DNA from: an uncultured Opitutia bacterium
GTDB taxonomy: Bacteria > Verrucomicrobiota > Verrucomicrobiia > Opitutales > Opitutaceae
Direction: 5' to 3'
Assembly: GCA_903900845.1 (NCBI GenBank)
Contig: CAIUOU010000002.1
Location: forward strand, 1 to 63,399
Length of the DNA stretch: 63,399 bases
Under the pieces are notes generated by a model. It saw only the letters and a list, made by a program, of their open reading frames with translations, ran no database searches and was not told where the DNA came from. Of the stretch, positions 1 to 63,399 are shown in pieces (position 1 is the stretch's first letter; every line of letters starts with the position of its first letter). The translations under genes were made by a program, and so were the position numbers.

Positions 1-4
1 GGCG

Positions 5-30
5 GTGTAGCCCCGGCTGCAGCCGCGGAT
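5..30 (+). repeat. Dispersed palindromic repeat, copy A (variant)
   Basis: A 26-bp unit beginning GTGTAG, followed by an 18-bp near-palindrome at 11-28 and then GAT. It differs from the perfect palindrome CCGCGGCTGCAGCCGCGG of copies B (36857-36874) and C (41746-41763) by one base at position 13. A second imperfect inverted repeat follows at 48-60, matching the perfect palindrome CGAAGGCCTTCG downstream of copy B. This looks like a small non-coding dispersed repeat (REP-like); its function is unknown. Confidence 0.6.
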
Positions 31-83
31 GATTCTGAAGCTGATGCCGAAAGGTCTTCGTGGGTCTTCGACGCCACCTCCCA

Positions 84-160
84 AAGGGGTCAGGGCGTTG
101 GGCGTTTTTTGGCGATCACGGCTGGGGGGTGACTTCAAACAATCAACGCCCTGACCCCTT
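84..160. repeat. Long inverted-repeat element, copy 1
   Basis: Two perfect 17-bp arms face each other. AAGGGGTCAGGGCGTTG is at 84-100 and its exact reverse complement is at 144-160, with a 43-bp spacer. A second copy with identical arms and a 36-bp spacer is at 9051-9120. In both copies the arm is followed inward by a GTTT-containing stretch on each side. The form resembles REP or MITE-like elements mobilised in trans, but no transposase is present in the window. The transcript could fold into a hairpin. Confidence 0.75.
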
Positions 161-320
161 AGGGATTCGTTCTGAACCCCAACTCTTCCTTTCTCTGTAC
201 CCTTAGATCCGACGGGTGGACGCTGTGACCTACGACTCTCAGGAACCGATCCCGAGGTGTAGCACTGGGACCGGGGGTTGACTCGTCCGGTGGCCGCGCA
301 CCTCCTCGCGGACTTCCCGC

Positions 321-1427
321 ATGCGCCTGCGCCGGATCACGCTCCGCCACTTCCGCAACGTGGGCTTCACCACGCTGGAGCTCGCGGGCGCGCGGCAATT
401 CCTCGTGGGGAGGAACGGGCAGGGGAAGACCAACCTGCTGGAGGCCGCGGGTTTCGTGACCGCGCTGCGCTCCTTCCGCACCAACGATCACCGGCTGCTG
501 ATCGGCCACGGGCAGGACTGCGCCGCGCTGTCGTTCGCGCTCGAGCATGAGAGGGAAGGCGAGGTGCGGGTGAATCTCACGCTGCGGCCCGACGGTAAGG
601 AGGTTTGGTGCGACCAGGCCCGTGTGACGAAGCTGGGCGAGTATCTCGGCCGTTTTCCGACCGTTGTTTTCTCCTCGCAGGACATGCAGCTGGTGCGCGG
701 CTCGTCTGTGGTGCGGCGACGCTGGCTTGATCTCACCCTCTCGGCAATCGATCCGCTTTATCTCCGCTCGCTGCAGACCGCGACGCGCGCGTTGGCGGAG
801 CGGAACGCGCTGCTGAAGTCGGGGCAGGGAACCGACGCGGAGCTGGGTGCGTTCGAGTCCGCGCTCGCGCCGTCGGCGGCCGACCTGATCGCGCGGCGCG
901 CCGCGGGGATGGCGGAGCTCGGGCGCCGGCTGGTGGAGTTCTACGCGAAGCTGAGTGGCGACGCGGAGCCCGCAGCTTTAGGTTACGAACCCAACTTCGC
1001 CGAACCCTCGGCTGAGGCCTTGCGGGCGCGACTCGAGGCGGGGCGTGAACGGGACCGTCGGTTTCGCTCCACGCTGGTCGGGCCGCACCGAGACGACTTC
1101 GCGTTCCGCGTCCGGAGTACGACGGCGAAGGACTTCGCATCGGAGGGCCAGCAGCGTTCCCTCGTGTTATCGCTGCGGCTCGCGCAGGCGGCCTGGTTCC
1201 ACGAACGCACGGGCGTGCGGCCCGTGCTGCTCGCCGATGACGTCCTAGGCGAACTCGACCCGGAGCGACGGGCGCGCTTTTGGGCGGCGGTCGATGCCGA
1301 CTCGCAGGTGATCGCAACCGGCACGCATCTGCCGGACGCGGCGGGCGAGGCGGAGCGGCGCTTCGGCGACTGGCAGGTTTACACGGTGACCGACGGGCAA
1401 TTCACGGAAGGTGGGGCGGCGGTATGA
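321..1427 (+). CDS. recF: DNA replication and repair protein RecF
   Basis: RecF is an SMC-like ABC ATPase that binds gapped DNA and, with RecO and RecR, loads RecA at stalled forks. The protein has 368 residues, the usual family length. The N-terminus has the RecF beta-strand pattern followed by a Walker A motif GRNGQGKT at about 30-37. Near the C-terminus, [11 protein letters not shown] (about 303-313) carries Walker B and the D-loop. The ATG at 321 fits the family N-terminus. The stop overlaps the start of the next gene by 4 nt (ATGA), so the two are probably co-transcribed and translationally coupled. dnaN, a frequent upstream partner, is not in the window. Confidence 0.95.
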
Positions 1428-2155
1428 ATCTGGACGCGTGGCAATGGACGCTCGCGATCGTGGCGGCGGCGATCGTGGGCGTGTCCAAGTCCGGCATCGG
1501 CGGCCTCGGGATTCTTTCGGTTGTGCTCTTCGCGCAGATCCTGCCGGCGAAGCAGGCGACGGGCGCGGTGCTGCCGCTGCTGTGCTTCGGCGACGTGGTG
1601 GGCGCTTACTATTACCGGAAGCACGCGAGCTGGCGGCATCTCTGGCGGCTGTTCCCGTGGACGGCGGCGGGGGTGGTGGCGGGATGGTTTTCGCTGGGAC
1701 GGATCGACGACCATGCGGCGCGGGTGATGATCGGGATCATCATCCTTTCCATGGCGGCGATGCACCTGATCCGGCGCAGGTTCGGCGGGCATGAGACCGA
1801 GCATGGCGCGTGGTTCGCGCCGGTGATCGGCGTCCTGGCGGGCTTCACGACGCTGGTGGCCAACGCCGCCGGACCGCTGATGGCGATCTACATGCTCGCG
1901 ATGCGGCTGCCGAAGATGGACTACGTCGGCACCGGGGCGGTGTTCTTCCTCGCGATTAATTTCTTCAAGGTGCCGTTCATGTTGCAGCTCGGTCTGATCA
2001 CGGCGGACAGCTTCACGCTGAACCTCGCGCTCGCGCCGCTCGTCGTGGCCGGGGCGTGGTTCGGCCGGCGGCTCGTGCTCGCCATCGACCAGCGCCTTTT
2101 CGAGAACATCGCCCTCGGACTCAGCCTCTTCGCCGGCCTACGCCTGCTTTGGTGA
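1424..2155 (+). CDS. TSUP family (TauE/SafE) membrane transporter
   Basis: A 243-residue integral membrane protein of the TSUP (TauE/SafE, formerly DUF81) family, which exports sulfite, sulfoacetate or related organosulfur anions; the actual substrate cannot be read from sequence. Hydrophobic segments cover most of the length, consistent with about eight helices. The N-terminal helix contains [11 protein letters not shown], typical of the first TSUP repeat, and a second glycine-rich half follows around residue 130. The start is the ATG at 1424, which overlaps the recF stop by 4 nt; the same frame runs further upstream but lacks family similarity there. Co-transcription with recF is likely to be positional rather than functional. 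Confidence 0.85.
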
Positions 2156-2195
2156 TCCTCCGTTTCCCTTTCACCCTCCCTTTCCCTTTTCCTCC
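2156..2195 (+). promoter_or_regulatory. Pyrimidine-rich leader of ruvC without Shine-Dalgarno
   Basis: The 40 nt between the TSUP stop and the ruvC ATG are almost entirely C and T, with only one G and one A. No GGAGG-like sequence precedes the start. Similar CT-rich, SD-less leaders precede gpmI, pgk, guaA, the first pseudopilin gene and, on the minus strand, the TonB receptor and the large sensor kinase. Confidence 0.5.
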
Positions 2196-2807
2196 ATGCC
2201 CCGCATGAACGTCCGCCAAATGTGGGCCGCGAAACTCGCTGGGCGTCCCCTGCCGGCCGCGCAGGCCATCCCGCGTGCCGGGGCGGGCAGCGCGCAGGCG
2301 TCGGTCGGCGTACGGGCGCGCATGCCGTTCGCGGGGCTGGTGCTCGGCGTTGACCCTTCGTTGCGCGGCACGGGCCTCGCGCTCGTGGAGTTCGCGGCGG
2401 GGCGCTCACCGGTGCTGCTGCGGTGCCAGACGGTGCGCGTGCCGGAGCGGCGGCCGATGGCGGAGGCGCTGGCCGAGATTCACCGCGCGGTGACCGGTAT
2501 TCTCGACGGCCGGGGGGTGCGTCACGTCGCGCTGGAGCAGACCATCTACGTGCAGAACATCCGGACCGCCCAGATCCTTGGTGCCGCGCGCGGCGCGGCC
2601 ATCGCGGCGGCCGCATTGCAGGATTTGCCCGTTTTCGAATATCCGCCGCTGCGCGTGAAGCAGGCGGTGGTCGGCTTCGGTCGCGCGTCCAAGGAGCAAA
2701 TGGCGCGTACCGTGATGGCATTGCTCGGACACGGGCGTCCCCTGGCGACGGACGAGGCCGACGCGGCCGGCGTGGCGTTGTGCCACGCCTTCACCTGGCG
2801 CGAGTAA
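2196..2807 (+). CDS. ruvC: Holliday junction endonuclease RuvC
   Basis: RuvC resolves Holliday junctions made during recombination, with RuvAB. The RNase H-like fold signature is clear: GVDPSLRGTG with catalytic Asp53, ALEQ with Glu114, and the C-terminal TDEADA motif with Asp186 and Asp189, matching the four acidic active-site residues of the family. The protein is 203 residues long because about 45 residues precede the conserved core. A second ATG at 2322 (residue 43) would give a family-length protein and could be the true start. ruvA and ruvB are not adjacent. The gene converges on hemH with 6 nt between stops. Confidence 0.92.
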   Translation: MPRMNVRQMWAAKLAGRPLPAAQAIPRAGAGSAQASVGVRARMPFAGLVLGVDPSLRGTGLALVEFAAGRSPVLLRCQTVRVPERRPMAEALAEIHRAVTGILDGRGVRHVALEQTIYVQNIRTAQILGAARGAAIAAAALQDLPVFEYPPLRVKQAVVGFGRASKEQMARTVMALLGHGRPLATDEADAAGVALCHAFTWRE

Positions 2808-2813
2808 CGGTCC

Positions 2814-3848
2814 TTAGACCGCGCCCGATGTCAGCCAGCGCTCGCAGCGGCCGGCGAGGAAACCGATGTAGGCGTCGTGATCGTTCAGGCAGGGCACCTG
2901 CTTGAACGACTCTCCGCCGGCTTCCATGAACATTTCCTTACCTTCGCCGCTGATCTCCTCGATTGTCTCGAGGCAGTCCGCCACGAAGGCCGGGCACATG
3001 ATCAGCAGCCGCTTCTTGCCCTCCTTCGCCAGGCGTTCCAGTTCGTGATCGGTGAAGGGCGTCAGCCATGGCTCGCCGGCGAGGCGCGACTGGAAGGCGA
3101 CCGAGTGGCGTTCCTTGGCGAGGCCGGCGCGCCTGGCGAGCGCCTTCATGGTGGCGACGCATTGCGCGCGGTAGCACGTCGCGTGGATCGGAGAGCAGGT
3201 GTCGCAGCAATCCTTCACGAGCGTGCAATGCGCCTTCGACGGGTCGCCTTTGCGCAGATGTCGCACGGGGATGCCGTGGAAGCTGAAGAGCAGGTAATCG
3301 TGCGGTTCCGCGAAATGGGGCGCGGAAACCGTGTAGAGCGCCTCGATGTAGTCCGCGTCCTGGTAGAATGGCTGCACGCAGGCCACGCGCATCGACGGGG
3401 CGAGCTTCGCGGCCTCCGCATAGACCTTCACCACGACCGTTTCCCATGAGGACATCGCATAGTGGGGGTACTGAGGGAACAGCAGCACCTCGGTGACGCC
3501 GTCGGCCGCCATCTGCGCGACCACGGAGGCGATCGAGGGATTGCCGTAGCGCATCGCGAGGTAGACCGGCGTTTTCGCGCCCAGATGCGCGGCCAGCTTT
3601 TGGCGGACACTTTTGGAAGTGAGGACCAGCGGCGAGCCGTCCTTGGTCCAGATCTCCTCGTAAGCGTGCGCCGAGCGCTTCGGCCGCGTGCGCAGGATGA
3701 TGCCCTCCAGAAGCAGCCAGCGGAGCGGCGCCGGCACGTCGATGACCCGCTCATCGCCGAGAAATTCACGGAGATAACGGCGCACGTCGGGCACCGAGGT
3801 GGAGTCGGGCGAACCGAGGTTCACCAGCAGGATGGCTCGCTTGGACAT
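2814..3848 (-). CDS. hemH: Ferrochelatase
   Basis: Ferrochelatase inserts ferrous iron into protoporphyrin IX, the last step of haem synthesis. The 344-residue protein begins MSKRAILLVNLGSP, the family signature, so the start is taken at 3848; the frame extends 38 codons further but without similarity. The catalytic histidine is His191 in LFSFHGIP, and the QPFY and FQSR motifs are also present. Six cysteines (208, 214, 215, 218, 225, 230) cluster in 23 residues just after the GDP motif, where most ferrochelatases have one. This could ligate an iron-sulfur cluster, as known for some bacterial ferrochelatases; that is inference. The gene is divergent from gpmI. Confidence 0.95.
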   Translation of the reverse strand: MSKRAILLVNLGSPDSTSVPDVRRYLREFLGDERVIDVPAPLRWLLLEGIILRTRPKRSAHAYEEIWTKDGSPLVLTSKSVRQKLAAHLGAKTPVYLAMRYGNPSIASVVAQMAADGVTEVLLFPQYPHYAMSSWETVVVKVYAEAAKLAPSMRVACVQPFYQDADYIEALYTVSAPHFAEPHDYLLFSFHGIPVRHLRKGDPSKAHCTLVKDCCDTCSPIHATCYRAQCVATMKALARRAGLAKERHSVAFQSRLAGEPWLTPFTDHELERLAKEGKKRLLIMCPAFVADCLETIEEISGEGKEMFMEAGGESFKQVPCLNDHDAYIGFLAGRCERWLTSGAV

Positions 3849-3979
3849 GGAAGCGGTCAATCCCGTCCATCTTCCACGCCAAGTCAAACGGCGGGACAGT
3901 GCCCGCAGGATCACGGATTTCGCGCCGAGAATTGCCTTTTGTCCGCGCAGAGCGGCGTGCACCGTTTCGTTTTTCCGCC

Positions 3980-5563
3980 ATGTCCACGTCCCTTCCGCCC
4001 GTCCTCCTCGTCATCCGCGATGGCTGGGGTCAGAACTCCGACCGCTCGCTCGACGCCACCAACGCCGTGGCGCAGGCGCGCAAGCCCTGCGACGACGCGC
4101 TCCGCGCCCGCAGCCCGCGCACCCTGGTCCGCGCCTCGGGGCTCGATGTCGGCCTGCCTGACGGCGTGATGGGTAACAGCGAGGTCGGGCACGAGAACAT
4201 CGGCGCCGGCCGCGTGGTCGACCAGGAGTTGGTGCGCCTCAACAAGCTTTTCTCCGAGGGCCGGCTCGCGACCAACCCAGTCTGGCGCGCCGTGGTCGAG
4301 CGCGCGCGTCGTCCGGGCGCTAAACTGCACCTGTTCGGCATCGTCAGCGACGCCGGCGTGCACGGCATGCTTGAGCACCTCTATGGTATCCTGCGCCAGG
4401 CGAAGGCCGATGGTCTGCGCGAGGTCTATCTGCACGCGTTCACCGACGGCCGCGATACGCCGCCGTCCTCCGGCCTCGGCTACGTGCGCCAGGTCGAGGA
4501 GCAGATGCGCGCCATCGGCGTCGGCCGGATCGCGAGTGTGTGCGGACGTTTCTGGGCAATGGACCGCGACAACCGCTGGGAGCGCGTGCAGAAAGCCTAT
4601 GACATGCTCACCGGTCGTGCGGCGGCAGCCACCGCGGGGAGCGCCGAGGCAGCGGTGCAGTCGTACTACGATCGGCCGCTCAGCCCGACGCAGATCGGCG
4701 ATGAGTTCGTGCCGGCCACATGGATCATGGACGTCGGTGGAAAGCCCGTCGCGACCGTCGGCGACGGGGATGCCGTTCTGTTTTACAATTACCGTGGTGA
4801 CCGGCCGCGTGAGATCACGCGCGCCTTCGTGCAGGACGACTTCGCGGGCTTCGACCGCGGACGGAAGCTTGACCTCCATTACGCCACGATGACCGAGTAC
4901 GAGGCGGGCCTGCCCGTGCAGGTGGTGTCCCCGAAGCCGGAGAAGTTGAAGAACATCCTCGGCGAAGTGGTGAGCAAGGCGGGCATCGCGCAGTTCCGCT
5001 GCGCCGAGACCGAAAAGAACCCGCACGTCACGTTCTTCTTCAATAATTACCGCAAGGATCCGTTCCCGGGCGAGGATCGCGCGTGCCCGCCGAGCCCGAA
5101 GGTCGCGACCTACGATCTGCAGCCGGAGATGTCGGCCGCCGACGTGACGCGCGCCGCGAAGGAGGCGATCCTGAGCGGCAAGTACGGGCTGATCGTCGTG
5201 AATTACGCCAACCCCGACATGGTGGGGCACACGGGCTCGCTGCCCGCGACTACCCGTGCCGTCGAGGCGACGGATGGCGGGGTGGGGGAATTGCTCGAGG
5301 CGTTGGCGGCCCGCGGCGGTCGTGCCGTCGTGTGCGCCGACCACGGCAACGCGGAGCAGATGTGGGACCCGACGGTGAATGGTCCGCACACCGCGCACAC
5401 GCTCAACCTGGTGGAGGTATTCGTGGTCGGCGAGGGCTTCGCCCAGGGGCAGACCCGGATACGCGACGGCGGCCGGCTGGCCGACATCGCGCCCACGGTG
5501 CTTCACCTGATGGGCCTGCCGAAGCCGGCCGAGATGACCGGCGAGAGCCTCGTTGCGGGTTGA
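3980..5563 (+). CDS. gpmI: 2,3-bisphosphoglycerate-independent phosphoglycerate mutase
   Basis: This enzyme interconverts 3- and 2-phosphoglycerate in glycolysis using a phosphoserine intermediate and two metal ions. The 527-residue length is typical. Motifs in order: RDGWG at the N-terminus (metal-binding Asp), GNSEVGH with the nucleophilic serine, TDGRDTPP, the MDRDNRWER segment of the transferase domain, NYRGDRPRE, and the C-terminal metal motifs NPDMVGHTG and CADHGNAEQM. The usual leucine before DGWG is replaced by arginine. The start is the ATG at 3980, preceded by a CT-rich leader; 27 upstream codons in frame lack similarity. It is divergent from hemH, sharing a 131-nt promoter region. 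Confidence 0.95.
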   Translation: MSTSLPPVLLVIRDGWGQNSDRSLDATNAVAQARKPCDDALRARSPRTLVRASGLDVGLPDGVMGNSEVGHENIGAGRVVDQELVRLNKLFSEGRLATNPVWRAVVERARRPGAKLHLFGIVSDAGVHGMLEHLYGILRQAKADGLREVYLHAFTDGRDTPPSSGLGYVRQVEEQMRAIGVGRIASVCGRFWAMDRDNRWERVQKAYDMLTGRAAAATAGSAEAAVQSYYDRPLSPTQIGDEFVPATWIMDVGGKPVATVGDGDAVLFYNYRGDRPREITRAFVQDDFAGFDRGRKLDLHYATMTEYEAGLPVQVVSPKPEKLKNILGEVVSKAGIAQFRCAETEKNPHVTFFFNNYRKDPFPGEDRACPPSPKVATYDLQPEMSAADVTRAAKEAILSGKYGLIVVNYANPDMVGHTGSLPATTRAVEATDGGVGELLEALAARGGRAVVCADHGNAEQMWDPTVNGPHTAHTLNLVEVFVVGEGFAQGQTRIRDGGRLADIAPTVLHLMGLPKPAEMTGESLVAG

Positions 5564-5615
5564 AGCCGCGCGCGGCACGCCTCACCGGCGGCGGTCTCAC
5601 CGACCGCGACCAGAC

Positions 5616-8600
5616 TCAAGCGCCGGGAGCCACGCCCTTGGTTTTTTCCGATGTGGCAACCTCGGGCAAGGGTACCTCGAACCAGAAGGTCGTTTCGCGA
5701 CCTGGGGTGCTTTCCACCCCGATGCGACCACGCATCAGATCGACGATGAGCTTGCAGATCGCCAGCCCAAGCCCCGTGCCGCCGAAGCGCCGGGACGTGC
5801 TGGAGTCGATCTGGCTGAAGCGCTTGAACAGCCGATCCATTTGGTCCGCTGGTATCCCGATGCCCGTGTCGCGAATCTCGAAACGGACGTCTTCTCCCGT
5901 GCGAGAAATGCTCAGGGTGACGGATCCGCGGTCGGTGAATTTCACCGCGTTCCCCAGCAGGTTCAGCAGCACCTGACGAAGGCGGTGGGCGTCGCCCCGC
6001 ACCTGATCGGGCAGATCGGCGGCCAGCTCCACCCGCAGGTCCAGGCCTTTGCCGGCCGCAGCCGGGGTGATAATGCGGGCGGATCCCCGGGCTACTTCGG
6101 CGAGCGTGAAAGGCTCCGGGTTGAGAGACATGCGACCGGCCTCCGCTTGCGAGACGTCCAGCAGGTCATTCAGCACCAGCATCAGGGCCTTCCCCGAGTC
6201 GCGCACCACCCTGAGCATCTCCTCTTGTTTTCCCGTGAGCTGGGTTTCCCGGAGCAACTCGGTATAGCCGATGACTCCATTGAGAGGCGTGCGGAACTCG
6301 TGGCTCATGTTGGCCAGAAAAACGGTTTTCGCCTCGGTGGCCTCGTCCGCGAGCCGTCGCGCCGCCTCGAGCTTTTCGTTGCTGGCGAGCAGTTCCCGCG
6401 TCCGCGCGGCTACGGTCTCTTCCAATTCCCGTTGGCGCCGGCGCAACCAGGCGGTGCGGCCTTGCATCAAGGCGACGATCAGCAGCAGCCCCGCGAGCAA
6501 CGCCGCACCGCGGGCGGTTTTGGTCTCGTGCCAAAACGGAGGAACGAGGATCGGATGCTCCAACTCGGCCAGTCGGGTGCCGGACGCCTTCGCAAGGGCG
6601 CGGATCTGCAACCGGTGGCGACCGGGGGGCAGATTCCTGTAAACCACCGCTGGTTGTTCGAGGGCGAGGGTCGTCCAATCCGTCTCAAGCCCTTCCAGCC
6701 GTGCCTGGTAGTAAAGGTCGCTGCGTGCGCGGTAATCCAGGAGCGAGATTTCGGCCTCCAGCGCCCGAACATCGAGGGGGAGTTCGATTGCCTTGGAGGG
6801 TGTTGGCAGCCATGCGGTGGGCACGCGCTTCCCGCCAAGAATAAGTCCGGTCAAGGCCAGGCGGGCGGATGACCGGGCGGGAGCCATCTCGCCCGGCAGC
6901 ACCACCGATAGCCCGCCGGAGCCGCCGAAGAGCAGTTCTCCTGCCGGTCCTTGGGTGGCGGAGCGGATGAAGTAGCTCGTCACGGCTTGGCCCTCGCGCT
7001 CACCGATGGAGCGCACTTGCCGCGTCTTCCCATCCACCCGGGCGAGTGTCGTGGGGGTCGAGATCCAGAGGTTGCCGTCCGAATCGATCACCGTGCCCTC
7101 CGCTTTGGGGTTGGGTAGTCCGAGCGATGCTCCGATAAACCTGAAGCTAGGAGTGCCCGCGAAGTCGGCGGCCGGCGCGATCGCGATTCCGCCTCCCGAC
7201 ATGCCGACCCACACGTCGCCGCGGGCATCCAGGGATAGATTGGTGATGTATCCGTGGGGCAACGACCGTTGGCCGCCCCGGTTCGGCAGCAGATTGCGGT
7301 AACCCGGTGAGCCCGGATCGGAGATGCTGATGCCGCCCGCGGTGCCCACCAGCAGGCGGCCGTCGGGAAGCCGCAGCGCGACGCGCACGTGATCGTCCGC
7401 CAGTGCGTCCGGGAGCTTCGGGTTCGCTTGGCTCGCCGACCACGCTCCGGTGGCAGGGGTGTAGCGGTAGAGACCGCTGTAGGTACCGATGAGGTAGTCG
7501 GCTCCATCTTGCCCGATGAAGAGCACAATCTTGTTATCAACGCAGGGAATGGCCGAAGGGGTGACCGTCAGGGTGATCGGATCCACCCGGCAAACCCCCA
7601 GCGAGCCCACCAACAATGAGCCGTCCCGGCCGAGCGCCAGCGCCTGCACGTCGCGGTCGGCGTGCGGGGCCGGCAAGCGGAGGCGGGTGACGTTTCCCGA
7701 ACGCAGGTCGAGGATATCCAGCCGGCCGGAAGCGAGGCCGGCCCAGACCCGGCCCTGTGGGTCGGAGAGGATCGAGTAAACGTTGCTGTCGGACAGCGCC
7801 CGCGGGTTGTTCGGCGAGGCGAACACGCTGCGGACGGTGCGTTGCGACAAGTCATGCCGTTCCAGGCCCCGGTGGGTGCCGACCCAGACGTTTCCGTGCG
7901 GATCGCCCAACATCGCCCTTATGGAATCACCGTTCAGGGTTCCGGGCACGGCCGGATCATGCGCCAGCCTCTCAACCTGTCCGCTATCCGGATCGTAACT
8001 GATGATACCGGCACCATCGGTGCCAAACCAGATGCGCTGTGGACTGATCTGAAGGATGCTGCGGACCGTGCGCCAAAGACCCATGCCGGGGACCTCGGCC
8101 AAAGCCGCGGGGCAGGTCACGACCCCATCGGGGGTCGCATAGGCCACACCGGAGGCGCCGGTTCCAAACCAGATGCGGCCTTTGTCGTCATCCCGCAAGG
8201 ACCAGCATTCCCCGGCGAGAATCCGCTTGCCGGGTTCGTCTTTCGAGGTGGCGCGTTCGAAGGTATTTCGGCCCGCTCGCCGGACCGCGAGACCTAGGTT
8301 CCCACCCACCCAAAGGTTGCCTTGGGTGTCCTCCAGAACCGTGAACAGCCGGGCCGTCGCGGACTCGCCGTTTTCTAGAGTGAGGGATACCGGGCTGATG
8401 GATTCCCGATGCGGGTCCCAACGATCCAAGCCGCCATCGGTTGCGATCCAAACGCCGCCATCGCGGGCCGCGGCCAGCGCGAATATCTTGGAGTGGGAGG
8501 TCCCGCCCGGGCCGACGCGGTAGGTGCGAAAAGTTTCCCGATCCGCGTCGTAGCGAACCAGGCCTCCGGAGTTTGTGCCCAGCAGCATTCCGCCACCGGG

Positions 8601-8963
8601 CAAAGGGAGGATGGCGCGGATGTAGCGGTCACCGATCCTGGTTGAGTCATCCGATTGGTTTCCAAACTGGCGTAAACGATGGCCATCCCAGCGCGCCACT
8701 CCGCCAAAAGTCCCGATCCACAGGATGCCCGACGAATCCTTGGCAAGGGCGCTGATCGTCTCGTGGGGCAGGCCGTTCCTCGTGGTCAGCTCGTGGAAGA
8801 CGGGGGTAGTGAACCGGTCCCAGTCGTCCTGGGTTCCGCTCCGCTCGGCGCCCCCAAGCGATACGGCCGGCGCGAGCGCGAGAAACAGCATGGCGGTCAG
8901 CGATGCCGCCCGACCGGCAATGGCTCCGTCCCGCTGCTGCCGCGAATTCGTGGGTTGGGCCAT
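5616..8963 (-). CDS. Hybrid-type periplasmic propeller sensor histidine kinase (Reg_prop/Y_Y_Y)
   Basis: A 1115-residue membrane sensor kinase. After an N-terminal signal or anchor segment, about 700 residues form many two-component regulator propeller repeats with the recurring pattern of G-x-x-W-x-G-T, for example ILWIGTFGGVARWD. A Y_Y_Y-like domain follows (about 730-810), then one transmembrane helix, a coiled coil, and HisKA with NMSHEFRTPLNG (phosphoacceptor His888). A HATPase_c domain ends the protein (NLLGNAVKFTD, DTGIGIP, GGTGLGL). Unlike Bacteroidota hybrid sensors it has no receiver or AraC domain, so a separate response regulator is needed; none is adjacent. Its place after a sulfatase and a propeller protein suggests it senses a glycan product. 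Confidence 0.9.
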   Translation of the reverse strand: MAQPTNSRQQRDGAIAGRAASLTAMLFLALAPAVSLGGAERSGTQDDWDRFTTPVFHELTTRNGLPHETISALAKDSSGILWIGTFGGVARWDGHRLRQFGNQSDDSTRIGDRYIRAILPLPGGGMLLGTNSGGLVRYDADRETFRTYRVGPGGTSHSKIFALAAARDGGVWIATDGGLDRWDPHRESISPVSLTLENGESATARLFTVLEDTQGNLWVGGNLGLAVRRAGRNTFERATSKDEPGKRILAGECWSLRDDDKGRIWFGTGASGVAYATPDGVVTCPAALAEVPGMGLWRTVRSILQISPQRIWFGTDGAGIISYDPDSGQVERLAHDPAVPGTLNGDSIRAMLGDPHGNVWVGTHRGLERHDLSQRTVRSVFASPNNPRALSDSNVYSILSDPQGRVWAGLASGRLDILDLRSGNVTRLRLPAPHADRDVQALALGRDGSLLVGSLGVCRVDPITLTVTPSAIPCVDNKIVLFIGQDGADYLIGTYSGLYRYTPATGAWSASQANPKLPDALADDHVRVALRLPDGRLLVGTAGGISISDPGSPGYRNLLPNRGGQRSLPHGYITNLSLDARGDVWVGMSGGGIAIAPAADFAGTPSFRFIGASLGLPNPKAEGTVIDSDGNLWISTPTTLARVDGKTRQVRSIGEREGQAVTSYFIRSATQGPAGELLFGGSGGLSVVLPGEMAPARSSARLALTGLILGGKRVPTAWLPTPSKAIELPLDVRALEAEISLLDYRARSDLYYQARLEGLETDWTTLALEQPAVVYRNLPPGRHRLQIRALAKASGTRLAELEHPILVPPFWHETKTARGAALLAGLLLIVALMQGRTAWLRRRQRELEETVAARTRELLASNEKLEAARRLADEATEAKTVFLANMSHEFRTPLNGVIGYTELLRETQLTGKQEEMLRVVRDSGKALMLVLNDLLDVSQAEAGRMSLNPEPFTLAEVARGSARIITPAAAGKGLDLRVELAADLPDQVRGDAHRLRQVLLNLLGNAVKFTDRGSVTLSISRTGEDVRFEIRDTGIGIPADQMDRLFKRFSQIDSSTSRRFGGTGLGLAICKLIVDLMRGRIGVESTPGRETTFWFEVPLPEVATSEKTKGVAPGA

Positions 8964-9050
8964 GAAAGGAGCCGGAGGGTAAAGGCTCGGCCCGAGACAG
9001 GATGATGCCCGTCAAGGCGCAAGCTCAGTCTCATGCCGCGCTCGCACCCC

Positions 9051-9120
9051 AAGGGGTCAGGGCGTTGGGCGTTTTTGGCGGCCGGCTCCCGTGTGAAAAC
9101 AATCAACGCCCTGACCCCTT
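9051..9120. repeat. Long inverted-repeat element, copy 2
   Basis: Perfect 17-bp arms at 9051-9067 (AAGGGGTCAGGGCGTTG) and 9104-9120, spacer 36 bp. The arms are identical to those of copy 1 at 84-160, and the first bases of the spacer (GGCGTTTTT) and the last bases (AACAAT) also match, while the middle differs. It sits between the sulfatase and the sensor kinase on the same minus strand, so the hairpin could reduce read-through into the kinase. Confidence 0.75.
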
Positions 9121-9163
9121 AGACGGGCGCCCTCGATGACCAAGGGACCGGGCGGGCTTAAGC

Positions 9164-10549
9164 CTAAGGCAACGGGGTGCTTTTCTTTTTCCGGTCGGCT
9201 TTGGTTTTTCTGGGCGGCAGGCCGGCCGGCTCCAGCCCGAAGCGTTTCCCAACGGACTTGGTCGGGCTGGCCATTTCGGCGAGCCAGCCGTCGTGCAGGC
9301 GGGTGAGCTCGGCGACTTTCTCCGGCATCCGCCCCGCAAGATCATCCCTCTCGGAAACGTCGCGGCTCAGGTCGAAGAGGCCGATCCGGCCCCTTTCGCA
9401 CACGAGCTTCCAGTCGCCGGAACGCACCGCCCACCAGGGGTCCTCGCTGCCGGAGCACCAGAAAAGGTTACGCGGCGAAGCGGTGGTTCTTCCGCTCAAC
9501 ACCGGCAGCAGATTGATTCCGTCCAGCAGGTTTCCGTCGGGTGAGGCCAGGCCTGCGGCGGCGAGGGCCGTCGGCAGGATGTCCAGCGAGCTGACAACCG
9601 ACTGGCTTTCCCCGGGTTTAAGCCGGCCCGGCCAGCAGACCAGAAATGGCACGCGGACCCCGCCCTCGTAGTTGGAGTGCTTGCCGCCGCGCAGCGGAGC
9701 GTTGTCGGCCGACTGGGCCAGCGGTCCGCCGTTGTCACTGATGAAGAAGACGACAGTGTTTTCCCAGATGCCCTCGCGCTTCAGCTTCGCGACGACGTTG
9801 CCGATCACGTCGTCCATGCGCTTGCCCATGGCGAGACGGGTGTCGCGGTCCTTGTTTCCGGTGTTGAAGCGCGCGATCTCGCTGGCCGGCGCCTGCAGCG
9901 GGGCGTGGACGGCATTGAAGGCGAGGTACAGGAAGAAAGGGTCGGCTTTTCGGCGCTCGATGAAGGCCACGGCCTCGTCGCCGAGCAGATCCGTCAGGTA
10001 GCCTTCGGGTTTGACCGGTTTGGTACCGCGGTAGATCGGGTGTTCGGGATCGTGGAAGTCGTAGTAGTCGTGACCGCCGCGACCGAGGAATCCGAACACC
10101 TCGTCGAAGCCCCGTAAGGCCGGGCTCCATTCCGGGGTCGGGCCGAGGTGCCATTTGCCGATCTGCATCGAGGTGTAGCCGGCGGTTTTGAGAAACTGTG
10201 GGAAGATTTTCTCCTTCATGGGTACGCCGGATCCAGCCTCGCCGGCGGTATAGAGACCTAGGCGCTGCTGGTAGCGGCCCGTCATCAGTCCGGTCCGCGT
10301 CGGCGAGCAGACGTGTCCGGTCACGTAGCCCTGCCGGCAGATCACGCTCTCGCGCGCGAGCCGGTCGAGGTTCGGCGTGGTGACCTCCCGTGCGTGCCGC
10401 GGGTTGAAGGAGACATCGGCGTAGCCGAGATCGTCTGCCACGATGAGTACGATATTCGGCGGCCGCGGCGGGCTACCTGCGGGGCATACGGCCGGGAAGG
10501 TGGCCGCGAGCAGGGAAAGGAGCAGCCACCGAGGAGCGGGTCGGGTCAT
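9164..10549 (-). CDS. Sulfatase (formylglycine-dependent arylsulfatase family), secreted
   Basis: A 461-residue S1-type sulfatase that hydrolyses sulfate esters. A signal peptide covers about residues 1-24. The metal-binding Asp pair lies in LIVADDLGYADV (Asp39, Asp40). The catalytic motif C-S-P-T-R starts at Cys81, which must be converted to formylglycine by a separate enzyme not encoded here. The second metal site is FFISDNGGP. The C-terminus ends in a short Lys-rich tail. The gene lies between a BNR_4 propeller protein and a propeller sensor kinase on the same strand, with gaps of 150 and 200 nt, suggesting a small locus for a sulfated glycan. The substrate is not identifiable. Confidence 0.92.
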   Translation of the reverse strand: MTRPAPRWLLLSLLAATFPAVCPAGSPPRPPNIVLIVADDLGYADVSFNPRHAREVTTPNLDRLARESVICRQGYVTGHVCSPTRTGLMTGRYQQRLGLYTAGEAGSGVPMKEKIFPQFLKTAGYTSMQIGKWHLGPTPEWSPALRGFDEVFGFLGRGGHDYYDFHDPEHPIYRGTKPVKPEGYLTDLLGDEAVAFIERRKADPFFLYLAFNAVHAPLQAPASEIARFNTGNKDRDTRLAMGKRMDDVIGNVVAKLKREGIWENTVVFFISDNGGPLAQSADNAPLRGGKHSNYEGGVRVPFLVCWPGRLKPGESQSVVSSLDILPTALAAAGLASPDGNLLDGINLLPVLSGRTTASPRNLFWCSGSEDPWWAVRSGDWKLVCERGRIGLFDLSRDVSERDDLAGRMPEKVAELTRLHDGWLAEMASPTKSVGKRFGLEPAGLPPRKTKADRKKKSTPLP

Positions 10550-10699
10550 TTGGGTAGGTTCCAGACGATGGGCATGATTGCCACCGGAAGGTGATGCATG
10601 CGCCCGACGACTCCCATCCGAAAGGGGCGTGGGGTGGACTGCTTGTTCCCTGGTTCGCGCCCGCCGGCCCGATCCGGGGTTTTGATCCGCCCCGAAAGA

Positions 10700-12151
10700 T
10701 CAGGGGTCTTCGTCGGAAAGCCCGGCTTTCTTCTTCCGCTTCGCCTCGGCCTTGTCCTGGTTGGGCGGGGGCAGCGACTTGATCCGTTCCAAGCGGTCCC
10801 CGAGGTGGCCGGCTTCCGCGGCCGGGCGCGTTAGAGGGCCTCTTTCCCCCACCACGAGCATCTGTCGGTAGAGGTGAGGGTCGGCCGGATGGCGGGATGC
10901 GAGGAGCATGAGCGCATCCGGATGCGCACGACGCAGGAGGGCGGAAAGTCCGAAGCTTCTCTCGGCCGAAGCGACCAAAGTGGCGCCCTTTTTCCAGGTG
11001 CGTCCGCCGTCGGCGGTGTTCCACCAGCCGATCTCGCTGCCGGCCTCGGTGGCCAGCGCGAGGATCATGCGGACCCGTGAAGGGGACTCGATGATGAAGT
11101 CCCCGTCGTTGACGCGACCGGCGCCAGCCGCGACCGCTGCCGGGGCCTGCCAGGCCGATCCGTCCCAGCGGTAGTAGCGAACCTCCTGACCGACGGGGAA
11201 AGCTGCGTGGGGATGGCCATGCTCGTCGATATGGCAGGTCCCGTGCGTCGAGCGGAGGGTCCCGGTGGCCTCAATGAGCGTGAGTTGATCCGCGGACTCC
11301 TTGGTGACGGGTGATTCCAGGCGCCTGCCCTGCACGTTGGTCCATGCGCCGGTGCGGGTATCGAGCTGCATGAAGTACGTGTTTTGGCGGTGCGCGGTGT
11401 GCTTCGGGTTGGCGCACGGGTGGTACACGTAGGAGGCGGTGATCGTGTCGCCGCGGCCGTTGTCGAACCAGGCGTACCACGAGTCGTGCACCGAAGGATC
11501 GAGGGAACTCACCTTGTGCTTCAGAACCGAGAGCGGCGGGGAAAAAGTCCGGCCGTCATCCACGGATTTCTGGTAAACCCAGTCGCTGCGGTGGCCGCCG
11601 TGCCGGTAAAAGAGATAGAGGTCCCCGTTCGGGAGTTTCACCCATTGGTTGTAGGTTCCGAACGGCGGGATGTTGTCGAGAACGCGCCACGAGGAGATGT
11701 CGCGCGGCCGTGCCGAAACCGCGTGGGTCATCCGGCCCTTGGTGCCCATGAAGAACTCCCCGAGGGGATTGCGGCCGTGCTTCGGGTCGCCCCCGTGGGA
11801 ACCGAAGACGAGGTGCAGATAACCCTCCCGGTCGACCACCAGCGCCGGCTTCCCGTGGTTGTCGAGTTCGGCCCGGTCGATCTGGTCGGGTGACTTTCCC
11901 ATCGGGCTGACTCCGGCCTGGAACGGGCCGATCCACCGGCGGGTCGCGTGGACGTATGCGGCGACGTACGGGTCCTCATGCGGTCCCTGGTAAGCCACGT
12001 AGGTCACGCCCTCGTGGTATTCGCCGGCTGGATGCTGGAGAGAGCTGACCGGGTTGCCGTAGCCGTTATCGGCGAAATACGGCACCTCCGTTGCCGGGGC
12101 GGATCCGGCGGCCGCGAGACAGGCGAGGAGGGCGAGGGCCGGTGATTTCAT
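10700..12151 (-). CDS. Secreted BNR_4 family beta-propeller protein, possible polysaccharide lyase
   Basis: A 483-residue exported protein with a signal peptide ending near residue 20. The body resembles BNR_4 (BNR repeat-containing) proteins, a seven-bladed propeller family related to the ulvan lyases of PL24/PL25. Recognisable segments are YVAYQGPHEDPYVAAY, LVFGSHGGDPKHG, YRHGGHRSDW and HDSWYAWF, rich in His, Arg and Tyr that could form a lyase site. The C-terminal 30 residues are charged and low-complexity (KAEAKRKKKAG), like the Lys-rich tail of the neighbouring sulfatase. Enzymatic activity is an inference from family and from the adjacent sulfatase; a non-catalytic binding role is possible. 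Confidence 0.7.
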   Translation of the reverse strand: MKSPALALLACLAAAGSAPATEVPYFADNGYGNPVSSLQHPAGEYHEGVTYVAYQGPHEDPYVAAYVHATRRWIGPFQAGVSPMGKSPDQIDRAELDNHGKPALVVDREGYLHLVFGSHGGDPKHGRNPLGEFFMGTKGRMTHAVSARPRDISSWRVLDNIPPFGTYNQWVKLPNGDLYLFYRHGGHRSDWVYQKSVDDGRTFSPPLSVLKHKVSSLDPSVHDSWYAWFDNGRGDTITASYVYHPCANPKHTAHRQNTYFMQLDTRTGAWTNVQGRRLESPVTKESADQLTLIEATGTLRSTHGTCHIDEHGHPHAAFPVGQEVRYYRWDGSAWQAPAAVAAGAGRVNDGDFIIESPSRVRMILALATEAGSEIGWWNTADGGRTWKKGATLVASAERSFGLSALLRRAHPDALMLLASRHPADPHLYRQMLVVGERGPLTRPAAEAGHLGDRLERIKSLPPPNQDKAEAKRKKKAGLSDEDP

Positions 12152-12253
12152 GCGCTAAAAGTTTTCCGGGGCGTTCCGGGCGGCGAAACGGAATCTCCCT
12201 CTGGCCGTGGTGACGGTCTGGAGAGATCTGCTCTCCGATTCCGCGGGGTGGGT

Positions 12254-13252
12254 TCAGCCCGCGGAGGGCAGGGGCCTGGTGAGCAACGGCGAACTCAGGC
12301 CGGGCAGGCGTTCGGAGAATTCCTCGCGTTCGCCGGCCTGGCGGAGGGCGCGTTGCACCATGCCGAGGCGGGCGTCGAGGTTGTCGACCATCGAGACGAA
12401 GACGCCCTCGGGCGTGGCGGCGTAGACGGCGGCGCCCCACTCGGGTTCACCTTGGTGCGACAGGATGATGTGTTCGAGTCGCTCCAGGCGTTCCGCGTCG
12501 AGGCGCGCCTTCATGCCGTGCTTGCGCGTGAGTTGGTAGCCGAGGACCACGTGGCCCTGGAGGATGCCCTTGCGGCTGCGCCGCGTGGCGAGCGTGCCCT
12601 CGTACTCGATGCACTTGCCGGTGTCGTGCAGCAGGATGCCGGCGAGCGCGAGATCCGCGTCGACCTGGGGGTACAACGGCAGAAGCGCGCGGGCGGCGCG
12701 GGCCATGTGCAGCGTGTGCTCGAGCAGGCCGTGGCGGTAGGCGTGGTGCATGGCCACCGCCGCGGGCACCCAGCGGAACACCGCGCCGACCTCCTCGAAC
12801 ACGCCACGCACGGTGAGACGCAGCTCGTCGTGGCGGATCGCGTCGATGCAGTCGTTGAACTCCTTCCACATCGCCTCCGCGTTCTCAGGCGCCGTTTCCA
12901 CCAGGGACTCCAGCACCCCTGGGGCCGCGAGCGCCTCGTCGTCCAGCGGCGTCGCGCGATTGAGGCGCGGGGAGAAACGGCCCTGGTAAAACTCGACCTT
13001 GCCCTCGACGCGCATCACGGCGCCTTCGCCGGCCGCGCGCAGGGTTTCGGAAACGGGGCTGTCGCCGAACACCGTGCAGCTGAAGACACCGCCGCGGTCG
13101 CCGAGGTCCACACTGTGGTAGGTGTTGCCGTTGTTGGCGGTCTTCGCCTGCAGCTTGCGGACCACCAGCACGGCGATGAAGGCGCGGCCGTGGTCGGCGG
13201 CCTCGAGGGCCTTCAGATCGCGGACGGTGAGAACGGGGATTTCCTCGGGCAT
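12254..13252 (-). CDS. YhaM-type 3'-5' exoribonuclease (OB-fold plus HD domain)
   Basis: A 332-residue protein with the two-domain build of YhaM exoribonucleases. An N-terminal OB-fold (about 8-100, with the NGNTYHSVDLGDR stretch) binds nucleic acid. An HD phosphohydrolase domain (about 165-320) has HH at 169-170, HGLLEHT, the metal-binding LLHDTGK (His209, Asp210) and SHQGEPEWG. YhaM-family enzymes degrade RNA, and in some cases ssDNA, from the 3' end with manganese. The start lies 6 nt after the stop of the isochorismatase-like gene, so the two form a short operon. No functional link between them is obvious. Confidence 0.85.
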   Translation of the reverse strand: MPEEIPVLTVRDLKALEAADHGRAFIAVLVVRKLQAKTANNGNTYHSVDLGDRGGVFSCTVFGDSPVSETLRAAGEGAVMRVEGKVEFYQGRFSPRLNRATPLDDEALAAPGVLESLVETAPENAEAMWKEFNDCIDAIRHDELRLTVRGVFEEVGAVFRWVPAAVAMHHAYRHGLLEHTLHMARAARALLPLYPQVDADLALAGILLHDTGKCIEYEGTLATRRSRKGILQGHVVLGYQLTRKHGMKARLDAERLERLEHIILSHQGEPEWGAAVYAATPEGVFVSMVDNLDARLGMVQRALRQAGEREEFSERLPGLSSPLLTRPLPSAG

Positions 13253-13258
13253 GGCGGG

Positions 13259-13825
13259 TCAGGTCGCGGAGGGTTCGGCGTGGGTTTTCACGAGCCGCGT
13301 GAAATCGCGGAAGAAAGGGTGCCGGGCGGAACCCAGCAGCGAGTAAAACACGGTTTCCGAGGGCATCACGTGCACGCCGGCGGCGCGCAACGCGCTCAGG
13401 CAGACCTCCGCGTCATCAGCGCGCCGCGCGCCGATCACGTCGCTGAGCAGCGTGACCTCGATCCCGGCGCGACGTGCATCGAGCGAGGTTTGGTGGATGC
13501 AGATCGGCGTCTCGATGCCGCACAGCAGCAGGTGGTCGATGCGGCGCTCGTCGAGCAGCGCGGCGCGGACGGCTTCGTCGGCGAGGGCCGAGAATGTTTC
13601 CTTGGCGAAAACGGGCGCGCCCGGGGCGAGCCTGAGCAGCGCGGGCGCGGTGGGACCGAGCTTGGCCGGCACCTGCTCGGTGAAGGCGACCGGCAACCCT
13701 ACTCCTTGCGCCGCCGCGACCGCGAACGCCGCGCGTCGCAGGGTGCGAGCCCCGCCGGGGATCGCGTCGAGGAACGCCGGTTGGAGGTCGACGACGAGCA
13801 GGAGGGTGGTGGCGGCTTCGGACAA
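13259..13825 (-). CDS. Isochorismatase-like cysteine hydrolase
   Basis: A 188-residue member of the isochorismatase-like hydrolase superfamily, which cleaves small amides or vinyl ethers. The catalytic triad is visible: Asp13 in VVDLQPAF, Lys75 in VFAKETFSA, and Cys109 in CGIETPICIHQT with the preceding cis-peptide region. It most resembles the short family of the YcaC/hydrolase type whose substrates are mostly unknown. It is the first gene of a two-gene minus-strand operon with the YhaM-like nuclease and is divergent from the hypothetical gene at 13947. Confidence 0.88.
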   Translation of the reverse strand: MSEAATTLLLVVDLQPAFLDAIPGGARTLRRAAFAVAAAQGVGLPVAFTEQVPAKLGPTAPALLRLAPGAPVFAKETFSALADEAVRAALLDERRIDHLLLCGIETPICIHQTSLDARRAGIEVTLLSDVIGARRADDAEVCLSALRAAGVHVMPSETVFYSLLGSARHPFFRDFTRLVKTHAEPSAT

Positions 13826-13946
13826 GGGGCGGCTTTTGGGCGACAGTGGGTTGGTGCGCGGGAGCGGGGAAGCGTTTTTTCACGCCGGACAACGGCACGC
13901 TTGAAAGTGCTGGCATCCGCCCACCCCGCCGGTAACGACATGCCGC

Positions 13947-14519
13947 ATGGATTTGCAGCTGCAGCCCCTTGCGACCCAGTGCGCAGTCTCCGGCGAGACC
14001 TTCTCCCCGGGAGCACGCGTCGCCAGCCACCTGGTGAGGGTGGGCGCGGCGCTTGAGATCGTGCGCTTCGACGTGCTGGAGACGCACCTCGGCGATTTCC
14101 GTCCCGAGGGTTTCGTCGCCTGCCGCTGGGTGCAGCCGTTCAAGCCGCGCCGCGCCGGCGAGAATCCGGATCGGGCGCTGAAGCTCACCGCGGAGAATCT
14201 TTTCGTGACGCTGGCCGATCCCATGACGGAGCCGACGCCGGAGAACACCCGGTTGCTGCAGTTCCTCGCCCTGATGCTGGAGCGGAAGAAGATCCTGCGG
14301 CCGCGCGGCGCGAGCGCCGACGGCCTGCGCCAGCGCTATGAGCACGCGAAGTCCAAGGCGATATTTGAGGTGCCGGCGGGTGAATTGACCGCCGAGTTCT
14401 TCGTGGCGGTGCAAGAACAGCTCAGCGTCCTGGTCGGAGCGCCCAAGGTAGCCGCGAGCCCCGCCCCCGCCCCGGCCGAGTCTGCGGTCCCGGCCCCGGC
14501 GGAGCCGACCCCGGCGTAG
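13947..14519 (+). CDS. Conserved hypothetical protein
   Basis: A 190-residue soluble protein of unknown function. The N-terminal part contains CAVSGETFSPGARVASHLV, reminiscent of small proteins that open with a Cys-containing treble-clef-like stretch, but only one Cys is in this stretch, so no metal site is claimed. The middle (about 85-165) is predicted helical with many charged residues, and the last 25 residues are a Pro-Ala tail. Codon use and GC pattern match neighbouring genes, so it is probably real. It converges on hisF with a 3-nt gap and is divergent from the isochorismatase-like gene. Confidence 0.7.
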   Translation: MDLQLQPLATQCAVSGETFSPGARVASHLVRVGAALEIVRFDVLETHLGDFRPEGFVACRWVQPFKPRRAGENPDRALKLTAENLFVTLADPMTEPTPENTRLLQFLALMLERKKILRPRGASADGLRQRYEHAKSKAIFEVPAGELTAEFFVAVQEQLSVLVGAPKVAASPAPAPAESAVPAPAEPTPA

Positions 14520-14522
14520 GAC

Positions 14523-15281
<759 letters not shown>

Positions 15282-15330
15282 GAAGGGCGGGCGGCCGGTC
15301 GCGCGGGCGGGACCAGCCGGCCGGGCGGCG

Positions 15331-17088
15331 TCACCCGACGCGGGCGACGTCGGGCTCGAAGTTGACGGCGAGGCGGTAGACCTGACCCGGGCGCATGATC
15401 AGCTGGTGATCGCGGGCGAGGGTCTGGACGTAGTGGATCTTGCCGTAGTTGGTGCGGTAGGACGGATCGGCGCTGACGACCTCGGTTTCGCGCCACGTCG
15501 CCTGGAAGTCGTCCTTGGCCACGCTGCAACGCAGACCCTGGGCACCGAGCGTCGGGGCACTGGTGGCGTTGTACTTCGAGTGGGGGGCGGCAATGACGAT
15601 GCAGTACCGGAACTTATCGAGGGTGACCTGCTGTTTGACGGTGTAGGCGAATTCGCAGCCGATCTTCGCGCCGGCGAACGTCCACTGCACCTTCACACTG
15701 CCGAGGCCCTTGGCAAACTCCTCCTTGGTGTTGATGAGCTCGGGCTGGTCGTAGCGGAAGTAGAAGCTGTTGCGGAGGCCGAGGCCGGTGACGCAGTTCT
15801 TGCCGTAGAAGGCGGGCAAGGTGACCTGTTCGCCGAACGTGAGCTCCGGCAGCATGACCGGCAGATAGGTGTTGTTGGGCCAGTCGAAGACTCCGGGACT
15901 GTGCGGGAAGGCGAGGGAGTCGCTGGTGATGGTCGTGCCGGAGCTGACGAGCGGGATCTGCAGGTGCAGACCGGACTCCGCGTCACGGTAGAGGAACAGG
16001 CCCTGCTCCTTGCGGTTGGACTTGTCGAAGATGACGAAGCGACCGGAGGTGCGAGGCGGCTCGACGCGCGGGGCGCCGGCGGGCATCTGAACGGTCTTCG
16101 CGAGGCGCGACCACTGGCAGAGGTAGCGGGCGGCGTCGAAGTTGGCCATGCGCGTGGTATGCTGCGCGTAGGCGGTGCGCTCCTCGTCACGCAGGTCGAG
16201 GAAGCCATGCTCCTGGTCGAGGTAAGTCTCGTAAAAGAACATGAACAGCCGGCGGAGGATGTCGTAATAGCGCGTCTTCTGGTCGTCCGGAATCCATCCG
16301 TCACGCAGGCCTTGCAGGATGAGGCTGATGCAGTGCATCTGGCCGTAGGCGCCGGCGGCGCGGCCGAACGCCCAACCCAGACCGTCGTGGCGGACGAGGT
16401 CGGGCATCATCTTGATGTACTTCTCGGCGTATGTGCGGAGGGTGGGGAGCTTGCGGTCGCGGACGCCCGAGTTGGCGTGCAGCTGGAGGGCGGAGCGCGC
16501 GAAGACGAACGCCATCACGCCGTAGAGATTGAAATTGCCACCGAACCCCTCGGTCGAGTCGTCGAAGAATCCGGCCGAGCTCGTCTGGTTGATGCGATCG
16601 CACATCCGTTCGATGAGCCGCGAAGTCTCGTCCTTCTTGGACAGACCGAGGCTGAAGCGGGCGACGGCCTTGGCGATGTTGAAGGCCTGCCAGTGGTTGT
16701 CGTAGTCGCTCCGGTGAAGGAGGGCCTTGTCGATCCGCTGCTGGGTCTCCTCGACCAGGCGCTCCCACACGGGATTGCGCTCCTTGGAAGGGCCGAAGGC
16801 GAGCAGACCGAGCGCGGCGTACGCGAGGCCGTTCTCGGCGGCCGGCTCGGTGAACATCTGGGCGGTGATGCAGCGCGCGGCGAGGTCGACGATGTCGTGA
16901 CCCCCGAGGGTGGTCTCGCCGGTGGCGCGGTAGAACTCACCGAGCGCGAAGGCGACGTGGCCGGGTTCGTCGGGACGGGACTGTTCGTCGTGGGCGGGAA
17001 GGACGGTGCCGTCGGGCTGAATCGAGCCGATGTTGTGGGCCAACATCGAGCGGGCCATGTCGAGACATTGCTCGGAAAAACTATGCAT
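15331..17088 (-). CDS. Large protein of unknown function, alpha-barrel plus beta-domain layout
   Basis: A 585-residue protein without a signal peptide. The first ~330 residues are helix-rich with spaced Trp, His and Tyr (for example [47 protein letters not shown]). That is the pattern of an (alpha/alpha)-toroid as in heparinase II/III-like and other glycan-active proteins. The last ~220 residues look beta-rich ([21 protein letters not shown]). I do not recognise the exact family, and the fold statement is inference. It lies between rho and hisF on the same strand. The downstream half of the rho-unknown gap (17112-17128) holds a small GACGCC/GGCGTC hairpin. Confidence 0.75.
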
Positions 17089-17186
17089 GCGGTGGTTTGC
17101 GGAGAGCGTTAGACGCCAGTCAGGCGTCCGGGGAAACGTTGAATTTCAGAAGTTTGCGGGGAGGAGCAAGAGGTAATTGCCCCGGA

Positions 17187-18434
17187 TCAGCGCGCGATGA
17201 GTTTGAGGAACTCGGCGTTGGACTTGGTCTTGGAGAGGCGCGCGATCATGGTGTCGGTGGCCTCCTCGATCTTCTGCTGCACGAGGGCGCGGCGGAAGAA
17301 ATGGATGCCCTCGAGGGTCTTGGCGTCGATGAGGAGCTCCTCCTTACGGGTGCCGGAGGCGCCGATGTTGATGGCGGGCCAGAGGCGCATCTCGGCGCAC
17401 TTGCGGTCAAGGACGAGCTCCATGTTGCCGGTGCCCTTGAACTCCTGGAAGATGACGTCGTCCATGCGGCTGCCGGTCTCGACCAGCACGCTGGCGACGA
17501 TGGTGAGCGAACCGGCCTCCTCGGTGCGGCGGGCGGTGGCGAAGAGTTGGCGGGGTTTCTCGAGGGCGCGCACGTCGAGGCCGCCGGAGCCGGTGCGGCC
17601 GGAGTTGCGGGCGGTATTGTGGGCGCGGGAGAGGCGCGTGATGGAGTCGACGAAGAGCACGACGTCACGGCCCGCCTCGACGAGGCGCTTGGCGCGCTCG
17701 ATGCAGAGGTCGGCGATGCGGATGTGGTTCTCGATTTGCTCGTCGTTGGAGGAGGCCCAGATCTCGGCGGCGGAGACGCTGCGGCGGAAATCCGTGACCT
17801 CCTCGGGGCGCTCGTCGATGAGCAGGATCATCACATGGCACTCGGGATTGTTTTCGAGCACTCCCAGGGCCATGTCGCGCAGAAGGGTGGTTTTGCCGGT
17901 GCGCGGAGGGGCAACGATCAGACCGCGGGTGCCCTTGCCGATCGGGCAGAACAGGTCGACTGCGCGGGAGGTGAGACGGCCGTCCTTCATCTCCATCTTC
18001 AGGTGCTGGTTGGGCGAGATGGTGGTGAGCGTCGTGAACTCGAAGAGTGCGCGGCGGTTCTCCAGGGCCACGCCGTCGACGGTCTCGATGAACCGCATCT
18101 TGGGGTTGGGGAAGCGGCCGTCGGGCGGAAACGCGGTGCCGCCGATGACGGAGCCGGCGCGAAGCTTGAAGCGGCGGATCAGCTCCTTCGGCACGAAGGT
18201 GTCCGTCGGGCGGCGTTTGCAGCCGCGCTTCAGGTCAATCAGCTGGCCGTTGCCGCCGCGCTGGAGATCGATGTCGAGCACGCCCTCGACGCGGATGGTG
18301 TTCTCGACCGGGGCGGACGCCGGCGTGGCGCCGGGGGCGGTGGCGGAAGGGGCGGGCGGGGCGCCGGTGTTTGGCGCCGGGGTCGCGGCGACGGGAGTGG
18401 GTTCGGCCTGGGCCGTGGCGGGATTCTTTTCCAT
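17187..18434 (-). CDS. rho: Transcription termination factor Rho
   Basis: Rho is the hexameric RNA helicase that terminates transcription. The 415-residue protein has a Pro/Ala-rich stretch (about 10-45) instead of the usual N-terminal helical bundle. An OB-fold RNA-binding domain follows (about 47-115), then the RecA-like motor with Walker A PPRTGKTT (about 176-183), LLIDERPEEV, the VDSITRLSRA segment and EFKGTGNMEL. The RNP1-like motif, normally GFGFLR, reads GNGQLI at 61-66, so the two phenylalanines that stack on cytosines are Asn62 and Gln64; an aromatic is kept at Phe80. The gene is divergent from acs across about 100 nt. Confidence 0.95.
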   Translation of the reverse strand: MEKNPATAQAEPTPVAATPAPNTGAPPAPSATAPGATPASAPVENTIRVEGVLDIDLQRGGNGQLIDLKRGCKRRPTDTFVPKELIRRFKLRAGSVIGGTAFPPDGRFPNPKMRFIETVDGVALENRRALFEFTTLTTISPNQHLKMEMKDGRLTSRAVDLFCPIGKGTRGLIVAPPRTGKTTLLRDMALGVLENNPECHVMILLIDERPEEVTDFRRSVSAAEIWASSNDEQIENHIRIADLCIERAKRLVEAGRDVVLFVDSITRLSRAHNTARNSGRTGSGGLDVRALEKPRQLFATARRTEEAGSLTIVASVLVETGSRMDDVIFQEFKGTGNMELVLDRKCAEMRLWPAINIGASGTRKEELLIDAKTLEGIHFFRRALVQQKIEEATDTMIARLSKTKSNAEFLKLIAR

Positions 18435-18464
18435 GACAAACGTAAGTGCAGTGGGCCCCGAGAC

Positions 18465-18494
18465 TTGACGCTTTGGAAACTCTGCGCGGGATAA
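18465..18494 (+). promoter_or_regulatory. Candidate sigma70-type promoter for acs
   Basis: TTGACG at 18465-18470 and GGATAA at 18489-18494 are separated by 18 nt and lie 43 nt before the acs start. This fits a housekeeping promoter with a near-consensus -35. It lies in the 102-nt divergent region between rho and acs. No experimental support. Confidence 0.35.
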
Positions 18495-18536
18495 GGAGCG
18501 ATTGTTGTGCCCTTAAACCCTTAATCCGACACGCAC

Positions 18537-20495
18537 GTGCCAGATCAGACGATTACCTCAGTTTCCCGGGAATCCCGGAAGTTCAGGCCTTCGGCCGAGT
18601 TCAAAGCCCAAGCAAATCTTGGGAGCGAGACTCTCTACAAGAAGCTCTACGCCGAGTCTGTCAATAGCCCAGAAAAGTTCTGGGCCCGCCAAGCCAAGGA
18701 GCATCTCGTCTGGCGCAAGCCGTTCAAGAAAGCCCTGAAATGGGATCCGCCGCACGCGCAGTGGTTCACCGGCGGCAAGCTGAACGTCGCCGAGAACTGC
18801 CTCGATCGCCACCTCGGCACCCATCGCGAGAACAAGGCCGCCATCATCTTCGAGGGCGAGCCGGGCGACGTCCGCACGATCACTTACAAGCAGCTGCATT
18901 TCCATGTCTGCCGCGTCGCCCATATTTTCCAGAACATGGGCGTGGGCGAAGGCGACCGCGTGGCCATCTACATGCCGATGATCCCCGAGGCGGTCGTTGC
19001 CATGCTGGCCTGCGCGCGGGTCGGCGCCGTCCACACGGTCGTCTTCGGCGGCTTCAGCCCCGAGTCGCTCAAGGACCGCATCAACGACTGCAAAGCCAAG
19101 CTCGTCATCACCGCCGACGGCGGCTGGCGCCGCGGGAAGGTAATCGAGCTCAAGGCCAACGTCGACAAAGCCCTCGAGGGCACGCCGTCCGTCCAGTCCG
19201 TCATCGTCGTCAAGCGCTGCGGCAACCCCGTCAACATGGTCGAGGGCCGCGACGTCTGGTGGAAGGACGCCTGGGTCGGCGCCCCCAACACCCACAAGGC
19301 CAAGGCCTTCGACTCCGAGCATCCGCTCTTCATTCTCTACACGAGCGGCTCGACCGGAAAACCCAAGGGAGTGCTCCACACGAGCGCCGGTTACCTGCTC
19401 GGAGCCAAACTCAGCTCCCACTACGTTTTCGACCTCAAGGAAAACGACCGCTACTTCTGCTCGGCCGACATCGGCTGGATCACCGGCCACAGCTACGTGG
19501 TCTACGGCCTGCTGAGCAACGGCGCCACGGTCTTCATCTACGAGGGCGCTCCCAACCATCCGGAGCCCGACCGTTTCTGGGAGATGATCGACCGCCACGG
19601 TCTCACCATCCTTTACACCGCGCCCACCGCGATTCGCGCGTTCATGCGCTGGGGTGACAATTACGTCCTGCGCCACCGGCTCGATTCGCTGCGCCTCCTC
19701 GGCAGCGTCGGCGAGCCGATCAACCCCGAGGCGTGGATGTGGTACCACACGATGATCGGCAAGAAGCGCTGCCCGATCGTCGACACGTGGTGGCAGACTG
19801 AGACCGGGTCGATCATGATCACGCCGCTGCCGGGCATCACTCCGACCAAGCCCGGCTCCGGCACGCGGCCGTTCTTCGGGGTCGTGCCCAAGGTGGTCGA
19901 TGAGAAATGCCAGGAGGTCCCGCGTAATTCCGGCGGCAAGCTCGCCATCATGAAGCCGTGGCCGTCGATGCTCCGCACGCTCTGGGGCGACGACGACCGC
20001 TACCAGCGCCAGTACTTCAGCGAGTTCCCCGGCCGGCCCGATGTCTATTTCACCGGCGACGGCGCACGCCAGGATTCCGACGGCTACTTCTGGATCGTCG
20101 GCCGCATCGACGACGTGCTCAACGTTTCCGGCCACCGCATCGGCACCGCCGAGGTGGAGAGCGCGCTGGTCTCGCACCCGTCGGTCGCCGAGGCCGCCGC
20201 GGTCGGCCGACCCGACGAGCTTAAGGGCCAGGCGCTGGTCGTGTTCGTCACCCTGAAGGCCGGCCAGAAGGCCAGCGACGCGCTCAAGGACGAGCTCCGC
20301 GCCCATGTCGCCAGGGAGATCGGCTCGCTCGCGCGGCCCGACGCGGTGCGTTTCGCCGCGGGTCTCCCGAAGACCCGGAGCGGGAAGATCATGCGGCGGA
20401 TCCTCAAGGAGATCGCCGCCGGCGGCCAGGTGAAGGGTGACACCACCACCCTCGAGGACTTCAGCGTCGTCGCGGCGCTGCAGTCGGAGGAGTGA
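18537..20495 (+). CDS. acsA: Acetyl-CoA synthetase (acetate-CoA ligase)
   Basis: This AMP-forming enzyme activates acetate to acetyl-CoA via acetyl-AMP. The 652-residue length is standard. Motifs: the phosphate-binding loop [22 protein letters not shown] for acetyl/AMP binding, [20 protein letters not shown] at the hinge, [14 protein letters not shown], and the C-terminal [11 protein letters not shown] with the lysine that is typically acetylated for regulation. The start is GTG at 18537; no in-frame ATG with similarity lies nearby. A strong factor-independent terminator follows at 20523. No acs-linked regulator is adjacent. Confidence 0.95.
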
Positions 20496-20522
20496 TCCCG
20501 GCAGTCACGCTCCTGATCACAG

Positions 20523-20554
20523 AAAACCGGCGCGCTGGACGCGCCGGTTTTTTT
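20523..20554 (+). terminator. Factor-independent terminator after acs
   Basis: A perfect 12-bp stem (20523-20534 with 20540-20551) with loop CTGGA is followed by further T residues to 20554. The stem starts with AAAA and ends with TTTT, so it can work in both directions. It lies between the convergent acs and TonB-receptor genes and probably ends both. Confidence 0.85.
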
Positions 20555-20634
20555 GCGTCCCGTCGAGGTGCGGGTGGATGTCGTCAGGCGTGCGGCGCCC
20601 GCATGCGGCCGGGCGACGCGACCCGGGGTGTCCC

Positions 20635-23600
20635 TCAGAAGGAGCCCTTCAGGCCGAGGGTGAAGGGCCGGCCGAAGGCGCCATGGTAGAACTCCCGCGC
20701 GTGCCGCGGGGTCTGCGACCCATAGGCGAACTCGTTCTGGATCTCGTCGGTCGCGTTACGGACATTCGCGTACAGCGACACGGTCCGCGCGAGGCGCACG
20801 TCGAGGCTGAGGTCGAGTTGCGTGCGGGGTTGCGGGTAGCGGAAGGCGTCCGGCCCCATGTCGGGGTAAGAGACGGCCTTTTGCTCGCCGCGGTAGTTCC
20901 ACTTGGCGATGACCGTCGCGCGGCGCCAGGCCACCGTGAAGCCCCAGTTGACCGATTCCGGCAGAAAGCCCGTGAAGTCGGCCAAGGCGTCGCCCTCAAG
21001 CTTCAGCTTGGTGGCGTTCACGAAGACGGTGACGTGCCGGCCCCACGCCGCGAGCGGCGCGAGGGAGTGGCGTAGATTGATCTCCGCGCCGCGGACGCGG
21101 GCGGACCCGGAGTTGAATTTGGTGGTGACGCGCCAGCCGAGATAGCGCGCGTCCAACCCGAGGGTCTCGAGGTCCGCGGCGGTCGCGTCCTTGACGAAGT
21201 TGCCGAAGAAGTCGCGCACCTCCTTGAGGAAGACCCCGCCGCTGACGACCCCGCCCTGGTCGGTGTAGTACTCGGCGGAAAGGTCGTAGTTGTCGGCGGT
21301 CCACGGCTTCAGGCCGATGTTGCTCAGGGCGATTCGGCCGCGGGTTTGGTCCGGGTCCGCGTTCAGATCGTCATCCTGATTCACGGTGGTGTTGGGAATG
21401 ATGTTGCTGAAGTTGGGCCGGCCGTAGGTGCGGGCGTAGGCGGCGCGGAGGAGGAGCCGCTCGGTCGCGTTGAAATTGAGGTGAAGACTGGGGTAGTAGC
21501 CCTGATAGGAGCGTTCGGCGCGAGCTGCCCGGGCGCGGTAAATCAGCGGCACCTCGGCCAGGGAGCCCGCGGCGCCGGCCTCCGGCTTTCGGATGCGGGC
21601 TCCCGTGGGTGTGCGGGCGAAACTGCCATTCGGGTTTCGCGCGAAGACCGCGTCGGGATCCTGGATCGGGCCGAAGCCGATGTCCGTGGTCCGCTCGAAA
21701 CGCACGCCGGTCACGGCGTTGAGCCGGTTGCGGAAGGCGCTGGCCTCCATCTGGAGATAGCCGGCGGAAGCGGTTTCCTCGATGTATTTCGACTGGAGGA
21801 GGTTGTTGCTCAGCGTGGTGCGCTCCTGCGCGAGCGTCTGGCTGAAGAGTGCCGGATTGGCGGTGAAGGCGGTCCAGACCTTGTGCGGCGAAACCCATGG
21901 CACGTGGGGCTTCGAAGCGAGGGTGGAGAACTTGCGCGTGCCGTAGTAAACCTCGGCGAGATAGGGCGTCGCGGATCGGTCGCCGTTCACGCCGTTGTAG
22001 TTGTAGGTGCGGCCGTTCAGCCGCACATCATCATTGGTCTGCACCCGGTGGAGGCCGCCGATTTGCAGGGCCGCGGGGAAAGGAAGGAAGCCGAGCCGGC
22101 GGCGGACGTCGAGGCCGCCCCCGGTGATGGTCGCGCGGATATCCGTGTTGGGCACGCCGGCTGCGGAGGTGATCGCGTAGTTCCCGAGGTTGAACGCGTC
22201 GACCGGCCGGTCGGCGTTGTCGAAAACCTCGAAGTCCGAGAGGTTCCCTTCGCGGATTCCGCGGTAGTTGAGCCGTACCGGAACGGCGAGACCGACCGCC
22301 ACGCTGTTGAAGAAGCCGCGCGCGGTGTCGCGCCTCCAGGCCTTGGAGTTCGAGCGACTGCCCGAGGCCTGAATGCGCCACGTGCCGTCATCATACCGGT
22401 AGCGGAGGTCGCCCGCGACGTTCAGCCCGTTGCTCTTCGCGAAGCTGAAGGATTGCGCCACGGATCCGCGGCCTGTCGCGCCGAGCACCTCCGACTCGGT
22501 GAAGGAAAGCGCGCGCCCTCCCGCCACGGAGGGGGTACCGACGTTCCCAAGCGTCGGGTTGAACTGGGAGTTATAGCTGTTGTGGTCGTAGTAGTTCACC
22601 GTGGCGCCCGCCGAGAGCACGGCGTGCCGGTGCGGCCGCCAGTCGAGTTTCACCGAGAGTGAGTCGCGCTCGTAGTCGCGGGAGACCTCCACGTTGCGGT
22701 GCCGCCAAAGGTAGGGGTTGGCGGGCGTCGCGCTGGTCCCGGTCGCGCTGGCCCGGTAGTCGGTGTACCAGGTGTCGGTCTCGAAGGAGGTCACCGAGTG
22801 GAGCGCCGTGATCACCAGACCGAGGTCGCGCGAGAGCGGCAGCGTGTAGTCGAGGCTGAGATCGGGGAGTAATTTGTAGCTGCGCTCATTGTCCGGCGCA
22901 GGCGTTCGCCCGAAGGCGAAGGACTGCTCGCTGGATGATATCCCGGCCCGCCAGCGCAGTTCCGCGCGACTGCGCTCGAAGGCGCTTTTCGTGACCAGGT
23001 TGATCGAGCCTGACATCGTGTCGGCGGGAGAGGAGGGCAGCGGCACCTTGGTGACCTCAACCCGCGAGATGCTGTTCACCCCCACCCGTGAGGGGGAGAA
23101 GTCGCGCTCGCCGGAGGCGTTGGCACCGGCCAGCTGCATGCCGTCGGACGAGACGATGGTCATGCCGCTGGGAAAGCCGCGGATGAGCACGCCTTCGGTC
23201 TCGAGGGCACCGTAGGCGGCGGCGACACCGGGCAGGAAGCGGAGGAAGTCGCCCACGCTCCCTCCCAGCGGATCGCCGAGGGTCTCGGTGGAAACGACGC
23301 TCTTAAGATTGGGGGAGAAGCGCTGCTCGTTGATCGCGATGGCCTGCCCGTCGGTCTCGCGGGCGGTGGCGACGCGGAAGGGGTCGAGTCGAACCGTGCC
23401 GTCGCCGGTCCCGTAGCGGGCGGCGCTCGACAGGACGAAGTCACGCTCAGCGGTGCCGCCGGGTGTCACGTTTACCGTCGCAGTCAACGGATCCAGGCCC
23501 GTGTAGAAGACCTCGAGGGTAACGGGGCCCGGTGCAACCTCGGCGAGATGGTAGGCTCCCGAGTCGTCCGTGAGGGCAAGGATCTCGGTGCCGCGGACGG

Positions 23601-23754
23601 CGACGCGGGCGCGTTGCAGGTAGGCTCCGGTGGCGGCGTTGCTGACGCGGCCGGTGATCACTCCAGCAGCCGGCGCGGCGGCCTGGGCCGGGAGGAGGCC
23701 GGCGAGCAGTCCGCAAAGAAGGCCGGCGATGGAGAGGGGGAATCGGATCAACAT
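20635..23754 (-). CDS. TonB-dependent outer membrane receptor with carboxypeptidase-regulatory-like domain
   Basis: A 1039-residue outer membrane receptor. The start is the ATG at 23754, which gives a signal peptide (about 1-25); 40 upstream codons lack one. An N-terminal CarboxypepD_reg-like domain (about 30-110, GVITGRVSNAATGAYL) is followed by a plug with EQRFSPNLKSVVSTETLGD and FLRFLPGV. This sequence style is common in Opitutaceae receptors of the TonB-Xanth-Caul type. The plug's GVLIRGFPSGMTIV motif is conserved, and the C-terminal beta-barrel ends in Phe. It likely imports an oligosaccharide or other large substrate. It follows the esterase-like gene by 41 nt on the same strand and probably shares its operon. 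Confidence 0.92.
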   Translation of the reverse strand: MLIRFPLSIAGLLCGLLAGLLPAQAAAPAAGVITGRVSNAATGAYLQRARVAVRGTEILALTDDSGAYHLAEVAPGPVTLEVFYTGLDPLTATVNVTPGGTAERDFVLSSAARYGTGDGTVRLDPFRVATARETDGQAIAINEQRFSPNLKSVVSTETLGDPLGGSVGDFLRFLPGVAAAYGALETEGVLIRGFPSGMTIVSSDGMQLAGANASGERDFSPSRVGVNSISRVEVTKVPLPSSPADTMSGSINLVTKSAFERSRAELRWRAGISSSEQSFAFGRTPAPDNERSYKLLPDLSLDYTLPLSRDLGLVITALHSVTSFETDTWYTDYRASATGTSATPANPYLWRHRNVEVSRDYERDSLSVKLDWRPHRHAVLSAGATVNYYDHNSYNSQFNPTLGNVGTPSVAGGRALSFTESEVLGATGRGSVAQSFSFAKSNGLNVAGDLRYRYDDGTWRIQASGSRSNSKAWRRDTARGFFNSVAVGLAVPVRLNYRGIREGNLSDFEVFDNADRPVDAFNLGNYAITSAAGVPNTDIRATITGGGLDVRRRLGFLPFPAALQIGGLHRVQTNDDVRLNGRTYNYNGVNGDRSATPYLAEVYYGTRKFSTLASKPHVPWVSPHKVWTAFTANPALFSQTLAQERTTLSNNLLQSKYIEETASAGYLQMEASAFRNRLNAVTGVRFERTTDIGFGPIQDPDAVFARNPNGSFARTPTGARIRKPEAGAAGSLAEVPLIYRARAARAERSYQGYYPSLHLNFNATERLLLRAAYARTYGRPNFSNIIPNTTVNQDDDLNADPDQTRGRIALSNIGLKPWTADNYDLSAEYYTDQGGVVSGGVFLKEVRDFFGNFVKDATAADLETLGLDARYLGWRVTTKFNSGSARVRGAEINLRHSLAPLAAWGRHVTVFVNATKLKLEGDALADFTGFLPESVNWGFTVAWRRATVIAKWNYRGEQKAVSYPDMGPDAFRYPQPRTQLDLSLDVRLARTVSLYANVRNATDEIQNEFAYGSQTPRHAREFYHGAFGRPFTLGLKGSF

Positions 23755-23795
23755 GGGGGAAGGGCGCGGAGTTTGGATGGAGCGAAGCGTGGATT

Positions 23796-25040
23796 TCAGC
23801 GGACCGGCGGGAGCCGAGCCTTCGCCTCCCGCAGCCAGCTTTCGTGGACGAAAAAGTCCTTCTGCGCGGTCCATTCCGCCGCGGTCAGGACGAAAAGTTC
23901 CTCGCGACGCAGCCCGCGCACGCCGGCGCCGATCGCGCGCGTGCCTCCCTCCCGCTGCTCGGTGGCGTAAAGGCGGTCCAGCTCGACGCCACCCGACTTT
24001 GCCCAGGGCCCGATATGGGTCTCGGGCAGCGCTTCGATGGCGGCTTCGTCCCAGCGGGGAAAGTCGATCTGTCGCTCCAGCCAGCGGGCCACGGGCTTGG
24101 TCACAAAATACGGCCGGTGTCCGGCCGCGGGCTCCCAGCCGAGGTCAAAGACGTTTTTCTCGTCGCCGCGCAGCGCCGTGACCCGCGCTCGAACGGACCG
24201 CATGTGTTCCTCCCCGAGGTGCGGGACTGAAACGGTGGTATCCTCCAGGCCGTTGTGCACCAGGGCGGGACCGCGGGCGGCGTGCAGTGCGTAGATGACC
24301 GCCGGACGGTCACCTAGGAACGAAAGCGAGCGGTAAGGTGTGCCCTGGCACATCGGCTTGGAGCGGTCCCAGTAGCCATCTGGGCCGTCGAGGTTGCCGC
24401 CGCCCACCAGGACGCAGGCCCGCAGGCGCGGATCCGCCGCCCCGGCCAGCGCAAGGATGAATGATCCCATCGAGTAGCCGGCCGCGGCGATCCGGCGCGC
24501 GTCGACGTCCGGGCGGGAGCGGAGGTAGGACACGGCCTGCAGCACGTCAGTCACCATGAGGCCGGCGACGCGCCGGGCGAGTTCCTCGGGGGGCTCGACC
24601 TTGTCGTGCGCGCGGGTGCCGGAACGGCGGTTGACGTTGCGCTCGCCCTCGCCCGCGGGGTCGTAGGTCAGCACGATCGCGCCGGCTCGGGCGTAGGCCA
24701 CGCCGGAGTAAAACGCGTACCAGCTGAATTTATCCCCGCCGTGACCGTTGACGATGATCAATGCCGGGGCGGGCGCGCCCGCTTCGCGGGGCCGGTAAAG
24801 GATGGCGGGCACCCGCAGGCCGAATTGCGTCCCGTAGGTCACCCGTTCGGCCACGATCCCCGGCTCCGGTTCAAAGCCACCATGCACCCGGGGGGACAGT
24901 TCGGGCTGGGGATCGGGCACGTGCAGCGTCCGAAGGATGTCTCTCCTCCACGCGTTCTCCTGCGCCAAGGTTTGAGGTGAGGCGGCGAGCGGGCCGGCGG
25001 CCGCAACGAGGCAAACGGCGAAACAAAGGAACGAAAGCAT
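23796..25040 (-). CDS. Secreted alpha/beta-hydrolase, acetyl-xylan-esterase-like
   Basis: A 414-residue exported alpha/beta hydrolase with a signal peptide (about 1-20). The nucleophile elbow GYSMGS carries Ser190, and the oxyanion region IIVNGHGGDK is at about 95-104. The likely catalytic histidine is in PAAGHRPYFV (about 308). The pattern fits esterases of the AXE1/Abhydrolase_7 kind that deacetylate polysaccharides; a peptidase-like or other ester substrate is possible. It is the first gene of a probable operon with the TonB-dependent receptor, which suggests the two handle the same substrate. The leader before the ATG is CT-rich. Confidence 0.85.
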   Translation of the reverse strand: MLSFLCFAVCLVAAAGPLAASPQTLAQENAWRRDILRTLHVPDPQPELSPRVHGGFEPEPGIVAERVTYGTQFGLRVPAILYRPREAGAPAPALIIVNGHGGDKFSWYAFYSGVAYARAGAIVLTYDPAGEGERNVNRRSGTRAHDKVEPPEELARRVAGLMVTDVLQAVSYLRSRPDVDARRIAAAGYSMGSFILALAGAADPRLRACVLVGGGNLDGPDGYWDRSKPMCQGTPYRSLSFLGDRPAVIYALHAARGPALVHNGLEDTTVSVPHLGEEHMRSVRARVTALRGDEKNVFDLGWEPAAGHRPYFVTKPVARWLERQIDFPRWDEAAIEALPETHIGPWAKSGGVELDRLYATEQREGGTRAIGAGVRGLRREELFVLTAAEWTAQKDFFVHESWLREAKARLPPVR

Positions 25041-25260
25041 GGGGAGGGGTGGCGCGGACCGGCCCGGGGACAGGATAGCTGGGTAGCCTACGGTGGGGTG
25101 TCGCGAGCCAGCCTTCGCTGTACGGCAAGGTCAACGCCTCATCCCTGCTGGAAGTCCGGGGAGCGGCGTTTCCCCGAGTTGTCGTTCTCCCGATCCCTTC
25201 GCCCGAGAAACCTGTTGCGGCGGCTGTAACGTTGGCGCTTCACTCACGTCCTTTCCCCCG

Positions 25261-25980
25261 ATGCCGTTTGCGCAACCCGGCTCCTGTCGCCGACTTCCCG
25301 TGCGCGGCTGCCGCGAGGCGGCCGCCGGCGGTTTCACTTTGCTGGAGCTTCTCACCGTGATCGCGGTCATCGGCATCCTCGCCTCTTTGTCGGTGGGCGC
25401 GATCCGCGGGGCCAAGGAACGCGGGATGATCGCCCGCAGCCGCGGCGAGCTCGCCACCGTCTCGGCCGCGTTGGAGCAATTCAAGACACTTTACGGCGAT
25501 TACCCGCAGACGGGCGGCTTCGCGCAGGCGCCGGCCACGCCGACCGCTACCGGCACCGGGCCGGGGACGCAGACCGCGCAGGCGAAGCTCTTCAATTGCC
25601 TGACCGGCGTCTTCGGGGCGCGGGCCTTCAACCCCAACAATCGCGTGAGCGGCCCCAACCTGCTCGAGATCTCGCGCTTCACGGTCAACGGCACACTCAC
25701 CAACCAGTTCCTCATCCCGGTGAGCAACGCGCCCCTGCCTCCCGCCAAGGTCGAGCAGAACGCCTGCCTCGTCGACCCGTGGGGGCGCCGCTACAGCTAC
25801 TACTACCGCACCGCGAACAACGCCGCCGGCTGGCAGGCCACCGGCTATGTGCTTTATTCCGCCGGTCCGCGCGTCGCCGCCAACGGCACCCAGACCGCAC
25901 CCCTCAACCCGACCAACGGCTTGCTGCTCGCCACCCAGACCGCCGAGATGCTCGACAACATCTACGCCAGCGCCCCGTGA
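25261..25980 (+). CDS. GspG-like pseudopilin, first gene of the cassette
   Basis: A 239-residue protein with a type IV prepilin leader: cleavage expected at Gly24-Phe25, followed by TLLELLTVIAVIGILAS with Glu29 at mature position 5. The C-terminal part has the GspG hallmarks: FKTLYGDYPQTGG after the helix, then DPWGRRYSYYY and YVLYSAGPR, matching the DPWG and YxLYSxG motifs that bind calcium in major pseudopilins. The start at 25261 is chosen for leader length; the frame extends upstream without similarity. It begins a run of six co-directional genes with overlaps or gaps of 4 nt, in T2SS order. A CT-rich leader precedes the ATG. Confidence 0.88.
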   Translation: MPFAQPGSCRRLPVRGCREAAAGGFTLLELLTVIAVIGILASLSVGAIRGAKERGMIARSRGELATVSAALEQFKTLYGDYPQTGGFAQAPATPTATGTGPGTQTAQAKLFNCLTGVFGARAFNPNNRVSGPNLLEISRFTVNGTLTNQFLIPVSNAPLPPAKVEQNACLVDPWGRRYSYYYRTANNAAGWQATGYVLYSAGPRVAANGTQTAPLNPTNGLLLATQTAEMLDNIYASAP

Positions 25981-25984
25981 AGCG

Positions 25985-26746
25985 ATGAAACTCCCCCGCC
26001 GCCTTCCTTCCCGCCGCCCGCGCCGCTCCGCCGGGTTCACCCTCATCGAGTTGCTCACCGTGGTCGCCATCCTTGGCATCCTCGCCGCGATCCTCGTGCC
26101 CACCACCTCGGCCGCGCGCAACGCCGCCAAAAAGGCCAAGACCCGCGGCCAGTTCGCCCAATGGGGCGCCGCCATCGAGGCTTTCCGCCAGGAGTACGGC
26201 TATTACCCGACGTTTGAGTCGACCGGCGCCGGCATGAACAAGGTCAATGGCAACACCGTCGGCGGCACCAACCTCGCCGCCGTCCACCGCTTCTACGAGA
26301 CCCTCGTCGGTTCCCGCCGCGACGGCGCCGCCCTGCCGACCACCACCTCCGGCACGCCTCCGCCCCCGCAGGCGCAGAATTCCCGCCGCGTCCAGTTCAT
26401 CACCTTCACCGAGGCCGACGTCGTGCCCGTCGCCACCACCGACGCCTCGCTCACCTCCAAGCGGGGCCTGATCCGCGACGCCTTCGAAAACACCGACATC
26501 GCCGTGCTCGTCGACCGCAACCTCGACGGGGCGATCAAGATCGGCGGCACCGGCGGCGACAGCATCGCCACCGCCCCGACCGTGACGCCTCCCGACAACA
26601 CCGGCATCCGCCTCGCGCCGGTCACCTCGGGCACCACGCCCGACATCCCGCCGGTGGCCCAGGGAGGGCTGCGCCTTGGCGTCGCGTTCTACAGTCTGCC
26701 GCCCGGCGCGCGCACGACCTCGGATTTCATCTTCAGCTGGAAATGA
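25985..26746 (+). CDS. Second GspG-like prepilin-type protein
   Basis: A 253-residue protein with leader cleavage at Gly17-Phe18 and TLIELLTVVAILGILAA (Glu22 at mature position 5). After the helix it has FAQWGAAIEAFRQEYGYYPTFE, paralogous to the first gene, but no clear DPWG motif; a Pro-rich middle and a serine/threonine-rich C-terminal region follow. It is probably a minor or alternative pseudopilin. The ATG is 4 nt after the previous stop, and its own stop overlaps the next start by 4 nt. It has no named counterpart in the standard gsp operon. Confidence 0.85.
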   Translation: MKLPRRLPSRRPRRSAGFTLIELLTVVAILGILAAILVPTTSAARNAAKKAKTRGQFAQWGAAIEAFRQEYGYYPTFESTGAGMNKVNGNTVGGTNLAAVHRFYETLVGSRRDGAALPTTTSGTPPPPQAQNSRRVQFITFTEADVVPVATTDASLTSKRGLIRDAFENTDIAVLVDRNLDGAIKIGGTGGDSIATAPTVTPPDNTGIRLAPVTSGTTPDIPPVAQGGLRLGVAFYSLPPGARTTSDFIFSWK

Positions 26747-27501
26747 CCGGTCGGGAGAAGAGCCGCGGCGAACCGCGGGCGTGCCGGGCAAGAGCGTTCA
26801 CCCTGATCGAGCTGATGGTGGTGATCGGCCTCATCGTCGTGCTCGCCGCCGGCGTGGGCATCGCGGTCGCGGGCCGGGGAGGTGAGGGCGCCGCGCTCGC
26901 GAACGCGCAAAACATGGTTTCCAGCCTCGTCGGCCTCACCCGCGTGCAGGCGGCCCTGCACCAGACAAACACGCGGCTGCTGGTCTACGCGCAGCAACCT
27001 CCGGCCGCCACCGCCGACGCCACCAAGTACCTCCGGGCCCTGCAGGTCGCGCGGCTCGACACCCTTCCGAACGGCGCGAGCGCGTGGGTCGCGGTCGGGG
27101 ACCCGGTGCTGCTGCCCGAACCGATCTGCGTGGTGCCGCCCGCCCCGGTTCCGGTGAACCACCTCAACACGGGGGTGACGTGGCAGAACAACGCCGCCAC
27201 CGGCCCGGTCTCCACCCTCTCCACCGCCACCGGTTTCAGCTACCGCGGCCAGTCCAACCCCGCCGCCGCGCTGCAGTTCTTCGGACGCCAGGGCCAGAAC
27301 GGCCGTATCCATTTCCTGGAGTTCGCGCCCGACGGCACCGTGGTCTCCAACACCTCCGGCAATCCGACGAAGATCGCGCTGACCACCGCGGTCCTCGGCA
27401 TCAACGCCCTGCCGCGGTTCAACAACGCCAACAGCGTGCGCGGGCTGTTCGTCCGCCGCTCCGGCTCGGTTTCGCTCGTCAACTCCGCGACCGGCTTTTG
27501 A
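26743..27501 (+). CDS. GspH-like prepilin-type protein (Verru_Chthon D-like)
   Basis: A 252-residue protein with a prepilin motif RAFTLIELMVV. The residue before the cleavage site is Ala18 rather than the usual Gly, with Phe19 as mature +1 and Glu23 at +5. The segment after the helix (LVGLTRVQAALHQTNTRLLVY) resembles the GspH/FimT pattern, and the position between the G-like and I-like genes also fits H. I think it corresponds to Verru_Chthon cassette protein D. ATGA overlap with the previous gene implies coupling. Confidence 0.8.
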   Translation: MTGREKSRGEPRACRARAFTLIELMVVIGLIVVLAAGVGIAVAGRGGEGAALANAQNMVSSLVGLTRVQAALHQTNTRLLVYAQQPPAATADATKYLRALQVARLDTLPNGASAWVAVGDPVLLPEPICVVPPAPVPVNHLNTGVTWQNNAATGPVSTLSTATGFSYRGQSNPAAALQFFGRQGQNGRIHFLEFAPDGTVVSNTSGNPTKIALTTAVLGINALPRFNNANSVRGLFVRRSGSVSLVNSATGF

Positions 27502-27505
27502 GACG

Positions 27506-28165
27506 ATGCGCGCGCACCGACCGGATTCCTTCCCCCGCCGCGGCCCCGCGGGCTTCTCGCTCATCGAGGTCATCGCCGCCGTCGTCATCTTCGCCATCGG
27601 CATGATCTCCGTGCTCGGCCTTTACGGGCCGCTCACGAAGTCGGTCGCGGCGGTGAGCGATACCGACGCCGCCGCGCGGGTGGCGGACGCCGTGCGCTCC
27701 CGGCTGCGGATGCTCCCCTTCGAGCAGGCGCTCGCCCTGGTGCAGGATCCTTCCGCGGTGGCGCGCAAGGACGCCGACGGCGCCTACAATCCCAACGACG
27801 GCGCGCGCCATCCGGCGGTGATGTTCGCGCGCGCCGACGGCGAGGTCGGCATCTACGACGCGGCGCAGGGCCGGCGCGCTTGGTTCAGCTCGACCGGGGC
27901 GCGCCTGCTCGACGCCGACAAGGCCTTCGAGCTCGACCTGATCCGCAACGAGACGCTTTCACCGAAGCCGGTGGCGGACGCGGCGACGGGCGTCACGCCG
28001 GTGGAACTTCACGTGGCTTACGCGCTCCGCGTCCGCTGGCCGGCCTTCGTGCAGACGGCTCCGGGCGTCGCGGTGCAGGGCGGTCAGAACACTTCGGGCG
28101 GCCCGGTGCCGTTCGACCACGGCCGCAAGGGCGTGGTGTACTTCTCGGGGGTGATCTCGCGGTGA
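27506..28165 (+). CDS. GspI-like prepilin-type protein (Verru_Chthon B-like)
   Basis: A 219-residue protein with cleavage at Gly16-Phe17 and SLIEVIAAVVIFAIGMIS (Glu21 at +5). The helix with IEVxxAxxIFAIGM is typical of GspI minor pseudopilins. The C-terminus runs through WPAFVQTAPG to KGVVYFSGVISR. It probably corresponds to Verru_Chthon cassette protein B. It begins 4 nt after the GspH-like stop and overlaps the next gene by 4 nt (GTGA). Confidence 0.82.
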   Translation: MRAHRPDSFPRRGPAGFSLIEVIAAVVIFAIGMISVLGLYGPLTKSVAAVSDTDAAARVADAVRSRLRMLPFEQALALVQDPSAVARKDADGAYNPNDGARHPAVMFARADGEVGIYDAAQGRRAWFSSTGARLLDADKAFELDLIRNETLSPKPVADAATGVTPVELHVAYALRVRWPAFVQTAPGVAVQGGQNTSGGPVPFDHGRKGVVYFSGVISR

Positions 28166-29280
28166 GGACCCGCCCCGGCAATTCCCGCGGCGCCTCCACC
28201 CGCGGTTACACCCTGGTCGAGGTGCTCGTCGCGGCGGGGATCACCGCGCTCATCGCCGGCTTCATCGCCGCGATCGTGGCCAGCATCTCCACCTCGTGGT
28301 CGCGTTCCTCGACCCGCCTCGGCGCGGACGCGCAGGCCCGCCTGATTCTCGACCAAATCCAGCTCGATCTGCAGTCGGCGGTCTTCCGGGACGACGGCAA
28401 CACGTGGTTCGCGGCCGACATCCTCAACGCGGCCAACGGGGGAGCCACCGGCATGTGGATCGTGACCCCGCGCAACCCGAAGCCGGTCGGCGGGATTTCG
28501 TTGAACCTCACGACGCCGGGAATCGCCCAGTCGCGCTTCGGCACCGCGGGCGTATGGCTGCGTTTCCTCGCGAACGGACGTCCCGTGACCAACACGGCCG
28601 GCGCGCTCACGACCGCGTCCGCCCCGGTCGCGGTGTCCTACCAGATCATCCGCCGCTACACCGCCACCAACCCCGCCAACACCAACACCGGCTACCTGCT
28701 GCACCGCGCCGAGGTGCGCCCGGGCGCGAACGGTACCAGCTCCACCTCGCGGCCCGGCGTGCTTGAGTCCGGCTACTCCGTCACGGCGGCCGCCTACACC
28801 ACCAGTTCGTCCTCGACCAACTCGGGGGCGGTGCCCGGCGACCCGCGAAGCGTCCAGGTGCCGGGAACCGCACGTACGCTCGACATGGTTTTCGGCGACA
28901 ACGTCATCGATTTCGGCATCCGCGCCTACGTGCGCGACGCGTCGGCCCCCGGCGGGCTCCGGCTCATCTTCCCCGCCACGACCAGCGGGGCCCTCACCAA
29001 CTCACCCCAGCCGTTGCGGTCCTCGTTGCCGTCCAAGACGCCGCCGGCCGCCGCGGGTTACAACCCGCGGCTGCTCTTCCCTGATGTCGTCGACGTGATG
29101 GTGCGGATCCTCACCGACACCGGCGTCGAGGCGGTCGCCAACCTCGAGCGGGTGCAAACCCCGGCGCTCGCCGTGCCCCAGAAGTACAACAACAACGCGC
29201 AGCAATGGTGGTGGGGTGTCGCGGAGGAAAACTCCCGCGTCTATACCCGGCGCGTCGTCATCAACGCGGAACCGCTGTGA
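28162..29280 (+). CDS. GspJ-like prepilin-type protein (Verru_Chthon C-like)
   Basis: A 372-residue protein. The chosen start is GTG at 28162, overlapping the previous stop; the frame is open further upstream but only the GTG gives a short prepilin leader. Cleavage is expected at Gly15-Tyr16, with Glu20 at +5. After the helix, ARLILDQIQLDLQSAVFRDD matches the GspJ pattern (a helix then an acidic, Arg-containing segment). It is longer than typical GspJ (about 200), with an added Ser/Thr/Asn-rich part. Likely Verru_Chthon cassette protein C. The next gene overlaps by 4 nt (GTGA). Confidence 0.83.
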   Translation: MRTRPGNSRGASTRGYTLVEVLVAAGITALIAGFIAAIVASISTSWSRSSTRLGADAQARLILDQIQLDLQSAVFRDDGNTWFAADILNAANGGATGMWIVTPRNPKPVGGISLNLTTPGIAQSRFGTAGVWLRFLANGRPVTNTAGALTTASAPVAVSYQIIRRYTATNPANTNTGYLLHRAEVRPGANGTSSTSRPGVLESGYSVTAAAYTTSSSSTNSGAVPGDPRSVQVPGTARTLDMVFGDNVIDFGIRAYVRDASAPGGLRLIFPATTSGALTNSPQPLRSSLPSKTPPAAAGYNPRLLFPDVVDVMVRILTDTGVEAVANLERVQTPALAVPQKYNNNAQQWWWGVAEENSRVYTRRVVINAEPL

Positions 29281-32200
29281 TCCCTCGCGCGCCCGGCTCC
29301 GCCATCGCCCCCTCCCGCGGCCCGCGGGGAGGCTTCGCGCTGCTTTTCGTCGTCACGCTGCTCGCGTTCATCGTCCTGCTCCTCGTCGGGCTCGCCTCCT
29401 ACACCCGCATCGAGACCGCCGCCGCCGGCAACACCCAGCGCCAGGCCCAGGCTCGCGAGAACGCGCTCCTTGCCCTTAATCTCGCGGTCGCCCAGCTCCA
29501 ACGCCACGCCGGACCCGACACCCGCGTCACCGCCACCGCCGAGGCTGCGGCCACGGGCCCGACGGCGCGCTACACCGGCGTCTGGCCCGCTGACCCGGCG
29601 GAGGACGACGACAATGATCCGCTGACGCCGCTCGCCTGGCTGGCCAGCGGCAACGAGGTGCCGACCCCCGCCGGCGTACCGCAACCGCGCGCCGTCCCCC
29701 CCGGAGCGGCGATGAACGCAAACAACGCCGTCGCGCTGGTCGGAACCAACACCAGCCGCGTGAACAACGACGTGATGGCCCGCCTCGTCCCGATCACCGT
29801 GCCCGGCGCGCCCGGGTCCGGCGGGGCCTCGACGACCATCGGCCGCTACGCATGGTGGGTCGGTGATCAGGGCGTCAAGGCTCCGGTGGCGCTACCCGAC
29901 ACCTCCACCTCCGCGACGTACGCCCCCTACGACTCCGCCGATCTGCGTTCCCGGCTTCGGCAGCAGGTCACCGCGGGCGCCGGGGCCGCGACCGCGGCGG
30001 GCGCCGTGCTCTTCGAGCCGCGCGACAACAACAACGCCTCCCTCGTCGCCGGGGAGAAGATCCTGCAGCACTCGCAGGTCGCTTTCCTGCGCAACACCGG
30101 CGGGTCGCAACTCGGGCTCACGACCGCGCAGCAGTATTTCCACACGTGGTCGCCCAACAACCTCGCCGTGCTGGCCGACCCGCGGCGTGGCGGATTGAAG
30201 CGCGACCTGTCCATTGCCCCGTCCCTGCTCGGGGAGGCGTTCACGGCGTGGATGAATTACAAGGCCTACACCGAGGATCCCGCCGCGGCCGCTCCGGACA
30301 GCGGCCTGCCGCCGTCCATCTCCCCGGCCTACGGCAGCGATCCCGTCCGGCGCCGCCATGTCATGACCCCGCATGTGATGTCGGAGGGCGGCTCCCACCA
30401 GGTGGCGCCGGTGCTCAATTACTTCCTGATCACCTTCAACGTGCGGACGGTCAACGGCGGCAAGGGCGTCCAACCCCTGGAGGTGCGCGCGCGCTGGATG
30501 GTTTCGCTCTGGAACCCCTACACCTCGGCTCTGGTGCCCGAGGATTTGCGGGTCGAGGTCACCGGCCTGCCCTCCCGCATCCGCGTCAATACGGTTTCCA
30601 GCGACCCGGATCGCGCCCGCCCCCTCGGCTCCTTCTCCCTCGGCAGCGCTTTCGGGACGCCGGTGCGCATCAATCTGCCGTGGACGACCGGCGATGCGGG
30701 CGATCCCGACCGCCAGTCTTGGCTGCCCGGGCGCGTCTACACGTGGCGTTCCAAGGAGGACACCGCCAAGCCCGAGGATGTGCCGGCGGAGGGTTTCGGG
30801 TCGGAGTTTTATTCCCAGGTCCTCGATGATTCGGGGCAGGGTGTGATCCGGCCGCTTGGGCTCGCGGAGGTCGACGGGGACGAGGCGTGCCAGCTCGAGG
30901 TCGAGGGCGACCTGGAGAACCTCGGGATTGTGCTCCACGTCCTGCGGCGCGACGCCGATGGCAACGTCCAGCCGGTGGAGCTCAGCCGTCTCACGTCGCC
31001 CGCGTTCGCCCAGTACTTCCGCTCCAAGGCCCAGCTCGCGAGCGAGAACGGTTTCCAGTTCAGCTATGTTTTCCGCCTGGCCGAAAGCAAGGACACGCCC
31101 GACGCGCCGGGCACATGGCTGATGACGACCGGCCGTGATGTGCGCCGCCGCTCGATTCCTCCGGAGTGCTTCGTGATTCCGCCGCATGGCAATCCGGGCT
31201 CCGAGGAAGGATTCCCGCCGGCACCCAACGACCCGGCCGCCTTCGTCAATTACAAGACCATCCGCGACGAGGAGCGCCTGATCGACCGCGAGCACGGTTC
31301 CAACAAGTCCTACGAAAAGGACACTCCGCTGTTTGAGTTGCCGCGCGCCCCGGTGCTGTCGTTGGGCATGCTGCAGCATTTCCGCCAACCCGGCCTGCGG
31401 CCCTTCATGATCGGCAACCCGTGGGGCGCATCGGTCGATATCGCGGGTATCCGCGCCGCGGAGCTGTTCGACCGCTTCTTCCTCTCGGGATTGGTCGAGG
31501 GTGTCGCGCCCTCCAAGAACGCCGTCGGCGACCTGACTCTGCCGAATCCCCTGCATCGTACCCTGCGCAAGGCCTCGGTGGACGACCTGCGCGGTGTGCC
31601 GGAAGCGCGTTCATCGCGCTATCTGCTCCAGGCCGGCGCCTTCAACGTGAACTCGGTCAACCCCGCCTCGTGGGCCGCCGTGCTGCGGGGCGTACGGTTC
31701 CCTTCGCCGCAGACTTTCAGCTACTTGAACCTGTCGGCTTCCACCGGCACCGCGTCGGACACCCAAAAGCTCACCGTGCAGTCTTCCGACGCCCAGTTCT
31801 TCCGGTTCTCCCAGTCGGCGCAGGAAACCTACCAGCTCCCCGGCACCGACAATTTTCCGCTGGCGGCGAACCACCTCTTCCGGCGTGGCATGCGCACCTT
31901 ATCGGCGTCCCAGGTGGGCGCCTTGGCGGCGAAGGTCGTGGAACTGGTCCGGCGCAAGCACGCGGAAAGCGGCCCCTTCCGCTCGATGGAGGAGTTTATC
32001 TCCCCGGCAACGGTGTTCGCGGGCGGAACCCAGGGACTCGACCGCGGCTTGCTCGAGGCCGCGATCGAGGATGCCGGACTCAATGGTGATTTCGCGGAGT
32101 TTGGCACCTCGCCGACCGAGTTTCCGGCGGTGCAGATGAACTCCCAGTGGCTCACGCCGGCAGACATTCTCACCGCCCTCGCACCGGTGCTCTCCCCGCG

Positions 32201-32429
32201 CTCCGACACCTTCCTCGTCCGGACCTACGGCGAGGCGATCAATCCCGCCACCAGCGCGGCCGAGGGTCGCGCGTGGTGCGAGGCCCTCGTGCAGCGCGTG
32301 CCCGAGTACCTCGACGCCGTCGACGCCCCGGAGGTTTCCCCCATCGACCTGTCCAGCGAGATCAACCGTACCGGTGGCCGCCGTTTCAAGGTGATCTCGT
32401 TCCGCTGGCTCACCCGGGCCGACATCTGA
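29277..32429 (+). CDS. Giant GspK-like protein (Verru_Chthon cassette protein A)
   Basis: A 1050-residue protein. The start is GTG at 29277, overlapping the previous stop by 4 nt. The N-terminus is GGFALLFVVTLLAFIVLLLV: a prepilin-like hydrophobic helix lacking Glu at +5, as in GspK. A helix rich in Arg/Gln follows. Two segments echo GspK: GAFNVNSVNPASWAAVLRG (about 775-795), like the NLNTA element, and SGPFRSMEEFISPATV (about 900), like the helical SAM-like part. GspK is normally about 320 residues, so the middle is a large insertion. This matches what I know of Verru_Chthon cassette protein A. Predicted role: tip protein of a pseudopilus. No cognate secretin or ATPase gene is in the window. 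Confidence 0.82.
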   Translation: MIPRAPGSAIAPSRGPRGGFALLFVVTLLAFIVLLLVGLASYTRIETAAAGNTQRQAQARENALLALNLAVAQLQRHAGPDTRVTATAEAAATGPTARYTGVWPADPAEDDDNDPLTPLAWLASGNEVPTPAGVPQPRAVPPGAAMNANNAVALVGTNTSRVNNDVMARLVPITVPGAPGSGGASTTIGRYAWWVGDQGVKAPVALPDTSTSATYAPYDSADLRSRLRQQVTAGAGAATAAGAVLFEPRDNNNASLVAGEKILQHSQVAFLRNTGGSQLGLTTAQQYFHTWSPNNLAVLADPRRGGLKRDLSIAPSLLGEAFTAWMNYKAYTEDPAAAAPDSGLPPSISPAYGSDPVRRRHVMTPHVMSEGGSHQVAPVLNYFLITFNVRTVNGGKGVQPLEVRARWMVSLWNPYTSALVPEDLRVEVTGLPSRIRVNTVSSDPDRARPLGSFSLGSAFGTPVRINLPWTTGDAGDPDRQSWLPGRVYTWRSKEDTAKPEDVPAEGFGSEFYSQVLDDSGQGVIRPLGLAEVDGDEACQLEVEGDLENLGIVLHVLRRDADGNVQPVELSRLTSPAFAQYFRSKAQLASENGFQFSYVFRLAESKDTPDAPGTWLMTTGRDVRRRSIPPECFVIPPHGNPGSEEGFPPAPNDPAAFVNYKTIRDEERLIDREHGSNKSYEKDTPLFELPRAPVLSLGMLQHFRQPGLRPFMIGNPWGASVDIAGIRAAELFDRFFLSGLVEGVAPSKNAVGDLTLPNPLHRTLRKASVDDLRGVPEARSSRYLLQAGAFNVNSVNPASWAAVLRGVRFPSPQTFSYLNLSASTGTASDTQKLTVQSSDAQFFRFSQSAQETYQLPGTDNFPLAANHLFRRGMRTLSASQVGALAAKVVELVRRKHAESGPFRSMEEFISPATVFAGGTQGLDRGLLEAAIEDAGLNGDFAEFGTSPTEFPAVQMNSQWLTPADILTALAPVLSPRSDTFLVRTYGEAINPATSAAEGRAWCEALVQRVPEYLDAVDAPEVSPIDLSSEINRTGGRRFKVISFRWLTRADI

Positions 32430-32488
32430 CCCGGCATCCCTTCACCTTGGCGCGTGCAATCCGCGCGCGTCCGGGGCAAAGTCTTCCC

Positions 32489-33871
32489 GTGACCCCGCCG
32501 CCCCGCGTTCCGCCCGCGCCGCGCGTTTTCCCCCGTGGCCTCGCCGCCGTGGTCGCCGCCGGCTCGATCCTTTCCATCACCGCCATGGCCGCTGAACGCC
32601 AGCTCACTTCCGCGCCGCAAGGCCACGTGCTCACCAACACCGGCGTCTGGTCGCCCGACTCGCGCTGGATCGTCTACGACACCCGCTCCGCGGACAACGT
32701 CTTCGACGGCAACCGCGTCGAGCGGGTCGAGGTCGCGACGGGGCGGATCGAGACTCTCTACGCGGCGACCGAAGGCGCGGCCTGCGGGGTCGTGACGTGG
32801 CATCCGACGGAACCACGCGTGGTTTTCATCCACGGGCCCGCGCGCCCCACGCCTGATTGGACCTACGGCATGACCCGCCGCCGCGGGGTGATCGTCGACG
32901 CGCGCTCACCCGGCTCGGCGCGGCCGCTAGACGCCATGAACTACGCGCCGCCCTTCACCCCCGGTGCACTCCGCGGGGGCTCGCACGTCCATGTTTTCAG
33001 CCCCGACGGCGGCGCGGTGAGCTTCACGTACGAGGATGAGGTGCTCGCGCGACTCGGGCCGAGCGGTGCGCACGACCTGAATCAGCGCACGATCGGCGTC
33101 ACGCGGCTTGGCACGGGCCGGAATGTGACCGTCGCGCGGAGCCATCCGCGCAATCATGACGGTGATGGCTTCACGGTGGTGGTCGCGCGCACGGTGAACT
33201 GGCCTCGTCCCGGTTCCGACGAGATCAGCCGGGCTTTTGAGGAGTGCTGGGTGCCGCGGCCCGGCGGGCCGCGGACGCTGGCGTTTCTCGGCAACGTGAC
33301 GGCGGCCGATGGTCGCGAGCACGCGGAGGTGTTTTTGGTGGAACTGCCCGCTGATCTTAGCGTGGCGGTAGAGGGCAGAGCCCTGGAAGGCACCGAGACG
33401 CGCCGACCCGCGCCCCCATCTGGTACGGTTCAACGCCGGATCACTTTCACGGCAGGCCGGAAGTTTCCCGGGGTGGTGACCGCGCCGCGTCATTGGCTCC
33501 GGGCCTCGCCCGATGGCTCCGCGATCGCGTTTCTGATGAAGGACGACGCCGGCGAGCCCCAGCTCTGGACGACGGCCCCCGCCGGCGGCGAACCGCGGCA
33601 GGTCACGCGCAATCCGGCGGGGGTATCATCGGCGTTCAGCTGGAGTCCCGACGGACGCCGGATCGCGCACGTGATGGACGGCAGTGTGTGCGTTACCGAC
33701 GTCGCGCACGGCGTCACTTCGCGCCTCACGCCGCGGGCGGAGGGCGAGTCGGTGCCGCTGGCCCTCGCGTGCGTGTTTTCTCCGGACGGGCGCCGCGTCG
33801 CGTACCAGCGCAAAGTGCGGGGCGCCGGGGGCGTCTTCGCCCAGATCTTCACCGTTGATGCGCACCCCTGA
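32489..33871 (+). CDS. YidR-like (DUF3748) exported TolB-type propeller protein
   Basis: A 460-residue protein that closely follows the layout of E. coli YidR/DUF3748: VWSPDSRWIVYD near the N-terminus, FIHGPARPTPDW, RRRGVIVDARS, LDAMNYAPPFTPG, LRGGSHVHVFSPDGG, HPRNHDGDGF, and VQRRITFT plus PRHWLRASPDG later. The repeats suggest a TolB/WD40-like beta-propeller. The GTG at 32489 is chosen because it gives a signal peptide ending at about AMA-AER; an ATG at 32585 would lack it. The molecular function of this family is unknown. The gene overlaps the downstream sulfatase by 14 nt, so they are coupled. Confidence 0.85.
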   Translation: MTPPPRVPPAPRVFPRGLAAVVAAGSILSITAMAAERQLTSAPQGHVLTNTGVWSPDSRWIVYDTRSADNVFDGNRVERVEVATGRIETLYAATEGAACGVVTWHPTEPRVVFIHGPARPTPDWTYGMTRRRGVIVDARSPGSARPLDAMNYAPPFTPGALRGGSHVHVFSPDGGAVSFTYEDEVLARLGPSGAHDLNQRTIGVTRLGTGRNVTVARSHPRNHDGDGFTVVVARTVNWPRPGSDEISRAFEECWVPRPGGPRTLAFLGNVTAADGREHAEVFLVELPADLSVAVEGRALEGTETRRPAPPSGTVQRRITFTAGRKFPGVVTAPRHWLRASPDGSAIAFLMKDDAGEPQLWTTAPAGGEPRQVTRNPAGVSSAFSWSPDGRRIAHVMDGSVCVTDVAHGVTSRLTPRAEGESVPLALACVFSPDGRRVAYQRKVRGAGGVFAQIFTVDAHP

Positions 33872-35363
33872 TCTCTCCCTGCGACCGCGGCTGGCCGGCA
33901 GGCCGGTTCTGCTCGTCGTGCTGACCGCGATGGCGTGGTTGCCGGCGCCGGCAGTGGCCGCGGCCGCCTCGCGTCCCAACGTGCTCTTCATCGCGGCCGA
34001 CGACCTGCGCGTTGATCTAGGATGTTACGGCTCGCCCGAGGCGCTGACACCCAATCTCGACGCACTGGCTCGACGCGGGGTGCTTTTCGAGCGCGCCTAT
34101 TGCCAGCAGGCGGTTTGCAACCCGTCGCGGGCCTCGATTCTCACCGGTCGGCGCCCGGACACGCTGCGCGTGTGGGACCTGAGGCGGCATTTCCGCGAGA
34201 CGTTCCCCCAGCTCGTGACGTTGCCGCAGCATTTCAAGGCTCACGGCTACACGACGGTTGGCCTAGGCAAGCTCTTCCATAATCAGTCCGGCGCGAAGCC
34301 GCCGTTTCCGTTCAACGATCCGCCCTCTTGGTCCGAGCCGCCGGCCTTCTCCGACGGGCCCCACTGGGCCGACTGGGTGGAGGAGGACGGTGGCGCCCCC
34401 AAGGGCAAGGGCGGCGCCGTCCAGCGGCTGGATGTGCCTGATGAGGCGTATCTGGACGGTCGGATCGCGGGTGCGGCGGTGCGGCGCCTCGGGGAACTCG
34501 CGCGCGACGGGAATCCGTTTTTTCTCGGGGTGGGGTTCTGGAAGCCGCACCTGCCGTTCAACGCACCCCGCCGGTACTGGGACCTCTACGATCGCGCGCG
34601 GATTCGGCCGCCCGCGGCCGCGTCCATGCCGAAAGGCGCGCCCGCGCTGGCCGGCCACACGTGGAACGAACTGCGCGGTTACGGGGGCATGCCCAAGAAC
34701 GGGCCGCTTTCAACGGAACAGATCGCGGAGCTGCGCCACGGCTACCTCGCGTGCGTGAGTTTCCTCGACGCCCAAGTGGGGAAGGTGCTGCGCGAGCTGG
34801 CTCGCCTGGGACTGGAAGGGAACACGCTGGTGGTGTTTTGGAGCGACCATGGGTTTCACCTCGGGGAGCACGACCTCTGGGGCAAGACCGCCAACTACGA
34901 GCTAGATACCCGGGTGCCGTTGATCTTCGCCGGGCCCGGTGTGGCCGCGGGCGGCCGCGCCCTCGGTTTGGCCGAACTGCTCGACGTCTATCCCACGCTC
35001 GTCGAGGCGAGCGCGCTGCCGGCCGCGGCGGGGACCGAGGGTCGCAGTCTGCTGGCCCAGCTGCGTGACCCGGCCGCTCCGGGCAAGCGGCTGGCCGTCT
35101 CGCAGCACCCGCGACCATCCTACGGCAACCAGCCCACGCACATGGGCTACACCTTGCGGTCGGCGGAGCACCGTTACGTCGAGTGGCGCGAACTGGCCGC
35201 GGGCGCCATCGTCGCGCGCGAGTTGTACGATCACCGGTCCGACCCGGCGGAGACCGTCAACCGCATCGACGACCCGGCGCTGGCCGCCGTGGTCCGCGCC
35301 TTCGCCACCGAGGCGGCGCGGATCATCGCGAATGGCGGCGCGAGGCCTTCGCCCCGACCCTGA
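33858..35363 (+). CDS. Iduronate-2-sulfatase-like sulfatase, secreted
   Basis: A 501-residue S1 sulfatase with a signal peptide (about 1-37). Metal-binding Asp pair in FIAADDLRVDLGCYG; catalytic C-N-P-S-R with Cys87, which needs formylglycine conversion; then HGYTTVGLGKLFH, FWKPHLPF and FWSDHGFHLGEH. These segments, including KPHLPFNAP, are typical of iduronate-2-sulfatase-like enzymes (S1_7 type). The start ATG lies inside the YidR-like gene (14-nt overlap). The substrate is probably a uronic-acid-containing sulfated glycan, by family only. A formylglycine-generating enzyme is not in the window. Confidence 0.92.
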   Translation: MRTPDLSLRPRLAGRPVLLVVLTAMAWLPAPAVAAAASRPNVLFIAADDLRVDLGCYGSPEALTPNLDALARRGVLFERAYCQQAVCNPSRASILTGRRPDTLRVWDLRRHFRETFPQLVTLPQHFKAHGYTTVGLGKLFHNQSGAKPPFPFNDPPSWSEPPAFSDGPHWADWVEEDGGAPKGKGGAVQRLDVPDEAYLDGRIAGAAVRRLGELARDGNPFFLGVGFWKPHLPFNAPRRYWDLYDRARIRPPAAASMPKGAPALAGHTWNELRGYGGMPKNGPLSTEQIAELRHGYLACVSFLDAQVGKVLRELARLGLEGNTLVVFWSDHGFHLGEHDLWGKTANYELDTRVPLIFAGPGVAAGGRALGLAELLDVYPTLVEASALPAAAGTEGRSLLAQLRDPAAPGKRLAVSQHPRPSYGNQPTHMGYTLRSAEHRYVEWRELAAGAIVARELYDHRSDPAETVNRIDDPALAAVVRAFATEAARIIANGGARPSPRP

Positions 35364-35515
35364 TCCGTCGCCCCCCTTGCGGCTTGGAGCGCGGCGGAAT
35401 CTGTGGATGGATCAAACCAGGTCATGAAAAAACACCCACACGTAGCGAGCGCGGGGCGCGGTGCCGGCCGGCAGCCGGCCGCACGGCGTTGTTCCCCGGA
35501 TGGGCGGTCGCTCCG

Positions 35516-36721
35516 ATGATCGCACTTGCGGCATTGCTCCTGTCGGGCGCGCTGATCGCGGTGTCTGTCTCCCTCGTGCGCGAGCGTCGCGCCCGGCGAG
35601 AGCTGGAGGCGGGGCACGCGCGGGAGCTGGCGGCGCAGCGCGAGCGGCGTGAGGCCGAGTTGCGTTCGCAGGCCGGCCGTACCGTGGCCCTGTTCGACCG
35701 CATGGTGGAGGGGATCATCGTGCTCGGCCCTGACGGCCGCATCCGGCTCTCCAACCGGGCCGCCGCGGCCTTCTTCGGTTTCAAGCCGCCGGCCGAGGGC
35801 CAGACGGTGCTGGAGGCCACGCGCCACCACGAGGTGGCCGCGCTCGTCGGGCGTCTCGCGCGTGAGCCGGATGTCCTCGACCATGAGCTGCGGTTGGACG
35901 GCCTGGGTGGCGCGCGGTTCCTGCAGGTGAACGCACTCGCGTTGCGCTCCCCTGAGGGCGCCAACGACGGCGCGATCCTCGTCTTCCACGACCTCACGCG
36001 GCTGCGCCAGCTGGAGGCCCTTCGCCAGGAGTTCGTCGCAAACGTGAGCCACGAGCTGCGCACGCCGCTTTCCCTCATCAAGAGTGCCGCCGAGACCCTG
36101 ATCGACGGCGGCCGCGAGGACCCCGCGATCACGGTCCGTTTTCTCGAGATCATCGACAAGCACGCGAACCGGCTCACGCACCTCATCGACGACCTGCTGC
36201 TCCTGGCGCGCATCGACTCCGGTCGCGTGGAACTCAACCTGCGTCCGGTCGAGCTGCGCACTGCTGCCGAGGATGCCCTCGACGACGCCGCGCTGATCGC
36301 GCGCGCGCGCGACGTCACCCTGGGCAACGAGGTGCCCGCCGGCCTCCGGGCCGCGGCCGATCCCGAGCGGTTGCGGCAGGTGCTGGCCAACCTGATCGAC
36401 AATGCCATCAAGTACGGGCGTACGGGCGGGGTTGTCACCTTGCGCGGCCGCGACGCGGGTGGGGGGATGGTGGAGATTTCCGTGCGGGACGATGGTCCCG
36501 GCATCCCGCCGGATGCGTTGTCCCGCGTCTTCGAGCGTTTCTACCGGGTCGACAAGGCGCGCTCGCGCGAGCAAGGCGGCACGGGACTCGGACTCGCGAT
36601 CGTGAAAAACGTGGTTCAGGCCCATGGGGGCGACGTGCGCGTCGAAAGCTCCGCCGGGCGCGGAGCGGAGTTCTTCCTCACGCTGCCCGCCTCAAACGGA
36701 ACGAAGCTCACCCCTGTTTGA
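35516..36721 (+). CDS. PhoR-type sensor histidine kinase
   Basis: A 401-residue membrane kinase. From the ATG at 35516 a single hydrophobic helix (about 1-20) is followed by a basic coiled coil, a PAS domain (about 57-160, GIIVLGPDGRIRLSNRAAA), HisKA with NVSHELRTPLSLIKS (His179), and HATPase_c (NLIDNAIKYG, DDGPGIPP, GGTGLGLAIVKN). It resembles PhoR, the phosphate-starvation kinase, but no phoB, pst or phoU gene is near, so its stimulus is uncertain. A TTG start upstream would add a few residues. Upstream, a 31-codon frame at 35424 has no recognisable product. Confidence 0.88.
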   Translation: MIALAALLLSGALIAVSVSLVRERRARRELEAGHARELAAQRERREAELRSQAGRTVALFDRMVEGIIVLGPDGRIRLSNRAAAAFFGFKPPAEGQTVLEATRHHEVAALVGRLAREPDVLDHELRLDGLGGARFLQVNALALRSPEGANDGAILVFHDLTRLRQLEALRQEFVANVSHELRTPLSLIKSAAETLIDGGREDPAITVRFLEIIDKHANRLTHLIDDLLLLARIDSGRVELNLRPVELRTAAEDALDDAALIARARDVTLGNEVPAGLRAAADPERLRQVLANLIDNAIKYGRTGGVVTLRGRDAGGGMVEISVRDDGPGIPPDALSRVFERFYRVDKARSREQGGTGLGLAIVKNVVQAHGGDVRVESSAGRGAEFFLTLPASNGTKLTPV

Positions 36722-36808
36722 CCGGACGGCTCCGGGAGGAGCCGAGTCCCCCAGTGAGACGGAAGCATTTGGGGCTCCCCTGGACGCGCGTCCGAACCGC
36801 TCCGCGTT

Positions 36809-36832
36809 GGTGAACCACGAATGGGCACGAAG
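36809..36832 (-). repeat. Dispersed CGTGGTT-type repeat
   Basis: On the minus strand this reads TTCGTG, four bases, then ATTCGTGGTT. It belongs to the same loose family as the TTCCGTG and TTTCGTGGTT stretches at 51890-51959. Such units occur in intergenic DNA of many bacteria; the role is unknown. Confidence 0.4.
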
Positions 36833-36850
36833 GCGTCGGAATCGGATCTG

Positions 36851-36879
36851 GTGTAGCCGCGGCTGCAGCCGCGGATCAT
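36851..36879 (+). repeat. Dispersed palindromic repeat, copy B
   Basis: A 29-bp unit identical to copy C at 41740-41768. It contains the perfect 18-bp palindrome CCGCGGCTGCAGCCGCGG at 36857-36874, preceded by GTGTAG and followed by ATCAT. The flanks of copies B and C differ, so the unit itself has moved or been conserved. Confidence 0.75.
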
Positions 36880-37194
36880 GCCGGACGAAGTACCGCCGAA
36901 GGCCTTCGCGCATCGCCCCGGATTTTTCCGCCTTGGGCTGCGCGCCAGGGGGAACACCGAGAAACGCGTGAAGGGTGGGAGACGAGGAAACAGGTGAGAC
37001 TTGCCAGACCGAAGCCAGCCCGGGGTAAGCGGGGTCGGGTCGCTTGCGCCTTCGGTGCCTTATTGCGGCCATGCCGGAATTGGAACGCGAGCAGGCACAG
37101 GAGGCACAAAGGGTGGTGCGATGATGGGCGCCCCCGACGGTCCAAGAGCTTTCGTTTGCCTCGGTTGGCGGGCGAGGGCATCGGTTGGGGCAGC

Positions 37195-37872
37195 ATGAAG
37201 GCGTCCGATTATTTCTCGCTGCCGCCCTCGTTGGCGCGTTTCGCGGGCTTTTTTCGCCCCGAGTCGCCGCCGTGGGAGTGGGTGGCTCAAATTGACGCCG
37301 CGCTCGCCGAATTGCCGGAACCGCCGCGGCGCGAGCTACCGCCCGGGGTGCACGTGGAGGGACGCGTCTGCTTGGGGGAGGGCGTGCGGTTGCCACCTCA
37401 GGCGACGTTGATCGGGCCGATGTGGATCGGCGCTGGAGGTGATATCCGGCCCGGCGCGTTTCTACGCGGTGGGGTGATTGCGGGCGAGGGCTGCGTGTTC
37501 GGCCACGCGAGCGAATTCAAGCACTGCCTGCTGCTCGACGCCGTGCAGGTGCCGCATCTCAGCTACGTGGGTGACTCGGTGCTCGGCAACCGCGCCCATC
37601 TCGGGGCCGGGGCGGTCTGTTCCAACCTCCGGCTCGACCAGCGCAACGTCGTCATCCGGGCCTCCGACGGCGCGTACGACACCGGACTGCAGAAGCTCGG
37701 CGCGATCCTGGGCGACGGCGCGGAGGTGGGTTGCAACGCGGTGCTCAACCCCGGCGCCGTGCTCGGCAAGCGCGCGCTGGTGATGCCCGCGATGGCGTTC
37801 GCGGGCGTTTTGCCGCCGGCGACGATCGCGCACGCCCGCGCGGACATCCGTCTGATCCCGCGGCGGGATTGA
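37195..37872 (+). CDS. Left-handed beta-helix (hexapeptide) transferase-like protein
   Basis: A 225-residue protein whose middle and C-terminus consist of imperfect hexapeptide repeats ([LIV]-G-x4), for example LGEGVRLPPQATLIGP and GNRAHLGAGAVCSNL. These build a left-handed beta-helix as in the acyltransferase half of GlmU and related UDP-sugar or acyl transferases. An N-terminal uridyltransferase domain is absent. Substrate unknown; annotation as a UDP-N-acetylglucosamine pyrophosphorylase would be over-specific. The ATG at 37195 is followed by a stretch with no signal peptide. trpS begins 50 nt downstream. Confidence 0.8.
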   Translation: MKASDYFSLPPSLARFAGFFRPESPPWEWVAQIDAALAELPEPPRRELPPGVHVEGRVCLGEGVRLPPQATLIGPMWIGAGGDIRPGAFLRGGVIAGEGCVFGHASEFKHCLLLDAVQVPHLSYVGDSVLGNRAHLGAGAVCSNLRLDQRNVVIRASDGAYDTGLQKLGAILGDGAEVGCNAVLNPGAVLGKRALVMPAMAFAGVLPPATIAHARADIRLIPRRD

Positions 37873-37922
37873 AAACGGGCTGGTTCTCTGCCGTCCGAGA
37901 CGTTCTGTTGGCCCACCAACGC

Positions 37923-38888
37923 ATGCGCACCCTCACCGGCATCCAACCCTCGGGCACGCTCCACATCGGTAATTACTTCGGCGCGATGCGCCCGGCGATC
38001 GAGGCGCAGAGCCGCGGCGAGTGCTTTTACTTCATCGCGGACTACCACTCGATGACGTCGCTCCTCGATCCGGAGGAACGCCGGCGCAACACCCTCGGGG
38101 TGGCGTTGGACTGGCTGGCGTGCGGACTCGACCCGGCCCGCAGCGTGCTCTGGCGGCAAAGCGACGTGCCCGAAGTGGCGGAACTCGCGTGGATTCTCGG
38201 CACGCTCACGCCGATGGGGCTGCTGGAGCGCGCGCACAGCTACAAGGACAAGACCGCCAAGGGTATTTCGCCCAACTTCGGGCTGTTCGCCTACCCGGTG
38301 CTGATGGCGGCGGACATCCTGCTCTACGACACCAACCGCGTGCCGGTGGGGCGCGACCAGAAGCAGCACCTGGAGATGACCCGCGACATCGCGATCAAGT
38401 TCAACCTCACGTACGGCGAGACGCTCGTGGTGCCTGAGGCCGAGATTCGCGACGATCTCGCGGTGGTGCCCGGGCTCGACGGCCAGAAGATGAGCAAGAG
38501 CTACGGCAACACGATCGACATCTTCGGTGACGAGAAGGTGCTGCGGAAGCGGATCATGGGCATCGTCATGGATTCTCGTCCGCCGGCGGAACCCAAGCCC
38601 GACGCCGATCGCAACCTCGCCGTTCAGCTTTTGCGCCTCTTCGCACCGGCCGATGTGGCGCGGGACTTCGAGGATCGCCTGCGGGCGGGCGGGTTGGGTT
38701 ACGGCGATCTCAAGAAGGCGCTTTTCGAGCATTACTGGAACACCTTCAGCGCGGCACGGGCGCGTCGCGCCGAACTCGCGGCCAACCTCGACCACGTCCA
38801 CGCGGTGTTGCGCGACGGCGCCGAGCGCGCGCGGGCGGTCGCCGACGGCGTGCTCGCCCGGGTGCGACGCGCCAGCGGACTTCGCTAG
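37923..38888 (+). CDS. trpS: Tryptophan-tRNA ligase
   Basis: Class I aminoacyl-tRNA synthetase that charges tRNA-Trp. The 321-residue protein has the HIGH-type motif in TGIQPSGTLHIGNYFGA at the N-terminus and KMSKS in GLDGQKMSKSYGN. Also present are PVGRDQKQHLEM and the IMGIVMDSR region. The start ATG at 37923 puts the signature at the very N-terminus, as in the family. It follows the beta-helix gene by 50 nt and precedes a PLP decarboxylase by 18 nt on the same strand. Confidence 0.95.
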   Translation: MRTLTGIQPSGTLHIGNYFGAMRPAIEAQSRGECFYFIADYHSMTSLLDPEERRRNTLGVALDWLACGLDPARSVLWRQSDVPEVAELAWILGTLTPMGLLERAHSYKDKTAKGISPNFGLFAYPVLMAADILLYDTNRVPVGRDQKQHLEMTRDIAIKFNLTYGETLVVPEAEIRDDLAVVPGLDGQKMSKSYGNTIDIFGDEKVLRKRIMGIVMDSRPPAEPKPDADRNLAVQLLRLFAPADVARDFEDRLRAGGLGYGDLKKALFEHYWNTFSAARARRAELAANLDHVHAVLRDGAERARAVADGVLARVRRASGLR

Positions 38889-38906
38889 CGTCCAGCCCGC
38901 GCCGCC

Positions 38907-40334
38907 ATGACCCCCGAGGAATTCCGCCGGCGCGGGCATGAACTCGTCGATCTGATCGCGGATTACCGCTCGGGCATCGCGGCGCGCCCCGTGCGGCCGC
39001 CGGTGCGTCCCGGCGAGATCAAGCAGAGCCTGCCGGCGCTCCCGCCCGAGCACCCGGAGTCTTTCGACGATGTGCTGCGCGATGTGCGCGAGGTTATTTT
39101 GCCCGGTCTCACGCATTGGCAGCATCCGTCGTTCTTCGGCTACTTTCCGGCCAACGCCGAGCTGTCCTCGGTGCTGGGCGACCAGCTCAGCACGGGTCTC
39201 GGAGTGATCGGCCTCGCGTGGCAGTCGGGTCCGGCGCTCACGGAGCTCGAGGAAGTGGTCACCGGCTGGCTGCGGCGGATGGTCGGTCTATCGGACGGAT
39301 GGAGCGGTGTGATCCAGGATACGGCGTCGACCTCCACGCTCGTCGCGCTCTTGTGCGCCCGGGAGAAGGCGAGCGGGTTCGCGTCGGCGCGCGGCGGCCT
39401 GCAGGGGACGCCGGCTCCGTTGGCGGTTTATTACTCGGCTCAGGCCCACAGTTCGGTGGAGAAGGCCGCGCTGCTGGCCGGTTTCGGACGTGCCAATCTG
39501 AGAGCGGTGGCGACCGACGCTTCCCACGCGCTGGATCCGGCGGCGCTCACGGCGGCGATCGCGGAGGATCGCGCGCGCGGCCTGGTGCCGGCGGCGATCG
39601 TGGCGACGACCGGCTCGACGGCCTCGACGGCGCTGGATCCGGTCGCGGCGATCGCGGCGATCGCGCGGCGAGAGGGAATCTGGCTGCATGTCGACGCCGC
39701 GATGGCGGGGTCGGCGATGATCCTGCCGGAATGCCGCTGGATGTGGGAGGGAGTCGAGGGAGCCGACTCGATTGTGCTGAACGCGCACAAATGGCTCGGC
39801 GCCGTCTTCGATTGTTCGGTCTATTACGTGCGCGATTCGGATCTCCTCGTGCGCGTGATGAACACCAGCCCCAGCTACCTGCGGAGCAACGTCGACGGCG
39901 AGGTGCGCAATTACCGCGACTGGGGCATACCGCTCGGGCGGCGTTTCCGCGCGCTGAAACTATGGTTCCTGATCCGTGAGCAAGGCGTCGCGGGACTCGC
40001 CGCGCGTTTGCGGCGTGATCTGGCGAACGCCCGCTGGCTCGAGACGGAAGTGAAGGCGGCGGAGGCGGACGGCTGGCGGGTCGTCGCGCCGGTTCCCCTG
40101 CAGACGGTCTGTGTGCGCCACGAGCCCGCGGGCTTGAGGGGCGAGGCGCTGGACGCCCACACGCTCGCGTGGGTGGAGCGGATCAACGCTTCCGGCTCGG
40201 CCTACCTCACGCCCGCGAAACTCGACGGCCGCTGGATGGCACGGGTTTCGATCGGCGGTCTTCTGACCGATCGCGCCGAAGTCTCCGCGCTGTGGGCGCG
40301 GATGCGGGATGAGGCGCGCGGGTTCAGCCCTTGA
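38907..40334 (+). CDS. PLP-dependent group II decarboxylase (aromatic amino acid type)
   Basis: A 475-residue enzyme of the pyridoxal-dependent decarboxylase family that includes aromatic-L-amino-acid, tyrosine and related decarboxylases. Features: HWQHPSFFGYFPAN near the N-terminus, GVIQDTASTSTL, the PLP-phosphate region TTGSTASTALDP, WLHVDAAMAG with the Asp that pairs with the pyridine nitrogen, and NAHKWLG with the Schiff-base lysine. Substrate specificity cannot be assigned. It begins 18 nt after trpS, suggesting an operon, and its 3' end overlaps the convergent PQQ-type gene by 11 nt. Confidence 0.88.
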   Translation: MTPEEFRRRGHELVDLIADYRSGIAARPVRPPVRPGEIKQSLPALPPEHPESFDDVLRDVREVILPGLTHWQHPSFFGYFPANAELSSVLGDQLSTGLGVIGLAWQSGPALTELEEVVTGWLRRMVGLSDGWSGVIQDTASTSTLVALLCAREKASGFASARGGLQGTPAPLAVYYSAQAHSSVEKAALLAGFGRANLRAVATDASHALDPAALTAAIAEDRARGLVPAAIVATTGSTASTALDPVAAIAAIARREGIWLHVDAAMAGSAMILPECRWMWEGVEGADSIVLNAHKWLGAVFDCSVYYVRDSDLLVRVMNTSPSYLRSNVDGEVRNYRDWGIPLGRRFRALKLWFLIREQGVAGLAARLRRDLANARWLETEVKAAEADGWRVVAPVPLQTVCVRHEPAGLRGEALDAHTLAWVERINASGSAYLTPAKLDGRWMARVSIGGLLTDRAEVSALWARMRDEARGFSP

Positions 40335-41559
40335 CGTCGTAGCAGTGGATGAGCTCCTGGTCGCGCAGGTAGAGGCGGCCGTCGAGCACCACGGGGTGAA
40401 CCCAGACCTTGCCCTGCGGCTTCCGTTTCTCGGTCTGCGGCGAGAGCGTGAAACGGCCTTTTTCCTTCCACCCGGCCGGGGAGGCCTCGATGAGAACAAC
40501 GGTGCCCTTCTGTTCCTCGACGCACACGAGGTGGCCGGCGACGTAGGTGCACGCGCCCTTGCCGAGCGAACGGTCCTGCCAGAGGGCCTCGCCGGTCTTC
40601 CAATCCTGGCAGGTCCAGCCGCCGCGGTCGGAGTGACCGTAGAGCTTCCCGTCGACGAGGATGACGCCGCCGTGGTGGTTCACCATCTTGTTGCTCTCAT
40701 GGGTCATCTCGGGTTCGGCGGCGCCGAGTTTGAACTGGCGGCTGCCGGCGTTGTAACCGGCCGTCACGTACACAAGACCGTCCTGGTAAATCGGCGTAGG
40801 GATGACGGCCGTGCGGCCGGGGAAATCGGTCTGCCACAGGAGGTCTCCGGACTCGGCTTTCACGCCAAAGAGACGCTTCGTGACGAGCTGGACGTACTGG
40901 CGCTGGCCGCCGTGGGTGACCAGGAGGGGCGAGGAGTACTGGGCGACGTCCTCGACGCCCTTCGAGCGCCAGAGAACCTTGCCGGTGCGGCGGTCGAGCG
41001 CGGCGAGCGTACCCTTGGAGCCGCCCGGGGTGCAAACCACGCGGTCACCGTCGACCAGCACCGACTCGGTGAAGCCCCAGCTTTGGATCTTGCCGCCAAG
41101 GTCCTTCACGAAGTCCACGCTCCAGACGAGCTTGCCGCCCGTGAGCTCGAGGCAGACCAGCCGGCCGTTGCCCGAGACCGCAAAGATGTTCTCCCCGGCC
41201 ACCGTCGGCGTGCAGCGAGGACCGTTGCCCCAGTTGTTCTCATAGACGCGGTCGTCGACGCGGGCCGACCAGAGCTTCTTGCCGGTCGCGACGTCGACGC
41301 AGACCACGTGCTCGCCGTCCTCCATCGCACCCATCGTGTAGAGGCGGCCGGCGACGATCGAGAAACCGGAGTAGCCGAGCCCGGCCTCCTTGGAGATCCA
41401 GTGCTGCTTGGGGCCGCCGGCCGGCCAAGGGGCTAGGATCGACTTGTCGGGCGAGTGATCGTTGCGATCGGGGCCGCGCCATTGAGGCCAGTCGGCGGCA
41501 AGCGCGGACGAGGCAAAGGCGAGGCAGAGCAAAGCCAACGAGTACGGGGAGTGCTTCAT
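40324..41559 (-). CDS. Exported PQQ-type beta-propeller protein
   Basis: A 411-residue protein with a signal peptide (about 1-21, ending ALA-ADW). The body consists of PQQ-like propeller repeats with the pattern ALDRRTGKVLWRSKG, LDGKLYGHS and TCQDWKTGEALWQD, and begins DWPQWRGPDRNDHS, common in Verrucomicrobiota and Planctomycetota outer-membrane or periplasmic PQQ-repeat proteins. A binding or scaffold role like BamB is possible; no catalytic dehydrogenase motif is obvious. The ATG at 41559 was chosen for the signal peptide; the frame runs further upstream through a palindromic repeat. Confidence 0.82.
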   Translation of the reverse strand: MKHSPYSLALLCLAFASSALAADWPQWRGPDRNDHSPDKSILAPWPAGGPKQHWISKEAGLGYSGFSIVAGRLYTMGAMEDGEHVVCVDVATGKKLWSARVDDRVYENNWGNGPRCTPTVAGENIFAVSGNGRLVCLELTGGKLVWSVDFVKDLGGKIQSWGFTESVLVDGDRVVCTPGGSKGTLAALDRRTGKVLWRSKGVEDVAQYSSPLLVTHGGQRQYVQLVTKRLFGVKAESGDLLWQTDFPGRTAVIPTPIYQDGLVYVTAGYNAGSRQFKLGAAEPEMTHESNKMVNHHGGVILVDGKLYGHSDRGGWTCQDWKTGEALWQDRSLGKGACTYVAGHLVCVEEQKGTVVLIEASPAGWKEKGRFTLSPQTEKRKPQGKVWVHPVVLDGRLYLRDQELIHCYDVKG

Positions 41560-41980
41560 GGAGTGGGCGGGGTGGGCCAAGAAGACGGGCCGCGCGGGAA
41601 AAGGCAAACGTGACCGCGCCGTGCTGGGAGGGCGACTGGAAGCGAGAGAGTGTGAAGAGGAATGCGCAGAGGAACTTTGCGACGATCCGAGGGAGCCCCC
41701 TCGGCTACATCCAAAGCGTTTCCTCGCGAAAGGCTTCAGGTGTAGCCGCGGCTGCAGCCGCGGATCATATCCTAGGCTCGGAACGAAAAGGCTCGTGCCG
41801 GATGAGACCCTTGCGAGTCCGCGGTCGCGGCCACATCGAAGGATTTTTCGAATGCGCCGACGGTGAGGCGGAGCATCGGTCCGCGCTTGAGTTCCTGATT
41901 CCCAAATTGATCCCTTCCTCCGCTGCTCCGTGGTGAAACGCCACGGGCAGACCGTCGCCCGCTTCGGCCGAGGGATGGCT
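41560..41980. other. Intergenic region between the PQQ-type gene and mnmA
   Basis: 421 nt with no convincing gene. It contains palindromic repeat copy C (41740-41768) and a small hairpin CCGAGGG/CCCTCGG at 41687-41704. mnmA ends at 41981 and the PQQ-type gene starts at 41559, so promoters for the PQQ-type gene (minus strand) must lie here. Confidence 0.6.
41740..41768 (+). repeat. Dispersed palindromic repeat, copy C
   Basis: 29 bp identical to copy B at 36851-36879, including the perfect palindrome CCGCGGCTGCAGCCGCGG (41746-41763). The two copies are about 4.9 kb apart in the same orientation. Confidence 0.75.
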
Positions 41981-43081
41981 CTACGTTTCGCTGGTGTGGT
42001 AAACCGCGCCGCCCAGCAGGCGTTCGCCGTCATAGAGCGCGAGGACCTGACCGCTCGCGAGGCCGCGTTGGGGGGCTTCGAAGATCACGTGCGCGGAGGT
42101 GCCGCCCGGCAGGGGCTCGAAACGGAGCGGCACCCTCGGGTCACGGTAACGCACGCGCCCTTCGAGGCGGGCCGGCGCGGTGATCGGCTCGGCCAACCAG
42201 CTCAGGGCGTGCACCTGCACCTCCGTTTGAAAGAGCCCCGGCGCCGCCGGTCCGTCGAACGCTACCAGCAACGCCCGATCGGCGGCGCGCTTGCCCACGA
42301 CCACGTAGGCGCGGTGGTCGGTGTTGGACGGCACGCCGATGCCTTTGCGCTGGCCCAGGGTGTAAAAGTGCAGCCCGCGGTGCTCGCCGAGCACACGGCC
42401 ATCGTCGGCCCTCACGATCGGGCCGGGCGCGTCGGGCACATAGGCGCGCAGGAAGTCGGCCATCTTCACTTCGCCGATGAAACAGATGCCCTGACTGTCC
42501 TTCTTCCCGGCCGTCGGCAAACCCGCCTCGCGGGCCAGGGCGCGCAACGCCGGTTTCGCGAGGTCCCCGATCGGAAACCGGGCGTCTGCCAGTTGCTCCG
42601 GCTGTAGCAGCGCGAGAAAGTACGACTGGTCCTTGTTCTTGTCCGCCCCCTCGAGCAGCGCGTGCCGCGGACCCGGGCCGTCGAGTTCGACGCGACGCGC
42701 GTAGTGGCCGGTGGCCACCGCCGAAAATCCGTGTTCGCGGGCCCACGCCCGGAACACCCCGAACTTGATTTCGCGGTTGCACATCACGTCCGGGTTTGGC
42801 GTCAGTCCGCGCGCGTAACCGTCCAGGAGATACTGCACGATCCGCTCGCGGTAGTCGCGCATGAGGTTCACGACGCGGAACTCGATTCCGAGGTGGTCGG
42901 CCACGGCGCGCGCGTCCTCGATGTCACGCTGCCACGGGCAGTCGCCCGCGATGTTCTCCTCGTTGATCCAGTTCTTCATGTACGCGCCGGTCACGTCGTG
43001 GCCGGCGCGGCGCAACCGCAGGGCGGCGACGGAGCTGTCCACCCCGCCCGAAAGCGCGGCGAGTATTTTCCCCTCGGCCAC
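41981..43081 (-). CDS. mnmA: tRNA-specific 2-thiouridylase MnmA
   Basis: MnmA adds sulfur to C2 of the wobble uridine in tRNAs for Lys, Glu and Gln. The start is a GTG at 43081, just 2 nt after the stop of the upstream gene, giving 366 residues, the family norm. The P-loop is [13 protein letters not shown] near the N-terminus. The catalytic cysteines lie in [14 protein letters not shown] and [22 protein letters not shown] and [10 protein letters not shown] are also diagnostic. It is the last of three tightly spaced minus-strand genes (nuclease, lipoprotein, mnmA). Functional linkage to them is not evident. Confidence 0.93.
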
Positions 43082-43083
43082 GG

Positions 43084-44439
43084 TCAGCGCGGGGCGAGGA
43101 CGCGGGCTTTGGCGCGCGGCGTCAGGGCCGCGGCGTCGAGCCACGCTTGCGCGGCCGCCGGGTTCACGGCGCGCCAGGTGGAGTGCGCCGCCGCGAGCGC
43201 GTTGCCGCGCAGGGGTTCGCCGGGAAGTCCCAGCGCCCAAGTCGTCGCCTCGACGGGTGACTGCTGCGCCCAGATGGACGCGATCGTCACGAAAGCGGCG
43301 TCGCGGGCGGACTCACCCGGGAGGGCCTCGGCCCACGCGATGCCCTCCTTGGGCTGTCGCGCCATGAGGTTGGCGAACTGCCCGGCGATGTAATCAAGAC
43401 CGCCGCCGGGGGGCAGCTCGGTGACGTAGCGGGCCGCGGCCGGCAGGTCGCGCGAACCCCAGATGAACAGGATGTTCGTCGTCGCCAGCCATTGCGTGAA
43501 CTCGATCGGCAGGGTCTTCACCCAGGCGAGCGCCGCCGGCACATCGCGCATGGCGAGCGCGCGGGCGACGTCCATGGTCACGAGCGTCTGCGCGTCCCCC
43601 GGCGGCAGGTTCTCCAGCAAGCGCGCGGCGCGCTCCGGGTCGGCGTTGGCGAGTTGTTGGAACGCGGTCTGCAGGACGCGCTCGAGCACGGGCGCCTTGA
43701 GGAGCTTCGAGGCCTCCTCGATCGCGCGGGCGGGATCACGGAGGGCGAGGCCGCGCAGGATCGATTCGAGCGCGATCGTGCGATCGCTCTCGGCCGGGAG
43801 CGCGCGGGCCCACGCCAGCGCGGCGGGCGGATCGCTGCGGTTCCAGGCATCGGCCACCGCCCGGAGCGCGTTCTCGCGGGCCTCGCCCGCCGGGATCTGG
43901 TCGAGTCGACCGGCCGCGACGATGGGATTTTCCCTCGCGAACCGGTCAAAGAGCGCGCTGTAGATGTGCGCGGTATCCCGGGTTTTCGCCAACTCGGAGG
44001 CGAGCGCGAGCGCCTCATCGGCGCTGCGACGGGCTGCGGCGTCGACCGCCATCATCAGTGCCTGGGGAAACTCCGGCCCCCGCTTCATGCCCCGCAGGTA
44101 GGCGAGGGCGGCGGCGAAGTCGCGGTTCAGCAACGCCGCGAATTTCGGGAAAAATTCCTGCGAGCGTCGTGCCGGATCCTCCACCGAGAGCGCCGCGTCG
44201 AGTTCGGGGTGCGGCGGCTGGGCGGGCGGCTGCGCGGCCGGCGCGGGTGTGCTCGCGGTCGCCTTCCCGGGTTCTGGATCGGGGGAGGGGGCGACCGCCT
44301 GGGCGGGCGCGCGGGTGGACTTCTGGACCGGGGTCGTATCCCCGCCGCCCGAGGGGCGGCCGCAACCGGTCAGCGAGAGGCCCGCCGCGGTGCAAAGCAC
44401 GACGAGCAGCGAAGGGGTTTTCCGGGTCTGACGTGGCAT
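43084..44439 (-). CDS. Lipoprotein with alpha-solenoid repeats, function unknown
   Basis: A 451-residue protein. The ATG at 44439 gives a lipoprotein signal, LSLTGC, with lipidated Cys near residue 25. A Pro/Ala-rich linker (about 40-80) follows, then roughly ten helical repeats of about 30-35 residues with a recurring A-L-x-W-x-x-x-L-P pattern, for example [15 protein letters not shown] and [16 protein letters not shown]. This suggests an alpha-solenoid of TPR/HEAT kind tethered to a membrane. The frame is open 74 codons upstream without a signal. It lies between the secreted nuclease (35-nt gap) and mnmA. Confidence 0.8.
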
Positions 44440-44474
44440 GATCCCGGTCAACGTGGATGAAGCCTCTCGGGCGC

Positions 44475-47400
44475 TCAAGGCACCTCGTAGATTTCCAGGA
44501 GCGCGACGCCGCCCGCCTGAGCGGCCCCGACCTGCGCGGTATAGGCGCCGGGCGAGAGGTTGATCAGGATCGCCGCGTCCGCGCTGCCGGACGAGAGCGG
44601 AAACGCTCCGGTGCGGGCGGCCGCCTCGGCGATCGCGGTGGAGTCGGGTCCGGCGTTCCATCCGGAGTTGCGCGCGATGGCGCGTCCGCCGTCGAGGAGC
44701 GTCAGCTCCGGGCGCGCGAGAAAGCCCGTGACGCCGAACTGCCCGAGTCCGGGGCCGACCGCGCGGATCAGGATGCGTTTGGGATCCGTTCCACGCACCA
44801 CGAGGCCGGCGGTCAGGGTGGCATCACCGGCGCCGGCGACCGCGCGCGTCGAGAGGTTCGCGAGTCGCTGGTCCGCCGAGTCCACGGCAAGGTCGTAGAC
44901 CTCGACCAGGCACACCCCGGGGCGGCCGTCGGCCGCGGAGGCGATGGCCGTGTAGCCGCCCGGCGGCAGCGTGGTTACGATCACGGCGTCGCCGCTACCT
45001 GCTGCGAGAGGGAAGGCGCCGGCGCGGGCCGCGATCGCCGGGAGTTCCCCGGATCCCGGCGCGGTGCCCCACGCGGCGTTCGTCGCCACCCGGGCGTCGC
45101 CGCGCAGGAGTTCCAGCCGCGGCGCAGGCAGCGTCGAGGCGACGCCGAAATCCCGCAGCCCCGGGCCGACCGCGCGGATGAGCACCGGTTTGGATTCCGG
45201 GCCAGAGATCACAAAACCGGCGATGACCACCTCTTCGCCGCCCGAGGCGGCCGCGCGACTGGAAAGGTTCACGAGTCGTTGCGCGACGACCGCGGGTGTT
45301 CCCATCGCCGGTCCGGCGAAAACCAACGCGTTTCCGGCTGCAGTTGTCGTCGCGGCAAGTCTTCCCGCAGTCACAGTCACCGCGAGCGGCGCTCCCCCCG
45401 GGGTCGCCGCCAAAGAGGCGGCACCTGACGCGGATAGCACTCCTTCCGCAACTAACAACCGCGCCCCGCCACCGGCCACCACGAGTATGCGGCCCGAGGT
45501 GGCGATCGCGGCGTAAAGTACCCCGGTCTGCCCCGCGGCTCCGGCCAGGTAAAACCCGGCGGTGTTGGCGGGGCCGCCCGCCGGTGTCCTTTCGCCGATC
45601 AGCTTGCTTCCGCCCAGTGCGCCACCCGACACGTCGGCCGAGAGGGTGCCATCGGTCGCGATCGCGCCGGTCACCGTCGCGGCTGGGCCCGAGACGTCTC
45701 CGGAAAGTTCCGACGCGCCGAAGCGGAACGTTCCGTCCTCGCTTACGGCGATCGCGCGGCCGAACCAGCCGCGCTGGTCGGAGATCGTCGCGACAAGGAA
45801 ATGTGCTGTGTTGTCGGGCTCCACCACGAGCGCGAAGGTTCCGGGCCCCGCCGGCGGATCGAGTCGCCCGAAGTAGGTGCCGGCGTGTCCGCGACGCAGC
45901 ACGCGGACCGCGGCGGGCGGGGTGGTCACCTTACCCGCGGCATTGCCGACCTCGACGGCGTAGGCGCCGGACCGCTCCGGGGTTGCGGCGGTGAGTCGCA
46001 GGGTGGCGGCGGTCGCGCCCGGGATCGCGACGCCGTCGCGCAGCCACTGGAACGCCGGGGCCGGCTCGCCGGAGGCGGAGACGGAAAGCACGGTCTCGCC
46101 GCCGGCGACGATGGTCGAGGGCGCGGGCAACCGGGTGACGACCGGGGCGAGGGGAACCGAGGCCGCGTTGACTCCCACGCGCAGGTCATCGATGCGCCAA
46201 TTCGCGGTGCCGACACCGGCATTGCCCGAGCCGTTGTGGCCGTAGATGCGGAAAGTGATGGCGCGTCCCGGCTCGGCGGCGAACGCCGGAAACTCCGTCG
46301 TGATGAGCGTCCAGACGCTGTTGTTGGCGAGCGCGCCGGTGGACAGCGGGCGGGCGAAGTCGTCGACGCTCGTTAAAACCGTGAAGGCTTGGGGGCCAGT
46401 GGCGGTGCTGCGGGAGCCGAAGCTCAGAGAGGAAACGACCAAACGGCGGCCGGCCGGCACCTCGAGCGTGAACTCGAAGCAGGCCGAGCCGGAACCGACC
46501 GTTCGGTTGAGCGGTCCGGTGCGCGCGGCGGCGCCGGCATTGTTGCCGCCGGAGGCCCCGGCGTAGCCGGACGAGACCGAGGCGTTGGTGAGCAGCGCGG
46601 TGGTGCCGTTGTTGTTCTGCTGGGAAACGAGTCCGCCGCCGATGTCGCGAGGCAGGCCGCCGGTCGCGGTCGCCGCGGAAAAATCCCAGAACAGCGATCC
46701 CGCGCCGGAGGCGAGGTTGAGGGCGGCGGCGGCGGTCACGACCGCGCCGTCGGCGTTGGCGACGGTCGCCGCGTAGGCGCCGAGTTGCCCGGGTTCGATG
46801 TCCCGCACCACGAGGGTCGCGCTGGTCGCCCCGGGCAGTTCGGCACCGTTGAAGGTCCATTGGTACAAGAGCGGCAGGGTGCCCGACGCGTTGACGGTGA
46901 ACGTGGCGGCGCCCCCGAGCGCGGCGGCCTGGCTGGCCGGCTGGGCGGTGATGCGGGGTGCCCCCGCGGTCGAGGGTTCGTCGACCTTCGCGCGCAGCGC
47001 GGCGGCGGTCTCGGGCGGCAGCTCCGAAAAAAACGTGTAGCCGGTGTCGGTCTGCAGCCGCGCCGCCGAGGTGAGGTACTGCTGCCACGGGTTGGTGCGG
47101 ATGCCGGGGATGTTGGGCACCTTGATCGCGATGACGCGGGTGGCGGCGGTGATGCGGGACAACGCCGAGCCGGGACCGGGCGGCACCACCACGGCGATCT
47201 TCCAAACGTGGGCCGGCACCGCGATTCCGCCCGGCAGCCGTTCCGCGCCGAAGCCGGACGGCCCGGTGACGACGAGGATCTCATGGCCGAGCCCGGCGAG
47301 CGAGCGGCAGTAGCTTTCGAAGCTAGCCCAGACGCCCTGGTTGTGATCGGGCGTCTGCGGCAGGATATTGGTCATGTAGAACGTCGCTTGGTTGTCGGCG

Positions 47401-47774
47401 ACGGTCACCGTGCGGTCTCCCGATGGACAGAGATGCCCGCGGTCGAAGCCCGAGCCGGAGTAGTCCTCCGGTTGCACGCGCGTGAGATTGGCGGGCAGGG
47501 ACGTGTCTGCGGCGAAGTCACCGCGGCCGCTGGCGCCGAGATCGGCGAGCCCCAGGCTCCAGCTCACCCAGTTGGCCGTGCGGGTGGAGTCATTATACTC
47601 GAGCGCGTACTGCGCGCGGCGGAGGAGAAAACGCCGGGGATCGGCGGGATCTCCCCCGGCGCCGGCCGGGTTGCCGAGCGGCATCTGCAGGTCGACGCCG
47701 ATCGCAGCGCGGCCGGCGAGAGCCGAAAGGACGAGCAAAAGCAGGGGAACCAGCCGGCGGAATTTTCCAATCAC
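44475..47774 (-). CDS. Secreted DNA/RNA non-specific endonuclease with Ig-like domains and C-terminal repeats
   Basis: A 1099-residue exported protein. After a signal peptide (about 1-24), a beta-beta-alpha-metal nuclease domain (about 27-265) has DRGHLCPSGDR with catalytic His114 and the metal-ligand region MTNILPQTPDHNQG (around Asn136). Then come an Ig-like domain (about 272-352), a beta-sandwich segment, a second Ig-like domain (about 545-630), a beta-rich stretch, and two tandem ~130-residue repeats (832-968 and 969-1099) each containing LIRAVGPGL. The repeats also end the divergently transcribed protease at 48146. Probably a cell-surface or secreted nuclease for nutrient scavenging. Confidence 0.88.
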   Translation of the reverse strand: MIGKFRRLVPLLLLVLSALAGRAAIGVDLQMPLGNPAGAGGDPADPRRFLLRRAQYALEYNDSTRTANWVSWSLGLADLGASGRGDFAADTSLPANLTRVQPEDYSGSGFDRGHLCPSGDRTVTVADNQATFYMTNILPQTPDHNQGVWASFESYCRSLAGLGHEILVVTGPSGFGAERLPGGIAVPAHVWKIAVVVPPGPGSALSRITAATRVIAIKVPNIPGIRTNPWQQYLTSAARLQTDTGYTFFSELPPETAAALRAKVDEPSTAGAPRITAQPASQAAALGGAATFTVNASGTLPLLYQWTFNGAELPGATSATLVVRDIEPGQLGAYAATVANADGAVVTAAAALNLASGAGSLFWDFSAATATGGLPRDIGGGLVSQQNNNGTTALLTNASVSSGYAGASGGNNAGAAARTGPLNRTVGSGSACFEFTLEVPAGRRLVVSSLSFGSRSTATGPQAFTVLTSVDDFARPLSTGALANNSVWTLITTEFPAFAAEPGRAITFRIYGHNGSGNAGVGTANWRIDDLRVGVNAASVPLAPVVTRLPAPSTIVAGGETVLSVSASGEPAPAFQWLRDGVAIPGATAATLRLTAATPERSGAYAVEVGNAAGKVTTPPAAVRVLRRGHAGTYFGRLDPPAGPGTFALVVEPDNTAHFLVATISDQRGWFGRAIAVSEDGTFRFGASELSGDVSGPAATVTGAIATDGTLSADVSGGALGGSKLIGERTPAGGPANTAGFYLAGAAGQTGVLYAAIATSGRILVVAGGGARLLVAEGVLSASGAASLAATPGGAPLAVTVTAGRLAATTTAAGNALVFAGPAMGTPAVVAQRLVNLSSRAAASGGEEVVIAGFVISGPESKPVLIRAVGPGLRDFGVASTLPAPRLELLRGDARVATNAAWGTAPGSGELPAIAARAGAFPLAAGSGDAVIVTTLPPGGYTAIASAADGRPGVCLVEVYDLAVDSADQRLANLSTRAVAGAGDATLTAGLVVRGTDPKRILIRAVGPGLGQFGVTGFLARPELTLLDGGRAIARNSGWNAGPDSTAIAEAAARTGAFPLSSGSADAAILINLSPGAYTAQVGAAQAGGVALLEIYEVP

Positions 47775-48145
47775 GGCCCCGAGTGAGCCCGCGACCCCCG
47801 CGATGTCACGGCCGAAGGTCGGGCGGTTCGATCGGGACGATAGACCAGAGTCTTCCGGAAAGGAGACGATTCAGGGCATCGGATCCGCTAGGGTTCATCG
47901 ACGATCGCTCCAGCCTCCGTCTGGGCAAAGTCGAAGGGCATCGTGGAGACAACGGCGATGGTGAGATGGGAGGAGAATTTTATTTGGGGTGACGTGTCAC
48001 GGCTTGGTGCGTTGCAGGCTGCGGTATCTGGTTAGACTCCAGGGCGCCGGCCGCGTTCGCGGCGATCATGAGCGCTTCGCTTGATCTTGTTTGACCTTGC
48101 ATGTGGAGGCGGCGGCGGCCGTGGTCGACAGCCATTCCCGCATCC
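47775..48145. other. Divergent intergenic region between nuclease and protease
   Basis: 371 nt with no convincing gene. It must hold the promoters of both secreted-enzyme genes. A small inverted repeat GTGAC-GT-GTCAC is at about 47990-48001, which could be a regulator site, but this is weak. No strong -35/-10 pair could be assigned. Confidence 0.5.
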
Positions 48146-51100
48146 ATGATCACCACGGCCCTCCATTCGCGTTTCACGGTTTCGCTCAGCTTGCTTGGCT
48201 CCGTAATCCTGCTGCTGGGCTTACCTCTAGCGGGTGCTCCCCTGCGCGGGCTGACAGCGTCCAAGGCCGCGCAGGAATTATCGGAAAAAGGTCGCGTGAG
48301 CTTCCGCGTGAACGGCCAGCCGCGCCTGCTGATTCTGGCGTCCGGGGAAGTGGCACTCCCGCGAGGCGGAGTGGATGCGGCGGCCTTGCCCGCTGGCGTG
48401 CAGCTGGCAGCAGCCGATGCGCAACACCGGATCCTGCGCCTGCCCAGCGGTGCCGGGCCGGCGCAGTGGCTGGAGACGAGTCGCGCCCGGGCGCAGAGCG
48501 GTGTAGGCGGATTGTCCGCGCTGGCTCAGATGGACGACATCGGCCCGGTGTTTTACGAGGTTGGTCGCGAAGGTGACGGCGCAGCGCGCCTCGTTGCGAC
48601 GGGCAGGTTGCTGATGATCGGTGCGGATGCCGCTGCGGCGGGGAATGCCGCTGCAATGACCGGCGCGCGTGGGTACACCTCTCTTTCGGGAGAGCTTTGG
48701 GTGCTCGATTATGCGTCGCCCTACCTGATGTTGGCAGCCGCTCAGGCCCTGGAGTCGGCGGGGAGTTCCGTCGAGCCGCAGTTCACCCGTTGGCGGGTCA
48801 AGCGAGCCGCGCCGAACGACCCGCTCTACAACCAGCAGTTCTACTTCAAGAACACCGGGCAGGGAGGAGGCACGGCGGGGGAGGACCTGAACATCGAGGG
48901 ACTCTGGCCGTCCGCTAACGGTTCAGGGGTGACCGTGGCGGTCGTTGATGACGGTCTCGAGCTTGCGCATCCGGATCTCGCTCCGAACATGGCGGAGGCC
49001 GCGCTGCACCGCGACGTGCTGAACGACACTTCTGATCCGACGCCGCCTGCCAAAGCCAACCACGGGACCATTTGCGCGGGTTTCATCGCGGCCCGGGGCA
49101 ACAACGGCATCGGCATCACAGGCGCCGCCCCCTTGGCGCGTCTGATTGGCATCCGCCTGCTTGGAGAGGGCGCCACCGGCGATTCGGCGACCGACATCCA
49201 GGAGGCTGCGGCCTTCGCTTGGCGTACCGACGTTATCCAGATCTCGAGCAATAGCTGGGGGCCGAATGACGACGCTGAGACGGTGTCCGGGCCGGATACC
49301 GCGGCGCTGGCGGCATTGCGGGCTGGTGTCACCACCGGTCGCGGCGGTCGCGGGGTGCTGTACTTTGTGGCGGCGGGGAACGGGCGGGATTCGGGGGACC
49401 ACGCCGGATGGGATGGTTATTCGGGCAGCAGGTATGTTTTCGCCATCGGGGCGACGGACAATCGCGGCCGCCAGGCGTCATTCAGTGAATCCGGACCCCA
49501 GCTGCTCGCGACGGCAGTCGGCCAGACCAGCGAGGATGCCGAGGTGCAGCTGCTCGCTGCCGATAATGTGGGAGACCGCGGCGCCAACACCGCCGCATCC
49601 CCCGCAGGCGACTACACGACCAGCGGGGTGCAAGGCACCTCCTATGCCACGCCCCAGATATCAGGTGTCGCCGCCCTCCTGCTGCAGGCGAACGCCAACC
49701 TCGGTTGGCGCGACGTGAAAGAGATTCTCATCCGCTCGGCGCGGAAAAACGACGCGACCGACGCCGATTGGATCAATAACGGCGCCGGTTTCCAATTTAA
49801 CCACAAGTACGGCGCCGGCTTCGTGAATGCGACGGCGGCGTTGGCGCTCTCGCGTACCTGGACGCCGCTCGCCGCGGAGCGTTCGGTCGCCGCGGGCGGT
49901 GCGGTCGATCTGGCGATTCCAGACAACGCCGCGGCCGGAGCAGCCAGCGCTCTCAGCGTGGCACCAGCGGCGCCGCTGCGGGTGGAAACCGTGGAAGTCA
50001 CGGTCAGCGTGACCCATCCGAACCGCGGCCAGCTGCGCTTTGAACTGACCTCGCCGGCGGGCACGCGGACCGTTCTAGGCATGCCGCGCTCGGCGGATAC
50101 CGGGGCAAACCTCACGAGCTGGACCTTCTCAACGCCGCGGCATTGGGGTGAGAATGCGGCTGGCACCTGGACGGTGCGGGTAGTTGATACGGTGGCAGGT
50201 GCCACTGGCAGCCTCACCCTGGCCCGGGTCACCTTGTATGGCTCTGAAGCTTCAGCCCCTCCTTCGGCGCCGTCCATCGCCAGCCAGCCCGCCGCGCAAA
50301 CCGCGGTGACAGGTGGTACCGTGACGTTTTCGGTCTCCGCCGGTGGCTCCGGCCCCCTCGCTTACCAGTGGCGCAAGGACGGGGTTGCCCTCTTGGGTGC
50401 CACGAATGCGACGCTCACCCTTGGCTCGGTGCAGGCGGCCCAGGCGGGCAGTTACACGGTGGTTGTGAGTAATTCACTGGGATCAGTGACGAGCAATGGG
50501 GCGACGCTGACGGTCGCCACCGGGCCGTTGAGCCGGCTGGGCAACCTTTCGGTTCGGACGACACTTGGGGTGGGGCAAAATCTGATCGTCGGTTTTGTGA
50601 TGAGCGGTGGATCCAAGCCTATCCTGCTCCGTGCGGTTGGTCCGCAATTGAAGGCTTTCGGCCTGACCGACGCCCATCCCGATCCGGTCCTGGAGCTTTA
50701 TGACGGCAACTCGCGGATCCTGGCGCAAAACGACGATTGGGGCGGGGAAGCAGCGCTCGCGGCGACGTTCAGCCGGGTGGGAGCTTTTGCGCTGGAGTCC
50801 CGCTCGCTGGATGCGGCGTTAACCCGGAGTGTCGAAGGCGGGGGAACAGCCTTGATCAAGGGCTTCGGCAGTGGGGTCGTGCTGGTCGAGCTCTACGATG
50901 CAGGTGCGGGTAACAGCCCTCGGCTGGCCAATGTATCGGCGCGGAATCACGTCGGGACGGGCGGAGATCTGCTGATCGCGGGCTTCGTCGTTGATGGGGC
51001 TGGGCCAAAGACCGTGCTGATCCGTGCGGTGGGGCCTACGCTCGCGGCGTTTGGCGTGCAGGGGGCGCTGGCGGATCCGAAACTACAGATCTTCCAGGGG

Positions 51101-51304
51101 GAACGTTTGGTGGCCGAAAACGATGACTGGTCGCCCTCGCTGGCGACGGCATTCGGACGAGTCGGGGCCTTCTCCTTGGTGGCGGGCAGTTTTGATGCCG
51201 CCCTGACTCTCACCCTGCAACCCGGCGCGTACACCGCGCAGATCACAGGCGTCAACGGCGGCACGGGCGAGGCGCTCGTGGAGATTTACGAGCTAGGGAA
51301 CTGA
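48146..51304 (+). CDS. Secreted kexin-like S8 serine protease with P domain, Ig-like domain and C-terminal repeats
   Basis: A 1052-residue protease. The ATG at 48146 gives a signal peptide (about 1-32). A ~200-residue propeptide is followed by the S8 domain with catalytic Asp268 (VAVVDDGL), His306 (NHGTICAG) and Ser499 (GTSYATP); the Ser motif has Tyr where Met is usual. A proprotein-convertase P domain follows (about 610-705, HPNRGQLRFELTSPAG). Next come an Ig-like domain (about 715-790) and two ~130-residue repeats (796-925, 926-1052) with LLRAVGP or LIRAVGP. The layout matches kexin/furin-type bacterial proteases. An orphan EF-hand module lies 131 nt downstream. Confidence 0.9.
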   Translation: MITTALHSRFTVSLSLLGSVILLLGLPLAGAPLRGLTASKAAQELSEKGRVSFRVNGQPRLLILASGEVALPRGGVDAAALPAGVQLAAADAQHRILRLPSGAGPAQWLETSRARAQSGVGGLSALAQMDDIGPVFYEVGREGDGAARLVATGRLLMIGADAAAAGNAAAMTGARGYTSLSGELWVLDYASPYLMLAAAQALESAGSSVEPQFTRWRVKRAAPNDPLYNQQFYFKNTGQGGGTAGEDLNIEGLWPSANGSGVTVAVVDDGLELAHPDLAPNMAEAALHRDVLNDTSDPTPPAKANHGTICAGFIAARGNNGIGITGAAPLARLIGIRLLGEGATGDSATDIQEAAAFAWRTDVIQISSNSWGPNDDAETVSGPDTAALAALRAGVTTGRGGRGVLYFVAAGNGRDSGDHAGWDGYSGSRYVFAIGATDNRGRQASFSESGPQLLATAVGQTSEDAEVQLLAADNVGDRGANTAASPAGDYTTSGVQGTSYATPQISGVAALLLQANANLGWRDVKEILIRSARKNDATDADWINNGAGFQFNHKYGAGFVNATAALALSRTWTPLAAERSVAAGGAVDLAIPDNAAAGAASALSVAPAAPLRVETVEVTVSVTHPNRGQLRFELTSPAGTRTVLGMPRSADTGANLTSWTFSTPRHWGENAAGTWTVRVVDTVAGATGSLTLARVTLYGSEASAPPSAPSIASQPAAQTAVTGGTVTFSVSAGGSGPLAYQWRKDGVALLGATNATLTLGSVQAAQAGSYTVVVSNSLGSVTSNGATLTVATGPLSRLGNLSVRTTLGVGQNLIVGFVMSGGSKPILLRAVGPQLKAFGLTDAHPDPVLELYDGNSRILAQNDDWGGEAALAATFSRVGAFALESRSLDAALTRSVEGGGTALIKGFGSGVVLVELYDAGAGNSPRLANVSARNHVGTGGDLLIAGFVVDGAGPKTVLIRAVGPTLAAFGVQGALADPKLQIFQGERLVAENDDWSPSLATAFGRVGAFSLVAGSFDAALTLTLQPGAYTAQITGVNGGTGEALVEIYELGN

Positions 51305-51435
51305 TTCGCGGGAAGGCTCTCGAGACAGGTGCTCGGACTGTTGCGCAATAGATCGCTTCTCTCGTGACCAGTTAGGCCACCGGTAAGGACTACCAGAAGA
51401 TGGCCAAACCCGACCCGTTGCTCATCTGGTCCTGA

Positions 51436-51591
51436 TCACTCCATAGCACCGACTCGAACCGCGACGGGAAGATCTCCCTCACCGAACTGACGCGCGTGAT
51501 CGAGCTCTACAACTACCGGTCGGGCACGACCCGCACCGGCCAGTACAAGCCGCAGGCTGGTGCCGAGGACGGGTTCGCGTCCGGGCCCTGA
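51436..51591 (+). pseudogene. Remnant of an EF-hand (dockerin-like) C-terminal module
   Basis: The 51-codon open stretch between in-frame stops at 51433 and 51589 encodes STDSNRDGKISLTELTRV followed by IELYN and an Asp/Glu-rich end EDGFASGP. D-S-N-R-D-G-K-I-S-L-T-E is a textbook EF-hand calcium-binding loop, and the whole fits the short C-terminal module found on many Opitutaceae secreted proteins. There is no start codon with a leader and the upstream frame is stopped, so the rest of the parent gene is missing. It could be the former end of a deleted gene, or of an ancestral form of the upstream protease. Confidence 0.7.
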
Positions 51592-51757
51592 AGCGGATAA
51601 GGCGCAGGTGCGCAGCTGTGGTGCTTGATCGACGTAATTTGCGTCCTCCCGCGCGCCCGCCGTCCGGTCGGCGGACGGAAGTCGCGGAGGCCTCGGAAGG
51701 TCGCGAGGTTTTCGCCCGGTCCGCCCGCCTCCGTATTCCACGGGCAGCTTCGCCTTC

Positions 51758-51784
51758 ATCCGCGTCATCCGCGAAATCCGCGGT
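51758..51784 (+). repeat. Triplet of 9-bp ATCCGCG units
   Basis: Three consecutive 9-bp units: ATCCGCGTC, ATCCGCGAA, ATCCGCGGT. Two inverted copies of the same kind of triplet make the hairpin at 55701-55774. Confidence 0.6.
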
Positions 51785-51836
51785 GCAAGTCCGCCGCCTT
51801 CGGAACAGCCTTTGGCCGTCGCGGTTTCAGCACAGT

Positions 51837-51861
51837 CCGCGGCTGGCAGCCGCGGCCACAC
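51837..51861 (-). repeat. Dispersed palindromic repeat, copy D (reverse, variant)
   Basis: On the minus strand this reads GTGTGG followed by an imperfect 19-bp palindrome. Relative to copies B and C it has one extra base at the centre and G for A in GTGTAG. It lies in the region of gene decay before the GH13 gene. Confidence 0.55.
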
Positions 51862-51889
51862 CGGACGCATCTCAACACGGGTTTCCTTA

Positions 51890-51916
51890 TTCCGTGGTTT
51901 CCGTGAATTCCGTGGG
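51890..51916 (+). repeat. Triplet of 9-bp TTCCGTG units
   Basis: TTCCGTGGT, TTCCGTGAA and TTCCGTGGG follow one another with an exact 9-bp period, parallel to the ATCCGCG triplet at 51758. A related single TTTCGTGGTT occurs at 51947-51956. Confidence 0.55.
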
Positions 51917-52062
51917 CGCTCCGCCTGGTTTGGTGCCTTTGGCGTGTTTCGTGGTTCTCTCCTGTCCTCCAGGAAAAAGAATCCCGTTTGTCCGACCGAG
52001 GAACAAAGTTGTCGCTTGTCGCTGCCGCTGGCGCGGCGGATGCTTGCGGGTTCCCGATCGTC

Positions 52063-54510
52063 ATGCCTGTCCCGCACCGCATCGTCCGAGCCTGGCTGGA
52101 GGCGCCCGCCGCCGGCATCATCGAGCTGGACCGTGACTGGACGGGGGCGGAGCCGCCGCGGTTCACGCTCGGCTGGCATTGTCCGGCGCCGCAGGCGCTG
52201 CAGGCGGCGCCGGGGCTGCCGGCGGGGAGGTTGTACGGGTATTTCTTGGATGAGTCGGGTGGGGTGACGTTCGTGCTGGATCTGGAGAATGGCGGCGTGG
52301 ATCCGGCGCGGGACGCGGTTTATCTTTCGGGCGATTTCAACGGCTGGGAGGCGGCGATCGGTGCGCCCGAGTGGCGATTATCGGTGGCGGAGCTGGAAGG
52401 TGCGCGGGTGATGCTTTGGCGCGGGGATGCGGCGAGGTTTCTCACGGGTGAGGGGTTGCGGTTCAAGTTCGTGACGGGCGAGCACCATTGGATTTTGCCG
52501 CCGCCCGACGCGCCCAACGGCGTGCGCGACGCCGCCGGTAATTGGAATCGCCTGATCGACCCCACGCGGACGGGCTGGCACCTCTGGCGCTTCACGGTCG
52601 GGGAGGCGCTCGATCTCGCGCAGGCGTGGTCGGTTGGGTGGGCCGAGACTCCGGGCGCGACCGTGACGCTGGTTCCCGGCGGGTTTTTCTTCCGGAAGCA
52701 AAGCGACCTGCGGTTGGGCGCGTGGATCGAAGGCGGACGCACCATCTTCCGCCTTTTCGCGCCGCGAGCGCGCGCCGTCACGCTCGCGCTGGCGCGGGAC
52801 GCGGCGTCGCAACCGGAAGCTTCGACTTATCCGCTGGCGCGCCGGGTCGACGCCCATGGCGAGGCGGGGGTATGGGAGGTCGAACTCGAAGCCCCGCTGC
52901 ACGGCTGGTTGTACTGGTATCACGTGGACGGCGCCCATGAGGGCTTCGATTCGACTGCACGCGTGCTCGATCCCTACGCGCGGGCGGCGCTCGGTCGGGA
53001 GGGTCCGGGGATCGTGCTGGATCCGGCTTGGGTGGGGCAGGGCGACCGCTCTTTCGCCACTCCGGCGTGGCAGGACCTCGTGATCGCCGAGGCGCACGTG
53101 CGCGACCTCGCCCGGCATGCTCCGGTGGACGCCACGCCGGCGGAACGCCGCGGGTTCACCGGACTGCGGAAGTGGGTCGAGAGCGATGATTTCCACCTGC
53201 ACCGGCTCGGGGTGAACTGCGTCGAGTTGCAGCCGCTGCACGAGTTCGATGCCGCCGGCCCGGACGAATACCACTGGGGGTACATGACGAACAATTACTT
53301 CGCGCCGCAGAGCTCCTACGCGCTCGCGCCCGCGGAGGCCTCCGGCGTGCGGGAGATGCAGGACCTCGTGGCCGCTTTCCACCGGCGCGGGATGGCGGTG
53401 GTGCTCGACGTCGTGTTCAACCACGTCGGCGTGCCGGCGCACCTGCTCCGCGTCGACCGGCTCTACTATTTCGAGCAGGACGCCGCGGGCGCGCTGACCA
53501 ACTGGAGCGGCTGCGGCAATGACCTCCGGGCGCGTTCGACGATGGTCCGGCGCCTGATCATCGACAGCTGCGTGCACTGGATCGAGACCTACGGCGTCGA
53601 CGGATTCCGGTTCGACCTGGCCGAGTTGCTCGGGGTGGAGGTGTTGCGGGAGGTGGAGGCGGCGCTGAAGCGCGTGAAGCCCGACGTGATCCTCATCGCC
53701 GAGCCGTGGAGCTTCCGCGGGCACATCGCGGGGGCATTGCGGGACACCGGCTGGGCCTCCTGGAACGACGGCTATCGTGACTTCATGAAGGACTATGTGC
53801 GCGGTAACGGCGACGGCCGCCGCATGGAGTACTTCTTGCGCGGCTCCCCGTGGTACTTCGCGAAGTGGCCGGCGCAGTCGATCAACTACACCGAGTCGCA
53901 CGACGACCGCACGTGGATCGACGTGATCGCGGAGCGGGAGGATGGCAATGGCCACGTCCCGACCGCGCACGACCGTCGGCGCACGCACCTGATGGCGGCG
54001 CTGCTCTTCATATCGGTCGGCGAGCCGATGATGTCGGCGGGGCAGGATTTCCTGCGTTCGAAGCACGGCGTGGCCAACACCTACCAGCGCGCCGACCTCA
54101 ACGCCCTCGACTACCGGCGCCTGCGTCGTTTCGCGTCCACCCACGCCTATTTCGCGGAATGGATCGCCTTCCGGCGCGGCCCGCTCGGCCGTCTGCTCCG
54201 TCATTTCGTCCGGCCCGCGGAGGGTTTCCATCGGTTTCTCCACATTCCGGGCGGCCCCGTGCTCGGGATGTTTTGCAACGCCGATTTCTCCCACGGCGCC
54301 ACGCGTCTCCTCTTCGTCATCAACCCCACGCTCTCCGAATTTTCCCTCGGCGTTGAGGCCGGCCTGCTCGCCTTGGAGCGGGGTCCGTGGCGACTCGCGG
54401 CGGATGAGGAGCGCTTCTACGCGCCCGACTCACCGGGGGCGCTCACGCGGCCCGAAACCTCCGTTTTCCTGCCCGGCCTGAGTTGCGCGCTCTGGGTTCA
54501 GAACGGCTGA
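52063..54510 (+). CDS. GH13 pullulanase/debranching-type alpha-glucanase
   Basis: An 815-residue cytoplasmic-looking glycoside hydrolase family 13 enzyme. Two N-terminal beta-sandwich (CBM48-like) regions are suggested, the first with VYLSGDFNGW, a glycogen-binding motif. The catalytic barrel has VDGFRFDLAELL (nucleophile Asp518), LIAEPW (acid/base Glu547) and YTESHDD (Asp614). AEAHVRDLARHAPV and GYMTNNYFAP fit the pullulanase/GlgX/isoamylase group, so alpha-1,6 cleavage of glycogen or starch is likely. The ATG at 52063 is chosen over an in-frame start at 51988 because similarity begins there. It sits 127 nt upstream of gapA. Confidence 0.88.
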   Translation: MPVPHRIVRAWLEAPAAGIIELDRDWTGAEPPRFTLGWHCPAPQALQAAPGLPAGRLYGYFLDESGGVTFVLDLENGGVDPARDAVYLSGDFNGWEAAIGAPEWRLSVAELEGARVMLWRGDAARFLTGEGLRFKFVTGEHHWILPPPDAPNGVRDAAGNWNRLIDPTRTGWHLWRFTVGEALDLAQAWSVGWAETPGATVTLVPGGFFFRKQSDLRLGAWIEGGRTIFRLFAPRARAVTLALARDAASQPEASTYPLARRVDAHGEAGVWEVELEAPLHGWLYWYHVDGAHEGFDSTARVLDPYARAALGREGPGIVLDPAWVGQGDRSFATPAWQDLVIAEAHVRDLARHAPVDATPAERRGFTGLRKWVESDDFHLHRLGVNCVELQPLHEFDAAGPDEYHWGYMTNNYFAPQSSYALAPAEASGVREMQDLVAAFHRRGMAVVLDVVFNHVGVPAHLLRVDRLYYFEQDAAGALTNWSGCGNDLRARSTMVRRLIIDSCVHWIETYGVDGFRFDLAELLGVEVLREVEAALKRVKPDVILIAEPWSFRGHIAGALRDTGWASWNDGYRDFMKDYVRGNGDGRRMEYFLRGSPWYFAKWPAQSINYTESHDDRTWIDVIAEREDGNGHVPTAHDRRRTHLMAALLFISVGEPMMSAGQDFLRSKHGVANTYQRADLNALDYRRLRRFASTHAYFAEWIAFRRGPLGRLLRHFVRPAEGFHRFLHIPGGPVLGMFCNADFSHGATRLLFVINPTLSEFSLGVEAGLLALERGPWRLAADEERFYAPDSPGALTRPETSVFLPGLSCALWVQNG

Positions 54511-54619
54511 CCAGCCGATGGAGATCGCCCGCCAAAACCCTTGCATCGCCCGAAAGCCACCCCTTCAGTCGAGGGGTCCGCGTTCGCGCGGGAACAGCTT
54601 CATCCGCAACCAACACTGA

Positions 54620-55684
<1,065 letters not shown>

Positions 55685-55700
55685 GGAATCCTTTCGACCC

Positions 55701-55779
55701 TTGACCGCGGATGGCGCGGATGATCGCGGATAGCCGGTTGGTCATCCGCGTGAGTCCCCGCAGTCCGCGGTCAATTTTT
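55701..55779 (+). promoter_or_regulatory. Nested hairpin with T-run between gapA and pgk
   Basis: Outer stem of 11 perfect bp (TTGACCGCGGA, 55701-55711, with 55764-55774); inner stem of 9 perfect bp (55715-55723 with 55742-55750). The outer 3' arm is followed directly by TTTTT (55775-55779). The structure is a strong potential partial terminator or processing site that could set pgk and tpiA expression below gapA. The arms consist of inverted copies of the ATCCGCG-type repeat units. Confidence 0.65.
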
Positions 55780-55793
55780 GACCTTTCCCCGCC

Positions 55794-57056
55794 ATGCCGA
55801 ACTTCAAATCCATCCGCGACCTGAACCTCGCCGGGAAGCGCGTGCTCATGCGCGTCGACTTCAATGTCCCCCAGGACAAGGTCACCGGCGCCATCACGAA
55901 CACGCAGCGCATCACCGCCGCGCTGCCGACCATCCGGCACGCGCTCGCCCAGGGCGCCTCGGTGGTGCTGATGTCGCACCTCGGCCGTCCCGACGGCCAG
56001 CGGGTCGCCAAGTTCTCGCTGCGCCCGGTCGCGACCGAGCTGGAGAAGCTCCTCGGCCGCCCGGTTCGTTTTCTCGATGATTGCGTCGGCCCGGCCGTCG
56101 AGGCCGCCTGTGCCCCGGGCGCCCTCAAGGCGGGCGACGTGGTGCTGCTGGAAAACCTGCGGTTCCATCTGGAGGAAGAGGGCAAGGTGAAGGTGAAGAA
56201 CGCGGACGGCACCGAGACCAAGCTCAAGGCCGACCCGGCCAAGGAGGCGGCTTTCCGCGCCTCGCTGTCGCGTCTCGGTGACGTGTTCGTCAACGACGCG
56301 TTCGGCACCGCGCACCGCGCGCACTCGTCGATGGTCGGCGTCGCGCTGAAGGATAAGGCCGCCGGTTTCCTGATGGAGGCCGAGCTCCGCGCCTTCGCGA
56401 AGGTGCTCGAGAGCCCCGACCGCCCGCTCCTCGCCATACTCGGCGGCGCCAAGATCGCGGACAAGATTCCCCTCATCAACAACCTGCTCGAGAAGGCCAA
56501 CAAGGTCATCATCGGCGGCGGCATGGCCTACACCTTCCACCAGGTTAACCGCGGCATGCGGATCGGCGCGTCGTTGTTCGACGCCGAGGGCGCCAAGATC
56601 GTCGCCGAGCTCGAGGCCAAGGCCAAGGCGCGCGGCGTGGAGCTGATCTTCCCGGTCGACTTCATCGCGGCCGACAAGTTCGCGCCCGACGCCGCCACGC
56701 GCCCGGCTGATCTCGCCTCTGGTATCCCGGATAGCTGGCAGGGGCTAGACGCTGGCCCGCGCTCGATCGAACTCTACCGGCACGCCATCCTCTCGTCCAA
56801 GACCATCGTCTGGAATGGTCCCGCCGGCGTCTTCGAGTTCGACGCCTTCGCCGGCGCCACGCGCGCCATGGCCGAGGCCGTCGCCGAGGCCACCGCCAAG
56901 GGGGCCACCACGGTCGTGGGCGGCGGCGACACCGCCACCGCGGCGAAGAAGTTCAAGGTGGCCGACAAGGTTTCCCACTGCTCCACCGGCGGCGGCGCCA
57001 GCCTCGAGTTCCTCGAGGGCAAGGTGCTCCCCGGCGTCGCCTATCTCGAAGCCTGA
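55794..57056 (+). CDS. pgk: Phosphoglycerate kinase
   Basis: PGK transfers phosphate from 1,3-bisphosphoglycerate to ADP. The 420-residue protein has RVDFNVPQD near the N-terminus, the [10 protein letters not shown] substrate loop, [15 protein letters not shown], and the C-terminal nucleotide-binding GGGDTATAA and [16 protein letters not shown]-rich leader without SD precedes the ATG at 55794. tpiA starts 19 nt after its stop, so the two are surely co-transcribed. The strong hairpin upstream lies between it and gapA. Confidence 0.97.
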
Positions 57057-57075
57057 AACCCGCTCCGCCCCCATC

Positions 57076-57846
57076 ATGAACAACCGCAGGAAGCTCATCG
57101 CCGGCAATTGGAAGATGAACAAGACCTCCGCCGATGCCGTCGGGCTCGCGCAGGAGATCGTCGCCGCCGTCGGCAAACAGAACGAGGTCGACGTCGTCGT
57201 GTGCCCGCCCTTCACCGCCGTCGAGGCGGTGGGTCGCGTGCTCGAGGGGTCCGAGGTGCGTCTCGGTGGCCAAAACATGCACCACGAGGCGAGCGGCGCC
57301 TTCACCGGAGAGGTCTCCGCGCCGATGCTGCGCGCCATTTTCGCCTCGTACGTCATCCTCGGCCACAGCGAGCGCCGGACGCTGTTCGGGGAAACCGATG
57401 AGATTGTGAACCGCAAGGTGGCCGCCGCGCTGCGGAATCAGTTGCGCCCGATCTTCTGCGTCGGCGAGACCCTCGCCGAGCGCGAGGCGGGCTCCACGCT
57501 GAAGGTGGTGCAGACGCAGGTGGAGCGGGGCCTCGAGGGTGTGAGCCGCGAGCAGGCCACCAGCGTGGTCATCGCCTACGAGCCCGTCTGGGCCATCGGC
57601 ACCGGCAAGGTCGCGACCACCGCTCAGGCCCAGGAAGTGCACGCGTTCATCCGCGGTCTCCTCGTGAAGCTGTTCGGCGAGCCCGTCGCGCAGCGCATCC
57701 GCATCCTTTACGGCGGTTCCATGAAGCCCGCCAACGCCCCCGAGTTGCTCGCGCAATCGGACATCGACGGCGGCCTCATCGGCGGCGCGTCGCTCGAGTC
57801 GCGCAGCTTCGTCGAGTTGGTCAACGCGGCCCTCGCCGCCAAGTAA
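57076..57846 (+). CDS. tpiA: Triosephosphate isomerase
   Basis: TIM interconverts dihydroxyacetone phosphate and glyceraldehyde-3-phosphate. The 256-residue barrel starts MNNRRKLIAGNWKMNK with the catalytic Lys. The catalytic His is in VILGHSERR, the Glu in AYEPVWAIGTG, and GGSMKPANA forms the phosphate site. Start ATG at 57076, with a CT-rich leader. Third gene of the gapA-pgk-tpiA cluster. A GC-rich hairpin follows at 57859-57888. Confidence 0.97.
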   Translation: MNNRRKLIAGNWKMNKTSADAVGLAQEIVAAVGKQNEVDVVVCPPFTAVEAVGRVLEGSEVRLGGQNMHHEASGAFTGEVSAPMLRAIFASYVILGHSERRTLFGETDEIVNRKVAAALRNQLRPIFCVGETLAEREAGSTLKVVQTQVERGLEGVSREQATSVVIAYEPVWAIGTGKVATTAQAQEVHAFIRGLLVKLFGEPVAQRIRILYGGSMKPANAPELLAQSDIDGGLIGGASLESRSFVELVNAALAAK

Positions 57847-57858
57847 GGTTTTCGCGCA

Positions 57859-57888
57859 CGCGCCGCGGGGTAGTTCTCCCGCGGCGCG
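57859..57888 (+). terminator. GC-rich hairpin after tpiA, probable terminator
   Basis: An 11-bp perfect stem CGCGCCGCGGG (57859-57869) with its complement at 57878-57888 and an 8-nt loop. The following bases have only a short T-tract, so termination may be weak or Rho-assisted. It lies just after tpiA. Confidence 0.55.
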
Positions 57889-57951
57889 CTTCCGTCGCCC
57901 GGGCTTCGAGAAAAGACTTACGCCGGCGGCGCAATCGTGCTTCGTCGGGTC

Positions 57952-58533
57952 ATGTCCAAGTTGCTTTGCGTCTACTGCGCCTCGAGCGACAGGCTCGACG
58001 CGAAGTACTTCGCGGCGGCGGAGGAACTCGGCCGCGCGATGGTCGCCCGCGGCTGGGGGCTGGTCTACGGCGGTGGCCGCACCGGGCTCATGGGAACGGT
58101 GGCGCGGACGGTGAAGGAGTCGGGTGGCCGCGTCGTGGGTGTCATCCCCGAGTTCATGAAGGTGAAGGAGCTGGCCTACGACGAGGCGGACGAGCTGGTG
58201 ACGGTCATCACCATGCGCGAGCGCAAGCTGCTGATGGAGACGCGGGCCGACGCCTTCGTGGCGCTGCCGGGAGGGTGGGGGACGCTGGAGGAGATCGCGG
58301 AAATCCTCACGCTGCGGCAGCTCGACGTGGTGCGGAAGCCGTGCGTTTTCCTCAATCAGGACGGTTTCTACGACCCGCTGTTCCAGTTGTTCGACCGGAT
58401 GCTGGCCGACGGATTCTTCCGGGCTTCCAACCTGAATTTGTTCCGCGTGGCCGCGAGCGTGTCCGGGGTCCTCGACGCCGTCGAATCCGGCGCCGCGCCG
58501 TCGGGTGATCCGAAGTGGTTCGACACCCGCTGA
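57952..58533 (+). CDS. LOG family protein (TIGR00730 type)
   Basis: A 193-residue Rossmann-like protein of the LOG family, phosphoribohydrolases acting on cytokinin or purine nucleotides. Motifs: CVYCASSD at the N-terminus, YGGGRTGLMG, and LPGGWGTLEEIAE with the PGGxGTxxE signature. The ATG at 57952 is chosen over GTG at 57937. The biological substrate is uncertain; many bacterial LOG proteins release free bases from nucleotides. It precedes guaA by 80 nt. Confidence 0.9.
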   Translation: MSKLLCVYCASSDRLDAKYFAAAEELGRAMVARGWGLVYGGGRTGLMGTVARTVKESGGRVVGVIPEFMKVKELAYDEADELVTVITMRERKLLMETRADAFVALPGGWGTLEEIAEILTLRQLDVVRKPCVFLNQDGFYDPLFQLFDRMLADGFFRASNLNLFRVAASVSGVLDAVESGAAPSGDPKWFDTR

Positions 58534-58613
58534 GGCGGCATTGACACCGCCGCGGCGGGGTGCGCACGCTCCGCGTTTCGCTTTTTCCAAGCCTCACTTT
58601 CCCGGTCGTCCTC

Positions 58614-60152
<1,539 letters not shown>

Positions 60153-60165
60153 TCCATCCTTTCCC

Positions 60166-60915
60166 GTGCAAATCTCCCTTTCCCGCCTGCTCACCTGCCT
60201 CGCCGCCGCCGTCGCCTCCGTCTCCGCCGCCGAGCTCGAGATCATCGCCAAGGCGCGTTCCTGCCTCGGCAGCGACGAGGTGCTGAGCTCCGTCAACTCC
60301 GTGCGGTACGAGGGCTGGCTGATCGCTCCCGATCCCGCCAACCCGGGCAAGGAAACGAAGGCCGCGATGGAGATCGTTTTCCAACGTCCCGACCGCCAGC
60401 GTATCACGGCGCGTTCCGAGAAGACAGTCGAGGTCACCGGCCTCGACGGGTACGAGGCCTGGCAGCGCGTCCACGACCCGGCGGACCCCACCAAGTGGCG
60501 CCAGACGCTCCTCGGGCCCGATCAGATCAAACGGTTGCGGGCGAACACGTGGGAGAACCTCGGCTATTTCCGCGGCCTCGATTCCCGGGGCGGTCGCATC
60601 GAGGACCAGGGCAACGTCGACGTCGAGGGTGTCGCCTGCCGCAAACTCGCCTTCATCCACGGCCCGGGCATCATCTTCTTCCGTTACTTCGAGGTGTCCA
60701 CGGGCCGGCTCGTGCTCACGGAGACGGAGGGCGGAGGACGCATCCGCGAGCAGGGTGAGACGATCGTGCAGGGCATCCGTTTCCCGAAGAGCATCGTGAC
60801 CACGACCAAGAACGCCAAGGGCGAGGACACCCGGGTCACCATCACCTTCGACAAGATCACCTTGAACGAGCCCCTGCCGGCCGCGGAGTTCGCGGTGCCG
60901 GCGATCGCGCGCTGA
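60166..60915 (+). CDS. Exported LolA/LppX-like protein of unknown function
   Basis: A 249-residue exported protein starting at GTG 60166, 13 nt after guaA. A signal peptide ends near residue 21 (VSA-AEL). The middle has the style of LolA- or outer-membrane lipoprotein-sorting-like beta-sheet proteins (MEIVFQRPDRQRI, YEAWQRVHDPADP, ITFDKITLNEPLPAAEF), which carry lipids or lipoproteins between membranes. The closing DKITLNEPLPAAEF is typical of this group in Verrucomicrobiota. Role uncertain. Confidence 0.72.
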   Translation: MQISLSRLLTCLAAAVASVSAAELEIIAKARSCLGSDEVLSSVNSVRYEGWLIAPDPANPGKETKAAMEIVFQRPDRQRITARSEKTVEVTGLDGYEAWQRVHDPADPTKWRQTLLGPDQIKRLRANTWENLGYFRGLDSRGGRIEDQGNVDVEGVACRKLAFIHGPGIIFFRYFEVSTGRLVLTETEGGGRIREQGETIVQGIRFPKSIVTTTKNAKGEDTRVTITFDKITLNEPLPAAEFAVPAIAR

Positions 60916-60964
60916 CGCCCGTTGCTCCGCCGCGCAGCGGAGAAAATCCTCGCGGGTCGTCGCG

Positions 60965-62290
60965 ATGGAAACCAGCGTGGTTCTCCACCGGACCATGCTC
61001 GAGCTGCGCCATTCCTCCAAGACCTTCGCCGACGAACTCGCCGCGTTCTGCCGCGGTTCGGTCGTGCCGAGGGAGATTTCGGATTCCGTCGCCGCCATCC
61101 TCGCGGATGTACGCCAGCGGGGCGATGAAGCCGTGTCCTATTACGCCGCCCGGTTCGACGGCGCCAAGCTGCGGGCCCGCGAGTTCCGCGTGTCCGCAGC
61201 CGACCTCGCCGCGGCGAAGAAGCGGATTTCGCCGGCCGATTGGAAGGCGCTCCAGGCCGCCCAAAAAAGTATCGAGTCCTTCAATCGCCGGGGCCGTCCG
61301 GAGGGCTGGACCGCCCGCAACGGTCACGGCGCCACGGTGGGCGAGAAGTTCGACCCGATCCGGCGCGTCGGCCTTTATGTTCCCGGCGGCGAAGTGCCGC
61401 TGGTCTCCACGGTGCTGATGACGGCGACCCTCGCGCGCATCGCGGGTTGCCCCGAGATCGCGGTGTTCACGCCGTCGAGTCCCGACGGTAAGGTCGCTCC
61501 CGGTCTCCTCGCGGCTCTCGATCTGCTGGGCATCACCGAGGTTTACCGGGTGGGCGGCGTCCAGGCGGTGGGTGCGATGGCCTACGGGACGACGATGATC
61601 CCCGCGGTCGACAAGGTCTTCGGACCCGGCAACGCCTACGTCTGCGAGGCGAAGCGCCAGGTTTTCGGCACGGTGGGCGTCGACTCGCTCCCCGGACCGA
61701 GCGAGGTGATGGTTATCGCCGACGAGACCGCGCGTGCGGAATTCGCGGCGGCCGACCTGCTCGCGCAGGCGGAGCACGGTTCGGGCCGCGAGAAAATCTA
61801 CCTCGTCTCGACCTCGCCCGAGGTCATCGCCGCAACCATCGCCGCCGTCCAGGAGCAGCTGGGGTCATTGCCCCGCGCCGACAAGACCCGCGTGGTCCTC
61901 GAGCAGGGGCTGCTGGTGGCGGAGGTGGCCAGCTTGGAACAGGCCGCGGAGGTGGCCAACTACGTCGCGCCCGAGCATCTCCAGCTGATGGTCGCGGACA
62001 AAGCGGCGGCCAAACTGACGTCCGCCATCACGACCGCCGGGGCGATCATGACGGGCAACTTCACGCCGACGGCGCTGGGTGACTTTGTCGCGGGACCGAG
62101 TCACGTCCTGCCCACCGGGCGAGCCGGCCGGTTCTTCAGTGGTCTCCGCGTCGCCGACTTCATGCGCCGCACCAGCCTGGTGCGTTACGAGCGCGCCAGC
62201 GTGCGCAAGGCCGAGCCCACGGTCTCCGCCTTCGCGGCGATGGAGCGGCTCGACGCCCACGGGCGTTCCGTCCGCCTCCGCGCGAAGTAG
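60965..62290 (+). CDS. hisD: Histidinol dehydrogenase
   Basis: HisD makes histidine from histidinol in two NAD-dependent steps with zinc. The 441-residue protein has VGLYVPGGEVPLVSTVLM, the conserved GGVQAVGAMAYGT and VFGPGNAYV motifs, and the zinc-site segments LLAQAEHGSG and GPSHVLPTG. The start ATG at 60965 is 49 nt after the LolA-like gene. Other his genes are not adjacent (hisF lies near 15 kb). Confidence 0.95.
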   Translation: METSVVLHRTMLELRHSSKTFADELAAFCRGSVVPREISDSVAAILADVRQRGDEAVSYYAARFDGAKLRAREFRVSAADLAAAKKRISPADWKALQAAQKSIESFNRRGRPEGWTARNGHGATVGEKFDPIRRVGLYVPGGEVPLVSTVLMTATLARIAGCPEIAVFTPSSPDGKVAPGLLAALDLLGITEVYRVGGVQAVGAMAYGTTMIPAVDKVFGPGNAYVCEAKRQVFGTVGVDSLPGPSEVMVIADETARAEFAAADLLAQAEHGSGREKIYLVSTSPEVIAATIAAVQEQLGSLPRADKTRVVLEQGLLVAEVASLEQAAEVANYVAPEHLQLMVADKAAAKLTSAITTAGAIMTGNFTPTALGDFVAGPSHVLPTGRAGRFFSGLRVADFMRRTSLVRYERASVRKAEPTVSAFAAMERLDAHGRSVRLRAK

Positions 62291-62349
62291 GTCGGCGGCC
62301 GTTCGTGTTTGCGTTTGCCGCCGGCGCGGGGCGGGCGCCACGGTGGGCC

Positions 62350-63399
62350 ATGCTCACCCCCGCGCGCCTCCGTTGGTTACTTCTGTTCTGCCCTTTGCTT
62401 TGCGTTGCGCTGCTGGCGCAAACGGCGCGGCGTCCGCTCGAACCGCGGGACTTTGACGCCTGGCGTTCCATCGCCACGCCGCAGCTTTCGCGTGATGGCC
62501 GCTGGCTGGCCTACTCGTTCATGCCCCAGGCCGCCGACGGCGATCTGATGGTGCGCGAGGTGGCGGGCGGAAGGGAGATCCGCGTGCCGGTCGGCACCCA
62601 GCCCCCGCCCCCCGCGGTGGCGGAGGAAAACCAAAACCCCGAGGCGCCGCCGCCGCGCCGCAACATCCGCATCGCGTTCACGAGCGACGGCCGATTCGTG
62701 GTCGCGTCCAGCTTCCCGTCGCAGGAGGAAACCGCGCGCGCCCGGCGCGAGAAAAAGAAGCCCGAGGAGATGCCCAAGGGAGGATTGATCTTCGTGCGCC
62801 TCGCCGACGGGGAAGTGACCCGACTCGCCGATGTGAAGGGATTCCAGGTCCCGTCGCGTGGCGGCTCCTGGGTGGCCTATCAGAAAGAGGCGCCACCCGA
62901 GACCGCCAAGGCGGCGGAACCGGGCGGGGCCAAGCCTGCCGCTCCAGAGGACGCGGAGGCCCGCAAGAAAGGTGGCGGAGGTACCGCCGGATCGGGACAG
63001 GCCGGCGGCTCCGGCGGGGCTTCCTCTTTCGGATCCGACTTGGTGCTCCGCAATCTGGAGGACGCCAACGAACGCACCTTCGCCGCCGTCGCCGAGTATT
63101 CGTTCGCCCGCGACGGCCGCACGCTGCTTTACGCCGTTTCTGCACGGGCGAAGGCCGATAACGGGGTCTATGCCTTCACTCCAGGCGACCGTGGTGCTCC
63201 GGTCGCCCTTTTGTCGGGCGCCGGCAGGTACGCGAAACTTACCTGGGACCGGGAGCAGACGCAGGTGGTGTTCTTGAGTGACCGGGACACGGCCGGCGGA
63301 TCGCGCGACAAGACGCGGCAAAAGGTCTACCACTGGCGACGGGGCGGCGAGCGCGCGGATGAACTCCTCGCCGCTGGAGTCGCGGGTTGGCCGGAGGGA
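62350..63399 (+). CDS. S9 family prolyl oligopeptidase-like peptidase, 3' end cut by window
   Basis: The frame is open for 350 codons to the window edge with no stop. It begins with a signal peptide (about 1-25) from ATG 62350. The N-terminal beta-propeller part shows LSRDGRWLAYSF, FTSDGRFVVASSF, a Pro/Gly-rich linker (about 183-225) and VVFLSDRDTAGG. This is the layout of secreted S9 peptidases; the catalytic alpha/beta-hydrolase domain lies beyond the window. Whether this is an active peptidase cannot be judged here. Confidence 0.82.
   Translation, partial: MLTPARLRWLLLFCPLLCVALLAQTARRPLEPRDFDAWRSIATPQLSRDGRWLAYSFMPQAADGDLMVREVAGGREIRVPVGTQPPPPAVAEENQNPEAPPPRRNIRIAFTSDGRFVVASSFPSQEETARARREKKKPEEMPKGGLIFVRLADGEVTRLADVKGFQVPSRGGSWVAYQKEAPPETAKAAEPGGAKPAAPEDAEARKKGGGGTAGSGQAGGSGGASSFGSDLVLRNLEDANERTFAAVAEYSFARDGRTLLYAVSARAKADNGVYAFTPGDRGAPVALLSGAGRYAKLTWDREQTQVVFLSDRDTAGGSRDKTRQKVYHWRRGGERADELLAAGVAGWPEG

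Follow-up and report, generated by a model that had tools for sequence, protein, structure and literature searches.

The 63,399-nucleotide stretch of DNA analysed here (hereafter referred to as the window) contains a plus-strand run of six prepilin-type genes (25261-32429), which probably encodes a second pseudopilus that has no motor of its own and is assembled by a type-4-filament machine shared with other filaments. By best-matching class, the six proteins can be assigned to GspG, a second GspG-like protein (G'), GspH, GspI, GspJ and GspK. Adjacent genes lie 4 nt apart at the G/G' and H/I junctions and overlap by 4 nt at the G'/H, I/J and J/K junctions. The models for the prepilin-type N-terminus (TIGR02532 and Pfam N_methyl) matched genes 1-5, with J below both cut-offs (13.9 versus 16.3 for TIGR02532 and 19.6 versus 21.2 for N_methyl) and G slightly below that of N_methyl (20.5 versus 21.2). 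Neither model matched K, the N-terminus of which matched the Verru_Chthon A and GspK models instead. The coordinates and, for genes 1-5, these matches thus confirmed the six prepilin-type genes of the preliminary description and their 4-nt junctions, whether overlapping or spaced.

The GspG motifs attributed to the first gene, DPWG and LYSxG, are present in G, a GspG-like pseudopilin of 239 aa (25261..25980, plus strand, as for all the genes below; the start is uncertain, as the gene caller favoured 25300 over 25261), the mature form of which probably begins at Phe25. TIGR01710 (GspG) matched all 24 aligned members of the G family. With a GspG profile of three sequences, hhalign aligned G over 121 columns (E 1.7e-21), and over 33 columns (E 9e-10) after the removal of 45 residues. 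Together with the match of Pfam T2SSG at the DPW loop (21.1 versus 21 bits), this indicates that the homology of G to GspG extends past the N-terminal helix, DPW loop included. The top PDB match of the G family profile was a solved GspG, the C-terminal stretch being weak by itself. The second GspG-like pseudopilin, G' (253 aa; 25985..26746), aligned with GspG over 62 N-terminal columns (E 2.8e-14), with almost no signal past the helix (P 3.3), and its top PDB match was a geopilin. Genes 1 and 2 scored 48.8 and 46.1 bits with TIGR01710, below its equivalog cut-off of 88.85 bits.

H (252 aa; 26743..27501) is a minor pseudopilin of the GspH/Verru_Chthon D class, for which gspH matched 22 and TIGR02596 21 of the 24 aligned proteins, and hhalign yielded a near tie between G (54.7) and H (52.3). 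For I (219 aa; 27506..28165), a minor pseudopilin of the GspI/Verru_Chthon B class, GspI was the top class in hhalign, and TIGR02598 and gspI matched 21 and 17 of 24 proteins, respectively. The next gene, J (372 aa, GTG start; 28162..29280), encodes a minor pseudopilin of the GspJ/Verru_Chthon C class (TIGR02599 24/24, gspJ 6/24 and gspI 6/24). The I and J profiles gave weak pilin-helix matches with PDB sequences, these being the only matches for I; a hexokinase match of the J profile was put down to chance. Profile comparison revealed no sequence signal between H, I and J and their GspH, GspI and GspJ models outside the N-terminal helix, beyond which only G, and weakly K, retains such a signal. 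The T2SS models for H, I, J and K matched over the N-terminus only, and all four cassette proteins missed the corresponding equivalog cut-offs. The G-G'-H-I-J-K identity proposed previously was borne out by best-matching class in profile searches and hhalign (H near-tied with G), as were the Verru_Chthon relationship and the lack of a nearby motor described below, but the HMM-HMM comparison lent H, I and J nothing outside the helix, and K little.

The predicted structure of J (pLDDT 78) provided a further line of evidence. Foldseek retrieved no PDB match with E <0.001, and the PDB structures nearest to the predicted fold were pseudopilins, the top matches being 9a1f_S (prob 0.98, E 0.0038) and 3cfi_B (prob 0.77); ranks 1, 2, 4 and 6 are presumably GspJ subunit chains, to judge from their lengths. 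On the basis of this model, J is predicted to have a GspJ fold, in agreement with the GspJ-like character previously ascribed to the fifth gene. K (1050 aa, GTG start; 29277..32429), assigned from profiles and a structure model as a GspK-like large minor pseudopilin of the Verru_Chthon A class, is predicted to consist of an N-terminal helix (20-78), a beta-rich part (about 83-601), a helical part (about 696-971) and C-terminal strands (978-1045), and in this model it resembles a GspK into which a large beta-rich segment has been inserted. The preliminary description had given the last gene GspK-like ends. The N-terminus did match GspK models, but the C-terminal signal was weak: the profile score of 22.6 exceeded that of all 60 shuffled controls (mean 14.1, sd 2.1), with a P of only 1.3. 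Past the N-terminal helix, the likeness to GspK comes down to one motif and to 3ci0_K at rank 4 (E 0.037, prob 0.15) in a Foldseek list with no significant match; a search of PDB sequences with the K profile found nothing. K lacks Glu5, as does GspK. The cassette therefore shares with the T2SS gspG-H-I-J-K operon its gene order, prepilin-type N-termini, the GspG loop in G, the predicted J fold and a K without Glu5, but differs in having two G genes, a longer J, no C, D, E, F, L or M gene nearby, and a K with a large beta-rich part, about three times the size of Escherichia coli GspK (1050 versus 327 aa).

A relationship to the Verru_Chthon A-D families, also suggested previously, was supported by direct model matches for D, B, C and A and, for K, additionally through intermediates. 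The best-matching pairs were K with A (TIGR02600), I with B (TIGR02598), J with C (TIGR02599) and H with D (TIGR02596), all far below the curated cut-offs (27.6 of 332.3, 25.2 of 51.4, 22.6 of 256.5 and 26.6 of 70 bits for A, B, C and D, respectively). Profile comparison linked the K family to the intermediates (P 98.3), the intermediates to A (P 100) and the K family directly to A (P 92.3). Loci with A above the cut-off resemble the cassette in having classes A, B, C and D together. In five of the seven such loci retrieved, the H, I and J models found the D, B and C genes; in one of the other two, the G' model matched at D, and in the other the contig ended. Unlike the cassette, these seven loci have no adjoining G pair, and they run A-B-C-D, B-C-A-D or B-C-D-A (with one truncated where its contig stops), the orders D-B-C-A and G-G'-H-I-J-K occurring only where A is below the cut-off. 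The unnamed Verru_Chthon A-D families would thereby gain a testable identity, as the K, I, J and H of a pseudopilus.

The co-occurrence of the six genes, for which a survey had been suggested, was observed in 46 of 97 loci chosen by K, with the six classes arranged identically and sharing a strand (all 46 colinear). These loci comprised the best 80 of 525 plus 20 picked, four duplicate contigs being removed before counting, and the proportion is not an unbiased frequency, as the loci were selected through K and the cassette models were trained on the same loci. Codon comparison with a near relative (L158) indicated that the six genes are under purifying selection (dN/dS 0.08-0.18; K over 199 codons only); because of these values and the order shared by the 46 loci, the gene set is more than a chance assemblage. 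In 24 of the 46 colinear loci the cassette lies immediately 3' of acs, and, given this position and the shared order, it therefore appears to be an old, inherited unit. No K relative was detected (E 1e-5) in a genome from the same genus (G013), which counts against the second-pseudopilus reading. In the window, the neighbours are genes for a TonB receptor, a hydrolase, a DUF3748/PD40 protein, a sulfatase and a histidine kinase. In relatives, a further gene, S, starts within the last codons of K, in most cases at an ATG lying across Arg-Trp codons of K, where the window has CTG (32405..32407). The locus of one cultured relative, Geminisphaera colitermitum TAV2 (L166), retains S along with all six classes. 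Alignment with chosen starts found no S in this genome (a search run without a positive control), and S is, on this comparison, lost in this lineage. An apparent S match in the window (86 bits) was dropped, the S model having been built from frames running back into K. The S of relatives is probably a tip partner of K, and its loss here could have altered or reduced function. The missing S and the rearrangement of both flanks in this lineage might be taken as signs of a decaying cassette, but the six frames are intact, and we rejected this highly improbable reading on the dN/dS values. No sigma-70-like promoter was found, and eight terminator-like sites were seen versus 4.6 expected.

As previously stated, the flanking genes include no recognisable gspC, D, E, F, L or M; likewise, none of them could be identified as encoding a motor, platform or secretin. 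Elsewhere, the genome contains ten secretion-ATPase matches, GspF/PilC platforms, secretins and one prepilin peptidase match (contig C57). The proposal that the cassette plugs into a distant machine is consistent with motor genes being found only elsewhere, but the genome also has two T2SS-type sets, each with its own G-H-I-J-K, one half of the combination that the preliminary description had named as refuting it. The GspG proteins of these sets, on contigs C105 and C185, pass the TIGR01710 cut-off (130.2 and 111.8 bits), and C105 GspJ and C185 GspK match their own models almost over their full length. The ordinary K proteins of the genome are also below the GspK cut-off (41.5 and 59.1 of 130), as are C105 H, I and J below their equivalog cut-offs; C185 H and J gave no gspH or gspJ match above 0.001 except for one helix match. 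Of 132 genomes examined from the order, three lack GspF/PilC, and each of these belongs to the 31 in which K has no relative (p 0.012), an association that depends on those three genomes.

These data suggest a second, differently tipped filament fitted onto machinery whose genes lie in other parts of the genome. By the biology of type-4 filaments, the C57 peptidase would cleave all six proteins, I-J-K with H would initiate assembly as the tip complex, the shaft would consist of G and G', and an ATPase and GspF/PilC platform from a T2SS set or type IV pilus (T4P) would drive the filament. The modular K would place its large beta-rich part at the tip, where it would most likely bind a polymer or exoprotein, conferring a putative second specificity on the shared machine; S, overlapping K in relatives, would be a tip partner lost in this lineage. 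HIJK sets from different filaments, capped by K, reportedly can stand in for one another in promoting assembly, and some pilins located at filament tips bear grafted modules (PMC9934059, PMC10191384). A complete, motor-less second tip set, long retained, would make exchangeable HIJK tips testable in nature.

A less probable reading is that the cassette is an alternative T2SS pseudopilus, replacing GHIJK to select another, putative exoprotein. The T2SS-type G and gene order, the two T2SS-type sets and the presence of an NCBIfam GspK family match in 89 of the 132 genomes of the order fit this reading (C105 GspK, tried as a T2SS marker, found itself alone, 1/132, and was replaced by that family). 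The genes conserved next to the cassette across relatives are, however, acs and rho, with no substrate gene among them, and distant relatives of K itself, as distinct from whole cassettes, occur in 7 of 20 hand-picked genomes without GspG above the cut-off, so that a machine other than a T2SS could be the partner. In four of the seven, from one genus, the GspG match is confined to the helix; in G088 and G110 it falls below the cut-off but spans nearly the full length, and a diverged GspG is possible there; G029 has no GspG match. We consider it unlikely that the genes form a T4P minor-pilin set with K as a surface adhesin, by analogy with PilB/PilC of Streptococcus sanguinis, in which an extra module on a pilin is modelled at the tip (PMC9934059). 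The PilV model matched 15 of 24 I proteins and was the top match for the window's own I, K is large and modular, modular tip pilins being described in the same source, and the genome encodes a PilQ-like secretin and T4P-type pilins; yet G is most like GspG, J is like pseudopilins, the helix of G' is similar to that of several pilins, and neither domain models nor Foldseek recognised an adhesive domain in K, whereas the PilB/PilC modules are lectin and vWA-like.

Still less probable is a helper in polysaccharide export or handling, analogous to hpsA-D of filamentous cyanobacteria, which in Nostoc encode a membrane protein and pseudopilins that may work with T4P (PMC6495340). The HpsC model matched 13 of 24 J proteins, and in another member of the order, an operon induced by alginate includes a gene for a PulG-like pseudopilin (PMC13274419). 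Nevertheless, the J of the window scored 18.2 bits against a cut-off of 200, and the C105 GspJ matched just as well (19.4 bits), so HpsC was dropped as a specific link. The Nostoc set resembles the cassette in its pseudopilins, but no glycosyltransferase was recognised among the five flanking proteins of the cassette. Nor was there clear carbohydrate enrichment near stand-alone K genes, with 2 sulfatases, both hand-added, among the 63 proteins scanned, most of which came from the nearest-first 119 of 277 candidates, with a few added by hand.

Returning to a second pseudopilus on a shared machine, we tentatively extend this reading to a broader idea, for now a doubtful one: Verrucomicrobiota would have made the GspK cap an exchangeable tip, with a modular K and an S whose start codon lies inside the end of K, encoded either in full G-G'-H-I-J-K-S sets or in multiple K+S units within a genome, and in every case relying on one borrowed type-4-filament machine. 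This would suggest how one filament machine could acquire many specificities. K may even have taken the place of GspK in some families, as in four genomes from a single family K relatives and an above-cut-off GspG occur with no GspK at E 1e-8.

The cassette is a real, conserved pseudopilin set without motor genes, which has diverged from both the T2SS and the Verru_Chthon models, yet is kin to both. Its six genes were called at positions 25261–32429 on the plus strand, with junctions, in order from G to K, of +4, −4, +4, −4 and −4 nt. The genome is a 4.4-Mb draft (205 contigs, 96% complete), of which the window is all of contig C2. TIGR02532 and Pfam N_methyl were listed for genes 1–5, with gene 5 below both cut-offs and gene 1 below that of Pfam. 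Comparison with the near relative L158 gave dN/dS values of 0.18 for G, 0.11 for G', 0.13 for H, 0.17 for I, 0.09 for J and 0.08 for K (199 codons only), and values of 0.29–0.43 were obtained across the cassette against the more distant locus L107.

The aligned families were scanned with NCBIfam models (E up to 0.01). The GspG model was matched by all 24 aligned G members, and was also the best match of G' (window protein only). The H family (n = 24) matched gspH in 22 cases and Verru_Chthon D in 21; the I family (n = 24) matched Verru_Chthon B (21), gspI (17) and PilV (15); the J family (n = 24) matched Verru_Chthon C (24), HpsC (13), gspJ (6) and gspI (6); and the K family (n = 38) matched GspK (31) and Verru_Chthon A (29). 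None of the six window proteins reached the curated NCBIfam cut-offs of the Gsp and Verru_Chthon families, and the ordinary minor pseudopilins encoded by two other contigs of the same genome, C105 and C185, used as a control, likewise remained below them. However, C105 J and C185 K gave near full-length matches, whereas the cassette proteins matched mostly at the N-terminus.

The T2SS profiles drew on three sources: GspK loci of the order, E. coli K-12 and the genome's own two sets. They comprised 31, 32 and 33 sequences for I, J and K, respectively, and only three each for G and H. In hhalign, G and G' both paired best with G, the I, J and K profiles each paired best with their namesake, and the H profile scored 54.7 against G and 52.3 against H. 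With the 45 N-terminal residues cut off, a strong signal was left only in G (E 9e-10). The C-terminal part of K scored 22.6 against GspK, at an AFNVNS motif, with an hhalign probability of just 1.3%; shuffled controls had a mean score of 14.1 (sd 2.1; 0/60 as high) and the reversed control scored 15.8. The predicted fold of K (38 sequences, mean pLDDT 87.7) opens with a long N-terminal helix, continues with a large beta-rich region and then a helical one, and ends in C-terminal strands; we read the beta-rich region as a probable insertion into the GspK plan. Foldseek returned nothing significant for this model, with GspK (3ci0_K) ranked fourth (E 0.037, probability 0.15). The J model (24 sequences, pLDDT 78) had as its top match 9a1f_S, from a model of XcpGHIJK (probability 0.98, E 0.0038), followed by 3cfi_B of EpsI:EpsJ (0.77), the pilin TTHA1219 (0.54) and 2ret_D (0.25). 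The Xcp and Eps chains are presumably J subunits, judging from their lengths.

Verru_Chthon A, B, C and D (TIGR02600, TIGR02598, TIGR02599 and TIGR02596) were taken as counterparts of K, I, J and H. A survey of 113 genomes from the class found TIGR02600 over its cut-off in eight. Thirteen loci were compared, seven of them with A over the cut-off; the order in these was A-B-C-D (L226), B-C-A-D (L227, L228 and L229) or B-C-D-A (L231 and L232), and L230 was cut by a contig end. In L227, L229 and L232, A escaped the K model and was placed by the TIGR02600 scan; the D position of L227 matched the G' model best. With A below the cut-off, L234 and L235 had the order D-B-C-A (the I model being best at the C position of L235), and L233, L236 and L237 had two or three G-type genes, then H, I, J and K, with the G' model the best match of the gene in the H position of L237. 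Profile comparison linked the K family to intermediates (P 98.3 at one end and 83.2 at the other), which were themselves linked to Verru_Chthon A (P 100). A literature search, largely confined to papers outside subscription, found no mention of “Verru_Chthon” or its four TIGR numbers.

A search of 132 genomes of the order at E 1e-5 found relatives of K (P0006) in 101, often at more than one place (no more than six candidates scored per genome). G013, from the same genus as the window's genome, had none at this threshold. The 97 K-selected loci (20 plus the best 80 of 525, minus four duplicates, plus the window) included 46 with all six classes, colinear and on one strand in every case, 38 with K but without H, I and J (at least 3 kb of upstream sequence in 29), and 13 with incomplete sets or contig-end cuts. 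Taxon labels were available for 41 of the 46 six-class loci, and 32 of these labels named Opitutae, Opitutia, Opitutaceae or a genus within that family. An acs gene lay 52–1555 bp upstream in 24 of the 46 loci having G, G', J and K, with a rho-like gene (22/24) and hisF (13/24) behind it; these names are backed by Pfam, with the Rho RNA-binding domain slightly below the cut-off. The order in the window is rho, acs, TonB receptor (20635–23754), hydrolase and cassette; the series in L158 is the same except that the TonB receptor is missing.

The genome had one match for prepilin peptidase, ten for secretion ATPases and four secretins. An operon on C105 combines E and F with genes G to K and a secretin divided between two genes (L039:6190–8635), one for a 412-aa protein with GspD N0 and Secretin_N and one for a 388-aa protein with the secretin domain. 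A search of the order's 131 other genomes at E 1e-5 found no relative of the C105 GspK, suggesting that this T2SS may have been acquired. C185 carries a G-to-K set and C165 a PilQ-like secretin; gene order alone suggests that L and M genes are present on C105 and C185, and that the C185 set is partnered by the secretin-E-F genes on C166. Across the order, GspK was matched at E 1e-8 in 89 of 132 genomes, over the cut-off in none, and GspF/PilC in 129; the three genomes lacking it all belong to the 31 in which no K relative was found (p 0.012). GspG exceeded its cut-off in 13 of 20 hand-picked genomes, and in the seven others, which have K relatives, it did not; the match was nearly full-length but below the cut-off in G088 and G110. 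Four genomes of one family (G022, G041, G056 and G071) had GspG over the cut-off and K relatives, yet no GspK at E 1e-8, and K may have replaced GspK in them. Four genomes of one genus (G038, G053, G082 and G103) had K relatives and two T2SSF domain matches (one GspF/PilC), with no GspG over the cut-off.

According to PMC9934059, assembly of known filaments is begun by an H-I-J-K complex and capped by K, and HIJK sets from different filaments can be swapped in promoting assembly. It therefore seems that the cassette supplies a shared machine with a second set of tip and shaft parts, in which K would be a modular tip. PMC13274419 describes, in another member of the order, a PulG-like pseudopilin gene in an alginate-induced operon, with 67 homologues in one genome; the proteome study had one replicate per condition, and this gene may or may not belong to the cassette type.

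Relatives carry a further gene, S (~220–280 residues, with a signal-like start as judged by eye), after K. Its ATG, where visible, spans Arg-Trp codons of K, 25 nt before the K end. With S presence scored by a model whose N-terminal part overlaps K, and two loci ending right after K left out, the triplet at this site was ATG in 60, GTG in 5, CTG in 7 and another in 10 of the 82 loci with S, versus CTG in 5 and AAT in 1 of the six visibly without it (ATG or GTG, Fisher p 0.0002). The window, one of these six, has CTG, and a DUF3748/PD40 protein and a sulfatase (32489–35363) occupy the place of S. A search of the whole genome, run without a positive control, found no S, and S had no convincing Pfam family. 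An endonuclease III-like gene (HhH-GPD) lies downstream of some stand-alone K and S pairs (e.g. L157:6351–7034); this type accounted for 7 of 63 flank proteins scanned, and its cluster was found near K and S at eight loci, at a median distance of 54 bp.
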